The notes under the pieces: generated by a model
Told to the model about the DNA's origin: nothing
Database searches by the model: none
The model's input: only the letters and a program-made list of their open reading frames with translations
Origin: Ignavibacteriota bacterium
Lineage (GTDB): Bacteria; Bacteroidota; Ignavibacteria; UBA10030; BY39
NCBI GenBank assembly: GCA_003327435.1
Contig: QOQV01000001.1
Coordinates: forward strand, 248,001 to 312,000
Reading direction: 5' to 3'
Length of the DNA stretch: 64,000 bases
Translations under genes and position numbers: made by a program
Shown here: in pieces, positions 1 to 64,000 of the stretch
How positions within the stretch are numbered: position 1 is the first letter of the stretch
Layout of the letters: each line of letters opens with the position of its first letter

Positions 1-181
1 TTCCTCTAACCGCCTGATCAGCTTTTTTGGGGTCAACTCCTAATTTAACAGCAATATCTACCGACTCGGTGAACTTTGCTGTTGCGGTTTGCTTCACTAA
101 TTCAACAGCTTCTTCAATTGAATAAAATTTTTTCGGATCGACTTTTTGCGCAATTGTTTTATATCTCTTACTAACCTTCAT
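1..181 (-). CDS. rplA: 50S ribosomal protein L1, N-terminal part (cut by window edge)
   Basis: Ribosomal protein L1 builds the L1 stalk of the large subunit, helps release deacylated tRNA, and in many bacteria represses its own operon. Only about the first 60 residues are in the window. The translation from the ATG at 181 reads [14 protein letters not shown], then a segment with [14 protein letters not shown] and [14 protein letters not shown], which is the standard L1 N-terminus. It lies 81 bp downstream of rplK in the same direction, the normal rplK-rplA order. The frame is open to the left edge. Identification rests on the conserved N-terminus and on synteny; the rest of the gene cannot be judged. 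Confidence 0.95.
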
Positions 182-262
182 TTTTTAATTCCTTTATATT
201 TGTGGTTTTAGCGTTTCAGTTAAAGAGATTAAACTCTTGAAACTTCCACTGTTAATTAATTT

Positions 263-685
263 CTATCTTTCTATTGTAATACCCATACTACGGGCTGTAC
301 CAGCAATCATCCTCATTGCAGCTTCAATGTCGTTAGCATTTAAATCAGGCATTTTCATCTCTGCAATTTCTCGAATTTGCTTGAGAGTAACTTTACCGAC
401 TTTGTTGCGATTGGGTTCACCAGAACCCTTTTCAATTTTTGCTGCTTTTAATAAAAGAACTGAAGCTGGTGGTGTTTTGGTGATAAATGTAAATGATTTA
501 TCCGAATAAACAGTGATCACGACAGGAATAATCAGACCCGACTGGTCTTTTGTTCTGGCGTTAAACTGTTTACAGAACTCCATTATATTGACACCTTTTT
601 GGCCAAGTGCTGGGCCAACAGGTGGAGCTGGGTTTGCTTGGCCAGCTGGTATCTGTAGTTTAATATATCCTGCAATTTTTTTCAT
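263..685 (-). CDS. rplK: 50S ribosomal protein L11
   Basis: L11 is part of the GTPase-associated centre of the large subunit and binds the 23S rRNA together with L10. The 140-residue product has the usual length. It shows the proline-rich N-terminal motif with [17 protein letters not shown] (about residues 13-29) and the [10 protein letters not shown] segment, followed by the C-terminal RNA-binding domain with GTARSMGI near the end. It sits between nusG (13 bp upstream) and rplA (81 bp downstream) in the conserved nusG-rplK-rplA order, so co-transcription is likely. Nothing is unusual in the protein. Confidence 0.98.
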
Positions 686-698
686 AATAATACCTTAT

Positions 699-1259
699 TT
701 ATTTTTCAACTTCTACTTGACTAAAGTCTAATTCAATTGGTGTTTTTCTACCAAAAATGCTTATCATTACTTTTAGTTTCATTCGCTCTTTGTTAACTTC
801 CTGAACAAAACCAGTGAAATTATAAAAAGGACCCTCAACAACTCTTACAGGCGCTCCAATAGCGAATGGAACTTCTAAGATGCCTTCTTCGCCTTTTTCC
901 TCAAGGCTACCAACTATTCTTCTGACTTCTTCCGCCTGTAGAGGAGCTGGTTTGCCTCTTGGACCAACAAAGCTAATTACATATGGAGCATTTAAAATCA
1001 GATGTTTTGTTTCTTTATCAAGAATTGCTTCTACAAGTATGTAGCCCGGGAAAAAAGTTTTTGTTTTACTTTTTTTCTTTCCATCTTTCATTTCATACAC
1101 TTTTTCTGAGGGCACAACAACTCGTGTAATCCGATCCTCGAGCTTCTGTTGTTTTGCTTCCTCTTCGATAAAGACTTTAACTTTATTCTCTTGCCCTGAG
1201 TAGGTTTTAACTACATACCATTTTTTTTGATTAGTTTGATTTTCCAATTTTAAATCCAT
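699..1259 (-). CDS. nusG: Transcription termination/antitermination protein NusG
   Basis: NusG binds RNA polymerase, increases processivity and couples transcription to Rho or to the ribosome. The 186-residue product has an N-terminal NGN domain beginning KKWYVVKTYSGQENKV (about residue 12) with FPGYILVEA, and a C-terminal KOW domain with GAPVRVVEGPFYNFTGFV (about residues 131-148). Length and domain order are normal. The start is three bases before the secE stop, and rplK follows after 13 bp. The gene is the expected partner in the secE-nusG-rplK block. Confidence 0.97.
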   Translation of the reverse strand: MDLKLENQTNQKKWYVVKTYSGQENKVKVFIEEEAKQQKLEDRITRVVVPSEKVYEMKDGKKKSKTKTFFPGYILVEAILDKETKHLILNAPYVISFVGPRGKPAPLQAEEVRRIVGSLEEKGEEGILEVPFAIGAPVRVVEGPFYNFTGFVQEVNKERMKLKVMISIFGRKTPIELDFSQVEVEK

Positions 1260-1262
1260 TAA

Positions 1263-1445
1263 TTATAATATAGCTTTCATAGTTTGGCTAATGATGGTAT
1301 CAACAAGATAAACAAACACTGCAATAATGCCGCACACTGCGAGCACTACGACTGTGGTTTCACGTAATTCTTCTTTTTTAGGCCAGGTGACCTTTTTCAT
1401 TTCTTTAACCACATCGGTAAAGAAGTTTATTATTTTTTCTTTCAT
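1263..1445 (-). CDS. secE: Preprotein translocase subunit SecE
   Basis: SecE is the small essential clamp subunit of the SecYEG channel. The 60-residue form has the amphipathic helix with VVKEMKKVTWPKKEELRETT (conserved VTWP) and one membrane segment VVVLAVCGIIAVFVYLVDTI. I chose the ATG at 1445, giving MKEKIINFFTD, because a longer reading back to 1502 would run into the tRNA-Trp gene and adds residues that do not look like SecE. The gene lies between tRNA-Trp and nusG, as in many bacteria. Single-helix SecE of about 60 residues is the common short form. Confidence 0.95.
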   Translation of the reverse strand: MKEKIINFFTDVVKEMKKVTWPKKEELRETTVVVLAVCGIIAVFVYLVDTIISQTMKAIL

Positions 1446-1475
1446 AATTTTATAACTGATTTTGATATTGATATG

Positions 1476-1548
1476 CACGTGCGGAGGGACTCGAACCCCC
1501 AACCTGCGGTTTTGGAGACCGCTGCTCTACCAATTGAGCTACACACGT
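1476..1548 (-). tRNA. tRNA-Trp (anticodon CCA)
   Basis: On the minus strand the seven-base acceptor arms ACGTGTG and CGCACGT pair (one G-U), the D arm is GCTC...GAGC, the anticodon stem GCGGT/ACCGC carries a loop with CCA, and the T arm has GGGGG-TTCGAGT-CCCTC. The total is 73 nt. No CCA is encoded at the 3' end. It sits just upstream of secE, its usual place. Confidence 0.96.
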
Positions 1549-1558
1549 GTTGAGTTAG

Positions 1559-1708
1559 CTACTTTGTTTCTTTATGAATAGTTCTTTTATTACACCAGCG
1601 GCAATATTTTTTGTATTCTACTCTACCGCTTTGCTTCTTCTTATTTTTTGTTGTAGTGTAATTTCTTCTTTTACACTCAGTGCATTCAAGAGTAATAATT
1701 TCTCGCAA
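1559..1708 (-). CDS. rpmG: 50S ribosomal protein L33, TTG start
   Basis: This 49-residue protein belongs to the zinc-binding form of L33, a small large-subunit protein near the E site. The translation begins [12 protein letters not shown] after the start codon and contains NYTTTKNKK, then [16 protein letters not shown]. The CTEC and CRWC pairs give the four cysteines expected for Zn binding. The start is a TTG at 1706-1708, supported by GGAG six bases upstream and by the absence of an in-frame ATG. It lies between tRNA-Thr(GGU) and tRNA-Trp. In many bacteria rpmG sits between tuf and secE; here tuf is missing. Confidence 0.93.
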
Positions 1709-1746
1709 TTTAAAACTCCAATATGTTAATAGATCTTTTGTTTATG

Positions 1747-1819
<73 letters not shown>

Positions 1820-1841
1820 TTCATAGTATCGTAACTCATAG

Positions 1842-1914
1842 AGCGGGAGACGGGACTCGAACCCGCGACCAACAGCTTGGAAGGCTGTGACTCTACCAAC
1901 TGAGTTACTCCCGC
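1842..1914 (-). tRNA. tRNA-Gly (anticodon TCC)
   Basis: Acceptor arms GCGGGAG/CTCCCGC pair, the anticodon stem ACAGC/GCTGT holds the loop CTTCCAA with anticodon TCC, and the T arm contains GGGTTCGAGTCCC. It is 73 nt long and corresponds to glyT of the conserved tRNA cluster. Confidence 0.96.
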
Positions 1915-1926
1915 GCTCTTTTATAG

Positions 1927-2009
1927 TGGGCAGGGGAGGAATCGAACCTCCGAAGGCCGAAGCCGACAGATTTACAGTCTGTTGCGTTTGACCACTTCGC
2001 TACCTACCC
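1927..2009 (-). tRNA. tRNA-Tyr (anticodon GTA)
   Basis: This 83-nt class II tRNA has acceptor arms GGGTAGG/CCTGCCC (one U-G), the anticodon stem ACAGA/TCTGT with loop CTGTAAA (anticodon GTA), a long variable arm around CGGCTTCGGCCTTCG, and a T arm with GGAGGTTCGATTCCTCC. The long variable arm is the expected feature of bacterial tRNA-Tyr. Confidence 0.96.
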
Positions 2010-2044
2010 AGCTCATCTCAAAGCTCAGATTCGCTCTGGCTTCG

Positions 2045-2116
2045 AGCTGAAGGTGGGAGTTGAACCCACGACCTGCTGATTACAAGTCAGCTGCTCTACC
2101 ACTGAGCTACTTCAGC
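2045..2116 (-). tRNA. tRNA-Thr (anticodon TGT)
   Basis: Acceptor arms GCTGAAG/CTTCAGC pair, the anticodon stem GCTGA/TCAGC holds the loop CTTGTAA with anticodon TGT, and the T arm has GTGGGTTCAACTCCCAC. It is 72 nt long. It is the first gene of the minus-strand tRNA/ribosomal block and lies about 90 bp downstream of the promoter at 2203-2230. Confidence 0.96.
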
Positions 2117-2202
2117 AATTTTTTCAAAAAACATACACATCTAAAATTAAAAATGCGCTTTTTCAAGCGTATTCGTTAATTTTAATTAAAATATAGCATA
2201 TA

Positions 2203-2230
2203 AATATAATATTTTTTTATTAAAAGTCAA
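2203..2230 (-). promoter_or_regulatory. Promoter of the tRNA-rpmG-secE-nusG-rplKA block
   Basis: On the minus strand a -35 element TTGACT (2225-2230) is followed after 16 bp by TATATT (2203-2208). This is a good match to the house-keeping sigma consensus and stands in the only gap upstream of the first tRNA. An overlapping TATTTA two bases further is an alternative -10. Confidence 0.65.
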
Positions 2231-2273
2231 GAGCTTGGCACAATTTTTATAAATTTTTTCTTTTTTATATTAT

Positions 2274-4130
2274 TTACTTGCCTAGTTGATTATATAAATA
2301 TCTGATTTCACTCGAGCCTGGTTCTACTAACAATCCCTTTTCAAAATAATTTTTTGCTGCTTCTAAGTTACCAAGCCTCATCATGAAACTACCATTTTCC
2401 AATGAAGCTCGCAAATACATCTTTTTCATCCCATCAATTAACCTATCGTTACGCTCTATCCCTCTATAATTAAAATCTACTTTCTTGATTATGATATCTT
2501 CCTCATTCTTAACCAACTGATAACATAATCCTGATGGAATTTTTTTATAGCCAATTAAGTATTGATTTTCAATTTCAGGTGTGACATATATTCTTCTTTC
2601 CGTATAATTATTTTCTATAAAACTTCTTATCACATCGCTGTATCTTTGTTCAATTATTTGAACATTATATGGTATTCCATGTTCAAATTTATACAATTCT
2701 TCCAAAAATAATTTTATTTCATGTTGAGAATTTTTATATATTTGCGGGTAATTATTTTTAATTTGATCAAAATACCATGATCGTCGCAATAACTCCTTAT
2801 CGATTATGATTACATCTCTTCTGTAACCCTCTACCACCTGAAAATAATATGATGCCGAAATAAAATAATCCCACTGATATGTAATTATTAGACTATTTTC
2901 CTCTACAGAATTGAATACATTTTTCATATAATCTTCTACTAAATAATTTTTGCTTTCATCACAAATACGATAATTTAATAATAGTGGAATAAGCGGTAAG
3001 ACGATGACAATTGCATTATTAACTACTTTCCCTCTAAAATATTTTTGAATAATTTTCAATACTCCAATTGATATCCATATTCCAAATACCAAGTAAGAAA
3101 TCAAAAAATAAGAATCTATATCATGGATATCGTAATTAATAGAGTAGCCCACACAGGTGATAAACAAAATTAGCAAGAATATAAATAATTTTTTATTCTC
3201 ACTTAAGGTAAAATACATTCCAATCAATCCAATTATTATAAAAAGCAAATTAAACTCATTGTAGAAATTCGTGATATAATATATAAACTGTTTTTCTGCT
3301 GATTCTATTGAAGAAAAAATCCATACTCTATATTGCTTCCCACTTATATGCCATAATAACTTTTCTAAACTTGATGTGTTACCCCAATTAAAAAACGGAT
3401 TCTGAGAAGCACGGATTGGTAAATATAGGTAAACACTAACCCCGAGAAAAAACAATAGAATTGTATATATTGAAAATTTTTTAGGAAAATCTATGGTTTT
3501 AATAATCAGAAATAGCAAATATCCCAGAGCCGGTAAAAATAAAATCGTAGTCATATGATTTGTAAAGCTCAATCCCAATACAAACACAGCCAATAAAAAA
3601 TATTTACCATTTATTTCCCAACCATCTTTTTTAGTAAAAAGTCTTAATGATGATTTAAAAAATAAGTACAATATCGATGCGATGAATAATATATGAAGTG
3701 AGTATACTTCGATACTTGTAGATTGTGACCAGTAGGTTCTTGAAAAACCTAAAATCAATGCAGAAGATGCCGAGGCAATATATATATTAAGAGGTTGTTT
3801 TCTATCATTTTCTTTGTTTAATTCAATATTAAGCAAAACCAACAAATTATAAAAAACAAAAACTCCGAATGCTGAAAAAAATGCAGCCATCAGGTTTAAT
3901 TTTTTTATAACCTGAAATTCAATTGGAAAATTTGAAAATAAATATCCAATCAGTGTAAATAAAGGATAACCTGTGGGATGAGCAATTCCCAGAGTTGAAG
4001 CAACCGCAGCAAGCTCACCACTATCAATAAAATTCACTGTGGGCGCTAATGTTAAGTAATAAATTATAAATGATATTACTCCTGTGGTAACACCTATAAT
4101 ATTTTTTAAATATTTTTGTATTAAAACCAT
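2274..4130 (-). CDS. DUF2723 multi-pass membrane protein, likely glycosyltransferase
   Basis: The 618-residue product begins MVLIQKYLKN and soon shows FIDSGELAAVASTLGIAHPTG, the N-terminal signature of DUF2723 proteins. That family includes human TMEM260, a protein O-mannosyltransferase, so transfer of a sugar from a lipid donor to secreted protein is a reasonable inference. About ten hydrophobic segments fill residues 10-390. The soluble C-terminal part ends with a helix pair resembling one TPR unit (RLGNLEAAKNYFEKGLLVEP). I chose the ATG at 4130 rather than one at 4256 because the longer reading overlaps the divergent aminopeptidase gene and adds charged residues ahead of the first membrane helix. 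No clear ribosome-binding site is visible. Confidence 0.75.
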   Translation of the reverse strand: MVLIQKYLKNIIGVTTGVISFIIYYLTLAPTVNFIDSGELAAVASTLGIAHPTGYPLFTLIGYLFSNFPIEFQVIKKLNLMAAFFSAFGVFVFYNLLVLLNIELNKENDRKQPLNIYIASASSALILGFSRTYWSQSTSIEVYSLHILFIASILYLFFKSSLRLFTKKDGWEINGKYFLLAVFVLGLSFTNHMTTILFLPALGYLLFLIIKTIDFPKKFSIYTILLFFLGVSVYLYLPIRASQNPFFNWGNTSSLEKLLWHISGKQYRVWIFSSIESAEKQFIYYITNFYNEFNLLFIIIGLIGMYFTLSENKKLFIFLLILFITCVGYSINYDIHDIDSYFLISYLVFGIWISIGVLKIIQKYFRGKVVNNAIVIVLPLIPLLLNYRICDESKNYLVEDYMKNVFNSVEENSLIITYQWDYFISASYYFQVVEGYRRDVIIIDKELLRRSWYFDQIKNNYPQIYKNSQHEIKLFLEELYKFEHGIPYNVQIIEQRYSDVIRSFIENNYTERRIYVTPEIENQYLIGYKKIPSGLCYQLVKNEEDIIIKKVDFNYRGIERNDRLIDGMKKMYLRASLENGSFMMRLGNLEAAKNYFEKGLLVEPGSSEIRYLYNQLGK

Positions 4131-4231
4131 TACTTGTATATAAATTTTGTAAAATTTAATAAAATTTGTGAAACATTCCCAAAAATTGCTCTTTTTAGAA
4201 TATTTGATTATCTTTTCAAAAATTTTAAAAC

Positions 4232-5866
4232 ATGAAGCAATATATTTTAATAACAATTATCCTGATATTTCTGTACTTAAACTGTTATTCAGCACAAATT
4301 GATGATCCAGCAATAAAAATGTACGACGCTCTACATTATGATATAAACATAAAAATAGATTTAGGAAACAAGATTCTAATTGGTTATGTTAACTATACAA
4401 TAATTCCAAATGAACCATTAAATATAGTTGTTATATCAGCATCAAATGCAACAATACAAATCGATTCAATTGTTTATAATAGAAAAAAATTAAATTTTAA
4501 ACATAATGCTAATCATCTATATATAAATTTAGAAAGATTTTATTCAGATACAGTCAATTTTAAAATTTTTTATAAAGCTATTTCTGATTTTAATGGTGAG
4601 TTTGATAAAGGAGGTGTATATTTTGATTTAAGTGGTGATACTCCCAAAATTGCTACAAGTTCGCAACCATTTTTTACAAGAAAATGGATTCCTTCCAAGG
4701 ATGTCCCTTACGATAAAGTCACTGCCGATATTAAAATAACTGTCCCCGATACACTCGTTGCCGTTTCAAATGGAACATTGATTGATGTGACAAATAATAC
4801 GGATGGTACAAAAACTTATTTCTGGAGTACAAAGTATCCAATTGCAAGTTATTTGATCTTTTTTGCAGTAGGAAAATACGAAGTGCTCGAGGATAGTTTT
4901 ACTTCAATTTCAAATGCAACATTTCCAATTCAATATTTTGTTTTTCCTGAATATATTGAAAAAGCAAAAGAAGATTTTAATAACACAAAAAAAATGTTAA
5001 AATTTATGGAAAATTACTTTGGTGAATATCCATTTGCCAAAGAAAAATATGGAATAGTACTGGTACCGGGTGAACTTATGATGGAAAATCAAACAATAAC
5101 AAGCATAAAAGAAGATTTAATTACCGGCAAAGGCGATGTTGAACAGTTTTTAATTCATGAATTAGCTCATCAATGGTTTGGAAATTTGGTTACACCAAAA
5201 TCCTGGCATCATTTATGGCTAAGCGAAGGATTTGCAAACTATATTCAAGCCCTATATTATGAATATTACTTAGGGAAAAAGTGGTATCATTATATATTAA
5301 ATTTCTATATGGATCGTGATTTCGGTTCTTATGCAGGTCCACTTGTTGGTAAAAGTGATACATCTTTTAATGATATTTTTTCAGAAAGAATATATTTCAA
5401 AGGTGCAATTGTGATACATATGTTACGCAAAATTGTTGGGGATTCCACATTCTTAAAAATTCTTAAAACATACATAACAAATCCAGTTTTTAAATATTCT
5501 AATGTTACTACCGAAAATTTTATTGAAACCTGTAAACAGGTCAGTGGAAAAAATTTAGGATGGTTTTTTGAACAATGGATATACACTGATCTGGATTCGA
5601 TAGATAGGCCAGTATTAAAATTTAAATGGAATAAATCTCAATTAAAAACTGGATACAAAGTTAATGTAAACATACAGCAATTAACAAGTGAAATTTATAA
5701 TTTTACCATTCCAATCGAATTGTCGATAATAACGAACAAAGATACATTAAATTATGGAATAATAATAAACTCACAGGTTGAAAACTTAGATTTCTTCTGT
5801 GAAGATGAACCTCAGGATGTTATAATTGATAAAGATAACTGGGTATTCAAAAAAATTGTCAATTAA
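4232..5866 (+). CDS. M1 family metallo-aminopeptidase, secreted
   Basis: This enzyme should remove N-terminal residues from peptides in the periplasm or outside the cell. The 544-residue protein has a signal peptide (MKQYILITIILIFLYLNCYS), a beta-rich N-domain, and the catalytic domain with the exopeptidase motif as GELMMEN (variant of GAMEN, about residues 285-291), the zinc motif HELAHQWFGN (HExxH) and the downstream WLSEGFANY supplying the third zinc ligand Glu. It stops near 545 residues, so it lacks the large C-terminal HEAT-like domain of long M1 enzymes. It is divergent from the DUF2723 gene and followed after 6 bp by the ferritin/VIT gene in the same direction. Confidence 0.9.
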   Translation: MKQYILITIILIFLYLNCYSAQIDDPAIKMYDALHYDINIKIDLGNKILIGYVNYTIIPNEPLNIVVISASNATIQIDSIVYNRKKLNFKHNANHLYINLERFYSDTVNFKIFYKAISDFNGEFDKGGVYFDLSGDTPKIATSSQPFFTRKWIPSKDVPYDKVTADIKITVPDTLVAVSNGTLIDVTNNTDGTKTYFWSTKYPIASYLIFFAVGKYEVLEDSFTSISNATFPIQYFVFPEYIEKAKEDFNNTKKMLKFMENYFGEYPFAKEKYGIVLVPGELMMENQTITSIKEDLITGKGDVEQFLIHELAHQWFGNLVTPKSWHHLWLSEGFANYIQALYYEYYLGKKWYHYILNFYMDRDFGSYAGPLVGKSDTSFNDIFSERIYFKGAIVIHMLRKIVGDSTFLKILKTYITNPVFKYSNVTTENFIETCKQVSGKNLGWFFEQWIYTDLDSIDRPVLKFKWNKSQLKTGYKVNVNIQQLTSEIYNFTIPIELSIITNKDTLNYGIIINSQVENLDFFCEDEPQDVIIDKDNWVFKKIVN

Positions 5867-5872
5867 TAATAT

Positions 5873-7030
5873 ATGAACAAAGAAAAACTTATAAAAGTAT
5901 TACAAAAAATTTACAAACGTGAAATCAATGGTGCAATTTTGTACCGTCAATTAGCCACTTTAGAAAAATCGGAAAATCGAAAAAAAATTCTTATAAATTT
6001 AGCTGAAGCCGAAGAGAAGCATGCAGAAAAATGGAAGACAAGAATATTAGAATTGGATGGCGAGATACCTGAAAAAACTATAAACGTATTCTCAAGAATC
6101 AAGAATTGGTTACTTGTAAGAACCGGTACAGAAAATGCTTTGAAGAGATTGGAAGAAGCTGAAGAAAAAGATTCGGATGCATACAATGAAGAAGCTAAAA
6201 TTTTTATTGAAGATAGAGATAAAAACGAGTTGAAAAAGACCGAAATTGAAGAGAAGGCACATGCAAAGGTTTTAAAAACATTGGTAGAAGATGAACACCC
6301 TCAGCAACGTCTGGATTTTATTTTAAAACGGGAAAAGTGGCACACACAGGGTGTAGGTGGTTGGGTTGGACAGGCAATATATGGAGCAAATGATGGCCTG
6401 GGTGCGGTTTTCGGAATTGTCAGTGGAATGGCTGGATACTCAGGTGGTAGCGATGTTGTTTTAATTGCTGGACTTGCTGGAGCGTTGGCAAGTTCACTTT
6501 CAATGGGTTCAGGAGCATATTTAGCACGAAAATCCGAAAAAGAAGTTTATCAGGCAGAAATAGAGAGAGAAAGAAAAGAAATCGAAGAAAACCCAGAGGA
6601 GGAACGAGAAGAACTTTCACTTTTTTATCAATTGAAAGGTTTTTCAAAAGATGAAGCAGATGCACTTGCTAATAAACTGATTGAGCAACCTGAACAGATG
6701 GTCAAAGTATTAGCAAGCGAGGAATTGGGTTTATCAGAATCGTCTTTCCCTAATCCAGTCAAAGAAGCATTTTCAGCCGGGATATCCACTGCAGTTGGGG
6801 GGATGATTCCAGTAATTCCTTTTCTATTTTCTTCTGGTATGTTAGCTGTAATTTTAAGTTTGATAATAAGCACCCTTGCCCATTTTGCAGTTGGGGTATT
6901 GAAGACAATCGTAACTGGTAGAAACTGGTTTAAGAGTGGTATAGAAATGACAGCAGTAGGTATAATAACTGCCGCAGCGGCATATGGACTTGGTTTATTG
7001 TTGAGTCCTGAAGGACACATAATACCATAG
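5873..7030 (+). CDS. Ferritin-like/VIT1 (CCC1) fusion, iron or manganese transporter
   Basis: The 385-residue protein has two parts. Residues 1-150 form a rubrerythrin/ferritin-like four-helix domain with paired ExxH-type iron ligands, seen in NGAILYRQLATLEKSENR, LAEAEEKHAEKW and IEEKAHAKVL. Residues 155-385 form a VIT1/CCC1-type membrane domain, starting GGWVGQAIYGANDGLGAVFG and containing LASSLSMGSGAYLARKSEKE and four to five hydrophobic helices. Such fusions (the Mbfa type) are known to oxidise or sense Fe(II) and export it from the cytosol or sequester it. It follows the aminopeptidase gene after six bases, probably as one transcript. The metal specificity cannot be read from the sequence. 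Confidence 0.85.
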   Translation: MNKEKLIKVLQKIYKREINGAILYRQLATLEKSENRKKILINLAEAEEKHAEKWKTRILELDGEIPEKTINVFSRIKNWLLVRTGTENALKRLEEAEEKDSDAYNEEAKIFIEDRDKNELKKTEIEEKAHAKVLKTLVEDEHPQQRLDFILKREKWHTQGVGGWVGQAIYGANDGLGAVFGIVSGMAGYSGGSDVVLIAGLAGALASSLSMGSGAYLARKSEKEVYQAEIERERKEIEENPEEEREELSLFYQLKGFSKDEADALANKLIEQPEQMVKVLASEELGLSESSFPNPVKEAFSAGISTAVGGMIPVIPFLFSSGMLAVILSLIISTLAHFAVGVLKTIVTGRNWFKSGIEMTAVGIITAAAAYGLGLLLSPEGHIIP

Positions 7031-7090
7031 AGAAGATTACTTTTTAAACTTTGACATTAAATCACAAATTAAATCAACAAAAGATCCAGC

Positions 7091-7150
7091 AAAATTAAAA
7101 AGCCGATTTTCCGTCTCCGTCGGTTGGCGGATAACGAAAAAATCGGCTTT
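7091..7150 (-). terminator. Intrinsic terminator after the 594-aa T9SS protein gene
   Basis: Inverted repeat AAAGCCGATTTT (7100-7111) and AAAATCGGCTTT (7139-7150) around a 27-nt loop that itself can form short GC pairs. Read on the minus strand the hairpin is followed by TTTTTAATTTTG, so it serves the minus-strand gene ending at 7186. The same stem sequence is reused at 46634-46662. Confidence 0.75.
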
Positions 7151-7185
7151 GAGCAACTACAAAATCTAAAGCAATTAATTAAAAA

Positions 7186-8970
7186 TTATTTCATCAGTAA
7201 CATCTTCTTCACCGATGTAAATGAACCCGCAGTAAGTTTATAGAAATAAACTCCACTCGAAAGTCGTGATGCATCAAAATCGACAGTATAACTACCAGCT
7301 TTCATTTCACCATTTACAAGCTCAGCTACTTCCTCACCAAGTAAATTGTAGACCTTTAAGCTAACTGAGCCAGATACTGGAATATCAAAATTAATTGTCG
7401 TAGCAGGATTAAATGGGTTCGGATAGTTTTGAGCAAGAGAATATTTTTCTGGAATTGCATTTCCATTTTCTCTTACAGAAACAACACCCATTTGTCCAAA
7501 TACAACACGGAGTCTCGCCGATGTTGGTGGTGGCGACGGGAAAGTCCAAATATGATTTACGGCATAGCCTGCTTCATTATCAAGATAATAAGCACCACCT
7601 GATTCTACACCTGGATAACCAGCAGCAAATTTAAATTCAAATGTACCACCCGGTGTTCCGGCAGGCCAGAGAATATCTCTTGACCAGAAATTATCTCCTG
7701 CAACTTCATCACCGTTTGTGCCATCATCATATAATTTTTTCAAGAAGCTTTCGCCGACTGTGTCGTCATATGTCCAGTTTCCTGCCCATGAACCAATGGG
7801 TTCTGCTCCACCTTTTACCCACACATCTCTTAAATTTGTAATTGGTTGTTGTGTTCGAAAATCAACTGCGTTTCTCATATCCACAACAAATTTAATTATT
7901 ACATCATATGGTAATGGAGGAGCTTTGGGAATAATATTTGGATATGCGATAGGTAATACTGAGTCCTGACCAGTCCAGAAATACTCACGGTCAGAACCTG
8001 TTTCATAACCACCACCATTTTCAAATCTATCATCGGGATATGCTTTGAATTTATAGGCAATTCTCGAATCGACAGCTGCTTTTATTTTTAATGTGGTTAT
8101 AAAGAGACCCGCCTGAACTAAATCTTCTTCCATCTTTTGATTGCCTTCAAGTATCGGTTGTCCAGTAAAGATTAACACTTTAAGGGAATCTGTTGCAGGA
8201 TTAAATCCACCACTCTGAATTAGGTTATAAATGTCAGCCTGGAATGTGATATAATTCTCTGTTACCGGTTTATCGGGTGGGCGCAAACCACCATAATATT
8301 TCCAGTATAGTGTAGTATCATTATAAATACTCGCAAAATTGTCACTGCCAGGTTCCCAACCAGCTCCATTCTCAATATAAAACTTATAATAGACGCTATT
8401 ATTTGCAGTTGCTAAAACAGCCGGATCAAATTTTATCTGACCCGAATAAAACATACTAGTACCTTCACGTTCCAGCAAGTAAGTTGTTCCCCAATTAAGT
8501 GGTTCAACACTCCCTCGCACACCAACCTGCATAGTTGCGGGATCAAATCCGATCACTCCTGCAACATTAACTCTAAACCAGACATCAACACTATCTGTTG
8601 GTGTATAAGGTGGATTATCAAAACCACGACCAAAATACCAAATAGGCAAAACTGTATCACCTGTAACTGTCAAAGATAGGTCTGAACCTTCTTCCCATGT
8701 GGTAGCATAAAATTTGTAACTAATTGTTGTGTTCTCAGCGAATTGATGAGTGATTGTCCAATAATCACCACCAACATTCGTCATCAACGGTGAATCGTCA
8801 CCCCAAGTAAGAGGTGCTGTATTACCACGAATCTGTACCATAGAAGTTGGAACAATCGTATCAATTCTTGTGCTGGTATTTAACCAAAAAGTTACATTAT
8901 ACATAGTCTGAGCATAAAATGTAGTGGTTAAAACAAGCATTAGCAAAGTAAACATTAATAATTTTTTCAT
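7186..8970 (-). CDS. Secreted protein with carbohydrate-binding-like repeats and T9SS type A sorting domain
   Basis: The 594-residue protein has a signal peptide (MKKLLMFTLLMLVLTTTFYA). It carries at least two, perhaps four, beta-sandwich modules resembling the starch/glycogen-binding E-set fold, seen in VQIRGNTAPLTWGDDSPL and VGVRGSVEPLNWGTTYLL, each followed by YYKFY-type strands. The C-terminal 85 residues are a type IX secretion sorting domain with YSLAQNYPNPFNPATTINF and a final KKMLLMK. Such domains are cut off after export and the cargo is released or attached to the surface. A ribosome-binding site AGGAGATATAGTT precedes the ATG. It is the last gene of the TonB receptor/PorV unit and is followed by a terminator. 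Polysaccharide binding is inferred only from the module type. Confidence 0.8.
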   Translation of the reverse strand: MKKLLMFTLLMLVLTTTFYAQTMYNVTFWLNTSTRIDTIVPTSMVQIRGNTAPLTWGDDSPLMTNVGGDYWTITHQFAENTTISYKFYATTWEEGSDLSLTVTGDTVLPIWYFGRGFDNPPYTPTDSVDVWFRVNVAGVIGFDPATMQVGVRGSVEPLNWGTTYLLEREGTSMFYSGQIKFDPAVLATANNSVYYKFYIENGAGWEPGSDNFASIYNDTTLYWKYYGGLRPPDKPVTENYITFQADIYNLIQSGGFNPATDSLKVLIFTGQPILEGNQKMEEDLVQAGLFITTLKIKAAVDSRIAYKFKAYPDDRFENGGGYETGSDREYFWTGQDSVLPIAYPNIIPKAPPLPYDVIIKFVVDMRNAVDFRTQQPITNLRDVWVKGGAEPIGSWAGNWTYDDTVGESFLKKLYDDGTNGDEVAGDNFWSRDILWPAGTPGGTFEFKFAAGYPGVESGGAYYLDNEAGYAVNHIWTFPSPPPTSARLRVVFGQMGVVSVRENGNAIPEKYSLAQNYPNPFNPATTINFDIPVSGSVSLKVYNLLGEEVAELVNGEMKAGSYTVDFDASRLSSGVYFYKLTAGSFTSVKKMLLMK

Positions 8971-9005
8971 AACTATATCTCCTATTTTGTTTGTTAATTA
9001 GTTAG

Positions 9006-10013
9006 TTAAAAAGTAAAACCTAAAGAAAACCTCTGAATGTCCTTAAATACACCAAACTCTTCCGAACTAAAGTCAATTTTTAGTGTTGTATTACCAAAGA
9101 GATTGTACTTCAAACCGATTCCATAAGCAAAACCCTGATTTGCATCTGGTCTAAATAATGATTTGAAACCACTTCGCAAGAAGACATTATCGTTCCAGTT
9201 AAATTCAATCCCTGCATTTAGATATTGTGAGTTGTCGTTTGGATATAAAGCATCGAAAGAAGTGGTCAAGGTGTAATTAGAAATTTTTAAAACATCCATT
9301 GCAACTCCTACCTTGAATAGCAATGGTAAAGTCCAGGAATCTGTTTTTAAAATCGTAGTTATAGCAGGGTTATTTCCTCCATCACCAGGAGCAAGATCAA
9401 TTTTACGATAAAGGTCCTTACCTGTCATTTGCATTTCAGTTCCGAAATTCGATATACTCATTCCAATTTTCATATCATTAAAATAAGTTCTAAACAAAAT
9501 TCCAACATCAAGAGCAATAGCGCTTGCTGAAGTATGCCAGATTCTCTGTTGAATATACTTAATTGTTCCGCCAATTGAAAATCTATCGGTTAAATTTCTT
9601 GCATACGAAACTCCAATTGCAAGATCAGCTGCATCCCAGTATTGTTGTGTACCTTCAGGATTTTCAATTGTGGTAATTTCTTCCTGTCCATAATCAAGAT
9701 AAGTAAAATTTAAGCCAACAGCGTTTTCATCATCGATGGATATTACCAAACCAGCCCAGTTTAAATCCGTATCTACAAGCCAGGGGGTATGTGCTATGAT
9801 AAACTCGTTATTCTTAAGTCGAGATATACCACCCGGATTTGAATACAATGTAAATGCATCGTTAGCGACCGCAACGAAAGAACCTCCAAGAGCAGAAGTT
9901 CTTGGCGATATATCAATCCCCAAAAAAGGTGCTGCTGTTGTTCCAACCTTTGATTGAGAACGGACAAGACCCGTGATTATTAATATCATCAAAATTATTT
10001 TAATATTTTTCAT
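9006..10013 (-). CDS. PorV/PorQ-family outer-membrane beta-barrel protein
   Basis: The 335-residue product has a signal peptide (KNIKIILMILIITGLVRS) and the family signature GIDISPRTSALGGSFVAVANDAF written across residues 30-60, then LYSNPGG, typical of PorV and PorQ-like proteins of the FadL-type fold. PorV acts at the outer membrane as the shuttle that carries type IX cargo to the sortase. The last residues FSLGFTF end in an aromatic, as outer-membrane barrels do. I chose the ATG at 10013, with AGGTG five bases before it, over a GTG at 10028. It lies between two T9SS-type protein genes, which fits a cargo-specific role. Many paralogues occur in this lineage, so it may not be the main PorV. 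Confidence 0.82.
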   Translation of the reverse strand: MKNIKIILMILIITGLVRSQSKVGTTAAPFLGIDISPRTSALGGSFVAVANDAFTLYSNPGGISRLKNNEFIIAHTPWLVDTDLNWAGLVISIDDENAVGLNFTYLDYGQEEITTIENPEGTQQYWDAADLAIGVSYARNLTDRFSIGGTIKYIQQRIWHTSASAIALDVGILFRTYFNDMKIGMSISNFGTEMQMTGKDLYRKIDLAPGDGGNNPAITTILKTDSWTLPLLFKVGVAMDVLKISNYTLTTSFDALYPNDNSQYLNAGIEFNWNDNVFLRSGFKSLFRPDANQGFAYGIGLKYNLFGNTTLKIDFSSEEFGVFKDIQRFSLGFTF

Positions 10014-10027
10014 AATGCACCTATTCA

Positions 10028-13000
10028 CTATTTTATAATAGCAATTTTACCGTATTGAATTCCAACTTCTGGAGCATCTACCACATAAAAATAAACTCCA
10101 TAAGCCACATCCAGATTTTCCTTTGTTTTGAGATCCCAGGTGACTTCGCCTTCAAAAATGTTTCCGTTATGATATAGTGTCCGTATGTGCTCTCCTCTAA
10201 CTGTGTAAATTTCGATCCTGGAATTGACAGGAACATTTGTAAAAGTAATTTTTCGTTCACCTCTTCCGGTTATGCCAGTTGGTAATGGTTGTTCCTGTGT
10301 TGTGGCAACCACATACGGATTTGGTACAACTTTTACTTTATTCATTTCAGTTTTTGCTTTTTGCCTATCAATGGTTGCACCTACAGTGGTAAATTCAAAT
10401 TCATCGCTTTTATTAAATGGTTTTGAAATGGATATTAATAACTTCTCACCACCAAGTGGTCTGTGTGAAATTGAATCAACACCTGTAAAAGTAATTAACC
10501 AGGATATAGTTGGTTTTGCAAGAGAATCAATTATCACTATAGCATCCTGGTCAGAAAGTGTATCGGGCACTGGATTACCAGGTTTTCTTTCAAGGAATCC
10601 ATACTTAACTTCAAATTTGTTTTCTGGATCAGTAACATTGTAAATTTTGAAATTAGTTCGCTTAGCCGGAACATTATTACCAAGGAATGGAGTCAAAGAT
10701 GTTGACATCTGATCAAATGTATCAAAGAATTCTATTTCGTAGTCGAACGGTGTTGCAACTCCTTTTACATTATTATTATTTCTTAAATCGAATGGACGAA
10801 CAGAAAATTTTAACTGGTTTGAATAATTATTATTCCAGAAGGAATTAGCAGAATCAAATTTTATTTCCCACTTATTCTGAAAATTCAAGCTTATACCATC
10901 GAAAATATCACTATCTTTTGATTCTTTCAAGAATGGTGAGTTTTGTATGTATGGACTTTTTCTTATTATAATTTGAGGTTCATTGCTATTGGTAATATCA
11001 ATTACCTGATAGTAGGATGTTAGTGGAATCATTTCTGCATTATCTTTAAAATCAATATTTGGTTCCCCCACATCTGGTTTGCCATTACCCTGTGTACCAT
11101 CAGTGTCCATTGTAGTTGAATCTCCATCTGCACCCACATCATCACCCCAGAATAATATATTACCGAGACTATCTTTTATATGATTACGCCAATTTTCATT
11201 ATTATCGATGCTATCATTCCGTGTATCATAGAACTTCACAATGTATTTATGTCCGTCTTTTACCTTAGTTGGATCTATAACATTATAGAAAATTTTGCCC
11301 TGTGCTCTTCCCTTCGTTTTTATTAATTCAACCCCTGATGGAGGTGGGATATAACCCGCTGGTGGCTTTTGTGGAATTACCCATGCAGTATTTAAATCCG
11401 TAGTTATTTTTCCTGTTGCATCACGCGCTATGAATTTTGTATTTTCAGATGGTGGTAAATTTTTCTCAACATCACCTCTATCGTAAGCTACGACTGCATA
11501 ATAATAAATCTTTCCATTTTCAACTGTACTATCAATGAATGAATGTTGAATGCCAACATCATCACCTAAAAAATATTTTACACCTTTACCAAAATCATTA
11601 GGAAAATAACCAGAAATTCCATTTTTCAAATCAAACTGAGCAAGTGGTCGATCAAATAGTGGATTTCCTTTACCGTCGCTGATTACACGAATATCATTGA
11701 AGTTGGGTTCGGTTGAGCGATAAATTTTATAACCTTCAAAATCATTAATTTTTAGATCCGAATCAAAAGTTTTTTCTTCAGCTGTACGGTCCCAGTAAAT
11801 AGTAACTTTACCATCACCTGGTACGACAGTTATTTTTGGTTTTTCTGGTGGTTTAGCAAATTTATAATTATTGGAATATATTTGTTTCATTGTGCGGAGA
11901 TTTGAATATAATGAAGAAGTATCGAATTGATTTCGAGCAGGTGCTTCACCAAAGAAAAGTGCCAGCGAAAATCTTTCTGTTTTTCCAGCAGGAAGTGGGA
12001 AGTAACCAGAACCGTAAATAAAATCTCCATCCTCACCGCGAATCGCAACATTGTTAACAAAGTTGTTTGGGACTTCGAAGAAACCGGGTGCCATACGCTG
12101 CCAAAGATTTTCATCATTTGCCATTGAGATATTACCCGCTGGAACAAAATACTCAAAGCTTGTAAGTCCAATCATATCTGATTCATCAATATCAAGTGCA
12201 TCAAAATTTGGTTCACCGGGATCTGGTTTCCCGTTACCTTCTCCAAAATCTCCAGTACCCGCAACACCATCAGAACCAACATCATCTGTTGTTGGGTCCC
12301 AATCGCCATCGTTATCAATCCCGTCATCTCGCGACTCATCAATCAGAGGATTATTCAACCCAATCCCTAAAAAATAATTCTTGTATTTCACTGGATTAAG
12401 TTTTTCGAATAATATTGTTCCATCAGCTCTTCGACGAATTTGTTTGTAATGCAGTTCAGGATTTTCATCAATTAAACCATCTAAATCATCATCATAACCA
12501 TTATTTACAATTTCAACCAAAGTATCGCCTGGTGCTATTGAATAAACTTTACCCTGCGAGATAACTTCTGTTCGTACAGAAGGTACATCCATAACAGTTC
12601 TTGTGAATGTCTTTTTATCAATTAAAACTATTTTATTATTTGGAAAGTTTGGATTTGAACCAGGTTGGAGTGAGAGAATTCTTGGTTGAAAATCAAACTC
12701 TGTAAAGAAATTACCAGGACCGTTTCTTCCATCACCGTCGTTATCCACACCATCATAAGAATTAGAAGGGCTTTCTAAGAAAGCGTATCCAACAAAACCT
12801 ACACTCTTTGGATCCGGTTGCCATTTTGGATTTGCAGTTGGATCAATATTAAAATCATAATCCCAGCTATATGTAAGATCCTCCCGTACATCAAAGAAAC
12901 TCACATCATCGTTCCATTCATTGCCACTAATACCAACATAAGTTCCAACTATCATACCAAATGCAACTTTAGGATAATCAATTTTACTTTTGTTTGTAAT

Positions 13001-13744
13001 TTCATATAGCCAGAAGATTCCATCCTGTGCGAGAAAATTATTCCATTGTAATGCTCTAACCTTCACCTCAAGGCCAAGCCCTTTGCGTGTTAAATCAGTT
13101 GAATCAGGCACAAACATAAACGCAGAGGAATCGGCGCTAAAAATTTTCCAATCAGGTGCATAAAACTCTTCATCAGCATTATCATCCATTTTAAAGTATG
13201 TTTCCTGATCAGCATTCATTACCCCTCTACCAAAATAGCCATTCCATTCTGGATTCCCCTGAGCATCGATCCAGGTTGGGCGGTCAGGCCAGAAAGGTGG
13301 CCAGGTTTCGCGAATATTGCTAACTGCAACACTTGCACCTGGTACATTGCGGTTCGGGTTAGCATATCCCGGTAGTGGTTCAAATCCCCAGAATGCACCA
13401 CCACCAGGTGGTCCATCACCTCCACCGGGTCTTTCAACAGGACATATAACAACAGAATGAAAGGTTGTGTCTACAATCGTTCCATCAGGCCTTCTCTTTT
13501 TAACCGGAACTTCGACTGCAACAAGTGGTGAAACATCACCCACATAACCATTATCGTCATATTTCCAAGCAGCACGTGGTCCAATTCCAATAGGTTGTGC
13601 AATGACCCCATAATTTCCGAAAACAGTTTTTACCCTGTTACCGTTTAATGTGCCTGATTTTCTGAAGGTTCTGTCCCCTCTCAAATCCTGTGCATTTGTT
13701 AAAGTTACAGTAAATAAAATTAAAATCGTGATAAATTTTTTCAT
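10028..13744 (-). CDS. Giant secreted protein with Ca-binding-like repeats and divergent T9SS C-terminal domain
   Basis: This 1238-residue protein has a signal peptide (MKKFITILILFTVTLTNA). It shows several Asp/Gly-rich calcium-binding-like stretches such as DGVDNDGDGRNGPGN, DDGIDNDGDWDPTTDD and DVGADGDSTTMDTDGTQG, fibronectin type III-like segments around GDGKVTIYWDRTAEEKTFD, and a C-terminal domain starting KVKVVPNPYV and ending YGVYFYVVDAP then IQYGKIAIIK, a divergent form of the T9SS sorting domain. It is co-oriented with the TonB-dependent receptor (18 bp upstream) and a PorV-like gene. No catalytic motif was recognised. A surface adhesin or scaffold paired with the receptor is a guess; only secretion is supported. 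Confidence 0.75.
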   Translation of the reverse strand: MKKFITILILFTVTLTNAQDLRGDRTFRKSGTLNGNRVKTVFGNYGVIAQPIGIGPRAAWKYDDNGYVGDVSPLVAVEVPVKKRRPDGTIVDTTFHSVVICPVERPGGGDGPPGGGAFWGFEPLPGYANPNRNVPGASVAVSNIRETWPPFWPDRPTWIDAQGNPEWNGYFGRGVMNADQETYFKMDDNADEEFYAPDWKIFSADSSAFMFVPDSTDLTRKGLGLEVKVRALQWNNFLAQDGIFWLYEITNKSKIDYPKVAFGMIVGTYVGISGNEWNDDVSFFDVREDLTYSWDYDFNIDPTANPKWQPDPKSVGFVGYAFLESPSNSYDGVDNDGDGRNGPGNFFTEFDFQPRILSLQPGSNPNFPNNKIVLIDKKTFTRTVMDVPSVRTEVISQGKVYSIAPGDTLVEIVNNGYDDDLDGLIDENPELHYKQIRRRADGTILFEKLNPVKYKNYFLGIGLNNPLIDESRDDGIDNDGDWDPTTDDVGSDGVAGTGDFGEGNGKPDPGEPNFDALDIDESDMIGLTSFEYFVPAGNISMANDENLWQRMAPGFFEVPNNFVNNVAIRGEDGDFIYGSGYFPLPAGKTERFSLALFFGEAPARNQFDTSSLYSNLRTMKQIYSNNYKFAKPPEKPKITVVPGDGKVTIYWDRTAEEKTFDSDLKINDFEGYKIYRSTEPNFNDIRVISDGKGNPLFDRPLAQFDLKNGISGYFPNDFGKGVKYFLGDDVGIQHSFIDSTVENGKIYYYAVVAYDRGDVEKNLPPSENTKFIARDATGKITTDLNTAWVIPQKPPAGYIPPPSGVELIKTKGRAQGKIFYNVIDPTKVKDGHKYIVKFYDTRNDSIDNNENWRNHIKDSLGNILFWGDDVGADGDSTTMDTDGTQGNGKPDVGEPNIDFKDNAEMIPLTSYYQVIDITNSNEPQIIIRKSPYIQNSPFLKESKDSDIFDGISLNFQNKWEIKFDSANSFWNNNYSNQLKFSVRPFDLRNNNNVKGVATPFDYEIEFFDTFDQMSTSLTPFLGNNVPAKRTNFKIYNVTDPENKFEVKYGFLERKPGNPVPDTLSDQDAIVIIDSLAKPTISWLITFTGVDSISHRPLGGEKLLISISKPFNKSDEFEFTTVGATIDRQKAKTEMNKVKVVPNPYVVATTQEQPLPTGITGRGERKITFTNVPVNSRIEIYTVRGEHIRTLYHNGNIFEGEVTWDLKTKENLDVAYGVYFYVVDAPEVGIQYGKIAIIK

Positions 13745-13762
13745 ATCTAATTCTATTATTTA

Positions 13763-16540
13763 TTAAAAGTAAAATGAAACTCCAAATTCAACAGTTCTTG
13801 GTTGAGAATAAAATGTTGGATTCTTGAAATACTCACCCAGTGTATTCACGAGTTCAGGTTGCTGATTACGGCGTGCTTGAAGTTCATATATTGTATAATC
13901 AGCTCTTCCAGTATCATCATAAACATTAATCTGATTTTTTATATCAAATATGTTAATAATGCGTGTAAAAATACTGATTCTAAAATTCTTAATAACAAAA
14001 TCTTTATAAGCTCTCAAGTCGACATTAATATACGATGGTTTAGTTTCACTATTAATTAACAACACACCAATATCTGCTGATTGAGGTGGTGTGTATGGAG
14101 TTCCGCTTCCGTATTGAATAATAACACTTGCACCCCAATTATTTGGTACGATGTAATTGATAGTAGAATTTAGTGTATGGCGTTGATCCCAATCGAGCGG
14201 TACGAGTTGCATATCTGGCAACCTTCCACCCGCAATTGCATTGCGAGTTGCTGCAGGATCGCTTGAATTCCCTTTTGCAATCTGATATGTATAATCAAGA
14301 GTTGCTGATAAGCCCTGTGTAAAGCGCTGATTCAGTGAAACAATTATACCTCTTACAAAACCAAAATCACTATTCACATACTTACTATATTTAGCAGATC
14401 CACCAAAAATGAAAATCTCCTCAGCTGTTGTCCCTGCAAGATTTCTTATATCCCGCACATAACCTGTAAGAAACATACTCAGGTTGTCAGTAAGTTGTTG
14501 TTGTAATCCCACTTCGTAACTGACAGTTTGTTGAGGTTTCAAATCAGCATTTCCTACAATTCCGATGTTTCCAGTACCTGTGCCAAGTTTAAAGTAAGGA
14601 TTCTGGTAAAGTAAATCAAAAGCTGGAAGTTGGAAAAAGTGTCCATAGGAAAAATGAATTATACCCCTATCAGTTATAGGAAATGCAATACCAACTCGTG
14701 GAGATATCTGGAATTTATCTGATGGTCTTTTATACCAGTAACTCATCCTCTCTTCCAAAGTTTTATCTGGTTCATCATCCTGTTTTACTCCATCACCATT
14801 AAAATCATGAAATCTATTAGATGGTTTTAATGGATCAAACACATTGGGATCAGACGGATCTGATAAAATCCAGCCATCGGATCTGAAAAAATCTCCTCTC
14901 ACGCCTACATTTACAATCATATCTTTAAATTCCATCTTATCCTGTATGTATGCAGAAAATTCTATTGGTTTTCGTTTGTAGTAATTGTAAGAATATCCAG
15001 AAATATCTCCAATTCTCGTTTGTATGAACGGGTTGTTATCATCTTTGTCAGTATTTGGATTTCGACTCAGGTCTGCATCCGATGGAATAAGATTTATATC
15101 TTCATAACTTATTTGATGTTGTCTGAACTCAATACCCATTTTTACAAGATGGGTTTGGGTGATTTGTGAGGTTAAATCGAATTTGCCTGTCCAGCTTTCC
15201 GTAAATCTCCTAAATCTACTCAGGTTGCCACCACCAGTTCTGAAACTATATGGTGGTTGTTGATTGATTAAATTTGGATGTGTGTATCTTGGATCATGTG
15301 GGTCTTTGTATTGATAATGCCAGTAACTCTTGAAGAAATTTGATACACCAACAGTGTAGAAAGTGTTGCTCGATAATGTATGTGTTAAGGTAGAGATATT
15401 TGAATAACCAATTCGGAATCTCTGTAAATTACCATCTGGATTGTATTTTAAAGAAAAATCATAATCCTGATAATTTACTTTATCAATAAAATAATTGTGA
15501 GTAAGCTTCAATGACGGTAAAATATTGTATGAAGCTTTGAATTGTAAGTAAATTTTCTTATTCCAGTTCATTGGTACAAGTTTATTATCTCCAGATTTGT
15601 TAATTATCCATTTTGTAACATCTGGATCAGCATTTTTTGTAATATCCCAGGGATTAAACTTTCGAATGCCCCACAACCAGCCGCTATTATAATAATAGCG
15701 AGCATTCAAGTAAAAGAAAATTTTGTTTTGTAAAATTGGACCGCTGAAACTTCCTTCATAATTATGAATAGAATACGGATCTATTTTATCTATTGCTAAA
15801 AATATATCCTTATGTGTGCTAAGATTATCACCAAAATAGGTTGTGAAGCTTCCCCTATATTCATTACCGCCATCTTTTGTACTTATATTTACAATTGCCG
15901 ACATTGCCTGTCCATATTCAGCGTTGAAAGCTCCACTTATCATCTGAAGTTCCTGAATTGCATCCTTACCTACTTCAATTACAATACCACCATCATACAC
16001 ATCGGTTACAGGTACACCATCAACCCAGTATGCAATTTCACCGTTTCTTCCGCCTCGAACATGCCCTGCCATAACCCCTGCTTGAAGATTTATCAACTGT
16101 GTAAATTCTCGTACCGGCAGTGCTTGAATGGCTTCAGCATTCACAATTGCTGTAGAAGCAGTCAAATCCTTCTGTACCATTGGTCGCTCTGCTGTCACAA
16201 CTACCTCCTTAACCTCAAGTACAGTTTCGCTTAATGCGAAATCCTGACGTGTGGTCAAATCGGTTTGGACATTTACATTTTTAACTGTTACAGGATTATA
16301 ACCTAATATCGAAGCTTTTAAAACATATGTCCCGGGTGGTATATTTAGAATTGTATAGTTACCATCAATATCTGTTGCTGCGCCGAAAGTTGTACCTTCG
16401 ATTATAACATTAACGCCAATTAATGGTTCGTTAGTCTTTGCATCTGTAACTTTACCCGCAATTTTTCCTGTATTACCTCCTAAACAAAATTCGTTCAAAA
16501 AAATTAAAGTGAAAAAAAGAGTTAGTATCCTAATTTTCAT
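13763..16540 (-). CDS. TonB-dependent receptor with carboxypeptidase-regulatory-like N-domain
   Basis: The 925-residue outer-membrane protein should import a large substrate using energy passed through TonB. After the signal peptide comes a CarboxypepD_reg-like domain (about residues 25-115, GKVTDAKTNEPLIGVNV and DGNYTILNIPPGTYVL), then a plug domain (about 120-240, TAERPMVQKDL, WVDGVPVTD, YGQAMSAIVNI), then a long barrel ending VEFGVSFYF with the terminal Phe required for barrel assembly. It leads a minus-strand unit with a giant secreted protein, a PorV-like protein and a carbohydrate-binding-like cargo, which resembles Sus-type pairs but lacks a SusD protein. Substrate unknown. It is divergent from rpmH across a 182-bp gap. 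Confidence 0.88.
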   Translation of the reverse strand: MKIRILTLFFTLIFLNEFCLGGNTGKIAGKVTDAKTNEPLIGVNVIIEGTTFGAATDIDGNYTILNIPPGTYVLKASILGYNPVTVKNVNVQTDLTTRQDFALSETVLEVKEVVVTAERPMVQKDLTASTAIVNAEAIQALPVREFTQLINLQAGVMAGHVRGGRNGEIAYWVDGVPVTDVYDGGIVIEVGKDAIQELQMISGAFNAEYGQAMSAIVNISTKDGGNEYRGSFTTYFGDNLSTHKDIFLAIDKIDPYSIHNYEGSFSGPILQNKIFFYLNARYYYNSGWLWGIRKFNPWDITKNADPDVTKWIINKSGDNKLVPMNWNKKIYLQFKASYNILPSLKLTHNYFIDKVNYQDYDFSLKYNPDGNLQRFRIGYSNISTLTHTLSSNTFYTVGVSNFFKSYWHYQYKDPHDPRYTHPNLINQQPPYSFRTGGGNLSRFRRFTESWTGKFDLTSQITQTHLVKMGIEFRQHQISYEDINLIPSDADLSRNPNTDKDDNNPFIQTRIGDISGYSYNYYKRKPIEFSAYIQDKMEFKDMIVNVGVRGDFFRSDGWILSDPSDPNVFDPLKPSNRFHDFNGDGVKQDDEPDKTLEERMSYWYKRPSDKFQISPRVGIAFPITDRGIIHFSYGHFFQLPAFDLLYQNPYFKLGTGTGNIGIVGNADLKPQQTVSYEVGLQQQLTDNLSMFLTGYVRDIRNLAGTTAEEIFIFGGSAKYSKYVNSDFGFVRGIIVSLNQRFTQGLSATLDYTYQIAKGNSSDPAATRNAIAGGRLPDMQLVPLDWDQRHTLNSTINYIVPNNWGASVIIQYGSGTPYTPPQSADIGVLLINSETKPSYINVDLRAYKDFVIKNFRISIFTRIINIFDIKNQINVYDDTGRADYTIYELQARRNQQPELVNTLGEYFKNPTFYSQPRTVEFGVSFYF

Positions 16541-16669
16541 AATTAATGGACCTTTTGCTGTTTAAATTCTGGAAAAAAATACAACTAATTAAAATAAAAA
16601 ACAAGTAATTAACACTTTGTTTTTTAGCTTAAATTTGATTATCTTTATACACATTTGAGAATAATTTAT

Positions 16670-16697
16670 AGGATTGTGATTGAACAATCCTTTTTTT
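16670..16697 (+). terminator. Hairpin plus T-tract in the rpmH leader, likely attenuator
   Basis: AGGATTGT (16670-16677) and ACAATCCT (16684-16691) form an eight-base-pair stem with a six-base loop, followed by seven T residues (16691-16697). It has the form of an intrinsic terminator on the plus strand. The gene to its left runs in the opposite direction, so the only transcripts it could end start in the 130 bp just upstream and lead into rpmH, 25 bp further on. The T-tract exists only in the plus direction. Regulation by attenuation is therefore inferred. Confidence 0.6.
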
Positions 16698-16722
16698 GTA
16701 ACAATCTAAGAAGGAATTAATA

Positions 16723-16869
16723 ATGAAAAGAACTTTTCAACCAAGTAATCGAAAAAGACGCAATAAGCACGGTTTCAGAGCAAGGATGAAAACCAAAACA
16801 GGTCGAGCAATTCTTTCGCGCAGACGAGCGAAAGGCAGAAAGAAATTAACAGTCAGCGATGAGAAGTAA
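16723..16869 (+). CDS. rpmH: 50S ribosomal protein L34
   Basis: The 48-residue protein reads [20 protein letters not shown] and continues [28 protein letters not shown], the canonical L34 sequence with a short extra acidic tail. AAGGA stands eight bases before the ATG. It begins the rpmH-rnpA-yidD-yidC block conserved in almost all bacteria; rnpA starts five bases after its stop. Confidence 0.98.
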
Positions 16870-16874
16870 ATTTT

Positions 16875-17276
16875 TTGAGATACACGCTCAGAAAATCAGA
16901 AATTTTAAGAGGCAAACATAATTTCCAGAAGGTCTTCAATTCAGGTGAAAGAATTTATAATAATTTAATTAATTCTTTTTACCTGATAGAGAAAACAGAC
17001 ACCAAAGAGAACAAAATAGTTGCTGGATTTTTAGTAAACAGAAAGATAAAAAGTGCGGTGATAAGGAATAGATGCAGGCGTCTGATGCGCGAAAGTTACA
17101 GATTAAATAAAAATATACTAAACATCCAAACAAAAAATTTTTATAATGTTTCAATCATTTTCTACTTTAAAAAGATAATTGAAGACAAAAAAATAAAGTT
17201 ACAGCAAGTGGCTGATGATATTGTGAACAGTTTGCTGAGAATAAAAGATGAAATCCTGAGAAAAGATTCAATATGA
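16875..17276 (+). CDS. rnpA: Ribonuclease P protein component, TTG start
   Basis: RnpA is the protein subunit that assists the catalytic RNA of RNase P in maturing tRNA 5' ends. The 133-residue product has the N-terminal LRKSEILRGKHNFQKVFNSG and the signature KSAVIRNRCRRLMRESYRLNK (around residues 56-76), where the Arg-rich RNR motif binds RNA. The start is TTG at 16875; no ATG exists at a suitable position. Its last bases overlap the yidD start (ATGA at 17273-17276), suggesting translational coupling. Confidence 0.95.
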   Translation: MRYTLRKSEILRGKHNFQKVFNSGERIYNNLINSFYLIEKTDTKENKIVAGFLVNRKIKSAVIRNRCRRLMRESYRLNKNILNIQTKNFYNVSIIFYFKKIIEDKKIKLQQVADDIVNSLLRIKDEILRKDSI

Positions 17277-17485
17277 ACTTAATAGCAATTTACACAATTA
17301 AACTTTACCGAATATTGATTTCGCCCTTACTTCCTGCAAACACCTGCAGATTTTATCCTACCTGTTCTGCATACTCGCTGGAAGCATTCCAAAAATACAA
17401 TTTCTTCAAAGCTCTTTGGTTAAGTATCAAACGGATAGCAAGATGCCATCCCCTCAACAAAGGTGGATATGATCCACTTCCTTAA
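17273..17485 (+). CDS. yidD: Membrane protein insertion efficiency factor YidD
   Basis: YidD is a small membrane-associated protein that assists insertion of proteins with YidC. The 70-residue product has the conserved core YRILISPLLPANTCRFYPTC followed by SAYSLEAFQKY and ARCHPLNKGGYDPLP, with the three conserved cysteines. It overlaps rnpA by four bases and is followed after 18 bp by yidC. Confidence 0.96.
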   Translation: MNLIAIYTIKLYRILISPLLPANTCRFYPTCSAYSLEAFQKYNFFKALWLSIKRIARCHPLNKGGYDPLP

Positions 17486-17503
17486 AAATTTAATGGAGAA
17501 AAG

Positions 17504-19291
17504 ATGGATAGAAACAGTGTAATTGGTTTTATATTAATTGGAATAATATTGATGATATGGATGTGGTATAACACACCCCATACCCCACCCCAGCAAGTTC
17601 AAAATATCGATACGATACAACAGGAGAAAATCGCAGAAAAGATACCTGAGCAAGCTCCAGTTCAAGAAGAAATTGTTTCTTCACAAAAAGATTCATTGGG
17701 AAAATATTTTTCAAAATTCGCTACTGGTGAAGAAAAAATTGCTATAATCGAAACAGACCATTACACTGCAGAGATAACAACAAAAGGTGGGTTAATCCGC
17801 AAGTGGGAACTTAAGGAATACAAAACCTGGGATAAAAAACATCCTGTTCAACTTGTGGATTTTGATAAAGGTGGGGATTTTAGTGTGCTGTTTAATTCTT
17901 CTGATGGCAGACTTATAAATACTAAAAACTTATACTTTTCCGGAAACATTACAAACTGGCAAAGAATCAAACTTGAGAAGGATTCATCTTATAAAATTAC
18001 TTTTATATTGGATATTGGAAATGGTGCTAAACTCGAGAAGCTTTTAACATTCAAGAATAAGAAATACTCGATTGATGTAGAGTATAAATTAATAAAAATG
18101 GAACCCATAATTGCCAACTTTGAATATCAGGTTACATGGGAGAATGGCCTCAGATACGCAGAACATAATAGTGTGGATGAATCAAAAAACGCACATGCTT
18201 TTGCTTATGCGGGCGGTGAGCTAACAACTCTCGACGCATCTGGAGAAGAACTCAGCAAAACAAACATTAGCGGTATTACCGATTGGATAGCTACCAGAAA
18301 CAAATATTTTGCAGTTGCGATAATTTCCAAAGACAAAAAATCGACCGGCGCATACCTCGAAGGTTACAGTATAAAGATGCCAAATAATGGTTTGAAGAAG
18401 ACCTATACAATTGCCTTAAAGATGCCATATTATGGTGATAAAGATTCACTTGCAAGATTTGAGTTGTTTTTGGGACCACTTGACTTCGACATTGTTAAAA
18501 GTTACAAGGTCGATTTAGATCAAATTATGAGTTTAGGTGCTGCCTGGATTATTCGTCCGATTGCGGAATATTTTATGATACCGCTTTTCCAATTCCTTAG
18601 AAGTTTTATTCCTAACTATGGCATTGTAATAATAATCTTTTCCATAATAATAAAGTTACTACTCCATCCTCTCACAAAAAGCAGTATGCGTTCAATGCAG
18701 AAGATGCAAGCTCTTCAACCGATGATTGAAGAGGTGAGAGAAAAATATAAGAGTGATCCACAAAAGATGAATCAAGCCATAATGCGACTTTATAAAGATT
18801 ATGGTGTAAACCCTGCAGGTGGGTGCTTACCATTATTACTACAGCTGCCAATTCTATATGCTCTCTGGGCTGTTTTCAGTTCTGCTATTGAACTCCGTCA
18901 GGCTCACTTCATCTGGTGGATAACTGACCTCTCAGTTCCAGATGTACTCATAACATTACCATTCGCAATTCCTATTTTTGGTATCAGGGAACTTAGTGGA
19001 CTTGCTCTTGCTATGGGTATAACGATGTTTATTCAGCAGAAACTTACAGTAAAAGACCCAAGGCAAAAAATGATGATATGGTTAATGCCACTTCTTTTAA
19101 CCTTATTGTTCAACTTTTTACCTTCTGGATTAAATTTATATTACTTTATGTTCAACTTGCTTTCAATTGTTCAGCAAATATATGTAACAAAAAAACATAA
19201 GAACGAACCATTACGAAAAGTTGAACCAAAGAAAAAATCGGGGGGAATAATGAGTAAACTCTCTCAAAATATGCCAAAGATGAAGAAGTAA
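17504..19291 (+). CDS. yidC: Membrane protein insertase YidC
   Basis: YidC inserts and folds inner-membrane proteins, alone or with SecYEG. The 595-residue product has an N-terminal anchor (NSVIGFILIGIILMIWMWYN), a large periplasmic beta-sandwich (about residues 65-345), and the conserved insertase core with five membrane segments, beginning IRPIAEYFMIPLFQFLRSFI and including LLHPLTKSSMRSMQKMQALQ, the cytoplasmic helical hairpin PMIEEVREKYKSDPQKMNQA, and NPAGGCLPLLLQLPILYALW. The conserved Arg expected in the hydrophilic groove lies in the SSMRSMQ segment or close to it. The tail is basic (KKSGGIMSKLSQNMPKMKK), as in ribosome-binding forms. Confidence 0.97.
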   Translation: MDRNSVIGFILIGIILMIWMWYNTPHTPPQQVQNIDTIQQEKIAEKIPEQAPVQEEIVSSQKDSLGKYFSKFATGEEKIAIIETDHYTAEITTKGGLIRKWELKEYKTWDKKHPVQLVDFDKGGDFSVLFNSSDGRLINTKNLYFSGNITNWQRIKLEKDSSYKITFILDIGNGAKLEKLLTFKNKKYSIDVEYKLIKMEPIIANFEYQVTWENGLRYAEHNSVDESKNAHAFAYAGGELTTLDASGEELSKTNISGITDWIATRNKYFAVAIISKDKKSTGAYLEGYSIKMPNNGLKKTYTIALKMPYYGDKDSLARFELFLGPLDFDIVKSYKVDLDQIMSLGAAWIIRPIAEYFMIPLFQFLRSFIPNYGIVIIIFSIIIKLLLHPLTKSSMRSMQKMQALQPMIEEVREKYKSDPQKMNQAIMRLYKDYGVNPAGGCLPLLLQLPILYALWAVFSSAIELRQAHFIWWITDLSVPDVLITLPFAIPIFGIRELSGLALAMGITMFIQQKLTVKDPRQKMMIWLMPLLLTLLFNFLPSGLNLYYFMFNLLSIVQQIYVTKKHKNEPLRKVEPKKKSGGIMSKLSQNMPKMKK

Positions 19292-19744
19292 AAGTACTCA
19301 AATGAACTTTAAAGCTTTTTAAAATTCAAAATTATTACTAAATAATCAGGAATTTGGGAATCCAAAAATATTAACCCAACTTAAACTTTCCTTTATTCAA
19401 TCCTATAGATAGAGTTAATATAATAAAAGCTGATACATATAAGCTTTTAACTTCAGGTAAATGTTATAAAATTTTTAAATAATAAAAGATTTAGAGCTCT
19501 TTCATAATGAATATAGCGTACAGATTTGTTTCAGGAAATTAGTATAAATTTGGGTAAGGTGGCCAAAAATCTCAATATATTTACCTTCAAGAAAAGGAAA
19601 ACCTTTATTAGCTTTATATTCCTTCTTATGTCAATATCCTATCTCTCTATGCATTTGACATTATTAAAGTAATTTCCTATATTTGAATAGAACCTGATTT
19701 TGAGAATTATTTTATATAATTTTAAAAATATAGGAGAAGGAAAA
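19292..19744 (+). other. 453-bp intergenic region with no recognised gene
   Basis: AT-rich DNA between yidC and the SBBP-type gene. I see no ORF with family features, no tRNA, and no strong hairpin terminator. The only supported element is the ribosome-binding site GGAGAAGG (about 19733-19740) before the next gene. mnmE or jag, often found after yidC, are not here. Confidence 0.6.
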
Positions 19745-20815
19745 ATGAACAGGCGCTCATTTATCCAATTATTAGTAGGAGGTATAATTATTGTTTTGAA
19801 TTTTCAAGTTTTATTTTCACAGGGTATTATTGAAAAAAGAGAATCTTCTCAAATCAAAATTCTGGATAAAAATATTATAAGAGATTATATTGATGAACAT
19901 TTTCTACCACCTCACTTACGGGAGAAGTATTCTCGAAGATATAAAGCTACTGAGAAATTAAATGGTACAGAAGAAAAACATTCACACTACCCAGAACGAC
20001 CTTTGGAAAAACATAGCAGAGATACAGATTTAGGTGAAGATTTTTTCCCACCTCAGCTGAGATATAAATTTGATTTTCCAGAAAGTAATTCTCGCACTGT
20101 GAAGAAACAAGATTTTTTTGATGCTGGTGAGGACTTGCTCTCTTCACAAACTTCTGATACTTTTGCAACTGCATGGGTTGCTCATTATGCATCTGGGTTG
20201 GCACCATCTATTGATTATGCGACCGATATTGCAGTTGATGCAAGTGGTAATATTTATGTAACTGGGTATAGCGATTCTTTACTTGTAGGTTATGATTTTT
20301 TAACTATAAAATATAATAATTTAGGTGTACAGCAGTGGGTTGCAAGATATAATGGACCGTGGAATTATTATGATGAGGCAAAAGCAATCGCAGTAGATGG
20401 TTCAGGAAATGTTTATGTGACCGGTAAAAGTAATATCAGTAGTGGTTCAATTTATACAACAATAAAATATGTACAAAAAACAGTCAACATCGAGCCTGAA
20501 AAATACCTAATACCATCATCCTATAATCTTGAACAAAACTATCCAAATCCATTTAATCCTATTACTACGATAAAATATCAACTTCCTGTGGAAAGTAAAG
20601 TATCTTTAAATATATACAATGTACTCGGTCAGGAAGTTAAGACCCTTGTAGATGAAGTACAGGAAACTGGCTTCAAATCGGTAGAATGGAACTCAACCGA
20701 CAATTCAGGAAATTTTGTATCAAGCGGAGTTTATTTTTACAGGATGGATGCGAGAAGCATAACAGAGCCGGGTAAAACATTCACGCAAATAAAAAAGATG
20801 ATTATCCTGAAATAA
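19745..20815 (+). CDS. Secreted SBBP-repeat protein with T9SS type A sorting domain
   Basis: The 356-residue protein has a signal peptide (FIQLLVGGIIIVLNFQVLFS), a charged low-complexity region with two short repeats around FLPPHLREKYSRR and FFPPQLRYKFDFP, then two seven-bladed-propeller-type SBBP repeats (IAVDASGNIYVTGYSDS and IAVDGSGNVYVTGKSN), and a C-terminal sorting domain with YNLEQNYPNPFNPITTIKY ending KKMIILK. Two SBBP repeats cannot close a propeller, and relatives usually carry six or more, so the gene may be a contracted member. I chose the ATG at 19745 because GGAGAAGG precedes it by a few bases and it gives a clean signal peptide. Function beyond secretion is unknown. Confidence 0.75.
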   Translation: MNRRSFIQLLVGGIIIVLNFQVLFSQGIIEKRESSQIKILDKNIIRDYIDEHFLPPHLREKYSRRYKATEKLNGTEEKHSHYPERPLEKHSRDTDLGEDFFPPQLRYKFDFPESNSRTVKKQDFFDAGEDLLSSQTSDTFATAWVAHYASGLAPSIDYATDIAVDASGNIYVTGYSDSLLVGYDFLTIKYNNLGVQQWVARYNGPWNYYDEAKAIAVDGSGNVYVTGKSNISSGSIYTTIKYVQKTVNIEPEKYLIPSSYNLEQNYPNPFNPITTIKYQLPVESKVSLNIYNVLGQEVKTLVDEVQETGFKSVEWNSTDNSGNFVSSGVYFYRMDARSITEPGKTFTQIKKMIILK

Positions 20816-21017
20816 TAATATTTGTTATTTAAAATTGATTTTACTGATGTTAAGGGTCAAAGTCTGATTATCTTGTATTATTACAATGTGTTCATATAAA
20901 AATATCCCATTACATTGTAATATATGCATAGGAACAATATGCGATAGCTCTGGATATATTATTGAATTTTAAAATTAAGGGAATTTTTATTAGATTTTTT
21001 CAAAAAATTCTTCACAT

Positions 21018-22079
21018 ATGGAAACTTTCAAAATTCTTGTTGTAAATCCTGGATCTACTTCTACTAAAATTGCTTTGTTTTTTGATGAGCAACCTCAAAT
21101 TACTGAAACATTAAAACACTCTACGGAAGAGCTCAAAAATCACGAAAGAATCTGGGAGCAGTTTGATTTCAGGTATAAAACAATTCTTGATTGGATTCGA
21201 AAAAACCAACTAAACCATTTCGATGCAGTAGTTACACTTGGCGGACTTTTTAGAGCAGTAGAGGGTGGAACTTACGAAGTTAATGAAAAAATGCTCAAGG
21301 ATGCAAAGGCAAATTTACAGGGCGAACACGCTTCAAATCTCGGATGTGCATTAGCTCATAAATTAGCTGAAGAATTCCAGGCAAAAGCTTTTGTTGTAGA
21401 CCCTGTGTCAGTTGACGAATTTGAATCCCTTGCCCGCTACTCCGGGCATCCAAAAATTGAACGGCGAAGTTTATCCCACGCATTGAGCTTACACGAAGCG
21501 GCAAGGAATGCTGCCGATAAATTATCTCTCGACTATTACAACTCCTCCTTTGTCGTTGCACATATGGGTGGTGGAATTTCCGTTGCACCAATCAAAAACG
21601 GTAATATCATTGATGTGAATGATGCATCAAGCGATGGACCATTTTCACCCGAAAGAACCGGCGGACTGCCACTACAACCTTTTATTACAATTGCATTTTC
21701 CGGTGAGTACACAGAGCAACAACTAAGAAAATTTGTAATGGGCAATGGTGGACTTGTTGCCTACCTCGGCACTAACAGTGCCGAAGAAGTCGAAAACAAA
21801 ATCAGAAATGGAGACAACAAAGCACTCGAAGTTTTTCAGGCAATGGCTTACCAGATTGCAAAAGAAATCGGTGCTATGTCTACAGTTCTTTATGGAAAAA
21901 TTGATGCAATAGTATTAACAGGTGGACTTGCAAAATCTGAAATGCTGACTGGCTGGATTAAGGAAAGAATCAATTTCATCGCTCCTGTTCTGATCTTTCC
22001 CGGTGACGATGAAATGAAAGCTCTTGCAAAAGGTGCTCTCAGAGTTTTAAAGAAAATTGAAAAAGCCAAAATATATTAA
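21018..22079 (+). CDS. buk: Butyrate kinase
   Basis: Butyrate kinase interconverts butyryl-phosphate and ADP with butyrate and ATP; related enzymes act on branched-chain acids. The 353-residue product begins FKILVVNPGSTSTKIALFFD, the acetokinase-family phosphate-binding start, and has VVAHMGGGISVAP (about residue 178) and IVLTGGLAKSEML (about residue 296), all typical of Buk. It is followed by ptb with only 10 bp between. Together they form the final, ATP-yielding step of short-chain acid production or the activation step in uptake. A branched-chain preference is possible in this lineage. Confidence 0.92.
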   Translation: METFKILVVNPGSTSTKIALFFDEQPQITETLKHSTEELKNHERIWEQFDFRYKTILDWIRKNQLNHFDAVVTLGGLFRAVEGGTYEVNEKMLKDAKANLQGEHASNLGCALAHKLAEEFQAKAFVVDPVSVDEFESLARYSGHPKIERRSLSHALSLHEAARNAADKLSLDYYNSSFVVAHMGGGISVAPIKNGNIIDVNDASSDGPFSPERTGGLPLQPFITIAFSGEYTEQQLRKFVMGNGGLVAYLGTNSAEEVENKIRNGDNKALEVFQAMAYQIAKEIGAMSTVLYGKIDAIVLTGGLAKSEMLTGWIKERINFIAPVLIFPGDDEMKALAKGALRVLKKIEKAKIY

Positions 22080-22089
22080 TAAGGTGTTT

Positions 22090-22992
22090 ATGATAAAAAA
22101 TCTAAAAGAACTTTTTGAAAAAGCACTCACAATAAAAAACAAAAATGTGGTTGTCGTTCAACCTCACAACAAAGAAACCTTAATTGCTGTGTGCGAAGCT
22201 ACCAAAGTTGGATTGGCAAATTTCCATCTCGTTGGAAATGAACAAACCATAAAAAATATTCTTGAAGAAATCAATTGTAAGTGTGAATTTCAAATTTATC
22301 ACGAGGAGGAATCAAATTGCACGATAGCGAAATCAATAAGCTTGATAAATGAGGGAAAATGTTCAATTTTGATGAAGGGCTCTGTCGATACCTCAACCCT
22401 AATGAAGGCAATTTTTGACCCTGCGAATAATATGAGAACAGGAATGCTATTCAGCGATGTATTCATTTTCGAATTCCCAAAACGAACAGATAACAAACTT
22501 GTAATGATTACAGATGGAGGCTTAAATTTAAATCCAGATTTACAGGCAAAATTGGGGATAATTCAAAACGCACTTAAAGTTGCCTACGCACTTGGTAATA
22601 ATAATCCTCGGGTAGCATTATTATCAGCATCAGAAAAGGTAAATCCAAAACTACAATCCTCAATTGATGCAGCAGAAATAACAAAAATGAATCGCGAAGG
22701 GAAAATATCGGGATGTATAATTGACGGTCCACTTGCACTTGATTTGTGTATAAGTGAGGAGGCAGTAATCGAAAAAAACATTAAATCGGAAGTTGCAGGT
22801 AAAGCGGAAATAATTGTTGCACCAAATATTGAAACCGCAAACAGTTTAGCCAAAAGTACACAATATTTTGCAAATCTACCTCATGCACAGGTAATAGTTG
22901 GTGGTAAAATTCCAATATTAATACCCTCTCGAGCAGATAAATGTGAAGAAAAAGTAAGAACCATTGCGCTCGGCGTTCTGATGAGTGCTTGA
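22090..22992 (+). CDS. ptb: Phosphate butyryltransferase / phosphotransacylase
   Basis: The enzyme exchanges CoA for phosphate on butyryl-CoA or branched-chain acyl-CoA. The 300-residue protein is of the PTA/PTB family, with VVQPHNKETLIAVCEATKVG at the N-terminus, ILMKGSVDTSTLMKA (about residues 91-105) and VALLSASEKVNPKLQSS (about residues 176-192). Length fits Ptb rather than the longer Pta. I chose the ATG at 22090, where AAGGTG lies six bases upstream. It forms a buk-ptb pair in the reversed order relative to clostridia. Confidence 0.9.
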   Translation: MIKNLKELFEKALTIKNKNVVVVQPHNKETLIAVCEATKVGLANFHLVGNEQTIKNILEEINCKCEFQIYHEEESNCTIAKSISLINEGKCSILMKGSVDTSTLMKAIFDPANNMRTGMLFSDVFIFEFPKRTDNKLVMITDGGLNLNPDLQAKLGIIQNALKVAYALGNNNPRVALLSASEKVNPKLQSSIDAAEITKMNREGKISGCIIDGPLALDLCISEEAVIEKNIKSEVAGKAEIIVAPNIETANSLAKSTQYFANLPHAQVIVGGKIPILIPSRADKCEEKVRTIALGVLMSA

Positions 22993-23057
22993 CTTTTTGA
23001 AAAATATGTGTTTTATTTAATACACAAATTTTAAAAATACATTAAGGGGAAAAAGTT

Positions 23058-25409
23058 ATGTTAGAAGCAAGAATAGTTCTAACACTTATTATTTTGGTTT
23101 TATGTCTGTTAAACATCCCGAGCGTTTCAAAGAGTGGGAGAAACATTCCACCTAAAGAGATAAACTACCTTCAAGAGCTTCCGCCACCACCTGGTGAATT
23201 ATACTCTAAAATAAACTACGAACTACAAAACAACAAACAGGCCCAGATTCAGCAAAAACCAAACTACAAAGTAATTCAGAACCAAGACACAATGAAAGTT
23301 CCAGTAATTGCCGGGTGGAATTTGATTTCTGTTCCTGTTGACGCTGAAAACAAGACAAAGGAGGCGCTTTTCCCATCAGCGGTTTCTCCAGCATATTCAT
23401 ACTTCAATGGTTATTATCAAGTTGACTCACTTTATCCTGGCAAGGGTTACTGGCTAAAATTCTCACAACCAGAAACTTTAAGTTTAGCAGGTAACAAAAT
23501 TTATGAGATTACATCAAGCATAAACGGAGGATGGAATCTTGTAGGTTCTGTGTGTAAACCAATTTCTAAAGATTCTGTAAGAACAAATCCTCAGGGCATT
23601 GTCTCTTCAAATTATTTTGGTTTTGGCCAAAACGGTTATTATCAGTCACAGGTTTTAGAGCCAGGATATGCTTATTGGTTAAAATCAAGAGAATCAGGAG
23701 AGATGAATTTAAAAGTAACTAGAAATCTAGAACAAAAGTTATTGCTTGACAATTATGTTAATATAAAGTATAACGCCAAACTTACAAATATTGACAGCGC
23801 TTTCTTAAAGATTTTTAAGGATAGTTTGCCAGAACCAGTATTTGAAAAAACAATAAAAGACACAAGCTTTTTAGGAAACGATTTTGAGATAGTTCTAAAC
23901 TACTCTCAACACGGAATTACAAAAGGAACTTATAAAGCAATTTTAACTCCTGCAGATTCCTCTCTTTTGCATTTTGAGAGAAAAGACTCTTTAAATGTCC
24001 CTAACTATCTTCCATCAGTTAATCTTTATGTTGACTATTTTACAATAGATATGGATGAAGAAGAAACAATAAAAAGAAAACTTCCTACTCCTACAGACAG
24101 AAACCCAGAAGATAATCCGGTTCCTTATATTAATGTTACAACCGACGGAAAATCTAGCGCGTTTTTTAATAGCACAAAAGATAGTTTGATAATTACAGGA
24201 AACAAAGATGCTACTGGTCCATATAGCATTCAACTTTCATTTGGAAGCCAGCAGGGAGGAACAAAAACTCAGGAGAGGTCTGGTTTCATATATGACATGC
24301 TAGATGTTCAGGGTGTTTTAGAGGATAACGAAAAACACCAGAGATGGCCAGGAACAATAAAAGTTTATAATTCAAACAATGTTCTTCTTGGTGAGTTTAG
24401 TGTTGATAATTCAGGAACATTTGATAAACAGCTTCCTTACAGGGTAAGTTCACTTACAGCCAATATCTTTGTTCAGGGTAGGAGGATTCAGAACAACGGA
24501 GCAGACACAACAAGCTACATAAAAACAATAAAATCACCAAAAAAAGACCTTAAAAATTTAGAAATGGTTGTTGTGCCTTATAACAGCCTTTCAAATTGGG
24601 GCATTACAAAAGAAAATTTTAAAAAATTCTGCCAAGAGGTTACAAACACTAGTTGTGGTTATCAAAATTGCTATGTAGAACCAACAACTAACTCTAGATT
24701 ATGGAGATGGAATTTTGGAGAGTTTCCAGAAGTCGGCTCTCTTTTTAAAGAGATAATAATCTCAAGAAGAAACCCTGATTTTTCAGGACTGCCAAATCCT
24801 GACACTGCTTATTTCAGCCAGGCAACAGCAGAATCAATAAAAGCAAGAATACTAGATCCTAATGACCTTGGCGCATGGATTAGGGGAAAAATATCAGACC
24901 CTAATAAAATAAAAATTGTTGATACAGCATGGGTTATACAAGAGCCAAGAGATTGGGGTAGAATTATTATCTATCCTGATATAATTAGTAGTGCATGGGT
25001 TTATGCTGATCCAAATTGGGATGGTTATATTGATATCTCAAGAGTATGGGTATCTGCTACCAATACAGGAAATCTAAAATCACCATTAGCAATAATCCAC
25101 GAATTAGGACACGCTTATTGTTTAGGAGGGCATAACTGGACTCTTCCTGATGACCTTACAATTATGAGTTGGGTAATATATCCAATGCCCTGGCTTCCAA
25201 ACATTCCTCGGCCAGCAGATAAAAAAATAGCAAAAATAATTTATGAGGATTCATACAAACACGGAACAGGAAGCATGATTTATTATTCTAACTACGACAT
25301 GAGCATTCTTGATGCATTAGGATTATGGTGGGGTATATCCTGGGTCTCTAAATCACCTCCTAGTGAAAAAGAGATTAATCAACATAAAGATAAAATTATT
25401 ATTGAGTAA
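23058..25409 (+). CDS. Large secreted protein with metzincin-like protease motif
   Basis: The 783-residue protein has a signal peptide or anchor (IVLTLIILVLCLLNIPSVS). Two copies of a motif common in this lineage follow (AGWNLISVPVDAENKTKEA with GYWLKFSQ; GGWNLVGSVCKPI with AYWLKSRE). The middle holds a possible beta-sandwich. Near the C-terminus stands HELGHAYCLGGH followed by LTIMSW, which looks like the HExxHxxGxxH zinc helix and Met-turn of metzincin proteases, but with one extra residue between the second and third His and Cys in place of the usual Gly. No T9SS sorting domain is present at the end, unlike its neighbours, so export route and release are unclear. Protease activity is plausible but unproven. 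Confidence 0.7.
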   Translation: MLEARIVLTLIILVLCLLNIPSVSKSGRNIPPKEINYLQELPPPPGELYSKINYELQNNKQAQIQQKPNYKVIQNQDTMKVPVIAGWNLISVPVDAENKTKEALFPSAVSPAYSYFNGYYQVDSLYPGKGYWLKFSQPETLSLAGNKIYEITSSINGGWNLVGSVCKPISKDSVRTNPQGIVSSNYFGFGQNGYYQSQVLEPGYAYWLKSRESGEMNLKVTRNLEQKLLLDNYVNIKYNAKLTNIDSAFLKIFKDSLPEPVFEKTIKDTSFLGNDFEIVLNYSQHGITKGTYKAILTPADSSLLHFERKDSLNVPNYLPSVNLYVDYFTIDMDEEETIKRKLPTPTDRNPEDNPVPYINVTTDGKSSAFFNSTKDSLIITGNKDATGPYSIQLSFGSQQGGTKTQERSGFIYDMLDVQGVLEDNEKHQRWPGTIKVYNSNNVLLGEFSVDNSGTFDKQLPYRVSSLTANIFVQGRRIQNNGADTTSYIKTIKSPKKDLKNLEMVVVPYNSLSNWGITKENFKKFCQEVTNTSCGYQNCYVEPTTNSRLWRWNFGEFPEVGSLFKEIIISRRNPDFSGLPNPDTAYFSQATAESIKARILDPNDLGAWIRGKISDPNKIKIVDTAWVIQEPRDWGRIIIYPDIISSAWVYADPNWDGYIDISRVWVSATNTGNLKSPLAIIHELGHAYCLGGHNWTLPDDLTIMSWVIYPMPWLPNIPRPADKKIAKIIYEDSYKHGTGSMIYYSNYDMSILDALGLWWGISWVSKSPPSEKEINQHKDKIIIE

Positions 25410-25420
25410 GGATAGTTTTG

Positions 25421-26041
25421 TTATAGATATTGTTGAGACAAAAATATATCAATAACTTTCTGATAATCTTTTTTATCATTCATACTGAAAAAAGGATTAA
25501 AGTAATTATCTTGGTTTTGTGTAATTTCAACAATTTCTGTATCCATCACTTCAATTAATCGGAGTGGGCTATTTAATTCTAACTGATTACTTCTTATATT
25601 AGCTTCAATCATTGATTCAATTGTTGAGATACAATTCTTAGAATACACTGCACAAAGTGGTTGCAATGTATCATATACTCTGGGGACTATTATATTTTTT
25701 TCAAATTTGCGATTTACAATAAATTCAATGATCTCTTTTTTCATCAGAACCATATCGCAGGAAATAAAAAAATTAAATTTGTTTGAAGAATGCGCCAATC
25801 CAGAATGAATTCCGGCAAGAGGACCTATATTTCTATATACATCCTCATAAGCTTTAACATTTAAAAACGAAAATTTATCTGGCTGGTTTGTGATCACTAA
25901 AATTTCATAAAAAAGTGACTTTAATTTTTCATAAACGATTTCAATAGCGGTTAAGTCAAGGATTTTGATTAATGCTTTATCCTCCCCCATTCTTCTGCTT
26001 TTACCTCCTGCTAAAATAATTCCTGTAATATCCTTATACAT
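25421..26041 (-). CDS. mobA: Molybdenum cofactor guanylyltransferase
   Basis: MobA joins GMP to molybdopterin, giving the MGD form used by the DMSO-reductase family, to which the PsrA-like enzyme in this window belongs. The 206-residue product begins ITGIILAGGKSRRMGEDKAL, the nucleotide-binding signature, and has YEDVYRNIGPLAGIHSGL and FFISCDMVLMKKE, where the Asp coordinates Mg. It ends the Moco operon and overlaps the MOSC gene by eight bases. Confidence 0.92.
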   Translation of the reverse strand: MYKDITGIILAGGKSRRMGEDKALIKILDLTAIEIVYEKLKSLFYEILVITNQPDKFSFLNVKAYEDVYRNIGPLAGIHSGLAHSSNKFNFFISCDMVLMKKEIIEFIVNRKFEKNIIVPRVYDTLQPLCAVYSKNCISTIESMIEANIRSNQLELNSPLRLIEVMDTEIVEITQNQDNYFNPFFSMNDKKDYQKVIDIFLSQQYL

Positions 26042-26489
26042 CTATTGGTATCAATTTTTCAACTATAACTTCATCACCAACATTAATTTTACCACCGGAA
26101 ATCACTCTTGCAAAAATTCCTTCGCGAGGCATAACACAATCGCCAGCTTGATAATAAATTGCACATTTTGAATGGCATTCTTTTCCAATCTGAGTAACCT
26201 CCAGCACAGCATTTCCGATAATTAAACGATCACCGATTTTTAGATCCAACAAATTAATTCCTTCGATGGTAATATTTTCCGCAAAAGCGCCCGGTCGAAC
26301 ATTTAATCCGAGTTGCCTCATTTTATCAATGCTTTCAATTGCAAGCAAGCTGATCTGCCGGTGCCAGTTGCCAGAATGTATATCCCCCTCTATTCCCCAA
26401 TTTTCAATTAATATTACAGAATTAACCTGTGTTTTGGGAATACCTTTTTTCTTGCTGATATTTAATGAGATGATTTTTATTTTATTCAT
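26034..26489 (-). CDS. MOSC-domain protein
   Basis: MOSC domains bind molybdenum cofactor or a persulfide sulfur. The 151-residue protein is a compact single-domain form with GIEGDIHSGNWHRQISLLA (about residues 30-48), GAFAENITIEGINL and the sulfur-carrying region IGKECHSKCAIYYQAGDCVM with the Cys expected in this family. It lies inside the Moco operon between moeA (4 bp) and mobA (overlap), so a role in Mo/W insertion or sulfur transfer to the cofactor is likely. Exact substrate unknown. Confidence 0.85.
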   Translation of the reverse strand: MNKIKIISLNISKKKGIPKTQVNSVILIENWGIEGDIHSGNWHRQISLLAIESIDKMRQLGLNVRPGAFAENITIEGINLLDLKIGDRLIIGNAVLEVTQIGKECHSKCAIYYQAGDCVMPREGIFARVISGGKINVGDEVIVEKLIPIDV

Positions 26490-26493
26490 AAAA

Positions 26494-27723
26494 TTAATAT
26501 CCTATTTTGAACCAATCTACATTTGTAACATCAACTATTGAACCTCTTGGTAAAAAAGATTTATTTTGTGGAAAATGAATCAAACAATTTGCTAATGCAA
26601 TACTGCCAATCATATGAGATTCTCTTTTCATAATTGGTTCAACATAAACATTTTTGTCACTATAATTTATGTACCTTCCTCTTACGAATTCCATTCTTCC
26701 TACTTTCTTACTTAAAGCAAATAAAAGGGGGGCAGAATCATATTTAGTTGGAACACACTTAACACCCATCATTTTAAAAATTGCGAATCTAACTAACATA
26801 TAAAACGCAACTGCAACAGCAACTGGATTTCCAGGTAATCCGAATAAAAGTTTGTTCCCATTTTTTGCAAAATAATTAGGTTTACCCGGTTTTATAGCAA
26901 TCTTCCAGTAAATTTCATTAAATCCTACTTCAGCAGATGCCTCTTTCACATAATCGTAATCGCCCACAGAAACACCACCTGCTGTAATAATAATATCTGA
27001 AATCCCTGTCGCTTCCTGAATTACATCCTTTATCAAATTTTTATCGTCCTTAATAGTTTTTACAAACACTGGAGTAATACCCAGTGCTTTTAATGCTGTA
27101 ACCAGAAAAGGTCCATTTGAATCACGGATCTCTCCCTCTTTAACTTTTTCTTGATAATCTTTTAACTCATTACCCGTTACGATAATGCTAACTTTTGGTT
27201 TGTTAAATACACGAACCTTTCCTATGCCAAGAAATGCTAACATACTGATTACTGGAGGAGTTATTACTGTATGTTTGTCAAAAACCAATTTACCTTGAGG
27301 GTACTCTTCTCCTATTGCTCTGATATTTTCTTTTTTTTCAGGCACTTTATTAACAATGATATAATCATCTTCTTCAATAACATCCTCTTTCATAATAATT
27401 GCATCAGTATTTTCAGGTACGAGTGCTCCTGTAAATATTTTGAATGTGAAATTTTGTTTGAGTATATACTTATTGGTGTCACCTGCTTGGATAATACCTT
27501 GAATTTTTAACTTTACGGGATTATTTTCTGATGCACTCTTAAGAGCTTTTAAATTTACAGCAAAACCATCAACTGCTGAGGATTTAAAAGCAGGAATTGG
27601 AGTTTTTGTGTGAATTTTTTCTGCTAAAACAAAACCAAGTGATTCAATAAGCGGGAGTTCAACAATGGGAAGCGTCTGTGTATTTTGATTTATTAATTTA
27701 ACAGCTTTGTTAAAATTAATCAT
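26494..27723 (-). CDS. moeA: Molybdopterin molybdenumtransferase
   Basis: MoeA inserts molybdate into adenylated molybdopterin. The 409-residue protein shows PAFKSSAVDGFAVNLKALKS (about residues 44-63), GALVPENTDAIIMKEDV, the GEIRDSNGPFLVTAL segment and the TTAGGVSVGDYD type motif as ITAGGVSVGDYDYVKE (about residues 246-261), plus LFGLPGNPVAVAVAFY. The ATG at 27723 has AAAGG seven bases upstream and yields the family-typical N-terminus INFNKAVKLI; an ATG five codons earlier is possible. It follows moaC-moaB after 18 bp. Confidence 0.93.
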   Translation of the reverse strand: MINFNKAVKLINQNTQTLPIVELPLIESLGFVLAEKIHTKTPIPAFKSSAVDGFAVNLKALKSASENNPVKLKIQGIIQAGDTNKYILKQNFTFKIFTGALVPENTDAIIMKEDVIEEDDYIIVNKVPEKKENIRAIGEEYPQGKLVFDKHTVITPPVISMLAFLGIGKVRVFNKPKVSIIVTGNELKDYQEKVKEGEIRDSNGPFLVTALKALGITPVFVKTIKDDKNLIKDVIQEATGISDIIITAGGVSVGDYDYVKEASAEVGFNEIYWKIAIKPGKPNYFAKNGNKLLFGLPGNPVAVAVAFYMLVRFAIFKMMGVKCVPTKYDSAPLLFALSKKVGRMEFVRGRYINYSDKNVYVEPIMKRESHMIGSIALANCLIHFPQNKSFLPRGSIVDVTNVDWFKIGY

Positions 27724-27741
27724 AGTAGTGCCTTTCATTAA

Positions 27742-28650
27742 TTAGTGTCCACCACCCTCCATCATTTTAAACGAATGAAGGATTGCGGGAAATAATGCAT
27801 CGAGAGATTCTATAACACCTTTTTTTGAGCCGGGTAAATTTACGATCAATGTTTGTTTTCGAATTCCAGCGACTGCTCTTGAAAGCATTGAATATGGTGT
27901 ACGTTCCTGACCATAAGCACGTGCGGCTTCTGGAATGCCGGGCACTTCCCTTTCGATAATCTGTTTCATTGCTTCAGGAGTACAATCTCTTGGACTAAAT
28001 CCAGTACCACCTGTTGTTACAACCAGGTCTAATTTCATCTCATCGGAATATTTCTTTAACTCACTTTTAATCATCTCAACATCATCAGGGATTATCTTAT
28101 AATCCATAACCTCAAGACCTTCTTTTTTAAGTCGTTCAACAATCATTTTTCCTGACTCATCAGATTTCTTTCCAGCGAAAATAGAATCCGACATTACCAG
28201 AACTGCGGAAGTGATTTTTCTATCATAAGATGTTACAAAATCCGATTTACCACCTGATTTTTCAAGCAATTTTATCTCTTTGATTTGCATTGTTTCATCC
28301 AGCATTTTCATCATATCATAAAGTGTGAGGACTGCAACAGAAACAGCGGTTAGAGCTTCCATCTCAACGCCGGTTTTGTAAATCGCCTTTACGGTTGTAA
28401 ATACAACTATTTCATCCTCTTCAAGCTTGAACTCTACTCCTACATAATCTACAGGTAGAGGATGGCAATATGGAATAATTGAGCTTGTATTTTTTGCTGC
28501 CTGTATTGCCGCAACTTTAGCAACCTCAAGTGGATTACCCTTTGGGATTTTATTTTCATTAATCAACTCTATTGTTTCTGGTTTTAATTTCAATATTGCA
28601 CTTGCTTTAGCAGTTCTGAGTGTTTTGATTTTTTTAGATATATCTAACAT
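27742..28650 (-). CDS. moaCB: MoaC-MoaB/MogA fusion, bifunctional molybdopterin biosynthesis protein
   Basis: Residues 1-140 are MoaC, which with MoaA makes cyclic pyranopterin monophosphate; visible motifs are SSIIPYCHPLPVDYVGVEF and KTGVEMEALTAVSVAVLTLY. Residues 145-302 are a MoaB/MogA domain, which adenylates molybdopterin; visible motifs are SAVLVMSDSIFAGKKSDESG, VVTTGGTGFSPRDCTPEA and VNLPGSKKGVIESLDALFPA. The fusion joins early and late steps of the pathway in one chain; MoaCB fusions are known in several phyla. Its ATG abuts the moaA stop codon, with GGAGG just upstream inside moaA. Confidence 0.93.
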   Translation of the reverse strand: MLDISKKIKTLRTAKASAILKLKPETIELINENKIPKGNPLEVAKVAAIQAAKNTSSIIPYCHPLPVDYVGVEFKLEEDEIVVFTTVKAIYKTGVEMEALTAVSVAVLTLYDMMKMLDETMQIKEIKLLEKSGGKSDFVTSYDRKITSAVLVMSDSIFAGKKSDESGKMIVERLKKEGLEVMDYKIIPDDVEMIKSELKKYSDEMKLDLVVTTGGTGFSPRDCTPEAMKQIIEREVPGIPEAARAYGQERTPYSMLSRAVAGIRKQTLIVNLPGSKKGVIESLDALFPAILHSFKMMEGGGH

Positions 28651-29631
28651 TTAACCTCCAATTTCAATCATCGAATTATTTTCCTGATTTACAAGTTCTT
28701 CAATTTCAGGATGCATAAACTTTTTCTGTCTTAATGTTTCAACGATAACTTTTTTTAATTCGGAATCGGTTGTGTTTGAACGAATCAATTCTTTCAGGTT
28801 TTTTTCAGCCGGGAAGAAAAGGCAGGTTTTTAACCATCCATCGGCTGTAAGTCGTAATCTCCTGCAATCAGAACAAAAATGTTCAGTAATAGAAGTTATA
28901 AATCCTATCCTACCTTTAAATTCTTTTATTGTATAATTTTTTGCTACCGATTCAGAGTTTTCTATTGGAGTTAATGTATATTTCGATGAGATTAAATTTA
29001 TCATTTGCGAATAAGGTAAAAACCTTGCATTTGTCCAGCCGTTAGATTTAAACGGCATATACTCAATGAAGCGCAATTCTAAATTTTTATCCTTCACAAA
29101 TTCTACAAAATCCAAAATTTCATCATCATTTATACCACCCATAACCACAACATTTAATTTGACTGGCGATATGCCTGCATGCAAAGCGGTATTTATACCA
29201 CTGAGTACATCGTCAAAGTTATCGCGCAGTGTGATTCTGCGAAACTTATCTTTACTTAAAGTATCCAGACTGATATTAACTCCATCCAAGCCAGCAGATT
29301 TCAAATCGTTCACATAATTTTTTAAAAGAATTCCGTTTGTGGTTATTCCAACATTTTTTATACCTTCAATTTTTTTATGAGATAAAATAAGCGATGATAA
29401 ATTCTTCCGTACGAGAGGTTCACCTCCTGTGATTCTGATCTTCGTTACACCTAACTCAGCAAATAACTTTGCAAGCTTTGTTATTTCTTCGAAAGATAAG
29501 ATTTCACTATGAGGTTTAAGTTCAATACCATCTGAAGGCATACAATATACGCAACGCAAATTGCATCTATCAGTCACAGATATTCTCAGGTAGTTATGTA
29601 ATCTACCATATGTATCGATGAGTTTATTCAT
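28651..29631 (-). CDS. moaA: GTP 3',8-cyclase
   Basis: MoaA is a radical SAM enzyme that starts molybdopterin synthesis from GTP. The 326-residue protein has the SAM cluster motif CNLRCVYC (Cys 23, 27 and 30), ITGGEPLVRKNL, and the C-terminal substrate cluster CSDCRRLRLTADGWLKTC (C-x2-C-x13-C), all diagnostic. Its start lies inside the end of the upstream lipoprotein gene (eight-base overlap), so the two are probably translationally coupled. moaD and moaE are not in the window. Confidence 0.95.
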   Translation of the reverse strand: MNKLIDTYGRLHNYLRISVTDRCNLRCVYCMPSDGIELKPHSEILSFEEITKLAKLFAELGVTKIRITGGEPLVRKNLSSLILSHKKIEGIKNVGITTNGILLKNYVNDLKSAGLDGVNISLDTLSKDKFRRITLRDNFDDVLSGINTALHAGISPVKLNVVVMGGINDDEILDFVEFVKDKNLELRFIEYMPFKSNGWTNARFLPYSQMINLISSKYTLTPIENSESVAKNYTIKEFKGRIGFITSITEHFCSDCRRLRLTADGWLKTCLFFPAEKNLKELIRSNTTDSELKKVIVETLRQKKFMHPEIEELVNQENNSMIEIGG

Positions 29632-30106
29632 TTTTCAATTTATTAATTAAATCCACAACAGTTGCTTGAGCAATTGGCATATCACAGCTCAACCAGTACA
29701 GAAAATGATTTTTATAAAAGAAGTAATGTGCCTGCCCCATTCCAAGGCACATAGATAAAGGTTGAGAATTAATTTCATATGCGTGGAAATGTCCGAATAC
29801 TTCATTTCCATCACTAATCAACTCAACCATTTTATTATAACCGGCTACTGCATCGTTTGTATCTGAATAAAAGGAAACATACAAAATTGCTTCACCATTT
29901 TCACCTTTATAAAAAATTATACTGTTATCGACAGGAGTAACAGATTTTCCATGAAGTTTATCTATCACCTTTTGAGCTTCTTCACCAGAAATTTGTTTTG
30001 TTATTCTCATTCCATGCAACTCATCAAAAGGTTGAAATTTATTTGTTCCTTTCTGGGAACAACCAAATATTAAAACTGCAAATATAAATGTTTTTATGTA
30101 TTTCAT
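29624..30106 (-). CDS. Unrecognised lipoprotein, first gene of the Moco-riboswitch operon
   Basis: The 160-residue product has a lipoprotein signal (KYIKTFIFAVLIFGCS) with Cys 16 as the acylated residue. The mature part has about 140 residues with FQPFDELHGMRITKQISGEE near the start, AEAILYVSFYSD-like strands, and an unusual aromatic stretch GMGQAHYFFYKNHFLYWLSC. I do not recognise a family. It is the first gene after the Moco riboswitch and overlaps moaA, so it should be made when cofactor is scarce. A role in molybdate scavenging or in checking a periplasmic molybdoenzyme is possible, but nothing in the sequence proves it. Confidence 0.7.
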   Translation of the reverse strand: MKYIKTFIFAVLIFGCSQKGTNKFQPFDELHGMRITKQISGEEAQKVIDKLHGKSVTPVDNSIIFYKGENGEAILYVSFYSDTNDAVAGYNKMVELISDGNEVFGHFHAYEINSQPLSMCLGMGQAHYFFYKNHFLYWLSCDMPIAQATVVDLINKLKNE

Positions 30107-30127
30107 AGTTTGATAAAATTTAATTAA

Positions 30128-30164
30128 AACAAAAAACCTTATCCTTCGAGATCAGATAAGGTTT
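30128..30164 (-). terminator. Intrinsic terminator downstream of the Moco riboswitch
   Basis: Read on the minus strand, AAACCTTATC and GATAAGGTTT form a ten-base-pair stem with an 11-nt loop, followed by TTTTTTG. It lies between the riboswitch and the first gene of the Moco operon, about 22 bp before the ATG at 30106, so it is in position to act as the expression platform. Confidence 0.85.
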
Positions 30165-30177
30165 ATTTGAAAAATAC

Positions 30178-30337
30178 AGATTCTCCTTTCCAAATCCCAA
30201 AGGGATGTCCGTGAACGGACGCCGGGAGGCTGAACCGTTTCCAGTTCAACCCTGAAGATGCATATTAGCATCTTGAGTCCTTAGACCCATCGGTTACATT
30301 TCCATATCGTTTCGATTTAGGAAATCTAACTCGGAGT
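30178..30337 (-). promoter_or_regulatory. Moco riboswitch (molybdenum/tungsten cofactor-sensing RNA)
   Basis: The minus-strand leader begins ACTCCGAG (30330-30337) and contains a series of clear hairpins: ATTTCC...GGAAAT, AAGATGC-taatat-GCATCTT, TGAACTG-GAAA-CGGTTCA, GTCCG-ttca-CGGAC and ATCCC-ttt-GGGAT. The conserved single-stranded elements GCCTCCCG and TTGGAAAGG match the core I know from the E. coli moaA Moco RNA motif, in the same order and with the hairpin directly before GCCTCCCG. All genes downstream are Moco synthesis genes and an intrinsic terminator follows, so transcription would stop when cofactor is bound. Whether it prefers Mo- or W-cofactor cannot be decided by eye. Confidence 0.8.
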
Positions 30338-30388
30338 TTATATAAAAGAACTTTTTAATTATAAGAATAATTTTTGAAAAAGAAAATT

Positions 30389-31042
30389 TTAACAACCTTC
30401 CTTCTTTTTCTTTTTCTGAGTACCGACTTGTGGTGTAACCTGTTTTGGCATTTCGAGTTTTGGTAAGGTTTGCTTAATTGTAACATTTTCCTCTTTACCC
30501 GTCTGCGGAGAACCACCAAAATACTTACTCACCTCTTTAATCTTCTCAAAGTGCTTTACTTCATCCGGAGAAGGATTTTGAGATATTGTGGGAAAGAGAA
30601 TTTTATCTTTCCACTCCTCAAGTCCACCTTTCAGCATATATGCATTCCGATATCCTTTTGCCACGAGAAGGAACCAGGCTTGAGCCGAGTGTATTCCACC
30701 TTCAGAATATAAAATTATTTTCTCAGCAGGAAGGAAGGTATAATCACTTAACATCGTTAGCTGAATATTTTCAGCTGTCGGTATATGATATTCTTCAAAT
30801 TCTTTTTCACTCCGCAAATCTATTAATCGATAATCTGATTTACCCTGAATAATCCAATCAGCTAATTCCTCAGCGGTAATATGGTCCAACTCCTTTTGGA
30901 TTATTAAAGCAATTTCCTTTGTATCAATTTTAGCATATGCATCTTTATATGGGTTTCCTGCGAATATTGCAATTATACCTAATAGTAATGCAACTGCTGC
31001 AAGTTTTTGTTTGATATTTAATTTGCTAATAAAACTTTTCAT
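30389..31042 (-). CDS. Membrane-anchored rhodanese-like protein with a single C-terminal cysteine
   Basis: The 217-residue protein has an N-terminal anchor (LAAVALLLGIIAIFAG), a short linker, a rhodanese domain (about residues 54-150: ITAEELADWIIQ, YRLIDLRSEKEFEEYHIPTA, YMLKGGLEEWK), and a low-complexity tail ending with five Lys and EGC. In active rhodaneses the loop reads C-x-x-G-x-x-S; here it is YSEGGIHSAQA, with Ser where Cys should be. The only cysteine in the whole protein is the last residue. It ends an operon with polysulfide reductase-like genes and two YeeE/YedE sulfur transporters, so sulfane-sulfur handling on the periplasmic side is likely, perhaps by the terminal Cys or as a non-catalytic binding subunit. 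Confidence 0.8.
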   Translation of the reverse strand: MKSFISKLNIKQKLAAVALLLGIIAIFAGNPYKDAYAKIDTKEIALIIQKELDHITAEELADWIIQGKSDYRLIDLRSEKEFEEYHIPTAENIQLTMLSDYTFLPAEKIILYSEGGIHSAQAWFLLVAKGYRNAYMLKGGLEEWKDKILFPTISQNPSPDEVKHFEKIKEVSKYFGGSPQTGKEENVTIKQTLPKLEMPKQVTPQVGTQKKKKKEGC

Positions 31043-31054
31043 ATTTTCAATCCT

Positions 31055-31639
31055 CTATTTCTTCATTTTTTTCTCAACAAATTCAGCACCGATAAAGCCG
31101 CCAACTGCCATAAGAACTACCAAAAAAACAATTAAACCATAAGGTATATTTAATAACTGCGGTAAAGTTAATTGACCCATATCAGAGGAGTAGTAAAAAT
31201 TTTTGATTAATGGGAAAACTTCACCAAAAGCAAAAATACCGGCAACTACGCCAATTAAAAATACAAGGGCATCAATTTTTCCAGTTGAAACGGCAACACA
31301 GGAGGTTCCTGGGCAATAACCACCAATTACAAACCCAATCCCAAGTATTAAGCCACCGAGAATTTGTGGTATTAAATAAGTAGGAGTTAGATATACGAGT
31401 GAGAGATTTATCAGACCTAACACTCCAAGATAATACAATCCAAGCATAGCTGTTACGATGGCTGTGAACATTACTTTGAAAACGCTCATATCTATAAAGT
31501 AAAATTGAGCTGTAAGTTTTTTAGCGCTTCCGAAACCAGCTCTTTCGAGGAAGAAACCGAAACCTATTCCGATTAAGAAAGCAACAACTAAACTGAAGTC
31601 GTCGCCAAATAAGCCATATTTGAAGAATGGTGCGTTCAT
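31055..31639 (-). CDS. YeeE/YedE-family sulfur transporter, second half-size subunit
   Basis: YeeE/YedE proteins move thiosulfate or related sulfur species across the inner membrane through conserved cysteines. The 194-residue product has about five hydrophobic helices, GIGFGFFLERAGFGSAKKLT near the start and GFVIGGYCPGTSCVAVSTGK in the middle, with the Cys pair of the family. I start at the ATG at 31639, whose AGGAGG lies eight bases upstream (31648-31653) and which overlaps the stop of the preceding subunit (ATGA); an ATG two codons earlier is too close to that site. The two half-size genes together match one full-length 350-400-residue YeeE. Confidence 0.88.
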   Translation of the reverse strand: MNAPFFKYGLFGDDFSLVVAFLIGIGFGFFLERAGFGSAKKLTAQFYFIDMSVFKVMFTAIVTAMLGLYYLGVLGLINLSLVYLTPTYLIPQILGGLILGIGFVIGGYCPGTSCVAVSTGKIDALVFLIGVVAGIFAFGEVFPLIKNFYYSSDMGQLTLPQLLNIPYGLIVFLVVLMAVGGFIGAEFVEKKMKK

Positions 31640-32178
31640 TGCCATTGCCTCCTCATAAAATAAGCGAATGCATAAGCACCAGCGAAGACACACATCATAA
31701 ATGCCCAGCTACCGACATTCAGCAGTGCTCCACCAGTAAGTGCCTGCCCGCTTGTACAGCCGCGTGCGAGTTTTGCACCAAAACCCATAAGTGCACCACC
31801 AATAAAAGCAAACAAAAGTCGGCTTGAATTAGAAACACGCGGACCTTTTTCGATTCCTTTTTTTATTCTACCTGCTAATGCACCTGAAAGCAAACCGCCT
31901 GCAAAAACACCAATAACTTCAAATACTAACCAGTCTTTTAATGGACTTTTAGTTCCATCACCAAGGTATTCGGAATAAAATTCGTTTGATTTTACATGTT
32001 CGGGTGAGAGCTTATCAAGTGCTGCTGTAATTGCAGAAGAAAAAGCACCAGAAGCACCTAAACCTCGCCCCATAATCACAAATGAAAGAAGCAAAACCAA
32101 TCCTAACCCAATCCCTGCTAAATATGGATTAGAATAAGGCTTTGGTTGAAAAGTATTTTCATTTTCTGTTTGATTCAT
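31636..32178 (-). CDS. YeeE/YedE-family sulfur transporter, first half-size subunit
   Basis: This 180-residue membrane protein forms the first half of a YeeE/YedE-type transporter. After a polar N-terminus it has GIGLGLVLLLSFVIMGRGLG, then a periplasmic stretch, GVFAGGLLSGALAGRIKKGI and the family motif GFGAKLARGCTSGQALTGGA with the conserved Cys. It follows the NrfD-type subunit gene after 17 bp and overlaps the next half-transporter by four bases. The gene order reductase-transporter-rhodanese argues for uptake of sulfur compounds made or consumed by the reductase. Confidence 0.87.
   Translation of the reverse strand: MNQTENENTFQPKPYSNPYLAGIGLGLVLLLSFVIMGRGLGASGAFSSAITAALDKLSPEHVKSNEFYSEYLGDGTKSPLKDWLVFEVIGVFAGGLLSGALAGRIKKGIEKGPRVSNSSRLLFAFIGGALMGFGAKLARGCTSGQALTGGALLNVGSWAFMMCVFAGAYAFAYFMRRQWQ
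31648..31653 (-). promoter_or_regulatory. Shine-Dalgarno AGGAGG that fixes the start of the second YeeE/YedE gene
   Basis: AGGAGG on the minus strand lies inside the last codons of the upstream half-transporter gene, eight bases before the ATG at 31639. It is one of the strongest ribosome-binding sites in the window and supports translation reinitiation between the two subunits. Confidence 0.75.
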
Positions 32179-32195
32179 AAAAATAATCCTTATTA

Positions 32196-33146
32196 TTATT
32201 TTAACAATTGTGCATTGAACCAGTGACTTACCTGTCCAGCATAAACAATAACAAACCGAAGAATTAAACCACCAACAATAACCATAATCGGAGCAATTGG
32301 TGTATGTGGAATTTTATTACTTACTGCCATAATTTGTATTATTAAAGGAATAATAATTCCTAATCCAACCACAAAAACCCAGAAAGCTGGTGCATAACTA
32401 CCATTAAGAAGAAGTTTAGCAGCATCAATGTGTACCTGAGTCGAAGTGAGAAGTCCGATTAAAAACAGAATTAATACTATCAATTCAAGTGATAGGAACA
32501 CATTATCAGCTTTTGCAAGAAGGTGACTTTCATATCTACTTTTTGCAATCAAATGAATAAACGCAGCTGCTGTTGAAAGGCCTGAGAGTAAAAATAATAT
32601 CCATAATGTTGAACTATTCCATAGTGGACGTGCACCAAGTGAGCTTAAAAGTACGCCTGTATAGATTCCAAGTAGTGCGCCAGAAATCATACTGGCAATA
32701 CCAATATTTCGTACCGCTACAGGATGTGAGTTAATTTTTGTTGATAGATCTTCTAAAAAAGGAAATTTGTTGGAAAGAAATTTTGGAATCCTAATTAAGA
32801 TATTCAAAAATAGTACTGGATAAATCAATAACAAAATCCAGGAGCCCCAGGACATAGGCGATTTTATTTTGAAAGTAGTATAAACACGCCAAACATATGC
32901 TTTATGTTCAAGATCCAGGAAAAGAGCAATCATTCCTGCTGTTAAAAATATTAAACTAACAAAAGGTATTTTATAGCAGGAGCACTCTACATCTTTTGTT
33001 CGACCTTTGAATAAAAAATATCCTGAAATTATCATCATTCCCGCAACTATACCACCTAAAAACAAATAGACGGGAATTTCCCAGTTCCAGATTGAGAGGA
33101 ATTGGTCAATCGATGGATTCATTCTTGTATTTGTTATCTCGTTCAT
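32196..33146 (-). CDS. NrfD/PsrC-type membrane subunit of a molybdenum sulfur reductase
   Basis: PsrC-like proteins anchor the PsrAB part to the membrane and exchange electrons with the quinone pool. The 316-residue protein has about eight hydrophobic helices, beginning WNWEIPVYLFLGGIVAGMMI, the usual NrfD start, and has LDLEHKAYVWRVYTTFKIKS and MSWGSWILLLIYPV, corresponding to the quinone-site region. It lies two bases downstream of the ferredoxin gene and is followed by the YeeE/YedE pair. The direction of electron flow (sulfur reduction or oxidation) cannot be told from sequence. Confidence 0.9.
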   Translation of the reverse strand: MNEITNTRMNPSIDQFLSIWNWEIPVYLFLGGIVAGMMIISGYFLFKGRTKDVECSCYKIPFVSLIFLTAGMIALFLDLEHKAYVWRVYTTFKIKSPMSWGSWILLLIYPVLFLNILIRIPKFLSNKFPFLEDLSTKINSHPVAVRNIGIASMISGALLGIYTGVLLSSLGARPLWNSSTLWILFLLSGLSTAAAFIHLIAKSRYESHLLAKADNVFLSLELIVLILFLIGLLTSTQVHIDAAKLLLNGSYAPAFWVFVVGLGIIIPLIIQIMAVSNKIPHTPIAPIMVIVGGLILRFVIVYAGQVSHWFNAQLLK

Positions 33147-33148
33147 AA

Positions 33149-33688
33149 TTACTCCAGGTAAAAAATTTGTGGTTTCGTACCAGCTTCAGGTAAAACTGAA
33201 TGATGTTTCCTTGAGTTTAATAATCTGTTAACTTCAGAATTAACATCATCAAGGTCTCCAAAGGTCATACAATAAGTCGGGCAGACCGATACACAAGCCG
33301 GGTCCAGTCCTTCTTCAACTCTATGTATGCAGAATGTGCATTTATCCACATAACCTTCTGGATGAACAAATCGCGCGTCGTATGGACACGATGCGATGCA
33401 GGCTTTACAACCGATACAAAGTTTATGCTCAACAAGTACAACACCACCCAGATTATGAATATGACTTGCACCTGTTGGGCAACAATATACACAGGGTGGA
33501 TTATCACAATGATTACATCGTTCACTTCGGATTTCTAAATTTACTGTTGGGAAGCTACCTCGAGCATCCTGAACTATCCAATCGCGATTGAAACCTTCTG
33601 GAACATTGTTTTCGGTATTGCAAGCAACAACACAGTCCATACATCCAACACATTTTTTTGTGTCAATTACCATTGCATACCTTGCCAT
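33149..33688 (-). CDS. Four-cluster ferredoxin subunit, PsrB/PhsB-like
   Basis: The 179-residue protein carries four [4Fe-4S] motifs that pass electrons between the molybdenum subunit and the membrane subunit: CVGCMDCVVAC, CNHCDNPPCVYCC, CIGCKACIASC and CTFCIH with CVSVC. Length and order fit PsrB/PhsB/DmsB. The ATG at 33688 has GGAGG six bases upstream; that site sits in the last codons of the PsrA-like gene, so the two are coupled. Next comes the NrfD-type subunit. Confidence 0.92.
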   Translation of the reverse strand: MARYAMVIDTKKCVGCMDCVVACNTENNVPEGFNRDWIVQDARGSFPTVNLEIRSERCNHCDNPPCVYCCPTGASHIHNLGGVVLVEHKLCIGCKACIASCPYDARFVHPEGYVDKCTFCIHRVEEGLDPACVSVCPTYCMTFGDLDDVNSEVNRLLNSRKHHSVLPEAGTKPQIFYLE

Positions 33689-33689
33689 A

Positions 33690-35891
33690 TTATACCTCCA
33701 CCTCAATAGTTACAAAATTCACATTCATTCCAGTACCTCCCATCAACGGATCTATTACATATCGAGTTAGTAACTGCGAATCACTTGCACCTTTATTATA
33801 AGCATATCTTAACATTTTAGAATTATGACCGAAACCATGTACAATGTAAACACAATCCGGTCTAATTCTATTAGTTGATTTAATTTTTATCCTGTTACTC
33901 ACAACACCATCCTGATTTTTTAATTTTACATAATCACCTGATTTTAAACCAAGTCGTTCTGCAATAACATGATTTATCCAAACTTCATTTTCTTGATACA
34001 TATCCATTAATATTCGATTTGTTTGAGTTCGACTGAAAGAGTGGACTGGAGCGCGCCCATATAGCAACCTGAAATAGCCAGGTGGAGCTTCTTCAGGTTT
34101 TTTATATTTTGGGACTGCATCGAACCCCGCTTGAGCAAGCTGAAGTGAATAAAATTCTATTTTACCACTTGGAGTTGGGAATTCTGCTGGTACACCCTGA
34201 TCAAAGTAAATTGGTTGAGGTGTACCTTTAATTATACCTTTCGTTCTCAATTCTTCAAAATCATATCCTCCAGCAGTTAATCTGTACTTTAAATAATCCA
34301 CAATATTTTCCCAGGGGTAATATTCATTTAATCCAATCTTCTCTGCAAGTTTTTTTGCAATCCACCAGTTAGGTTTTTGATCGTGTGGCGATTCGACAAC
34401 TGGCTGGCGAAGAGAGATAAACGGTTCCCTGAACCATTCTACATTCAAATCATCATAACGCTCAAGATAGATTGATTCAGGTAGGACGACATCAGCCCAT
34501 CCAGCAATTTCGCTTGGAATAACATCTATCACAACAAGCAAATCTAAGTTTTGAATTGCCTTAATTGTTTCAGCCTCGTTGGGTAAAGCATGAATCAAAT
34601 TTGTTGCATAAACAAACCATCCTTTTATAGGATACGGACTGCCAGATATTGTAGCATCACGAATTCCATTTGTTATAGTTTCGATTGCAAAAGGATATTT
34701 TGAATTTGGATTATCTACTTTAGGTTTATTTGGTTTTGGATATGGTGGATAAGGATATTCAGGCAAATCCATGCTGACGGGTGTATAAAAACCTCCTTTT
34801 CTACCCCAACTCCCAAGAAGAGCATTCAGAAGTGCAATAGCTCTACTTCTTTGTGTATCATCACCATACCAGGTGACATGCCGTCCTGGATGTACAAGAG
34901 TTGCAGGTTTATGTTTCGCCATTTCGTACGCAGTTCTACGGATAATTTCTGGTTCGATTCCTGTTTCAGGGTAAGCCCACTCGGGAGTGTAGTTAGAAAT
35001 TTCATTCTTAAACTTTTCAAAACCGAATCCATATTTTTCCACATAATCTCTGTCATATAATTTTTCATTTACTATAACATTCATCCAGGCAAGCAATAGT
35101 GCAATATCTGTTCCCGGTTTAATAGGTAAATAGTACTTTGCTTTACTGGCAGCTATAGAAAACCTTGGGTCAACGACTATAATTGATGCACCATTTTGAA
35201 TTGCTTCTGAGAATTCCTGCACCTGAGTGTTGTGCATATTTTCACCAAGGTGATAACCCAAGAAGACAAGACATTTAGCGTTTTTAATGTCGGTTCTTTC
35301 CGGAGAACTAATATCCTCACCAAAAGTTAATTTAAACCCCACATCTCTTGGACCTCGACATTGTGCAAACGATGGTGCTGCAAAATTATGCGTACCAAAT
35401 GCTTTAAGTGTGTGTTTCAAAAAATTCCCACCTATTCCATGACTGAACATTGCAACTGATTCAGCTCCATACTCTGACTTAATGGCTTGCATCTTCCGAG
35501 CAATGTATTCAAGTGCTTCGTCCCAGGTAACTGCAACCCATTCTTCTTTTCCTCTATCGTTCTTTCTGATTAAAGGTGATTTTAACCTATCCGGATCATA
35601 ATGCGCGCCTACTCCACCAGTACCACGTGGACATAATCTTCCCCTACTCAGAGGATCTTCCGGATTACCTTCTAACTTCCAGAGCTTTCCATCCCTTATA
35701 TAAGCGATAACACCACACTTCCAGAAACAAATATCACAAAATGTTGGAATCTTTTGCACACCATTTCTAAAAATCTTTCCAGAAAATTGCTCTACACTTT
35801 CTGTAAGCTTCCCAACCGCTCCAAGTGTAGCTGCACCTGAAATCGTTGCAGCGCTTATTTTTAAAAATTTCCTTCTTGAAATATTATCCAT
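33690..35891 (-). CDS. Molybdopterin oxidoreductase, PsrA/PhsA-like (polysulfide/thiosulfate reductase) catalytic subunit
   Basis: The 733-residue enzyme has a twin-arginine signal (SRRKFLK near residue 5), so it is folded with its cofactor before export. The [4Fe-4S] motif is Cys 52, 55, 59 and 87 (CDICFWKC...CPRG). A Cys in SFAQCRGPRDVG (about residue 178) is at the place of the molybdenum ligand in PsrA/PhsA. The C-terminal MGD-binding domain is visible in PVHSFSRTQTNRILM and VYIVHGFGHNSKML. Neighbours are PsrB- and PsrC-like subunits, sulfur transporters and a rhodanese, so polysulfide, thiosulfate or tetrathionate is the likely substrate. The adjacent Moco operon provides its bis-MGD cofactor. 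Confidence 0.88.
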   Translation of the reverse strand: MDNISRRKFLKISAATISGAATLGAVGKLTESVEQFSGKIFRNGVQKIPTFCDICFWKCGVIAYIRDGKLWKLEGNPEDPLSRGRLCPRGTGGVGAHYDPDRLKSPLIRKNDRGKEEWVAVTWDEALEYIARKMQAIKSEYGAESVAMFSHGIGGNFLKHTLKAFGTHNFAAPSFAQCRGPRDVGFKLTFGEDISSPERTDIKNAKCLVFLGYHLGENMHNTQVQEFSEAIQNGASIIVVDPRFSIAASKAKYYLPIKPGTDIALLLAWMNVIVNEKLYDRDYVEKYGFGFEKFKNEISNYTPEWAYPETGIEPEIIRRTAYEMAKHKPATLVHPGRHVTWYGDDTQRSRAIALLNALLGSWGRKGGFYTPVSMDLPEYPYPPYPKPNKPKVDNPNSKYPFAIETITNGIRDATISGSPYPIKGWFVYATNLIHALPNEAETIKAIQNLDLLVVIDVIPSEIAGWADVVLPESIYLERYDDLNVEWFREPFISLRQPVVESPHDQKPNWWIAKKLAEKIGLNEYYPWENIVDYLKYRLTAGGYDFEELRTKGIIKGTPQPIYFDQGVPAEFPTPSGKIEFYSLQLAQAGFDAVPKYKKPEEAPPGYFRLLYGRAPVHSFSRTQTNRILMDMYQENEVWINHVIAERLGLKSGDYVKLKNQDGVVSNRIKIKSTNRIRPDCVYIVHGFGHNSKMLRYAYNKGASDSQLLTRYVIDPLMGGTGMNVNFVTIEVEV

Positions 35892-35895
35892 ATTT

Positions 35896-36363
35896 TTATC
35901 CTTCTAAAACTAAACTATCTACTTGATTTAATATTTGTTTTATTTTTGAACAATTACTAAAACTTTCATAAACTAAGCAATTTCGACATTTTGCACTTTC
36001 GCAAATTAGATTATTAAGTTTATGCATCCAGCAAGGTTTTGTGTAATCTTTAAATGCAACGCATTTTCGCTTCACATCGTCAGGACATTTTTTAAGTGCC
36101 CAGCAAGGTATCAAAGCTAAAATTCGCTTAATACCTGCAATACTTATCTTATCCTTATTAATCATTTCCCTTATACATCTAAGTCGCTCTATATCATCTT
36201 CAGAATATTTTCTATGTAACGAACCTTTTCTAAATGGTATTATTAATCCTTCATTCTCATATAAGCGCAACATCTGGACTGATAATCCTACAAGCTGAGC
36301 AGCTTTACTAATTTTGTGAACTGGCTCGCTGGATTTAATAGTATATTCATCTTTTTTAAACAT
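35896..36363 (-). CDS. MerR-family regulator with a Cys-rich C-terminal domain
   Basis: The 155-residue protein has a MerR winged-helix domain (KISKAAQLVGLSVQMLRLYE, GLIIPFRKGSLHRKYSEDDI) and dimer helix, followed by a C-terminal region with eight Cys arranged CWALKKC, KRKC, KPCW, ICESAKCRNC and SNC. This spacing resembles the 'two-CW' Cys-Trp module found in other redox or sensory proteins. It may bind a metal or iron-sulfur cluster, or sense sulfur species. It is the first gene of the sulfur-reductase operon, four bases before the PsrA-like gene, so it probably controls the operon and itself from the 265-bp gap upstream. Confidence 0.85.
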   Translation of the reverse strand: MFKKDEYTIKSSEPVHKISKAAQLVGLSVQMLRLYENEGLIIPFRKGSLHRKYSEDDIERLRCIREMINKDKISIAGIKRILALIPCWALKKCPDDVKRKCVAFKDYTKPCWMHKLNNLICESAKCRNCLVYESFSNCSKIKQILNQVDSLVLEG

Positions 36364-36628
36364 AAAAATCTACAGTTATAATTATCAAGTTTCATACCAT
36401 CTAAAAATACCTTTTATTTGTTAAAATTATTTAATTACGAACAGTTTTAATCAACATTTTATTATTTATAATAAGCTTAAACTCTTTTTTCCAAAAAATC
36501 GGAAAATAATATACTAAAAATTACCAAATTATATATCTTGTAAAATAAATTTGCTATTGCTCTGAGAATTTTGCTTTAATCATTAAAATTTCTTAAAATT
36601 AGAGCAAATAGAAATAGAAAGGACAAAT

Positions 36629-37306
36629 ATGAAATACATTTTATCTTTATTAATTCTCATCACAATTTTTAACTGCTCATTTAGTCAACCGAAGATAGAG
36701 ATAATCGGAGGAAAAGATTTTGATTTTGGGGATATTTTTGCTGGCTCAAAAGTTGAAAAAATAGTGACGATTAAAAATTCAGGTAAAGATACTCTTATTA
36801 TATCAAATGTCAGAGCTTCATGCGGGTGTACTGCAACACTTCTTAGTGATAAAGTTTTACCTCCAAAGAAAACTGCCACTTTAAACATCGGATTTGATTC
36901 CAGAGGATTTAATGGCAAGGTGCATAAAACTGTTACCATATCATCTAACGATAATGCAAACCCAGATTTACAAATAAGTTTCACTGCCAATATAGTATCA
37001 TTATTAACATTTGATCCACCATACATATACTTTCAACAATTAAAACCTGATTCGGTTGCATCATTAAGAATTTCAGTGAAGAATAACACTCAAGAAACCA
37101 TTGAAATAAAATCAATTCAAAACAAAATAACCGGATTGACTGTAGATATTTTACAGCGAAAATTAATGCCACAGGAATCCACACAAATTAATATAACATT
37201 CACAGCGATAAGCGAAGGTATGTTGCAGGGAGATGTAATTTTTAATACAAACCACAAGAAGCAACCACAAGTCCCACTTCGTTTCTTCGCCTTTGTAAGA
37301 AAGTGA
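36629..37306 (+). CDS. Secreted DUF1573 protein
   Basis: The 225-residue protein has a signal peptide (YILSLLILITIFNCSFS) and a DUF1573/ASH-like beta-sandwich (about residues 28-125) with FDFGDIFAGSKVEKIVTIKN and the characteristic VRASCGCTATLLSD, where the paired Cys stand. A second immunoglobulin-like module follows (about residues 126-225). AAAGGAC stands upstream of the ATG. Function in this family is unknown; it is common in Bacteroidota. It is divergent from the MerR gene and starts a plus-strand series. Confidence 0.82.
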   Translation: MKYILSLLILITIFNCSFSQPKIEIIGGKDFDFGDIFAGSKVEKIVTIKNSGKDTLIISNVRASCGCTATLLSDKVLPPKKTATLNIGFDSRGFNGKVHKTVTISSNDNANPDLQISFTANIVSLLTFDPPYIYFQQLKPDSVASLRISVKNNTQETIEIKSIQNKITGLTVDILQRKLMPQESTQINITFTAISEGMLQGDVIFNTNHKKQPQVPLRFFAFVRK

Positions 37307-37319
37307 CAGGAATAAACTT

Positions 37320-37799
37320 ATGCAAATAAATTTAGAAGTTACATTAGAAAAATACATTACAACGCACGATAAAATTAAAGAAGCCATCAAGGACCTTTCA
37401 GAAGAAGAAAAATCCTTCAAACCTTCCCCAGAAAAGTGGTCGATAAGAGAAATCATCAATCATTTATGTGACAGTGAAATTATGGCAGCTACGAGGTTAT
37501 TCAGAATTGTTACAGAAGACAATCCCTTACTTGTAGCTTATAATCAAAACATATGGGCTCAAACATTTCACTATAATGAAATTGATGAAGAATTAGGATT
37601 ATTAATATTTGGATTAATTAGAAACAGAATTTATCAAATTCTTCACAAGTTACCACCAGAAGTTTGGATTAAAAAAGGTAAACACTCTGAACGCGGTGAT
37701 GTTACATTTTATGATATGTTTAAACTCTATGCTGAACATGGTGAGTCGCATTTAAAGCAAATTCAGGAAGTCATAAAACTTATCAAAGAAAAATCTTGA
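37320..37799 (+). CDS. DinB-family protein
   Basis: DinB/DfsB proteins are four-helix bundles that bind a metal with three His and often act as thiol-dependent transferases. The 159-residue product shows SPEKWSIREIINHLCDSEIM, with the first His in NHLCD, and YAEHGESHLKQIQEVIK, giving the C-terminal His pair. It lies 13 bp after the DUF1573 gene. The substrate is unknown. Confidence 0.85.
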   Translation: MQINLEVTLEKYITTHDKIKEAIKDLSEEEKSFKPSPEKWSIREIINHLCDSEIMAATRLFRIVTEDNPLLVAYNQNIWAQTFHYNEIDEELGLLIFGLIRNRIYQILHKLPPEVWIKKGKHSERGDVTFYDMFKLYAEHGESHLKQIQEVIKLIKEKS

Positions 37800-37833
37800 T
37801 TTTTTTAACTAATTTTACAATAAACAAAAATTA

Positions 37834-37840
37834 AAGGAGG
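37834..37840 (+). promoter_or_regulatory. Shine-Dalgarno AAGGAGG deciding a GTG start
   Basis: AAGGAGG lies eight bases before the GTG at 37849 but only two bases before the ATG at 37843. Normal spacing favours the GTG as the true start of the following lipoprotein gene. Confidence 0.65.
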
Positions 37841-37848
37841 TTATGACC

Positions 37849-38847
37849 GTGAAAAAAATATTTTATTCATCAATGATTTTGTTCCTGGCTTTATTCATTA
37901 TATCATGTGGCAAGAAAATTGAGCCACCAAAGATTGAAAAATATAAGGAATACAAAGATCCAATTTACGGTTTTACAATAAAATATCCAGAAATCTGGAT
38001 GCAATTGGGACAACCGGGTAATGCACAATTTTATCAATCACAATCAGTAAAGGACAAATTCATCTCACCTGGCCAACCTGGTGAACTTGGAAATGAAGTT
38101 TTAGTTCAGGTAAAAAACCTCGAAGGCAAATCCTTCGACGAAATGGTTAACGAGGTTCGGGATGAAATTAAAATGAGTGGCCGTATCGATGCTGAACACC
38201 AAATAACAGTATTGGATAAACCTGCACTTAAACTGGATTTTACTATCCCAATAACAACAAAAATGAATATGATGGGATATAAAATTCTTTTTCAGGTAGA
38301 TACATTAGTATATGCTTTGAGTTTTGCAGGATTTGGTGATTGGTATAATGCATACACTTCAGTTTTTGATACAATGCTTGCATCATTCAAACTACCTGAA
38401 CCAAAACCGAAAGTAACCGAAGGTTGGGTTGCATCAAATGTTATAAGCAAATATGAAACACCTTATTTTGTAATTAATTACCCTGATAATTTAAACTTCA
38501 TTTCTGTGGATAAAGGAAAATTTGATTTCGCTATATCTTTGCAGGCAGACAGGGTCGATTGTTCGATCAGATTTGATGTATTTGGTGCACAGGGTTTAAG
38601 CGTAGAAAAAGTTTTTGAACAAAACAAAGCAAAATACAAAAAAACATCTGGACAGGGAGAAATAACTGTCAGTGGTGTAAAAGCTTTGTTCATTAATTAT
38701 TCAGTTATGAAAGATATCGAGAGCAGAGCTTATTTCATTGTTAAAAACGATAAAGTGATCAGAATTACGATGAACTGGTATAACCCGCATAAAGACAATT
38801 ACTTGCCAGTATTTGAATCCATAGTAAAAACAATAGTGCTAAAGTAA
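37849..38847 (+). CDS. Lipoprotein with two PsbP/DcrB-like domains
   Basis: The 332-residue product has a lipoprotein signal (FYSSMILFLALFIISCGKK) with the lipidated Cys at about residue 20. Two similar alpha/beta modules follow: DPIYGFTIKYPEIWMQLGQP (about residues 38-57) and TPYFVINYPDNLNFISVDKG (about residues 205-224), each followed by a strand-rich part ending in a 'LDKPALKLDFT' or 'VSGVKALFINYS' segment. The pattern is like PsbP/DcrB proteins, whose role in most bacteria is unclear. The GTG at 37849 was chosen from ribosome-binding spacing. The next gene begins one base after its stop codon. Confidence 0.7.
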   Translation: MKKIFYSSMILFLALFIISCGKKIEPPKIEKYKEYKDPIYGFTIKYPEIWMQLGQPGNAQFYQSQSVKDKFISPGQPGELGNEVLVQVKNLEGKSFDEMVNEVRDEIKMSGRIDAEHQITVLDKPALKLDFTIPITTKMNMMGYKILFQVDTLVYALSFAGFGDWYNAYTSVFDTMLASFKLPEPKPKVTEGWVASNVISKYETPYFVINYPDNLNFISVDKGKFDFAISLQADRVDCSIRFDVFGAQGLSVEKVFEQNKAKYKKTSGQGEITVSGVKALFINYSVMKDIESRAYFIVKNDKVIRITMNWYNPHKDNYLPVFESIVKTIVLK

Positions 38848-38848
38848 T

Positions 38849-40555
38849 ATGGATATTAAAGGAAAAACAGTTTGCGTAATTGGTGGCTGGGGTTTGGTTG
38901 GCTCAGCCGTTTGCAGAAAATTGATGGAAAGAAAACCAAAAAAACTAATAGTCACCTCATTAAATAAAGAGGAAGCTATTGAAGCAGTTGAAAACTTACA
39001 GAAAGAATACCCAAATGTCGGTAAAAATTTCTTCATCCCCTGGTGGGGAAATATTTTTACAAGAGCAGAATTCAAAGATTTACCTCGCGAAGAGATTTTA
39101 AATGATGAGAAAAAACGACAACTGTTCATCAGCGATATACTGGATGAACTTGACAATACAGCACTAAAAAAGACTGCAGTTTATCAGTTATTATCGAAAT
39201 ACAAACCCGAAATCGTAATCGATTGTGTTAATTCTGCTACAGCGATTGCTTATCAGAATATTTTCCAGAGTTCAATTGATGTTCTTCGAGAAATTAAGTT
39301 AGCAAAAACAAACAAGAGCAATAAGCTAATAGAAACTGTTGAAAAACTGCTGTGTACTCTTTATGTCCCTCAACTTGTCAGGCATGTTCAGGTAATGTAT
39401 CGTTCAATGACTGCAGCTGGAACAAGAATATATGTGAAAATTGGAACAAGCGGGACTGGCGGTATGGGGTTAAATATTCCTTATACACACAGTGAAGAAA
39501 AACCCTCTCGTGTATTACTTGCAAAGTCATCAGTGGCTGGTGCTCATACATTGTTATTATTCCTTATGGGAAGAACACCTGATGCACCAATCACAAAAGA
39601 AATCAAACCCACAGCAGCAATAGCCTGGAAAAAAATCGCTTACGGTGAAATCAAAAAACGCGGTAAACCAATAGAGCTATTCGATTGTCCACCAGAAAAT
39701 GCATACAGATTGAAGGATAGACTTCAAATTCTTCTGCCTGAATTTGGAAAATATACAGGCAAAAATCTTAAATCTGTTTTCATTGATACAGGAGAGAACG
39801 GAATTTTTTCCAAAAACGAATTCGAAGCTATTTCTATGCCTGGGCAGATGGAATATGTAACACCAGAAGAAATTGCTGAAACCGTAGTTTACGAAATTCT
39901 CGGTGGTAATACCGGTCACGATATAATAAACGCACTTGATCATGCAACTCTCGAACCAACATTTCGAGCAGGAGTTATGCTCGATGCGGCTCTCAAAAAA
40001 ATGGAAAACCTTGAAAAAACCTTCGGTGTGGATAGCATCGCTTTCGAAATGCTTGGACCACCAAGATTATCAAAACTACTATTCGAAGCTTACTTACTTA
40101 AATTAGGTTTTGTTGATATGATAACTGTGGAAAAAACAGATCCAAAAGTTTTATCCAAAAAACTTACCGATATTATATTCAAGAATTCTAATTTGAGGTC
40201 GTCCATTATTTCAATTGGTATCCCGATCCTGCTTCCAGATGGCAAAACTCTGCTTCGTGGAAAAGAAATAAAGATTCCACCTTTCAGAGGCGAAAACGAA
40301 TTCCCGATAAACCAGAAAAATATTGACTTATGGGCACACGATGGTTGGGTAGATTTAAGAACATCAAATATGAAAACCTGGAAGAATAGGTTTAGAAAAA
40401 TATTCGATGAGATAGAAAAAATTCCTAAAGGTGATACAAGTTCAAGATTTATGAGAACTAAAGAATATTGGAAAAACTTCAGAGATATTGAACCAGGTAA
40501 AGTTGTTGGCTGGATCTTCACAGTTGAAGAACTTGGCGAAAGAATGAAAGCATAG
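38849..40555 (+). CDS. Unrecognised Rossmann-fold NAD(P)-binding protein
   Basis: The 568-residue protein begins KGKTVCVIGGWGLVGSAVCR, a dinucleotide-binding glycine motif, and DCVNSATAIAYQN in the middle of the N-terminal domain, so an NAD(P)-dependent short-chain dehydrogenase/epimerase ancestry is clear. The remaining 350 residues do not match a fold that I know; visible conserved-looking parts are GTSGTGGMGLNIPYTHSEEK, LLLFLMGRTPDAP and FRAGVMLDAALKKMENLEKT. Substrate and reaction are unknown. It has no signal peptide and is translationally coupled to the upstream lipoprotein gene. A terminator follows at 40579-40614. Confidence 0.65.
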   Translation: MDIKGKTVCVIGGWGLVGSAVCRKLMERKPKKLIVTSLNKEEAIEAVENLQKEYPNVGKNFFIPWWGNIFTRAEFKDLPREEILNDEKKRQLFISDILDELDNTALKKTAVYQLLSKYKPEIVIDCVNSATAIAYQNIFQSSIDVLREIKLAKTNKSNKLIETVEKLLCTLYVPQLVRHVQVMYRSMTAAGTRIYVKIGTSGTGGMGLNIPYTHSEEKPSRVLLAKSSVAGAHTLLLFLMGRTPDAPITKEIKPTAAIAWKKIAYGEIKKRGKPIELFDCPPENAYRLKDRLQILLPEFGKYTGKNLKSVFIDTGENGIFSKNEFEAISMPGQMEYVTPEEIAETVVYEILGGNTGHDIINALDHATLEPTFRAGVMLDAALKKMENLEKTFGVDSIAFEMLGPPRLSKLLFEAYLLKLGFVDMITVEKTDPKVLSKKLTDIIFKNSNLRSSIISIGIPILLPDGKTLLRGKEIKIPPFRGENEFPINQKNIDLWAHDGWVDLRTSNMKTWKNRFRKIFDEIEKIPKGDTSSRFMRTKEYWKNFRDIEPGKVVGWIFTVEELGERMKA

Positions 40556-40578
40556 ACTATAAAACTCTGAGCAATATA

Positions 40579-40614
40579 AGACCTGAAGGTATGTTTCCTT
40601 CAGGTCTTTTTTTT
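40579..40614 (+). terminator. Intrinsic terminator between convergent genes
   Basis: AGACCTGAAGG (40579-40589) and CCTTCAGGTCT (40597-40607) form an 11-base-pair stem with a seven-base loop, followed by eight T residues on the plus strand. It ends the plus-strand unit; the converging aldo/keto reductase-like gene ends at 40613, within the T-tract. Confidence 0.9.
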
Positions 40615-41422
40615 ACATAAACCAATGCTTCTGTTCATATACATAATCTCCAAATTGTAACATAAAAGCAAAATCTTCATCACTTAATTTACCCTTTCTA
40701 ATTTGACCTAAATTTTCATTAAACTCCTTAATATTTCTCGGTGCCATCAAACAAATATCAACATTTTCGTTACTTAATACGAATCGATAGCAATCTCCAG
40801 CAATAGGGATTCGTTTCTGTTGCCATTTCTTGGGCTTTTTAAGCAATCTCCTCCAGCAGGTTGCAGTATAAGCGATGATACCTGTATTTTGTTTCTTAAC
40901 ATAAGGGAAAATATCTTTTTCTGCACCACGATGTGCAGCGTTGTATCTAACCATTAAAATATCAAATAAACCATCCGCAGCAAGTTTACCAGCCAGAATT
41001 CGATTATGTGTTGAAATTCCAGTCGATCTGATTTTCCCATCCTCCTTAAGTTTTATTAACGACTCGATAACATTTGGCTTTAACTCCTTTTCATTCAAGA
41101 CACCTAAAAACATAAACAAATCTATATAATCAACATTTAACTGTTTGCACCGTTTATAAAATGTTTTAATAATATCCTGAGAAAAGTATTTATAGTTATA
41201 AGCACCAGTTGCAATAATGATTTGTTCTCTTTGTGTTTTTGATAAACCTTTCAATACTTTTATCATTTGTGTATCAATCCCAAAACAGAAAAAGAAATTA
41301 ATCCCTTCATCTAATGCCTTGAAAATAGTTTCTTTACCCGGCCGATATGTGGCTGAGAATCCAATTCTGTTTACCGGATTCCCAAACCATTTTAAGCTTG
41401 ATTGAAAATAATTTTTAATCAT
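40613..41422 (-). CDS. Aldo/keto reductase-like protein lacking the catalytic residues
   Basis: The 269-residue protein has the aldo/keto reductase barrel pattern: PVNRIGFSATYRPGKETIFK, ALDEGINFFFCFGI, VDYIDLFMFLGVLN, KEDGKIRSTGISTHNR, and a late cofactor-binding-like part ICLMAPRNIKEFNENL. In active enzymes the second of these reads GINFFDTA with catalytic Asp and a near Tyr, the strand after it has TK, and the next reads DLYLLHW with catalytic His. Here they are F/C, TG and L, so Asp, Lys and His are all replaced. It may be a pseudo-enzyme or use another chemistry. Neighbour: the export unit on the same strand. Confidence 0.75.
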   Translation of the reverse strand: MIKNYFQSSLKWFGNPVNRIGFSATYRPGKETIFKALDEGINFFFCFGIDTQMIKVLKGLSKTQREQIIIATGAYNYKYFSQDIIKTFYKRCKQLNVDYIDLFMFLGVLNEKELKPNVIESLIKLKEDGKIRSTGISTHNRILAGKLAADGLFDILMVRYNAAHRGAEKDIFPYVKKQNTGIIAYTATCWRRLLKKPKKWQQKRIPIAGDCYRFVLSNENVDICLMAPRNIKEFNENLGQIRKGKLSDEDFAFMLQFGDYVYEQKHWFM

Positions 41423-41424
41423 AA

Positions 41425-42549
41425 TTAGAAGAAATATTCTAAACGAAGTCCTAAACTACTTGGGTAATACCAATATTCAGTATTTTCTTTTCCAAAAAAT
41501 ATGTTTGTTATCCAGTTCAAATTTAAATTTTCAAGGATGGAATACGACAAGTTGAGTGAGAAATATCTGCTATCATCATTCAAGTTTCTATTTAACAAAA
41601 TCGAAATTGTTGAGAGTGGATGAACAATAAATAATAATTGAAAATTAATATAGCTTCTTGCCAGATAAATTGAATTATTTGTAATTAAATCATTAAAGTT
41701 ATAGTTTTCTTTTTTTGATTTACCCGCTCCATTAAAATGATATTCTATCAATGAATAAATTTTTGGGGAGAACTGATAATCCATACCTAAAATATATTTA
41801 ATAATCTGTGATGACACCAACATTTCTCCTCTAACTCCAGCATTCAATAGATTACCCGCAAAATCAATTCCATACACAAGGTTTTTATTGAATTTTCCAC
41901 TCATCAAAGATACATCAAATTCTGAAAAATTGGTTCTAAAGCGCAATGCAAAATTAGTTCTATGTTTTGTTGGATTAATAACTATTGATAAATCAGTTAA
42001 ACTCGAAAAATTATATTTCATTAAAGCCGCATCGACGCCATCTTTCTCTATTTTTGCAAAATTTGTTGGATTGATTGGATTAAACATATCAGTTGGATTC
42101 CAGATCCTACCAGTTCCCCATGCAATTCTCTGTCGCCCAAGTGTTATATTAAATCTATCAATATTAGCCATCAAATGAAGACGATCAATGAAATGAGTAA
42201 TTTGCCATATACTGTTATTTAACAATGTAAAATGCAAATTCACCAATTGGCCCATAATCTTTTCATATTTTTCCGAATGAAACTCGTTGCCATTTTTGTA
42301 GAGAATGAAGGTTTCATGTTCGATTGTGAGAGTGATATCTTCATTGAATTCTAATCTTGGCCTTATTCGCAATCTATTAATATTTTGAAATTTATTATTA
42401 GATTGAGAACCAAGAGGTGTTTTTTGCATTTGTACGGAACCTAAATTTAATAAATACCCATCAAAATATAGCTGGCTTTGAGGAATAGAAACATTTTTAA
42501 AAATGAATACTAATAACAAAATTATATTGGTTTTTAATAATGCACTCAT
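41425..42549 (-). CDS. Outer-membrane beta-barrel protein of the ABC export unit
   Basis: The 374-residue protein has a signal peptide (NIILLLVFIFKNVSIPQS) and alternating strands with INRLRIRPRLEFNEDITLTI, FNITLGRQRIAWGTGRIWNP and a terminal LGLRLEYFF ending in Phe, typical of outer-membrane barrels. The GRQRIAWGTGR segment resembles the DUF1302-like porins found with LolA/MacB-type systems. Its ATG overlaps the stop of the ATP-binding subunit gene by four bases, so it should work with that transporter. Cargo unknown. Confidence 0.75.
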   Translation of the reverse strand: MSALLKTNIILLLVFIFKNVSIPQSQLYFDGYLLNLGSVQMQKTPLGSQSNNKFQNINRLRIRPRLEFNEDITLTIEHETFILYKNGNEFHSEKYEKIMGQLVNLHFTLLNNSIWQITHFIDRLHLMANIDRFNITLGRQRIAWGTGRIWNPTDMFNPINPTNFAKIEKDGVDAALMKYNFSSLTDLSIVINPTKHRTNFALRFRTNFSEFDVSLMSGKFNKNLVYGIDFAGNLLNAGVRGEMLVSSQIIKYILGMDYQFSPKIYSLIEYHFNGAGKSKKENYNFNDLITNNSIYLARSYINFQLLFIVHPLSTISILLNRNLNDDSRYFSLNLSYSILENLNLNWITNIFFGKENTEYWYYPSSLGLRLEYFF

Positions 42550-43223
42550 TTCGATGTATCACTCACAACCTTGCCATCTCTAAGAATTATATGACGCCTT
42601 CCCCTTTCAATAACAACTGGATCATGTGAAGAAAAAATAAATGTAATATTTTTATCACGATTTAACTTTTCCATTAAATTCATTAATTGAGTACCAGTAT
42701 CCGAGTCTAAATTTGCAGTTGGTTCATCTGCAAGAACGACCGATGGATTTGTAACTATAGCACGAGCCACTGCAACCCTTTGCTGCTGTCCACCGCTCAT
42801 CTCATTAGGTCTTTTATTAGCAAGCTCAGCTATTTTCAGCTCTTCAAGAATTGCGTATGCTCGCTCGTGGCGTTCTTCTTCTGGAACTCCCATTAATATC
42901 ATCGTAAACTCCACATTTTCTAATGCTGTAAGCACTGGTATTAAATTAAATGCCTGAAAAACAAACCCCAATTTATACAATCTTAGCTCTGCCAGTTCAG
43001 ATTTCGACTTTAATGATAAATCTTCTCCTTCAAAAAATACTTTTCCTTCAGTTGGTAAATCAAGCGCACCAATTAAATTAAGTAGCGTGGTTTTACCGGA
43101 GCCGGAAGGACCAGCAATAACAGTAAATTCACGCTTCTCAAAATCAAGATTGATATTATCAAGTGCTTTTACTGGGACGCCATTATCCTGATAAATTTTC
43201 TTTAAATTGACTACTTTTATCAT
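42546..43223 (-). CDS. ABC transporter ATP-binding protein, LolD/MacB-type
   Basis: The 225-residue ATPase has Walker A (GPSGSGKTT, about residues 39-47), the Q-loop FVFQAFNLIPVLTALENV, the signature SGGQQQRVAVARA, Walker B VVLADEPTANLD and the switch His in FSSHDP. The LolD/MacB/FtsE class is clear from length and from the Q-loop. It drives the two FtsX-like permeases encoded just upstream. Mechanical extraction or export across the periplasm is the usual job for this class. Confidence 0.93.
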   Translation of the reverse strand: MIKVVNLKKIYQDNGVPVKALDNINLDFEKREFTVIAGPSGSGKTTLLNLIGALDLPTEGKVFFEGEDLSLKSKSELAELRLYKLGFVFQAFNLIPVLTALENVEFTMILMGVPEEERHERAYAILEELKIAELANKRPNEMSGGQQQRVAVARAIVTNPSVVLADEPTANLDSDTGTQLMNLMEKLNRDKNITFIFSSHDPVVIERGRRHIILRDGKVVSDTSK

Positions 43224-43238
43224 ATCATTTCTAATTTT

Positions 43239-44453
43239 TTAAATATGTCTTATAGCTTGCACAGGTTGAAGTCGCAACGCCTTTAATGCTGGATACATTG
43301 ATGCAAGTACAGATATCACGATTATTACAATCACGGCTTTAACAACTCCAGTTAATTCCACTTCAGGATAAATAATAGCAGCAATTCCCCACGCTGATAA
43401 ACCCTCAGCAAATACTGCAAAATTTAACCCAACTTTCGAAAGATAAATTACAAGAGTTAAACCCAAAACTGAACCTATGAACGACCCAAGAATTCCTAAA
43501 AATATTGCTTCATAAATTATCATTAAAAATAATTTTCGATTATGCATACCAATTGCTTTTAACACACCAAACTCGTTAATTCTTTCGAAAACCGACATTA
43601 GGAAAGTGTTAATTATTCCAAAAATCATAGCCAAACCAATGATAACATAGATAATAAGCATCCAGCTCCCAGTCATTTCCTGTTGCATCACAAGGGAAGG
43701 AATTAGTTCCCGATATGATAGCACTTCATAATTGGGTCCTAATTTATGAGCTATATTTTCTTTCAACATCATTATTTCATTTACATTGGTCGAGATAATA
43801 GTTATTTCGGAAATATTATTTCCCAAGCCAAGCATTTCCTGAGCATCTCTCAAATTAATATAGATAGTACTCTTATCAAACGCAGAATTTGGTGTTTGGA
43901 ATATCCCAACAACTCTGAACAACTCCGAGCCAACTTTTCCATCAACACGGGATGCAAGTAATACTATTTTTTCATTTAAACTAATACCAAGTGATTTTGC
44001 TAATCTTTTACTAATTAGGATTTCATTTTTATTTTTTAAAAAATAATTACCTTCAATCACATATTCCGATATTTTCGTTATATTTCTTTCTTCTTCAGGA
44101 ACTACTCCAACTATTAAGATTCCAGACGAATTTTCAGCAGTTGTTATCAGTCCATACGAAATAACCCTACGACTTATAAACTTTACTTTATTTATTTTCC
44201 TGAGGTTCACAACCACTTCCTCAACATTTGGAAGATAATTCTGTACTAATTTTTCATCGTTGAATCCATGCTTATGAACCTGAATATGAGCAGTATGAAT
44301 ACTTATTTGATTATCAAGCATTTGATTTACCAGTCCAACTGAAAGTGCTTCAAAGAATATTATAGCAATTATTCCAATTACAATTGATATTAGAATGATT
44401 ACAGAACGCTTTTTGTTGCGCCAAATATTTCTCCATGCTAATTTTAAAAACAT
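43239..44453 (-). CDS. FtsX/MacB-like ABC permease, second subunit
   Basis: The 404-residue membrane protein has an N-terminal helix after LAWRNIWRNKKRSVIILISI, a large periplasmic domain (about residues 45-270), and three C-terminal helices in YVIIGLAMIFGIINTFLMSV, FLGILGSFIGSVLGLTLVIY and VIVIIVISVLASMYPALKAL, the standard LolC/E-MacB topology. It is homologous to the permease gene upstream, with which it shares the N-terminal AWRNIWRNK motif, and overlaps its stop by one base. The two are likely to form a heterodimer with the ATPase gene downstream. Confidence 0.9.
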   Translation of the reverse strand: MFLKLAWRNIWRNKKRSVIILISIVIGIIAIIFFEALSVGLVNQMLDNQISIHTAHIQVHKHGFNDEKLVQNYLPNVEEVVVNLRKINKVKFISRRVISYGLITTAENSSGILIVGVVPEEERNITKISEYVIEGNYFLKNKNEILISKRLAKSLGISLNEKIVLLASRVDGKVGSELFRVVGIFQTPNSAFDKSTIYINLRDAQEMLGLGNNISEITIISTNVNEIMMLKENIAHKLGPNYEVLSYRELIPSLVMQQEMTGSWMLIIYVIIGLAMIFGIINTFLMSVFERINEFGVLKAIGMHNRKLFLMIIYEAIFLGILGSFIGSVLGLTLVIYLSKVGLNFAVFAEGLSAWGIAAIIYPEVELTGVVKAVIVIIVISVLASMYPALKALRLQPVQAIRHI

Positions 44454-45691
44454 TATGTATACCTTATGCCCTTTAAAGGTTCAAGTCGATACGCTTTAAA
44501 TGCCGGATATAAGCAAGTAATCAGTGAGATTAATAAAATTAAAATTGATGTGTTGATAAAAATACTTAATTCAGTTGATGATGGTAGAAGAGGTAAAAAT
44601 CCATATTCAGCATACAATTGCTCATAATCTTTAGTTAAAAGAACCGGATTTTTCTCAAAATAATTATTTACAATATATCCAAATATATTTCCAATAATTA
44701 ATCCAATTATCGTAATAAAGAAAGTTTCAATAATCAGGAGTGAAAAAATTTTAAATGGTTTCATACCGATTGAAAGTGTAATTCCAATTTCACGAAATCT
44801 CTCAACTACCGACATAGTTATTGTGTTCAATATTCCAAAACTTACAATTATAATTAAGATAAACATAAAAAATTTATCTCCGATACTATCAAACTCACGA
44901 AGTTCTTTAATATCGGTTAGTACCTGATCCCATCTTAAAGCAACAAGCTCAGACATCTTATTAGATGATAATTTTGAGTTAATAAAATCTGCAACAAACT
45001 CCACTTTTTTTAGATCCTTCATTTTAATTACGATGATGCTTATACGATTTTCCATTGCGAGCAGTTCCTGAGCTGTATGTATGTTCATAAATACTCCATT
45101 AGCATCAAATTCGGGTGAGTTTAATTTAAATGTGCCTTTAATTACAAACTTCTGGTTTCCTAAAACGCCATCTATTCCTTGTGATAAAATAACAATTGTA
45201 TCTCCAACATTTGCTTTTAAGCTCTTTAATAATTTATATCCCACCAAAATTTCGGGATTTTTCTGCTCTGAAAGGTATTCCCCATAATCAATTCGCTCGA
45301 CCAATTTTGAAATGTACTTTTCTTTCTCAACATCTATTCCAATTATCACAATTCCTGAAGAATTATTCTTATAGCTGATCAATCCATCTGCGAGTATTCT
45401 CTCTGAATAATTTTGAATTTCAGGATTTGAGCGGAGTATATTCATCAGTGTCCCATTTACTGAAAAACTTAAAGTCAATTTTGGATTTTCCTGATAACCA
45501 ACTCTCTGGATCTGGATATAACCTGAAAACAAATCAAGCATATACCTTATATTATATTCCCAGGTTCCATCGGCAAAACCTCTCTGAACGATCGACAGAA
45601 ATGTTGCAAATACAACAGCTAAAATAGTCAGAAGTGTTCTTCTTTTATTTCTCCAGATATTTCTCCAAGCTAATTTTAAGAGCAAATTCAT
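44453..45691 (-). CDS. FtsX/MacB-like ABC permease, first subunit
   Basis: The 412-residue permease begins LLLKLAWRNIWRNKRRTLLT and has a helix, a large periplasmic domain (about residues 40-270), and C-terminal helices around FMFILIIIVSFGILNTITMS and IFINTSILILLISLITCLYP. The RFREIGITLSIGMKPFKIF segment is the typical coupling region. It lies one base after the LolA-like gene and is followed by its paralogue. The pair plus LolA-like protein suggests movement of a lipid or lipoprotein from the inner membrane outwards. Confidence 0.9.
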   Translation of the reverse strand: MNLLLKLAWRNIWRNKRRTLLTILAVVFATFLSIVQRGFADGTWEYNIRYMLDLFSGYIQIQRVGYQENPKLTLSFSVNGTLMNILRSNPEIQNYSERILADGLISYKNNSSGIVIIGIDVEKEKYISKLVERIDYGEYLSEQKNPEILVGYKLLKSLKANVGDTIVILSQGIDGVLGNQKFVIKGTFKLNSPEFDANGVFMNIHTAQELLAMENRISIIVIKMKDLKKVEFVADFINSKLSSNKMSELVALRWDQVLTDIKELREFDSIGDKFFMFILIIIVSFGILNTITMSVVERFREIGITLSIGMKPFKIFSLLIIETFFITIIGLIIGNIFGYIVNNYFEKNPVLLTKDYEQLYAEYGFLPLLPSSTELSIFINTSILILLISLITCLYPAFKAYRLEPLKGIRYT

Positions 45692-46444
45692 CTATCTTCC
45701 CTTCTCAAGCTCCTGAAATGAGAAAATTCGATCACTAATTTTTATGTCAAATTGTATATCCAGAATTTCGAATTCTGTTCTATTACCTTTTTTCACATGA
45801 TTCAACATTATCCACTTTGATGGAATAAGACGTCCACCAAGAACTTTATAATCAGAATAAATTAATGAACGAATTAATTTTTCCTTCTCATCAAAATAAT
45901 AAGTTTTCACCGGCAGAAAATCCTTTTTACGACACCAGTACAAAATTTTGCCCCAGACCACTGCAGTAGTAGGTTTCGGTCTAAGTTCTACTTTCCAACA
46001 AATATTGCTTTCTATTGTATCTTCTCCAAGAAGTGTCAGGAAATAATCTTCTACTAAATTTGATTCTCTAACCAGATCATCATTAGTAAAATCAGAACCA
46101 TTCCAGGACTGAAGCATCATAGAAGGTGGGATTTTTATTGTTGTTTCGGTATTCCTCAGGTACATCCAGAGTTCATTTTTAATTTTTAAAGTTTTATTCC
46201 CAGCTTCTCTCTTAGGTGATTTAATGACAATTAATGCCTTCTCGTTCTCAACCCACCAGCTTTCCATTTCCATTGTTCTTGTATATTCAGGGGTAATTAC
46301 TGTCATTTTAAATCTACCTTTAGAAGTTTTACCCTTTAAAATTTCTTCAGATTTTTTCACAATTTCGTAAGCTGATTGGGAAATAGATAATTGATGGGTT
46401 GCCAAAATCAATATTATAATTTTAATGGAATTATATATTTTCAT
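45692..46444 (-). CDS. LolA-like outer-membrane lipoprotein-sorting protein
   Basis: The 250-residue periplasmic protein has a signal peptide (IIILILATHQLSISQ) and the features of the LolA-like family found with MacB-type transporters: EIVKKSEEILKGKTSKGRFK, MTVITPEYTRTMEMESWW, NELWMYLRNTETTIKIPPSM and the GSDFTNDDLVRES segment. Such proteins form an open beta-barrel that shields a lipid. It opens a unit with two permeases, an ATPase and a barrel. It probably carries the lipid cargo across the periplasm; the cargo itself is unknown. Confidence 0.85.
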   Translation of the reverse strand: MKIYNSIKIIILILATHQLSISQSAYEIVKKSEEILKGKTSKGRFKMTVITPEYTRTMEMESWWVENEKALIVIKSPKREAGNKTLKIKNELWMYLRNTETTIKIPPSMMLQSWNGSDFTNDDLVRESNLVEDYFLTLLGEDTIESNICWKVELRPKPTTAVVWGKILYWCRKKDFLPVKTYYFDEKEKLIRSLIYSDYKVLGGRLIPSKWIMLNHVKKGNRTEFEILDIQFDIKISDRIFSFQELEKGR

Positions 46445-46630
46445 AGTTTGGTAGTTTAAATTTAAAGATAAAATGCGAGATATACAAAGAAAAAAATTTT
46501 TTTTATCGATTAGCAGAGGTACCGATTTTAAATAATGACGGAAAATTTATTGAGGTTAAAAAGTTATTTCTAACAAGGTGGGAAAAGAGTAACCTACTAA
46601 AAAGTCATTTTATTCTATTTCCACAAAATA

Positions 46631-46662
46631 AAAAAAGCCGATTTTTAAAAAAAATCGGCTTT
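46631..46662 (-). terminator. Intrinsic terminator after the nfnB-like gene
   Basis: AAAGCCGATTTT (46634-46645) and AAAATCGGCTTT (46651-46662) form a 12-base-pair stem. Read on the minus strand it is followed by TTTTTTTATTTTG, so it ends the respiratory gene series. The stem sequence is the same as that at 7100-7150. Confidence 0.88.
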
Positions 46663-46682
46663 AACGATTTATTAAATTACGA

Positions 46683-48131
46683 TTACTTATTTACAGTTGC
46701 TGATTCTTTTTTAGCTTCAACCGATTGTAAATACTTGTGAATTTCTTCAGCAGCGATTTTACCATCACGCATAGCAAGTATAACTGTTGCACCACCACGA
46801 GTCAAGTCGCCACCAGCGAATACATTAGGTCGTGATGTGCGCTGGACATCATCCACAACAACTGTTCCCTTCTTACTTACATCGAGTCCTGGTGTTGTAG
46901 CTTGAATAATCGGATTTGGTTTTTGTCCTATCGCTTCAATTACTGTTTGTACTTCTAATATAAACTCAGAACCCTGTACTGGGACGGGTTTTCTACGACC
47001 GGATTCATCAGGTTCACCCAATTCCATTTTCTGGCATTCGATAGCTTTGACCCAGTTGAAGTCATCGCCTATAATTCGAATTGGGTTTGTCAGCATTAAA
47101 AATTCTATACCCTCTTCTTCAGCGTGCATTACTTCTTCGACCCTTGCTGGCATTTCTGTACGGGAACGACGGTAAATTAGATAAGCTTTTTCGGCTCCAA
47201 GTCGTTTTGCGGTACGCACTGCATCCATTGCGGTGTTTCCACCACCGATTACTGCAATTTGCTTTCCTATTTTTATTGGAGTATCAGTTTCAGGAAAAGC
47301 ATAAGCACGCATAAAATTAACTCTTGTCAGGAACTCATTAGCTGAATAAACACCACTCAAATTTTCTCCAGGTATTCCCATAAAATTCGGTGTACCGGCA
47401 CCTGTTCCTAAAAACACTGCATCAAAACCCCATTCATCAAGTAGCTCGTCTAATGTTGCAGTTCTACCAACAACAAAATTTGTATAAATTTCCACACCCA
47501 ATTTTTTTATTCTATCCACTTCTATATCAAGAATTTTTTTGGGTAAGCGGAATTCTGGAATTCCATATCTGAGCACTCCACCTGTTGAGTGTAGAGCTTC
47601 AAAGATTGTCACTTTATATCCCATCTTCGCAAGTTCGGCTGCACAGGTTAATCCAGCGGGTCCTGAACCAACTACTGCAACCTTTTTATCAATATGATTA
47701 GTAATGACTGGAGTTTCAAAAAGATTGTTAGCCATTTCGTAATCAGCAACAAACCTTTCCAATTTGCCAATTGCCACTGGTTCGTGCTTTTTACCTAACA
47801 AACAAACTATCTCGCACTGATCTTCCTGTGGGCACACTCTCCCACAAATTGCGGGCAAATAATTTGCTTCCCTGATTTTATTTACAGCGCCAACATAATC
47901 TTTTTCGAGTATCAATTTAATAAAACCAGGAATATCAATCCTGACAGGGCATCCTTCTATACACACAGGATTTTTACATTCGAGGCATCTTTTTGCTTCG
48001 ATAAGTGCTAATTCTTCATTTAAGCCAAAAGATACTTCGAAAAAATTTTTTATTCTATCCTCAGCAGTCTGCTCTATAGAATGCTGCCTTGGTATTTTCA
48101 TTCTTTCTGACGGTTTTAATGGGTTTGTCAT
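46683..48131 (-). CDS. nfnB: GltD/NfnB-like flavin oxidoreductase, NADP(H)-binding subunit
   Basis: The 482-residue protein belongs to the GltD-like family. It has an N-terminal domain with two [4Fe-4S] motifs (CLECKNPVCIEGC and CGRVCPQEDQCEIVC), an FAD site (VAVVGSGPAGLTCAAELAKM, about residues 151-170) and an NADPH site (IAVIGGGNTAMDAVRTAKRL, about residues 289-308). Because it is coded directly after, and overlapping by one base, a NfnA/SudB-like gene, the pair is better read as NfnAB (NADH-dependent reduced ferredoxin:NADP oxidoreductase, a bifurcating enzyme) than as glutamate synthase; no GltB gene is near. A sulfide-dehydrogenase-like role is an alternative. Confidence 0.85.
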   Translation of the reverse strand: MTNPLKPSERMKIPRQHSIEQTAEDRIKNFFEVSFGLNEELALIEAKRCLECKNPVCIEGCPVRIDIPGFIKLILEKDYVGAVNKIREANYLPAICGRVCPQEDQCEIVCLLGKKHEPVAIGKLERFVADYEMANNLFETPVITNHIDKKVAVVGSGPAGLTCAAELAKMGYKVTIFEALHSTGGVLRYGIPEFRLPKKILDIEVDRIKKLGVEIYTNFVVGRTATLDELLDEWGFDAVFLGTGAGTPNFMGIPGENLSGVYSANEFLTRVNFMRAYAFPETDTPIKIGKQIAVIGGGNTAMDAVRTAKRLGAEKAYLIYRRSRTEMPARVEEVMHAEEEGIEFLMLTNPIRIIGDDFNWVKAIECQKMELGEPDESGRRKPVPVQGSEFILEVQTVIEAIGQKPNPIIQATTPGLDVSKKGTVVVDDVQRTSRPNVFAGGDLTRGGATVILAMRDGKIAAEEIHKYLQSVEAKKESATVNK

Positions 48132-48979
48132 TATTTTACACCTTCCAATTTACATACATGTTTTTCGTATAATTCATCTGATATTTTTTCAAGGTCTACA
48201 TAAGTTCTATTCCTCATTATTAGCTCATCGAAATCCACTTCGTGAGCATCGAACTCAGGACCATCTACACAAGCAAATTTCATCTTCCCACCGACTGTTA
48301 CTCTACATCCACCGCACATACCGGTTCCATCAACCATAATTGGATTTAAACTTACATAGGTTTTTATTTTATATGGTCGAGTTACATTTGCACAAACTTT
48401 CATCATCGGAATAGGTCCTATTGCATAAACTGCATCAATTTTAATTCCACTGTTTATTAAATCCTGTAATTGATCTGAAACAAAACCTTTTCTTCCATAT
48501 GATCCATCATCAGTCGTGATATAAAGTTCATTACAAATTGCCCTCATTTCGTCTTCAAGAATTATCAGGTTTTTTGTTCTCGCACCCACGATACCAATAA
48601 CATTATTACCTGCTTCTTTTAGTGCTTTAGCAATAGGATAAACTTCGGCAGTTCCAACACCACCACCAATACAAACAACAGTACCATAATTGTGAATTGG
48701 TGTAGGTTCGCCGAGTGGACCAACGAAATCAAGCACATAATCACCTTTATTCAATGAACATAGCAATTTTGTAGTTTTACCAACTGCCTGAACTATTATA
48801 GTCACTGTCCCCTTTTGAGGATCTGAATCAGCGATTGTTATTGGAATCCTTTCACCGTTTTCGTCAACTCTTATTATAACAAAATTTCCAGCTTTCCGTT
48901 TTTTTGCAATTAAAGGTGCTTCAATAACAAGTTTTGTTATTATATCGGATAACTGTTGTTTTTCTACTATCTTGTACAT
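48131..48979 (-). CDS. nfnA: NfnA/SudB-like FAD/NAD-binding ferredoxin reductase subunit
   Basis: The 282-residue protein resembles the electron-transfer subunit of dihydroorotate dehydrogenase and NfnA. It has an FAD-binding barrel (IVIQ-like segments near residues 20-95), an NAD-binding part with VVCIGGGVGTAEVYPIAKAL (about residues 106-125), and a C-terminal [2Fe-2S] region MVDGTGMCGGCRVTVGGKMK followed by a fourth Cys in FACVDGPEF. GAGG precedes the ATG. It follows the cytochrome lipoprotein gene after 15 bp and overlaps nfnB. Together they may tie NADH, NADPH and ferredoxin pools to the respiratory chain encoded upstream. Confidence 0.85.
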   Translation of the reverse strand: MYKIVEKQQLSDIITKLVIEAPLIAKKRKAGNFVIIRVDENGERIPITIADSDPQKGTVTIIVQAVGKTTKLLCSLNKGDYVLDFVGPLGEPTPIHNYGTVVCIGGGVGTAEVYPIAKALKEAGNNVIGIVGARTKNLIILEDEMRAICNELYITTDDGSYGRKGFVSDQLQDLINSGIKIDAVYAIGPIPMMKVCANVTRPYKIKTYVSLNPIMVDGTGMCGGCRVTVGGKMKFACVDGPEFDAHEVDFDELIMRNRTYVDLEKISDELYEKHVCKLEGVK

Positions 48980-48994
48980 TTTATTCCTCGATTG

Positions 48995-50227
48995 TTAATT
49001 CATCCATTTTTCCTGTCCGAAGACATTAATTTTTCCGTTTATATGTTTAGTTTTATCTATAATTTGACCTGCATTGTTAACAACACCCGTATGGCAATTC
49101 GTACATGCATTTATGTTTGATGCAATATGTCCAGTTGGTGGTAATCCATGGCAGCTACCGCACACCGCCTCAGAAGCCCCTCCATTCCAGAGGGGAGAAT
49201 AATTAGCACCAACCATAATTGAGTCAGCATATCCAAACTGATTCGTTGAGTTTGCTCTTCTAAGTTTCCAATTTCCATGACAGTATGTATTAGAACATCT
49301 TAAACTTACATTATCATAAGCTGGATTTGGGACCAAGGAACCATTACCTGTAATTAATCGTGCAAGGGTATCATTCATAACGACCTCTGCTGGTAGATTA
49401 CTATCAAGGTGTCCAGTGCTAAATACTTGAACTGGAACATTATGACACTCATTACACTTCAATGAATTTCCGATTTTACCTGTAGACAAATGCATCTGAT
49501 GAGCGCCAACACTTCTATGCGTTGAATCTGTACTTCCATCAATTCCACGAGGTGGAGCCCAAGAAATTATAAGATTCGCTGGTGAGTTAAATTTCCCATG
49601 ACAGGTATTGCATGCTTCTGGTGATTTTTTATTCTGGGCTTCATCAATATGACAACCTGAACTCATACAACCTTTATCTGTTATACTACCACCATCATAA
49701 TTACTGCCATGACAATTCTGGCAACTCTGCAAATTCCAATTATTATTTTTTAAATAAACACCATGGAACAACGAATTTCCTGTTTGCTTCCAACCGCTTT
49801 TATGTGGGTATGAATTATGACATTGATAACAAGCAACCTCGCTTCTTCCACCATTATAATCATATCCATGGCACTTCTGACAGGATGAGGAGTTCCAATC
49901 TATGAGCTTTAATAGATATCCATGATAAAACTGGCTCGTTTTGTCTAAAATACCGGCTTTGTGTGGATAGGATTGATGACAACCATAGCAAGATATATTA
50001 CTCGTACCTCCACTAAAATCAGATGCATGACATTGCACACAATCATCTTTCTTCCAATTTCTGGATTTCAAATATAAACCATGAAAATTTGACGAAGCTG
50101 TATCATTCCAGCCTGTAGAATGGACAGCTGTTGGTGATGTTGGTTGAGGTAATTCTTTCTGTAGTTTCGAACATCCCGAAAATACAATTAATACTATGAT
50201 TATTAATGTTAATTTATAAAATTGCAT
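48995..50227 (-). CDS. Eleven-haem c-type cytochrome lipoprotein with tandem dihaem repeats
   Basis: The 410-residue protein has a lipoprotein signal (IIIVLIVFSGCSK, lipidated Cys about 19). It holds 11 haem-binding motifs: nine CxxCH and two CxxxxCH (CMSSGCH and CSNTYCH). Residues 39-193 are three copies of a repeat of about 52 residues, each with FHG-YLK-NW, a first motif, NGG and a second motif. The C-terminal part with CNECHNVPVQVFSTGHLDS, CSNTYCHG and CGSCHGLPPTGH matches the C4xC/C2xCH cytochrome family known from metal-reducing Geobacter. It is probably on the outer membrane, perhaps facing outside, and passes electrons from the barrel/14-haem partner to external acceptors. Upstream neighbour after 12 bp is the 14-haem gene. 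Confidence 0.85.
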   Translation of the reverse strand: MQFYKLTLIIIVLIVFSGCSKLQKELPQPTSPTAVHSTGWNDTASSNFHGLYLKSRNWKKDDCVQCHASDFSGGTSNISCYGCHQSYPHKAGILDKTSQFYHGYLLKLIDWNSSSCQKCHGYDYNGGRSEVACYQCHNSYPHKSGWKQTGNSLFHGVYLKNNNWNLQSCQNCHGSNYDGGSITDKGCMSSGCHIDEAQNKKSPEACNTCHGKFNSPANLIISWAPPRGIDGSTDSTHRSVGAHQMHLSTGKIGNSLKCNECHNVPVQVFSTGHLDSNLPAEVVMNDTLARLITGNGSLVPNPAYDNVSLRCSNTYCHGNWKLRRANSTNQFGYADSIMVGANYSPLWNGGASEAVCGSCHGLPPTGHIASNINACTNCHTGVVNNAGQIIDKTKHINGKINVFGQEKWMN

Positions 50228-50239
50228 ACAAAATTCTCC

Positions 50240-51445
50240 TTATATGTGACAATAATTGCAGAATGGGCCGCTCTTATTACCATCTTTATTTGCGTTTGGG
50301 TTTGTGTGGCAAACATAACACACAGCTGAATTTGTCTCGTGCCATAAACCTTTTTCACCTTTCATATAATTGGATTTATGTGTTTTTGGATTGGTTCCTT
50401 TAATTCCATCATTATCGATATGGCATTGAACACAGGTTGGATCTGCACCTTCAGCATCATGACAGGATGCACAGGATTCTATATCTCTTTTTGCAAGCTG
50501 TGCATGAGTTCCACCTCCAGAGCCCACACCGAATGTCTTGAAATTGGGTTCATTATGCCATAAAGGTTTAAAACTCTTCTGTGTTATATTCCCACCAGCT
50601 TGATGGCATTCGGAACAAAAAGTTTCCCGATTATGACATGAATAACAATCGCTTTGTTTTGATTTTGCATCTATAGAATGGGTAAATCTATAATTTAAAT
50701 CATGAACAAAATTCAATCTAAATTCACGGGGTGAATCTCTTCTTGTAGTTTTTGGAGAAAAATCGCTCATTAAACCAATTTTACCAAATTTAACTAAATT
50801 CGACCCATCATGACATTGCTGGCAGAAAGCTTCGTCATGACAGGTAGAACAATTTGTTTCCATTGCACCAACTCTAACCAATCGTTTATGATCATTTCTA
50901 AAATTTGAACTTAAATGATCCGAAGGAATCAATGTTGCAAAGTTAGTATGACAGTTTTCACATACATTGCTTGCTTTGGTGTTGTCGTGACAGAAATTAC
51001 AATCAGCCATTTTGGGCATATTCTCTGAGTTCGCATAATCTACTTCCTGCAAATTTTTATGGCAAGTTTCACAGTTTATATCTTCCAATTCCAGATGTTG
51101 TTTATGAGAAAATATTATTTCACGAATAGGATTGTCAAACCCTTCAGGTTCATCCTTTTTAATATGGCAATATCCACATTCGGAATCTACTTGCTCCTGA
51201 TGACAACCTGAACACGAATTATGATCCCCAAACAACTTATCATTAGAGTTCGTGCTACCTGCTGCATTTGTATGACAATCAGCACATCCAATACCCTGTT
51301 CTAAGTGAAATTTATGCGAAAATTTTATTTTTATTGATCTATTATCTTCCTTCCAATAATTATCTGTTGACTGTAACATCGCTAATGCAGAAAATACAAC
51401 AAGGATGAAAATGAATAGGAAAATTAATTGTGTTTTTTTCGTCAT
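50240..51445 (-). CDS. Fourteen-haem periplasmic c-type cytochrome
   Basis: The 401-residue protein has an N-terminal signal or anchor (LIFLFIFILVVFSALAML) and 14 CxxCH motifs: CADCH, CSGCH, CGYCH, CETCH, CNFCH, CENCH, CSTCH, CQQCH, CYSCH, CSECH, CASCH, CVQCH, CYVCH and CNYCH, spread from residue 54 to the last residues. About one haem per 28 residues suggests a wire-like chain. FSHKFH and FSHKQH give axial His ligands as in cytochrome c7/NrfB-like domains. It lies between the beta-barrel gene and the lipoprotein cytochrome gene, the arrangement expected of a porin-cytochrome conduit. No known enzymatic active-site motif was seen. Confidence 0.87.
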   Translation of the reverse strand: MTKKTQLIFLFIFILVVFSALAMLQSTDNYWKEDNRSIKIKFSHKFHLEQGIGCADCHTNAAGSTNSNDKLFGDHNSCSGCHQEQVDSECGYCHIKKDEPEGFDNPIREIIFSHKQHLELEDINCETCHKNLQEVDYANSENMPKMADCNFCHDNTKASNVCENCHTNFATLIPSDHLSSNFRNDHKRLVRVGAMETNCSTCHDEAFCQQCHDGSNLVKFGKIGLMSDFSPKTTRRDSPREFRLNFVHDLNYRFTHSIDAKSKQSDCYSCHNRETFCSECHQAGGNITQKSFKPLWHNEPNFKTFGVGSGGGTHAQLAKRDIESCASCHDAEGADPTCVQCHIDNDGIKGTNPKTHKSNYMKGEKGLWHETNSAVCYVCHTNPNANKDGNKSGPFCNYCHI

Positions 51446-51454
51446 ATCTACCCT

Positions 51455-52738
51455 CTAAAGAATGTTTAACTTTTGAGAAAAGAAGTAACTTGCTTTAAAT
51501 AAAAATCTTAAATCATCCTTATAAACTTTGTTGTTTAGCCAATGAATCTGAGCATCGAATGATATGTTTTTAATCAGGTTAACAGCAGCTCCAAACACTC
51601 CAGTAAAACTTTCATACCTATCAGAATTTTTTGTCAATTTATATGATGAGCGGGATACCGAAATTGTTGGAATAATTCTCCTCTCAAGCAAAGGATAAAA
51701 TATCTGTGCAGAAACACTCGATAATTCACCTGCATATCCATTGCTTCCTGCATAGAACAAGCTACCATACTCAGTGCTCATACCTATAGTATATCTATTT
51801 GCTTTATCTCCTGAGTATTGAACATTTGCAAATTTTGCATAAAACTTCATATTTGGCTTATATGAAAATTCTATACCACCTTCTACCTCTTCGGTATTAT
51901 TTGACTGGAAAACATAGAAAATCGAGTTAAAATATAAACGAGGTGTACGTCTAATATACTCGCCTATAAGGGCAATCTGATTCGTTACAAGTACTTTTGT
52001 TCCAAACTGCAACCTTGAAGTTTGCACCATATTAATATCATAGTCATAACGAGCATACAACCTGCCGTAATTCAAGAAATTGTAATCAACATCTCCGCTA
52101 ATAAATTGTTCTGCAGAAGATGGATATCCAATTAATTGATTATAGACAAAACCCAATGTATCAGGTCTGATTGTATTATACTGTAATCGTTCTCTGTGGC
52201 GATTCATATAACTTACACTTAAGCTCAAATCATTTACAGGACTTCCTATAAGATGAAATCCTAATAAATAATTATTTCGCAAACTCTTTGTTATTTCAGG
52301 TTTAAGCTCCTTATTGACTATAGCACCACCGAATGATTTAAGAATTAATTTATTATCATAAAGGGATAACTTTATCGCAGCACCATCAATCAAACCATTT
52401 GCTATACCTCCGAAAATATACTGCCTACCAAGATTAAAATCTGCAACATTAAAAATCTTTTTTATCTTAAAGTACAAGTTGTAAAATTTTATATTACTGA
52501 TCTCATCCACATCACCTGAAAAATTTGCATTGCCTTGAATTAATGAGTGGAGGGAATATCTCTCTTTAGTTACATCTAATTGAAAAGTTTGGAATGCTCG
52601 CCAGTACGAACTTGAAATTCCGATAGTATCAAATTTCTCAAAAGAATAAACTGAAGTCGAAAACCTACCATTTACAATCTGGCTAATAGACACCTCTTGA
52701 AAGAGGATCATAAGAATCAAGATAAATATTCTTTTCAT
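51455..52738 (-). CDS. Porin-like outer-membrane beta-barrel in a cytochrome cluster
   Basis: The 427-residue protein has a signal peptide (MKRIFILILMILFQEVSIS) and many amphipathic strands, for example FNLGRQYIFGGIANGLIDGA, ARYDYDINMVQTSRLQFGTK and FYAKFANVQYSGDKANRYTI. The YIFGGIANGLIDG segment is like that in barrels that accompany multihaem cytochromes. It contains no haem motif and few charged periplasmic loops. Lying directly upstream of two multihaem cytochrome genes, it is the candidate sheath through which haems cross the outer membrane. The sequence is not clearly MtrB or OmbB, so homology to known conduits remains to be shown. Confidence 0.72.
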   Translation of the reverse strand: MKRIFILILMILFQEVSISQIVNGRFSTSVYSFEKFDTIGISSSYWRAFQTFQLDVTKERYSLHSLIQGNANFSGDVDEISNIKFYNLYFKIKKIFNVADFNLGRQYIFGGIANGLIDGAAIKLSLYDNKLILKSFGGAIVNKELKPEITKSLRNNYLLGFHLIGSPVNDLSLSVSYMNRHRERLQYNTIRPDTLGFVYNQLIGYPSSAEQFISGDVDYNFLNYGRLYARYDYDINMVQTSRLQFGTKVLVTNQIALIGEYIRRTPRLYFNSIFYVFQSNNTEEVEGGIEFSYKPNMKFYAKFANVQYSGDKANRYTIGMSTEYGSLFYAGSNGYAGELSSVSAQIFYPLLERRIIPTISVSRSSYKLTKNSDRYESFTGVFGAAVNLIKNISFDAQIHWLNNKVYKDDLRFLFKASYFFSQKLNIL

Positions 52739-52818
52739 AAAATTTACCTGAATATTTTAAAATTATTATAAAATTTTAATTGAATTTATGAAAAATCAGT
52801 TAATTATCCAAAATCTAA

Positions 52819-54270
52819 TCATTTCCCATTTGATTTTTTTTCAAGTTTTTTGATATATATAAACAAAGTTATTGCAAGAACCGAAATAATTGCGGTAGCA
52901 GCCAATAAACCCCATCTTCTGAAATAGTATTCATTTACAGCTTTCTCACCCAGACTTTTTACATCATAAATCAAGCTTAAAGCATTATTTGAAGTTTTCT
53001 CGAATGTATCAAAATTAAATGCATGAATTATGGTTCGTGTTTCCAATTTTGCCTGACGAATATCTCTAAGTTTAAACTTTGCTTCAGATACTTCCATACC
53101 TTTCTGTTCAGCATCGGTTATTAACTTAACTGTTGTTTCTTCAAGTTTTACCAAGCTATCTAAAATTGCTCTCATTTTTCCCGCGACTATAAATCCCTCC
53201 ACATTTTGATTCTCGTTATGGCATTGGTAACAGATGGTGCCTTTAGTATTGCCAATTAATTGATCAGTACCAACTATAATTTCATGATTTCCATGACAGG
53301 TTTCACATTCAGGTTTATTTAGAGTATCGAAAGCTTTTTTATGTGGACTTTTAGCAAACAATTCGGCGTTTAAAGCATGGCATATACCGCAAACTTTTGA
53401 GATTGATTCAACACCTGGCGGTGCAGCACCATGATTGCCATGACAATCATTGCAAGACGGTGCAGCTAAATCACCTTTTTTAAGTAACGCAATGCCATGT
53501 ACACTCCCAATATACTTGTCGTATTGATCAGTAGGTATTTTATAATCTTTCATATACTGTGAATCACTATGGCAAACAGAACAAACCTCTGGTAAATTGC
53601 TCGCATATACTTTAGATTTAACATCATTAACATTGCGAATTTCATGACTTCCATGGCAGCTAACACAAGATGCAGCTTTTGGGTCCTTTTTTGAATTGAG
53701 AATACCATGTTTACTTGTCAGATACTTCTCATACTGATCAGTTGGAAGTTCAGGGTTGTATTTTTTGATATACGCAATATTAGAATGACAACCTGCACAT
53801 ATCTTAGCAACATTTAATGCATTAACATTTGAATTTTTATCTTCTTTTCTTAAAATATTATGAATACCGTGGCAGGTAATACACTGGGTAATAATCTGAT
53901 CTCCTTTAATCGTTAATTTACCATGCACGCTATTGATCAAATTCTGATATTCATCACTATGGCACTGACTACATAATTCTGAGATCCTGTTTCCCTTCGG
54001 AACTCCAATAAAATTATTTTTTTCACTCATAGCTTCCCCCATATTGCTCTTTGATTGATCGCCACCATGGCAATCAGCACATGAAACTCCCATTTCATAA
54101 TGAATATCTTTAGTAAACATTACAGCTGCTTTATCACCATTTGCCTTATGGCATTTAAGACAAAAATCTGTTGTATTTTGGGCTAAGTTATTTTCGAAAA
54201 ACATTCCAATAACTAAAGTCAAATAGAAAATCAATTTTATTAAACTATCTAATATCTTAAATTTATTCAT
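52819..54270 (-). CDS. Eleven-haem c-type cytochrome with C-terminal membrane anchor
   Basis: The 483-residue protein has a signal peptide, 11 CxxCH motifs (CLKCH, CADCH, CSQCH, CITCH, CAGCH, CVSCH, CSVCH, CNDCH, CGICH, CETCH and CYQCH), a helical stretch (about residues 375-440) and a C-terminal membrane helix ([20 protein letters not shown]). Two internal repeats are visible: [20 protein letters not shown] and [20 protein letters not shown], each followed by haem motifs. The anchored form points to the periplasmic face of the inner membrane. It overlaps the cytochrome b gene (ATGA), so it is probably the c-type partner of that bc-like complex, in the role of cytochrome c1 or f. Confidence 0.86.
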
Positions 54271-55343
54271 GACAGGTACCCCAATATTGTTAGCAAAATG
54301 ATGTAAAGTATGCAGAAGAGTCCTAAATAATTAATTAACAAATTTTTCTCACCTCGGGCTGTTTTTTTATCCCAGAAAGGAATCAATGTCCATAGAACCC
54401 CTGCGATTATGAACAATAAAACCCCAACTACTTCACCATCGAATATCCAGATATGAGCTGGTATATATTTTAATGTCTGGAACATAAACATAAAGTACCA
54501 CTCGGGTTTGATTCCAGCTGGGGCTGGCGCAAAAGGATCGGCTTTGACGCCTAATTCCCATGGATAAAGTACAGCAAGTATTGCAAGTATGTTAAGAACT
54601 ATGAGCCATAAAAGTAAATCTCTTAATAAAAAATTAGGGAAAAAAGGCATTGTTTTCATAGCTTTTTCTGGAACAATCTCCATCGGAAGACTCATTCCTT
54701 GCCTTTGTACAAGTAAAAGATGAATAAAAAGAAATATTGTAAAGATACCGGGTAAGATCGCCACATGAAAGCCAAAAAATCGAGAAAGAGTTGCACCTGT
54801 CACATCTTCACCTCCTCGCAGGAAAATTTGTATTGGCTTACCTATCAGTGGAATAACACCTACGATATCGGTACCCACTTTTGTTGCAAAAAAAGCAAGT
54901 TCATTCCAGGGCAGAAGGTATCCACTGAATCCAAATCCAAGTGCTAAAAATAACATTACCATACCAGTTAACCAGGTAATTTCTCGAGGTTTGCGATAAG
55001 CTTTCGTAAAGAAAACACTGAACATATGGATAAATGCAGCCAAGATCATTAAATTCGCTGACCAGCTATGAATTGATCTTATAAGCCAGCCAAATTCCAC
55101 TTCGGTCATAATGTATCTGATACTTTCGAATGCCAAATCCTCATTTCCTTTATAATAAAGTAAAAGTAGTATACCTGTTACAACCTGAATTATGAAAAGA
55201 AAGAGTGTTACACCACCAAAATAATACCATAATGAGTGGCTATGAACAGGAACATATTTTTTAGCTGCAAACCGAATTAAATCTTCAAACTGAATTCTTT
55301 CATCTAACCAGTAATAAAATCTTCTCCAGATATTGGGTTTCAT
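54267..55343 (-). CDS. Cytochrome b, b6-type with PEWY Qo-site motif
   Basis: The 358-residue membrane protein is the quinol-oxidising cytochrome b of a bc-type complex. It contains two haem His pairs, [15 protein letters not shown] and [16 protein letters not shown], with 13 and 14 residues between the His; this is the b6 spacing. The Qo-site motif is [15 protein letters not shown]. About eight membrane helices are visible in one chain, so the b6 and subunit IV parts are fused, though the C-terminal part is short. It follows the Rieske gene by 9 bp and overlaps the 11-haem gene, giving a complete quinol:cytochrome c oxidoreductase. Confidence 0.92.
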
Positions 55344-55352
55344 TTGAGTCTC

Positions 55353-55784
55353 CTACAATTGTTTAGAGACGAATATTTCATCACCCTGTACAATAACCTT
55401 AAATGGAATTAAGGGGCGTGGAGGAGGACCTGATATGTTTCTACCATTCAAATCATATTTCCCATTATGGCAAGCACACCAAATCACACCCATATCCTTT
55501 TTATATTGAACTGTACAATCAAGGTGTGTACATGTAGCATCAAATGCTCTGAAATCACCTTTGGGAGTTCTCACTAATATTCCAGGTTTATTCCCAAATT
55601 TAAATATTAAGCCAGAATCATTGGGCAGATCATTAACTTTACATACTTTAATTGAAGATATTTCAACAGATTTTGATTTAGGAGGTTTCAAGAAAGCAAT
55701 CACGGGATATAATACAGCTCCTATAAAAGCAATTAGTGATCCCCCCAAAATATATTTAAGAAAAGAACGTCTGCTTTGATTCAT
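55353..55784 (-). CDS. Rieske [2Fe-2S] protein of the bc complex
   Basis: The 143-residue protein has a twin-arginine-type N-terminus (SRRSFLK, residues 4-10) and a membrane helix. The cluster-binding motifs are CTHLDC and CACHNG, giving the usual Cys-x-His and Cys-x2-His ligands with an extra Cys pair for the disulfide. The GPPPRPL segment after it is the Pro loop. It is coded 27 bp after the NapC-like cytochrome and immediately before cytochrome b, so it is the high-potential acceptor of the quinol-oxidising complex. Confidence 0.94.
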   Translation of the reverse strand: MNQSRRSFLKYILGGSLIAFIGAVLYPVIAFLKPPKSKSVEISSIKVCKVNDLPNDSGLIFKFGNKPGILVRTPKGDFRAFDATCTHLDCTVQYKKDMGVIWCACHNGKYDLNGRNISGPPPRPLIPFKVIVQGDEIFVSKQL

Positions 55785-55811
55785 ATTATTGCTCCAATTT
55801 TTATTGGTTTT

Positions 55812-57302
55812 TTATTCACCAGTGTGACATTCATTACAATTTGTTGTTTTCCACTCGTCACCAATATCTTCAGGATGAATAAAGTCTAGACCGGTGGTTG
55901 TTAGTGTTTTCGGACTCAATTCTGGTCCCTGATATAAAATCGTGTGGCAACTGTTACAATTTTTAGTTATAGATTGTCCAAGTGAACTTATCAATTTATC
56001 ATTATGACATCGAAAACAACCAGGATTATTCAAATGACTTATATTTTCTGGATAAGCTTTCCAAGTTACATTCATTCTTGGGAAGAAGTTTCGTGAATAT
56101 ATTTTTTGGACTTCTAATACTGCTTCTTTTATCTGTTCACTTTTATTAATGGCAATATCTTTATATTCAGAGCCATAAAAGTTTTCGATTATATGCCTAA
56201 TACTATCCAGAGCTTTTTCCTTAGTTGAATAATTATATGATAGAGCTTCAACAGCAATTTTCTTTATAAAAGGTAGCGTAGGATCAATTCTTTTTAAAAA
56301 TAGCGAAAGATCCACTGAAGATGTTGGCGGGTTATAAACATGGGAGGGCCGGTTGTGACAATCAATACAGTCAACCATGAATTTTGGAAGAGAGTCGATT
56401 TGATCTCTAGTAAGTGGATTATCCGTAGAGAAGTATTCAGTAACGTTGCCCATTCGATCAATGGATTTAACATAAATTATTTCCTGACGCATTTTATCTT
56501 TTGATATATACTGGATATTTTGGTTAATATTCATATGCCAGTGAATTCCGGCTGTTGGTCCCATTTCTGGTGAACCACCACCAATTTTCATTAAAAGTGA
56601 AACCGTCCATGGTGTATTCTTTTCATCCTTTTTAAAATATGTTTTCTGAATCTTCTTTTCACTGAAAAAATACTGTGGCCAATGGCACCTCTCACATGTC
56701 TCCTGAGCTGGACGCAAGTTCCTTATTGGAGTCGGGATTGGTCGAGAATACTTATTAAATAAAACAGAATACACCTGATATGCACCTGATAGTTTAGATT
56801 TTACGAACCAATCGGCTCCCTCACCAATATGGCATTCGGCACAACGAACTCGTGCGTGTGGAGATGTTTGATAAGCAGTATATTCTGGTTCCATCACCTC
56901 ATGACAAACCTTACCGCAAAATTCTACCGATTCAGAATATTGAAAAGCTTGATAGCTTCCAAAAGCACTCGAAAGCATAAACAAAACAACAACTATTACG
57001 AAAGCAATGACACCTCTCCTGTGTTTAGGATTATCAAAATCAAGGCTTATAAAATGTTTAACCTCCCCACCTTTTAAAAGTCGTTTCCTTTCCCGTACTA
57101 TGCCAATGATTATAAGTAATAAGCTAAAAATCAATAATATCGGAAGAACAATAAATGTAACAATACCAAAGTAAACAGGTGTTTCAGGAACAAATAAACC
57201 AATTATTACAAGGAATAAAATTGTGATAAAAATAATTATGGAAAGTACCGAACCAATTATGCTTAAAGAATTATAAAAAGTATCTGGAAATCTCTTTGCC
57301 AT
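55812..57302 (-). CDS. Seven-haem NapC/NirT-family cytochrome, ImcH-like
   Basis: The 496-residue inner-membrane protein has three hydrophobic helices (about residues 12-37, 43-68 and 98-117), with RERKRLL at the cytoplasmic side, then the NapC/NirT haem pair CGKVCH (129-134, a CxxxCH variant) and CAECH (154-158), followed by CERCH (203-207), CIDCH (312-316), CFRCH, CNSCH and CNECH at the extreme C-terminus. Seven haems, about 500 residues and three N-terminal helices resemble ImcH, the quinol oxidase needed by Geobacter for high-potential extracellular acceptors. Quinol oxidation is inferred from family. It heads the electron-transfer genes, followed by Rieske and cytochrome b. Confidence 0.85.
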   Translation of the reverse strand: MAKRFPDTFYNSLSIIGSVLSIIIFITILFLVIIGLFVPETPVYFGIVTFIVLPILLIFSLLLIIIGIVRERKRLLKGGEVKHFISLDFDNPKHRRGVIAFVIVVVLFMLSSAFGSYQAFQYSESVEFCGKVCHEVMEPEYTAYQTSPHARVRCAECHIGEGADWFVKSKLSGAYQVYSVLFNKYSRPIPTPIRNLRPAQETCERCHWPQYFFSEKKIQKTYFKKDEKNTPWTVSLLMKIGGGSPEMGPTAGIHWHMNINQNIQYISKDKMRQEIIYVKSIDRMGNVTEYFSTDNPLTRDQIDSLPKFMVDCIDCHNRPSHVYNPPTSSVDLSLFLKRIDPTLPFIKKIAVEALSYNYSTKEKALDSIRHIIENFYGSEYKDIAINKSEQIKEAVLEVQKIYSRNFFPRMNVTWKAYPENISHLNNPGCFRCHNDKLISSLGQSITKNCNSCHTILYQGPELSPKTLTTTGLDFIHPEDIGDEWKTTNCNECHTGE

Positions 57303-57357
57303 TGATATATACCTTTTTTTATTTAAATATATAAAAATAGGACAAAAATATCCAATT

Positions 57358-57885
57358 TTATAAACTGTTATATATTTTTCTGCACTCTTTGCAAAAATCT
57401 GAATATTTTAAGTCGATATCTTCAACATAGCTCGATGAATGCATAACACAAAAATTATCTGAGCAATGTATTAAACCAAATGTATGTCCCAATTCATGGA
57501 TGATTTCTTTTTCAATTCTCGATTGTAAAAGCTCATCATTTCTGGGTAAACCATAGTATTCATTATGTAATCTATGAGAGGAAGCTATTGCAGCTTTCCC
57601 ATTCAATTCAGCTTCTCCAAAAACATATGTAAGAATTGGTACAAATAAATCCAGGTCTGTTAAAATTATTGATTTTCTATCGTTATTCAAGTTACCGCTG
57701 TTAATTATTAGTTCCAGAAGTTTTGTAGAATAATATTGTAAGCGATGAGGATCAAAAGCGAGTCCGAAATCCAGTACAATTTTTTTAAACTTTACTTCAA
57801 GACCGAAGACATTGCTCACATTTTTACAGAGATTATCAATGTTAATATATTTATTATAACGCGCACCAAGGATTTCGATATGCAT
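57358..57885 (-). CDS. amzA: Archaemetzincin family metalloprotease
   Basis: The 175-residue protein carries HELGHTFGLIHC followed by DNFCVM and, after about 17 residues, CKEC, that is, the archaemetzincin signature HExxHxxGxxHCxxxxCxM...CxxC, with a catalytic zinc and a structural Zn site. Length is typical of single-domain archaemetzincins. It has no signal peptide, so it should act in the cytosol. It lies three bases after the sigma-54 regulator gene and before the seven-haem cytochrome. Its presence between regulators and cytochromes is uncommon and its target is unknown. Confidence 0.9.
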   Translation of the reverse strand: MHIEILGARYNKYINIDNLCKNVSNVFGLEVKFKKIVLDFGLAFDPHRLQYYSTKLLELIINSGNLNNDRKSIILTDLDLFVPILTYVFGEAELNGKAAIASSHRLHNEYYGLPRNDELLQSRIEKEIIHELGHTFGLIHCSDNFCVMHSSSYVEDIDLKYSDFCKECRKIYNSL

Positions 57886-57888
57886 TTA

Positions 57889-59232
57889 CTAACGCAATTT
57901 GTATTTATTAATTTTATTGTAAAGTGTTGCTCTATCAATGCCCAGTATTTCAGCAGATCTTGTTATGTTCCAGTCACATTGGTTCAGTATTTTTAAAATA
58001 TGGGCTCTTTCAATTTCTTCAAGAGAATCGGATAAAGGTTTATCAACGCCGTTTGAAAGTAACTGAAAAGGTAAATCTTCTTTTTTTATAGCAGGCGGTT
58101 TTCCAATAACCATTGCTCTCTCAATTGCATTAGCCAGCTCACGAACATTACCAGGCCAGTCATACCGCATCAAGACATCGAGTGCATCAGGATCAATTTT
58201 CATTATTGGTTTACTCATAACTTGAGAATATTTTTTTATAAAATGTTCCACCAGTATCGGGATATCGCTTTTTCTTTCTCTAAGAGGTGGAAGGAAGATT
58301 GTAAAAACATTTAGTCGATAATATAAATCTTCTCTAAACTTTCCTTCTTTTACCGCTTGTTCGAGGTCACGGTTTGTTGCGCAAATAATCCTAACATCAA
58401 CATTTATTAACTGCTCCCCTCCTAATCTTGTAAACTGTTTGGTTTCTAAAACTCTTAATAAATCTACTTGTAATTTTTCACTTACATTTCCGATTTCATC
58501 AAAGAATATTGTTCCGCCGTCTGCCATTTCGAATTTTCCCTTACGGCGGTATTGAGCACCTGTAAAAGCACCTCTTTCGTGTCCGAATAATTCGCTCTCA
58601 AGCAGATTATCGTTTAATGCTCCACAATTTACAGGAATTATTGGAAAATACTTCCTTGAACTATTTGCGTGGATTGCTTTCGCCACCAATTCTTTGCCTG
58701 TGCCACTTTCACCCCTTATTAAAACTGTTGTATCAGTTTTTGCAACTGTTAATATCAGCTCGAACACCTTTTTAATTTGTGGACTTTCTCCAACAATTTC
58801 CTCAACCTGAGACAAATCCTCTATCTTTTGTTTTAACTGGATGTTTTCTAACATTAATTTTTTTTGATTAATGATATTTGAAACGATATGACTTAATTCG
58901 TCCGGATCAATTGGTTTGGTGACATAATCATATGCACCTTCCTTCAAAGCCCGAACGGCAGATTCTACTGAAGCAAATGCAGTTATAATAATTATAGATA
59001 TGGATTTATCAATTTCTTTTATTCTACGCTGCAACTCAAGCCCATCCATTCCAGGCATCCTAATGTCCACAAAGGCAATATCGAATGAGGATTTCTGAAG
59101 TTTCCTCAAAGCATCTGCACCATTTTCAGCTGTCTCAACTCTAAACCCATCTTCAATAAACCACCTGTAAAGCGATTCCCTCACGATTTGTTCATCATCA
59201 ACTATTAAAATACCGAAATTCTTATTATCCAT
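57889..59232 (-). CDS. Sigma-54-dependent response regulator (NtrC type)
   Basis: The 447-residue regulator has a receiver domain (about residues 5-120, IVDDEQIVRESLY, phospho-Asp in AFVDIRMPGMDG), an AAA+ sigma-54 activation domain (about residues 145-380: RGESGTGKELVAKA Walker A, ERGAFTGAQ loop that contacts sigma-54, FFDEIGNVS Walker B) and a Fis-type helix-turn-helix (NITRSAEILGIDRATLYNKI). Its ATG lies within the end of the kinase gene (eight-base overlap). It should be phosphorylated by that kinase and drive sigma-54 promoters for cytochrome genes. I did not find a convincing -24/-12 element inside the window. Confidence 0.93.
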   Translation of the reverse strand: MDNKNFGILIVDDEQIVRESLYRWFIEDGFRVETAENGADALRKLQKSSFDIAFVDIRMPGMDGLELQRRIKEIDKSISIIIITAFASVESAVRALKEGAYDYVTKPIDPDELSHIVSNIINQKKLMLENIQLKQKIEDLSQVEEIVGESPQIKKVFELILTVAKTDTTVLIRGESGTGKELVAKAIHANSSRKYFPIIPVNCGALNDNLLESELFGHERGAFTGAQYRRKGKFEMADGGTIFFDEIGNVSEKLQVDLLRVLETKQFTRLGGEQLINVDVRIICATNRDLEQAVKEGKFREDLYYRLNVFTIFLPPLRERKSDIPILVEHFIKKYSQVMSKPIMKIDPDALDVLMRYDWPGNVRELANAIERAMVIGKPPAIKKEDLPFQLLSNGVDKPLSDSLEEIERAHILKILNQCDWNITRSAEILGIDRATLYNKINKYKLR

Positions 59233-60844
59233 CGTACTCCTCTTTAACTATTCTTTTATTTAATTTCCTTGATAATGTAATTTTAAATGTTGTACCCTGA
59301 CCAACTTTTGAATCGAGAGTAATTTTACCTTTATGATTATTCACGATTCCATAAACCACCGATAATCCCAGTCCAATTCCCTTTCCATTAGCTTTTGTGG
59401 AAAAGAAGGGCTCATATATTTTATCTTTAATTTCATCAGGTATACCCTGACCTGTATCGGAAAACTGTATTTCGATTTCGTCTGGATTAGTTTCTAAAAT
59501 TGAGATTTTTAGTTCACCACCGTTTTGCATTGCTTCAACAGAATTTATCATTAAAGCCAAGAATGCCTGCTGCAATTGTTGAGCATTGCACATAATATTT
59601 TTGTTTCTAATTTGATAATTTTTTACCAAATTTATATTATTTAATTTGAGATGATGCTGAATTAGTATAATGCATTTTTCTATGATCTGTTCAATATCAG
59701 CATCTTGAAATTCAGTTGGTTGTTGACGGGAGAATAAAAGTAAATTTTTAACAATATTTCCGCTACGCATTGTCTCTTCAGCAATAAAGCTTAAATCTTT
59801 CAAGATGCTTTCAACCTCTTCCTTTGTAAGGGAATTCTTGTTCAACCTCTTTATTTGAAGTTTTGTTAATGTTAAAATTCCCTCCAATGGATTATTTAAT
59901 TCATGCGCAACGGTAGCTGCAAGTTGTCCAAGAGATGCCATTTTTTCAATTTGAAACAAATGTGCCTGTGCACGTTTTAATTCATCAGTTTTCTCATTAA
60001 CTTTATTTTCAAGATTTATCGACCATTCCTTAATTTCATTATATGCTTTATTAAGTTTTTCGGTCATTGTATTAAACATTTTTGCTAACTCACCTATCTC
60101 AGTCCTAGAATCTAGTGTGATTTTATAATTTAAGTTTCCGGATGCTATAGCATTCGTACCATCAATTAACATATGAACTGGTTTGTGAACAAATTTATGT
60201 ATGAAAACTCCAGTCACCAGATTTATTAATACAATTAAAATTATTGAAAACAATATTATTTGATTTTCTGCTTCCTTGATATTTCTATCGAGATGATCTA
60301 ATGATATTTTAATATCAAGAACTCCAAGAACTTTAATATCCGATGGATGTGCATGACAATCAGCATTTGAACAGTCGTACTCATTTCTAATTGGATTTAT
60401 CAGTCCCAAAGATCTATGTCCATCCGCTCGAGAAACAATACGGACCCGATTTTTTTCAGGAATGGATTCAATTGGTTTCGATTCACTATGACAGATATAG
60501 CAAGCTTCCGCAGTCATATCGACTGTTTTACCTATTTCATCTTCAATACTTGAGAACATTATCTCCCCCTTTTTATTATATACTCGAATAACTTCTATAC
60601 CTTTTTCCTGTCCCAACCTGTTAATAATCTGATGTGTGTCCTCTCGTCGATTTAAAAGCATTCCATATCTGGTTGAACCTTTTATGAAATCACTAATACG
60701 GTTCGTACTAATTAAAATGCAATTCATCATATGCTTTTCCTGTGAATCAAGAGTCAGGTATATAAATCCACCCATTATTAAAATTAAAACCAGCGATAAT
60801 GTTATAAATAATCTAAATGAAAGCGTATTGATTAACTTTTTCAT
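59225..60844 (-). CDS. Sensor histidine kinase with haem-binding periplasmic domain
   Basis: The 539-residue membrane kinase has two helices (about residues 10-31 and 196-218) enclosing a periplasmic domain. That domain has CYICH (115-119) and CSNADCH (158-164), standard and extended haem c-binding motifs, so one or two covalent haems are probable. A HAMP domain follows (about 220-275), then a coiled coil, the phosphoacceptor helix VAHELNNPLEG, and an ATPase domain with NSVEAMQNGG, FSDTGQGIP and GIGLGLSVVYG. The ATG at 60844 has AGGA seven bases upstream; an in-frame ATG 30 bp earlier lies in a hairpin. It pairs with the overlapping sigma-54 regulator and could sense redox state or a gas through haem. 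Confidence 0.9.
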   Translation of the reverse strand: MKKLINTLSFRLFITLSLVLILIMGGFIYLTLDSQEKHMMNCILISTNRISDFIKGSTRYGMLLNRREDTHQIINRLGQEKGIEVIRVYNKKGEIMFSSIEDEIGKTVDMTAEACYICHSESKPIESIPEKNRVRIVSRADGHRSLGLINPIRNEYDCSNADCHAHPSDIKVLGVLDIKISLDHLDRNIKEAENQIILFSIILIVLINLVTGVFIHKFVHKPVHMLIDGTNAIASGNLNYKITLDSRTEIGELAKMFNTMTEKLNKAYNEIKEWSINLENKVNEKTDELKRAQAHLFQIEKMASLGQLAATVAHELNNPLEGILTLTKLQIKRLNKNSLTKEEVESILKDLSFIAEETMRSGNIVKNLLLFSRQQPTEFQDADIEQIIEKCIILIQHHLKLNNINLVKNYQIRNKNIMCNAQQLQQAFLALMINSVEAMQNGGELKISILETNPDEIEIQFSDTGQGIPDEIKDKIYEPFFSTKANGKGIGLGLSVVYGIVNNHKGKITLDSKVGQGTTFKITLSRKLNKRIVKEEYDG

Positions 60845-60858
60845 AATTTTTCCTAAAC

Positions 60859-60891
60859 GAAAAATTCCACACATAATTTGTGGAATTTTTC
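60859..60891 (-). terminator. Perfect 13-bp hairpin between the GcvH-like and kinase genes
   Basis: GAAAAATTCCACA (60859-60871) and TGTGGAATTTTTC (60879-60891) form a perfect inverted repeat with a seven-base loop. On the minus strand the second arm ends GGAATTTTTC, so it can work as a weak terminator or a regulatory hairpin. It lies only 14 bases before the kinase start codon and includes the region of the alternative upstream ATG. Confidence 0.55.
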
Positions 60892-60919
60892 AACAATAAA
60901 CAAATTTTTAAAGTGAGTA

Positions 60920-61546
60920 CTATCTTATTAGAAGCATATCACTTATTATTTTAATTCGCTCATTTGAAGGCAGAATCTCAGTTATCGAGTATATAAACTT
61001 TCCTCCATCGAATTGGGTAATCAATTCTTTTGGATGAGATTCTTTCAGTATATTAATAATTTCATTTTTTAATTTCTTATTTATTCGTTCATACCAAATT
61101 TCAGCAATCTTCCCTTGCATCAATTTTAAAGTATCTTTTTTATCCTGAAATTTAAGTTTTACGAACCAATTATCGGGAAATTTTCTGTTCCTCAAACTAT
61201 CTGGTTTATCAACTATATTCATATTTTGTTCATATATTACAGCATTTACAGGCGAATATATAGAAAAAGTTTTTCCATTTTGCACCAACCATCCAAATGG
61301 TTTCCCTTCAAATATTGGTTCGTTTATTGAAGTTAGGACAATTGCATTAATAAATGACAAAAGATTTGTTATATACGAATCAAATCCAACAATAAAAATA
61401 TTTTCATCAGTTTTCTGGAAACATAGATGATTTTTTGAATAATAAATATCATTATCAATTTCAAATAAAAATACCTTATTCAAAATCTCACTTAATATTT
61501 TTGAATAATCATCATTAATATCGTTATTCATATTTGCTTGACTCAT
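60920..61546 (-). CDS. GcvH-like (lipoyl-domain fold) protein next to the HybAB-type genes
   Basis: The 208-residue protein has a central region matching the glycine cleavage H protein fold: DIYYSKNHLCF..., PFGWLVQNGKTFSIYSPVNA, then DKPDSLRNRKFPDNWFVKLK, where the last part is equivalent to the ENPELVNEDPYGEGW region of GcvH. A Lys lies six residues before the Ser-Pro (canonical distance seven), so lipoylation is possible but not certain. N- and C-terminal extensions (about 30 and 70 residues) are absent in normal GcvH. No other glycine cleavage genes are near. It follows the HybB-like gene after 16 bp, so it likely works with that membrane complex. Confidence 0.6.
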   Translation of the reverse strand: MSQANMNNDINDDYSKILSEILNKVFLFEIDNDIYYSKNHLCFQKTDENIFIVGFDSYITNLLSFINAIVLTSINEPIFEGKPFGWLVQNGKTFSIYSPVNAVIYEQNMNIVDKPDSLRNRKFPDNWFVKLKFQDKKDTLKLMQGKIAEIWYERINKKLKNEIINILKESHPKELITQFDGGKFIYSITEILPSNERIKIISDMLLIR

Positions 61547-61562
61547 AGATTTCTTCTCTTAT

Positions 61563-62747
61563 TCATTTGTTAACCTGGATTTCTAATTGTTTAACTGAAG
61601 TTACAACTGGAGATTCAGTAACTTCCGCTTCGGGCGATTTCTCAAATACATTTAGATATTTTACTGCATAACTAAAAGCAATAAATCCGAGTGTCACAAT
61701 ACCAAGTGTAATAAAATATTCCATCCAGTGAGGAGTGTAGGTTGTACCACTTCCTGCCTCCATTCCTGTGATGGATACATTCATACGATTAAGAATGAAG
61801 CCAAGTACAGCAAATAGTGAAGCATAAAATAAACCAGCACGGCTGTATCGTATCTTTTTACTAAATAACATAAACATAGGGATAAATATTGCAAATAACA
61901 TCTCAATATAAAATAAATATGTTTCAGTCCTTGGTACGAGTAAAAGATTAAAAACTCCACGATCGGCAAAATCTATTACTTTTATGACTAATTGTATCAA
62001 CAATAAGATTGGAATTACCTGTCCAAGTCGAATAAGTAAAGGTAACTCTAACTGTTTATTGAAAGCACGAGAACTCAAATAAGATTCGATTATTACCATT
62101 GCAAAACCAATGGTGAGTGCAGATAGAAAGAAAAATACAGGCAGAAGTGATGAATACCAGAATGCATATAATTTATTAGGAACAATTAAATATAGTGATC
62201 CAAGTGAAGACTGGTGAAGTGTAGAAAGTATCACACCAAGAATTACTAATGGAATGGTTATGGATTTAATAATTTTTAAAGGAAAATTCCACTTTAATTT
62301 TTCAAAAACAGCTGGGCTGAATTCAAGCGCTAAAACAGTCGTATATAACATCACACACCAGGCAACTTCAAACATCACTGATTTAGGATTCCACATAATT
62401 ATTGCATGCCAGATTCTATATGGGCGGCCAAGGTCTATAAGCAAAGCTGCAATAACTAACAAGTAACCAAGAAAAGCTGTTAATACAGCTGGTCTAATAA
62501 TTGGCTTAAAACTTTTGATATTAAAAATATAAACGATACCACAAAGAGTGAAACCACCTGCCGCTAACCCGACACCACACAATATATCAAATCCGATCCA
62601 TAATCCCCAGGGGAATTCATCCTTTAAATTTGTAGCTGCACCAAGCCCATTCGTAAATCTTACGAAAACTGCATAAGCAGCGATAATTAGAACAATAATA
62701 GCAAAACCTTTCCAGAATGTTAATTTACTTAAAAAAGAATTTTTCAT
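61563..62747 (-). CDS. NrfD-family quinone-interacting membrane subunit, HybB/DsrP-like
   Basis: The 394-residue protein has about ten hydrophobic helices. It begins WKGFAIIVLIIAAYAVFVRF and has FPWGLWIGFDILCGVGLAAG and LIDLGRPYRIWHAIIMWNPK, the features of HybB/DsrP/HmcC, a longer NrfD subgroup than the PsrC-like subunit in this window. It moves electrons between the quinone pool and the ferredoxin subunit. It lies two bases after the HybA-like gene. No hydrogenase or DsrK-type catalytic gene is in the window. Confidence 0.9.
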   Translation of the reverse strand: MKNSFLSKLTFWKGFAIIVLIIAAYAVFVRFTNGLGAATNLKDEFPWGLWIGFDILCGVGLAAGGFTLCGIVYIFNIKSFKPIIRPAVLTAFLGYLLVIAALLIDLGRPYRIWHAIIMWNPKSVMFEVAWCVMLYTTVLALEFSPAVFEKLKWNFPLKIIKSITIPLVILGVILSTLHQSSLGSLYLIVPNKLYAFWYSSLLPVFFFLSALTIGFAMVIIESYLSSRAFNKQLELPLLIRLGQVIPILLLIQLVIKVIDFADRGVFNLLLVPRTETYLFYIEMLFAIFIPMFMLFSKKIRYSRAGLFYASLFAVLGFILNRMNVSITGMEAGSGTTYTPHWMEYFITLGIVTLGFIAFSYAVKYLNVFEKSPEAEVTESPVVTSVKQLEIQVNK

Positions 62748-62749
62748 AA

Positions 62750-63514
62750 TTAACCTTCCTCTTCTTCATTTTTTTGTTCCTTCAATTTACGCTCATATTC
62801 TATAACTTCTTTACGCCGACTGGTAATCCACCAGATACCGTATAAAAGTGTCCCTCCCACTAAAACTACAGATGGAATTTTAGAAAGCGCTTTCCAGGTA
62901 TATTCAGGAAGTGGTACTGTTCCTAAATTGGTTTTAAAACCTATCTTTTCAAATGGAACATCGGAAATATATAAAACAGAAGTGCCACCGACTTCTTTTT
63001 CACCATAAATATGATTTACATATTTATCCGGTTCTGCCTTAATGGTTTGATGTGCTATCTGTAACATTTGATAATATTCTCCGAATTGACTTGCACCTGT
63101 TTCGCAAGCTTGAACACAGGCTGGTACCTTTCCATCTCTTACTCTTTCTATGCACATTCTACATTTCTGGACACGTGGGGTTGTGCTATACCATTCATAT
63201 CTTGGAACCTGGAATGGACAAGCCATCATACAATATCTGCAACCGATACATTTATATTCATCATAAAGAACTGCACCCTCTGGCGTTTTTTCAAATGCAC
63301 CAACAGGACATACAGAAACACATGTAGGTTCATTACAATGCATACACAGACGTCTTACATAATGCTCCCCTCTCTCTTCTACCACTGTATATGCAGTGGC
63401 AGATAATTTTGTTTCTTCTATATCAGGCAAATTATTTTGCTCTTTACATGCAATAGCACACTGCTGACAACCAACACATTTAGTGATATCAATTAATAGT
63501 GCTTTCTTTTTCAT
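62750..63514 (-). CDS. Four-cluster ferredoxin subunit with membrane anchor, HybA/DsrO-like
   Basis: The 254-residue protein has four [4Fe-4S] motifs: CVGCQQCAIAC, CMHCNEPTCVSVC, CIGCRYCMMAC and CRMCIERV with CVQAC. A C-terminal membrane helix (VVLVGGTLLYGIWWI, about residues 218-232) and a Lys/Glu-rich tail follow. No signal peptide is seen, unlike HybA, so the clusters may face the cytoplasm or be exported with a partner. It partners the adjacent NrfD-type gene. Two GcvH-like genes flank the pair, an arrangement that I do not recognise as a named complex. Confidence 0.88.
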   Translation of the reverse strand: MKKKALLIDITKCVGCQQCAIACKEQNNLPDIEETKLSATAYTVVEERGEHYVRRLCMHCNEPTCVSVCPVGAFEKTPEGAVLYDEYKCIGCRYCMMACPFQVPRYEWYSTTPRVQKCRMCIERVRDGKVPACVQACETGASQFGEYYQMLQIAHQTIKAEPDKYVNHIYGEKEVGGTSVLYISDVPFEKIGFKTNLGTVPLPEYTWKALSKIPSVVLVGGTLLYGIWWITSRRKEVIEYERKLKEQKNEEEEG

Positions 63515-63531
63515 AGGATTTATCTCCTCTA

Positions 63532-64000
63532 TTATGCAAAATCAAGAAATTCTTTTTGAAACAAATCCCATTTTTGCTTATCCAATTCTGTTAAAATTCC
63601 TGTTACGGGAATTCCACCATCCTGTAATGTTTGAAGGCCCAAATTATTTCCATTGCCATAATTAATTATAAATTCCTTGAATCGTTTAAATTCATCTTTC
63701 AAAATTTTAATTGCCTCATCAGCTATTTTCATTGATGAAATATCTGAAGATAATTTTGATGGCTGAACGATCACTGTCCAACCTGCATTGTATGGGTCTT
63801 TCAAAAGCTCGGGTTTTGACATCAGTTCATCATTAACAGAAACTACAATTCCATTAATTGGTGAAATCAATTTCAAATTCTTATCCTTAGAATATAGATT
63901 TAGAATTGGTTGTCCTTTCTTTATTTCCATACCAATTGGTGGTAACACAACTTTATCAATTCCGCTTATAATTTTAGAAATGAAAGAATCGACACCAATT
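63532..64000 (-). CDS. GcvH-like protein, N-terminus outside the window
   Basis: The frame is open to the right edge. The visible 155 residues start with IGVDSFISKIISGIDKVVLP, which is the beginning of a GcvH fold (GITDFAQ.. in GcvH), and contain SPINGIVVSVNDELMSKPEL and DPYNAGWTVIVQPSKL, a close fit to the C-terminal half of GcvH. Lys residues lie six and eight positions before the Ser-Pro; the canonical lipoyl Lys is seven before, so modification is uncertain. About 60 extra C-terminal residues follow. It is 17 bp upstream of the HybA-like gene. GcvP or GcvT genes are not present. Confidence 0.7.
   Translation of the reverse strand, partial: IGVDSFISKIISGIDKVVLPPIGMEIKKGQPILNLYSKDKNLKLISPINGIVVSVNDELMSKPELLKDPYNAGWTVIVQPSKLSSDISSMKIADEAIKILKDEFKRFKEFIINYGNGNNLGLQTLQDGGIPVTGILTELDKQKWDLFQKEFLDFA

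Follow-up and report, generated by a model that had tools for sequence, protein, structure and literature searches.

Among the closest described systems is the YeeE transporter of S. thermophila (StYeeE), in which thiosulfate is proposed to pass along three cysteines (C293-C91-C22) to C17 of the cytoplasmic partner YeeD (PMC11073785). How YeeE-like transporters receive sulfur on their periplasmic side is poorly understood; a periplasmic DsbA with a CxxC motif at its extreme C-terminus is encoded adjacent to soxT1A (PMC11582611), and sox systems also adjoin the YeeE-like SoxT and octaheme tetrathionate reductase (PMC11237559, PMC11582611). The locus described here lies in a 64,000-nucleotide stretch of DNA from an Ignavibacteriota bacterium (the window) and encodes two YeeE-type half-transporters, YEEb and YEEa, followed by a rhodanese-like protein (the tail protein; Table 1). 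The probable role of the tail protein is to carry sulfur on the outer side of the cell membrane, not to catalyze sulfur transfer.

By fold, the tail protein is a member of the rhodanese superfamily. Rhodanese is its sole Pfam match, with no SoxY domain (PF13501) detected, and the D75/R77 and GG-L-xx-W motifs of rhodaneses are retained. In an AlphaFold2 model built from 14 relatives, the rhodanese fold is predicted confidently and the tail is disordered; the closest solved structures in a comparison with PDB folds are ordinary rhodaneses. In the loop Y112-S113-E-G-G-I-H-S, Ser113 occupies the persulfide position; lacking a nucleophilic loop Cys, the protein does not qualify as a rhodanese sulfurtransferase enzyme. 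An earlier note on this DNA had described Ser in place of the loop Cys and a sole Cys at the last residue, and the translation bears out both, the single Cys of the protein being residue 217. The five Lys that the note placed before this Cys are present, but not in direct contact with it, as E and G separate the last Lys from Cys217 (KKKKK-E-G-C). The flexible arm that it envisaged agrees with the model, in which the arm is predicted to be disordered and pLDDT falls below 50 at residues 183-188 and 205-217. Four Lys precede the N-terminal anchor and predict an N-in/C-out orientation.

Table 1. Features of the tail protein locus (window positions).
Feature	Position	Strand	Basis
Pseudo-rhodanese with C-terminal Cys arm (tail protein), 217 aa	30389..31042	-	ORF reading (31042 down to 30389, ATG start); PF00581, 65.7 bits (cut-off 22.2); family alignment
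N-terminal transmembrane anchor, ~residues 10-32	30947..31015	-	model helix 10-27; hydropathy; K/R counts
Rhodanese domain, residues 56-146	30605..30877	-	Pfam; model pLDDT 85-91; PDB fold matches are rhodaneses
Former active-site loop YSEGGIHS, residues 112-119	30686..30709	-	translation; position 113 in 81 relatives
Ser113 codon	30704-30706	-	within former active-site loop
Pro/Lys-rich arm, predicted disordered, residues 178-217	30392..30511	-	pLDDT; terminal Cys conservation
KKKKKEGC arm ending	30392-30415	-	translation
Cys217 codon	30392-30394	-	translation
YEEa, YeeE/PmpB-like N-terminal half, 5 predicted TM	31055..31645	-	PF04143; alignment A3; PDB profile match 6leo/8j4c
YEEa invariant Cys (GGYCPGT), C112, equivalent to StYeeE C91	31313-31315	-	alignment A3; PDB profile match
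YEEb, YeeE/PmpA-like C-terminal half, membrane protein	31636..32178	-	PF04143; alignment A4; PDB profile match
YEEb invariant Cys (RGCTSG), C141, equivalent to StYeeE C293	31756-31758	-	alignment A4; PDB profile match
NrfD/PsrC-like membrane subunit	32196..33146	-	PF03916, 143.7 bits
PsrB-like 4Fe-4S subunit	33149..33706	-	Fer4_11
Psr/Phs-type molybdopterin catalytic subunit, twin-Arg N-terminus (SRRKFLK)	33690..35891	-	PhsA model, 517 bits
MerR-type regulator, Cys-rich	35896..36363	-	PF13411; same place in related loci

A first search for relatives gave 17 loci, and the K-x-x-x-E-G-C ending is invariant in all of the complete proteins aligned. One peptide of that search derived from the tail; the profile was then rebuilt without the tail (A2), thus avoiding a bias towards tail-bearing matches. 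Profile A2 was searched in genomes from the phylum and class of this bacterium, and in two additional phyla to which loci titled Gemmatimonadetes and Acidobacteria had led. With this tail-free profile, relatives are found in three phyla, namely Bacteroidota, Gemmatimonadota and that of locus L007 (titled Acidobacteria), and the tail-Cys architecture is found across three bacterial groups rather than confined to one genome. Set aside were L010, which has a degraded N-terminus and no adjoining YeeE, and five ordinary catalytic rhodaneses (L125, L127, L128, L140 and L148).

A Cys lies within the last three residues of 80/85 complete, deduplicated, YeeE-linked family matches, rows that are related by descent and whose count is not usable as a p-value; the background of terminal Cys is 6/825 unrelated ORFs from the same loci. 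A chance terminal Cys is ruled out by this background together with the retention of the residue across deep divergence. The tail is also not a genome-wide motif, as KEGC-stop occurs only at the tail protein gene and in one chance frame of nine residues. Among 81 tail-bearing relatives, position 113 is Ser in 56, Ala in 12, Gly in 10, Cys in two and Val in one. Because the loop Cys is replaced by Ser, Ala or Gly in nearly all (78/81), catalysis by the mechanism that defines rhodaneses is impossible for these proteins. At the level of sequence, both the loss of the loop Cys and the conservation of the tail Cys are established. In a test for correlated change of the loop Cys and the tail Cys, the tree offered too few independent changes to be informative.

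The five exceptions among the 85 are accounted for. Two are ordinary Cys-loop rhodaneses that stand nearby, and two (L004 and L038) are broken genes in which KKKKKEGC or KKKKREGC is still encoded past the break. In the remaining exception (L124/L144), a large fusion, the tail is borne by the upstream neighbor and reads KKRKSVGC; in L144 this carrier is a metallo-beta-lactamase-like/rhodanese protein, the beta-lactamase part being assigned by sequence motifs. The earlier note had regarded close orthologs with a loop Cys, or without the terminal Cys, as counting against its proposal; neither pattern is seen, the loop Cys being confined to 2/81 relatives and the terminal Cys being present in 80/85, with the exceptions accounted for as above. 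In L004 (2776-3426, plus strand) a single in-frame stop, which may be a nonsense mutation or an assembly error, stands directly ahead of the intact KKKKKEGC tail. In L144 (6608-11253, minus strand) a fusion of 671 aa combines YEEa with a pseudo-rhodanese and with a double rhodanese whose Cys loop is intact; it adjoins the metallo-beta-lactamase-like/rhodanese protein, of 700 aa, with its Cys tail.

The sequence of the tail varies while its Cys is constant (KKKKEGC, KRVVGGC, VRMGC, RRRGC, RRRRTC), also in the high-GC Gemmatimonadota. Distant relatives end in KRVVGGC, VRMGC, KKKAGGC, RRRGC, RRRRTC and KKKLEGC, and three relatives have one or two residues beyond the Cys: GGCGW (L138), GGCG (L139) and VGCS. 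The 12 residues preceding the terminal Cys contain a mean of 4.5 K/R; basic residues are few in the VRMGC tail, and L046 ends in VEVEEGGC. At L075 (5628-6915) and L076 (7-1314), both on the minus strand, a tandem pair of tail-Cys pseudo-rhodaneses has almost the same tail twice, both ending in VEVEEGGC, although the domains differ (KKKKKRKPEGGC/KKKKKKKPEGGC).

YEEa and YEEb are transporter proteins of the YeeE/PmpAB type: each is a Sulf_transp half with a conserved Cys. The alignments contain exactly one invariant Cys per half, and the position of StYeeE C22 is Gly. A YeeD/TusA partner is absent from the operon, and no TusA/YeeD (PF01206) is found in the genome itself (G000, 98.6% complete), which encodes the YeeE pair, the control search being positive in 11/14 genomes. 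With Gly at C22 and no TusA/YeeD, the transporter thus lacks the usual cytoplasmic partner and gains a single-Cys protein, predicted to be periplasmic, on its C293 side. The gene for the tail protein lies directly after YEEb-YEEa nearly everywhere, so that YEEb-YEEa-tail protein is the constant unit across loci and the adjacent enzyme changes. Several lineages encode YEEa and the tail protein as a single polypeptide; these fusions have both Pfam domains, retain the terminal Cys and require 4-5 changes of the fusion trait on the tree. Linkage and fusion to YeeE are, like the Cys pattern, read directly from the genes. YEEb was not found in G296 and G875, where the tail protein stands near a molybdoenzyme; YeeE may therefore not be strictly required. 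For G296, which has Psr and two tandem tail-Cys proteins, the missing YEEb is not firm because the operon is at a contig end.

Hydropathy and charge predict that the rhodanese domain and the tail are in the periplasm. YEEa contains five hydrophobic segments, whose charges indicate an N-out, C-in orientation; in its fusion to the tail protein, one more segment, the sixth, precedes the rhodanese domain, which would thus be periplasmic. Over fused and unfused proteins, K/R are more frequent before the anchor than after it in 55/78, equal in 14 and fewer in nine. The structure model of YEEa is poor (pLDDT 59.7) and was not used.

The operon is ordered MerR, molybdopterin subunit, 4Fe-4S subunit, NrfD, YEEb, YEEa, tail protein. 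The setting named in the earlier note, a sulfur reductase and sulfur transporters, holds in that the tail protein has a molybdoenzyme of the Psr/Phs type and YeeE-type proteins as neighbors. The score of the catalytic subunit with the PhsA model is below the cut-off of 694 bits, and ArrA scores 161.8 bits; these scores point to a Psr/Phs-like enzyme. The enzymes beside YEEb-YEEa-tail protein are of three types: (i) the Psr/Phs-type molybdoenzyme, (ii) an octaheme tetrathionate reductase (TIGR04315, 567.7 bits) with cytochrome b561, and (iii) a 3-MST-like rhodanese with an intact catalytic YCHIGQQ loop. The unit occurs without Psr in L061-L063, L072-L074, L090 and L091-L097. In the last of these groups (L091, 8406-13075, minus strand, and L092-L097) MerR, octaheme tetrathionate reductase, cytochrome b561, YEEb and a YEEa-rhodanese fusion are encoded together, which suggests that in these bacteria octaheme tetrathionate reductases work with a transporter of the YeeE type. 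A molybdenum-cofactor riboswitch (window 30167-30348, minus strand; RF01055, 73.8 bits) directly follows the rhodanese gene on its 3' side, upstream of a moaA-moaC/B-moeA-mobA cluster (25421-30106). The first gene past the riboswitch (29624-30106, minus strand) encodes a protein of 160 aa that starts like a lipoprotein (FGCSQKG) and matches no Pfam or NCBIfam model.

The reading favored here, at somewhat better than even confidence, is that of a membrane-anchored periplasmic pseudo-rhodanese whose Cys-tipped basic arm relays sulfur between sulfur enzymes and YeeE. The rhodanese fold, its persulfide Cys lost, would be retained for docking or as a scaffold, and the chemistry would be relocated to the lone Cys that tips a flexible arm of 40 residues, rich in Lys and Arg. 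Cys217, as the putative sulfur carrier, would be loaded with sulfane sulfur, in the form of a persulfide or S-thiosulfonate, by a sulfur enzyme of the periplasm, the presumed donor being the Psr/Phs-type reductase in this genome and the octaheme tetrathionate reductase or catalytic 3-MST-like rhodanese elsewhere. The arm would give this sulfur to, or receive it from, the first Cys of a two-part channel, C141 of YEEb, followed by C112 of YEEa. The basic residues of the arm may attract anionic sulfur species and hold the thiol deprotonated. By analogy with YeeE, import is the more likely direction of transfer.

Rhodanese domains can serve purely as protein-binding modules, and the arm may likewise be an attachment device that carries no sulfur, its tail binding anionic phospholipids and its Cys, acylated or in a disulfide, tethering the pseudo-rhodanese to the membrane, itself or YeeE. 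The basic character of the residues before the Cys and the placement of a TM-helix-anchored protein next to YeeE, to which it is repeatedly fused, fit such a device. This explanation is judged unlikely: the tail protein already has a TM anchor, the basic residues are variable where the Cys is invariable, and the Cys is retained in transporter fusions, in which extra anchoring is pointless. A role confined to the reductase is the least probable of the explanations weighed here; the arm would feed polysulfide or persulfide to the Psr-type active site, and the YeeE neighborhood would serve another purpose. The gene content of G296, and similarly of G875, agrees with it, as does a periplasmic placement alongside the twin-Arg catalytic subunit of Psr; by contrast, several lineages have YEEb-YEEa-tail protein without Psr, and the partner in the fusions found is YeeE, never a Psr subunit.

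It is also improbable, to a degree between these two, that the cluster respires arsenate or other oxyanions via the Psr-like enzyme and that the arm and YeeE move arsenite, thioarsenate or selenium species. In Melioribacter roseus, a MerR-preceded psr/phsA (the MerR-psrABC locus) is induced by arsenate (PMC5492636) and no growth occurs on S0 or thiosulfate (PMC5492636, PMC3534657), which counts against the sulfur relay favored above. The MerR of the present operon is Cys-rich, and YedE models, whose relatives are linked to selenium, are matched here. Against a metalloid substrate, the catalytic subunit scores far higher with PhsA than with ArrA (517 vs 162), and the partners elsewhere, octaheme tetrathionate reductase and catalytic 3-MST-like rhodaneses, keep to a sulfur theme.

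The fold and the neighbors of the tail protein are of known families; what is rated as new is the proposed swinging-arm sulfur carrier on a dead rhodanese. No description of the family was found in a search of open-access literature. A broader proposal, on which confidence is evenly divided, is a new class of periplasmic carrier in which the C-terminal Cys arm of a dead rhodanese loads YeeE/PmpAB from outside as a 'zeroth cysteine', without YeeD; the partner enzymes would be interchangeable, and the arm could be placed on another scaffold. The family is a conserved, sometimes transporter-fused candidate for sulfur hand-over to YeeE and, as a single Cys is available to mutate, periplasmic hand-over is directly testable. 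If the relay reading is true, the tail protein is a clear case of an enzyme fold that has no catalytic residue and keeps its role in sulfur metabolism through a Cys moved to a flexible arm.

Compared to PspE, GlpE and 3-MST, the tail protein has the fold and conserved motifs in common, whereas their loop Cys is Ser, Ala or Gly in nearly all of its family. YEEb and YEEa correspond to the C- and N-terminal halves of YeeE/TsuA and PmpAB, with Cys matching C293 and C91 (PMC11582611). Unlike YeeE/TsuA with YeeD/TsuB, the present system has no C22 and no YeeD/TusA, and has a periplasmic tail-Cys protein instead. The DsbA and SoxS partners of SoxT are similarly proposed to present sulfur to YeeE-like transporters in the periplasm (PMC11582611). 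These partners differ in having a thioredoxin fold and Cys pairs, as opposed to a rhodanese fold and a single Cys. MoaD and ThiS, to which the earlier note likened the arm, also bear sulfur at a C-terminal tip; however, they have a ubiquitin-like fold and a Gly-Gly thiocarboxylate activated by ATP. The likeness is wrong in kind, as the arm here ends in Cys (E-G-C), and membership is rejected on the rhodanese fold. The SoxY arm is closer and is the best analogy for how the tail protein may work, although no PF13501 match is found in the genome, in a search that had no positive control. SoxY, a carrier of the periplasm, has a flexible arm that contains Gly and bears a single Cys close to its C-terminal end, in the motif GGCGG, to which the tail variants GGCG and GGCGW are close. 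The tail protein differs in its rhodanese-fold scaffold and TM anchor, its strongly basic arm and a Cys that is normally the last residue; its predicted flexible, Cys-bearing C-terminal arm is the SoxY-type feature, and the analogy applies to the arm only.
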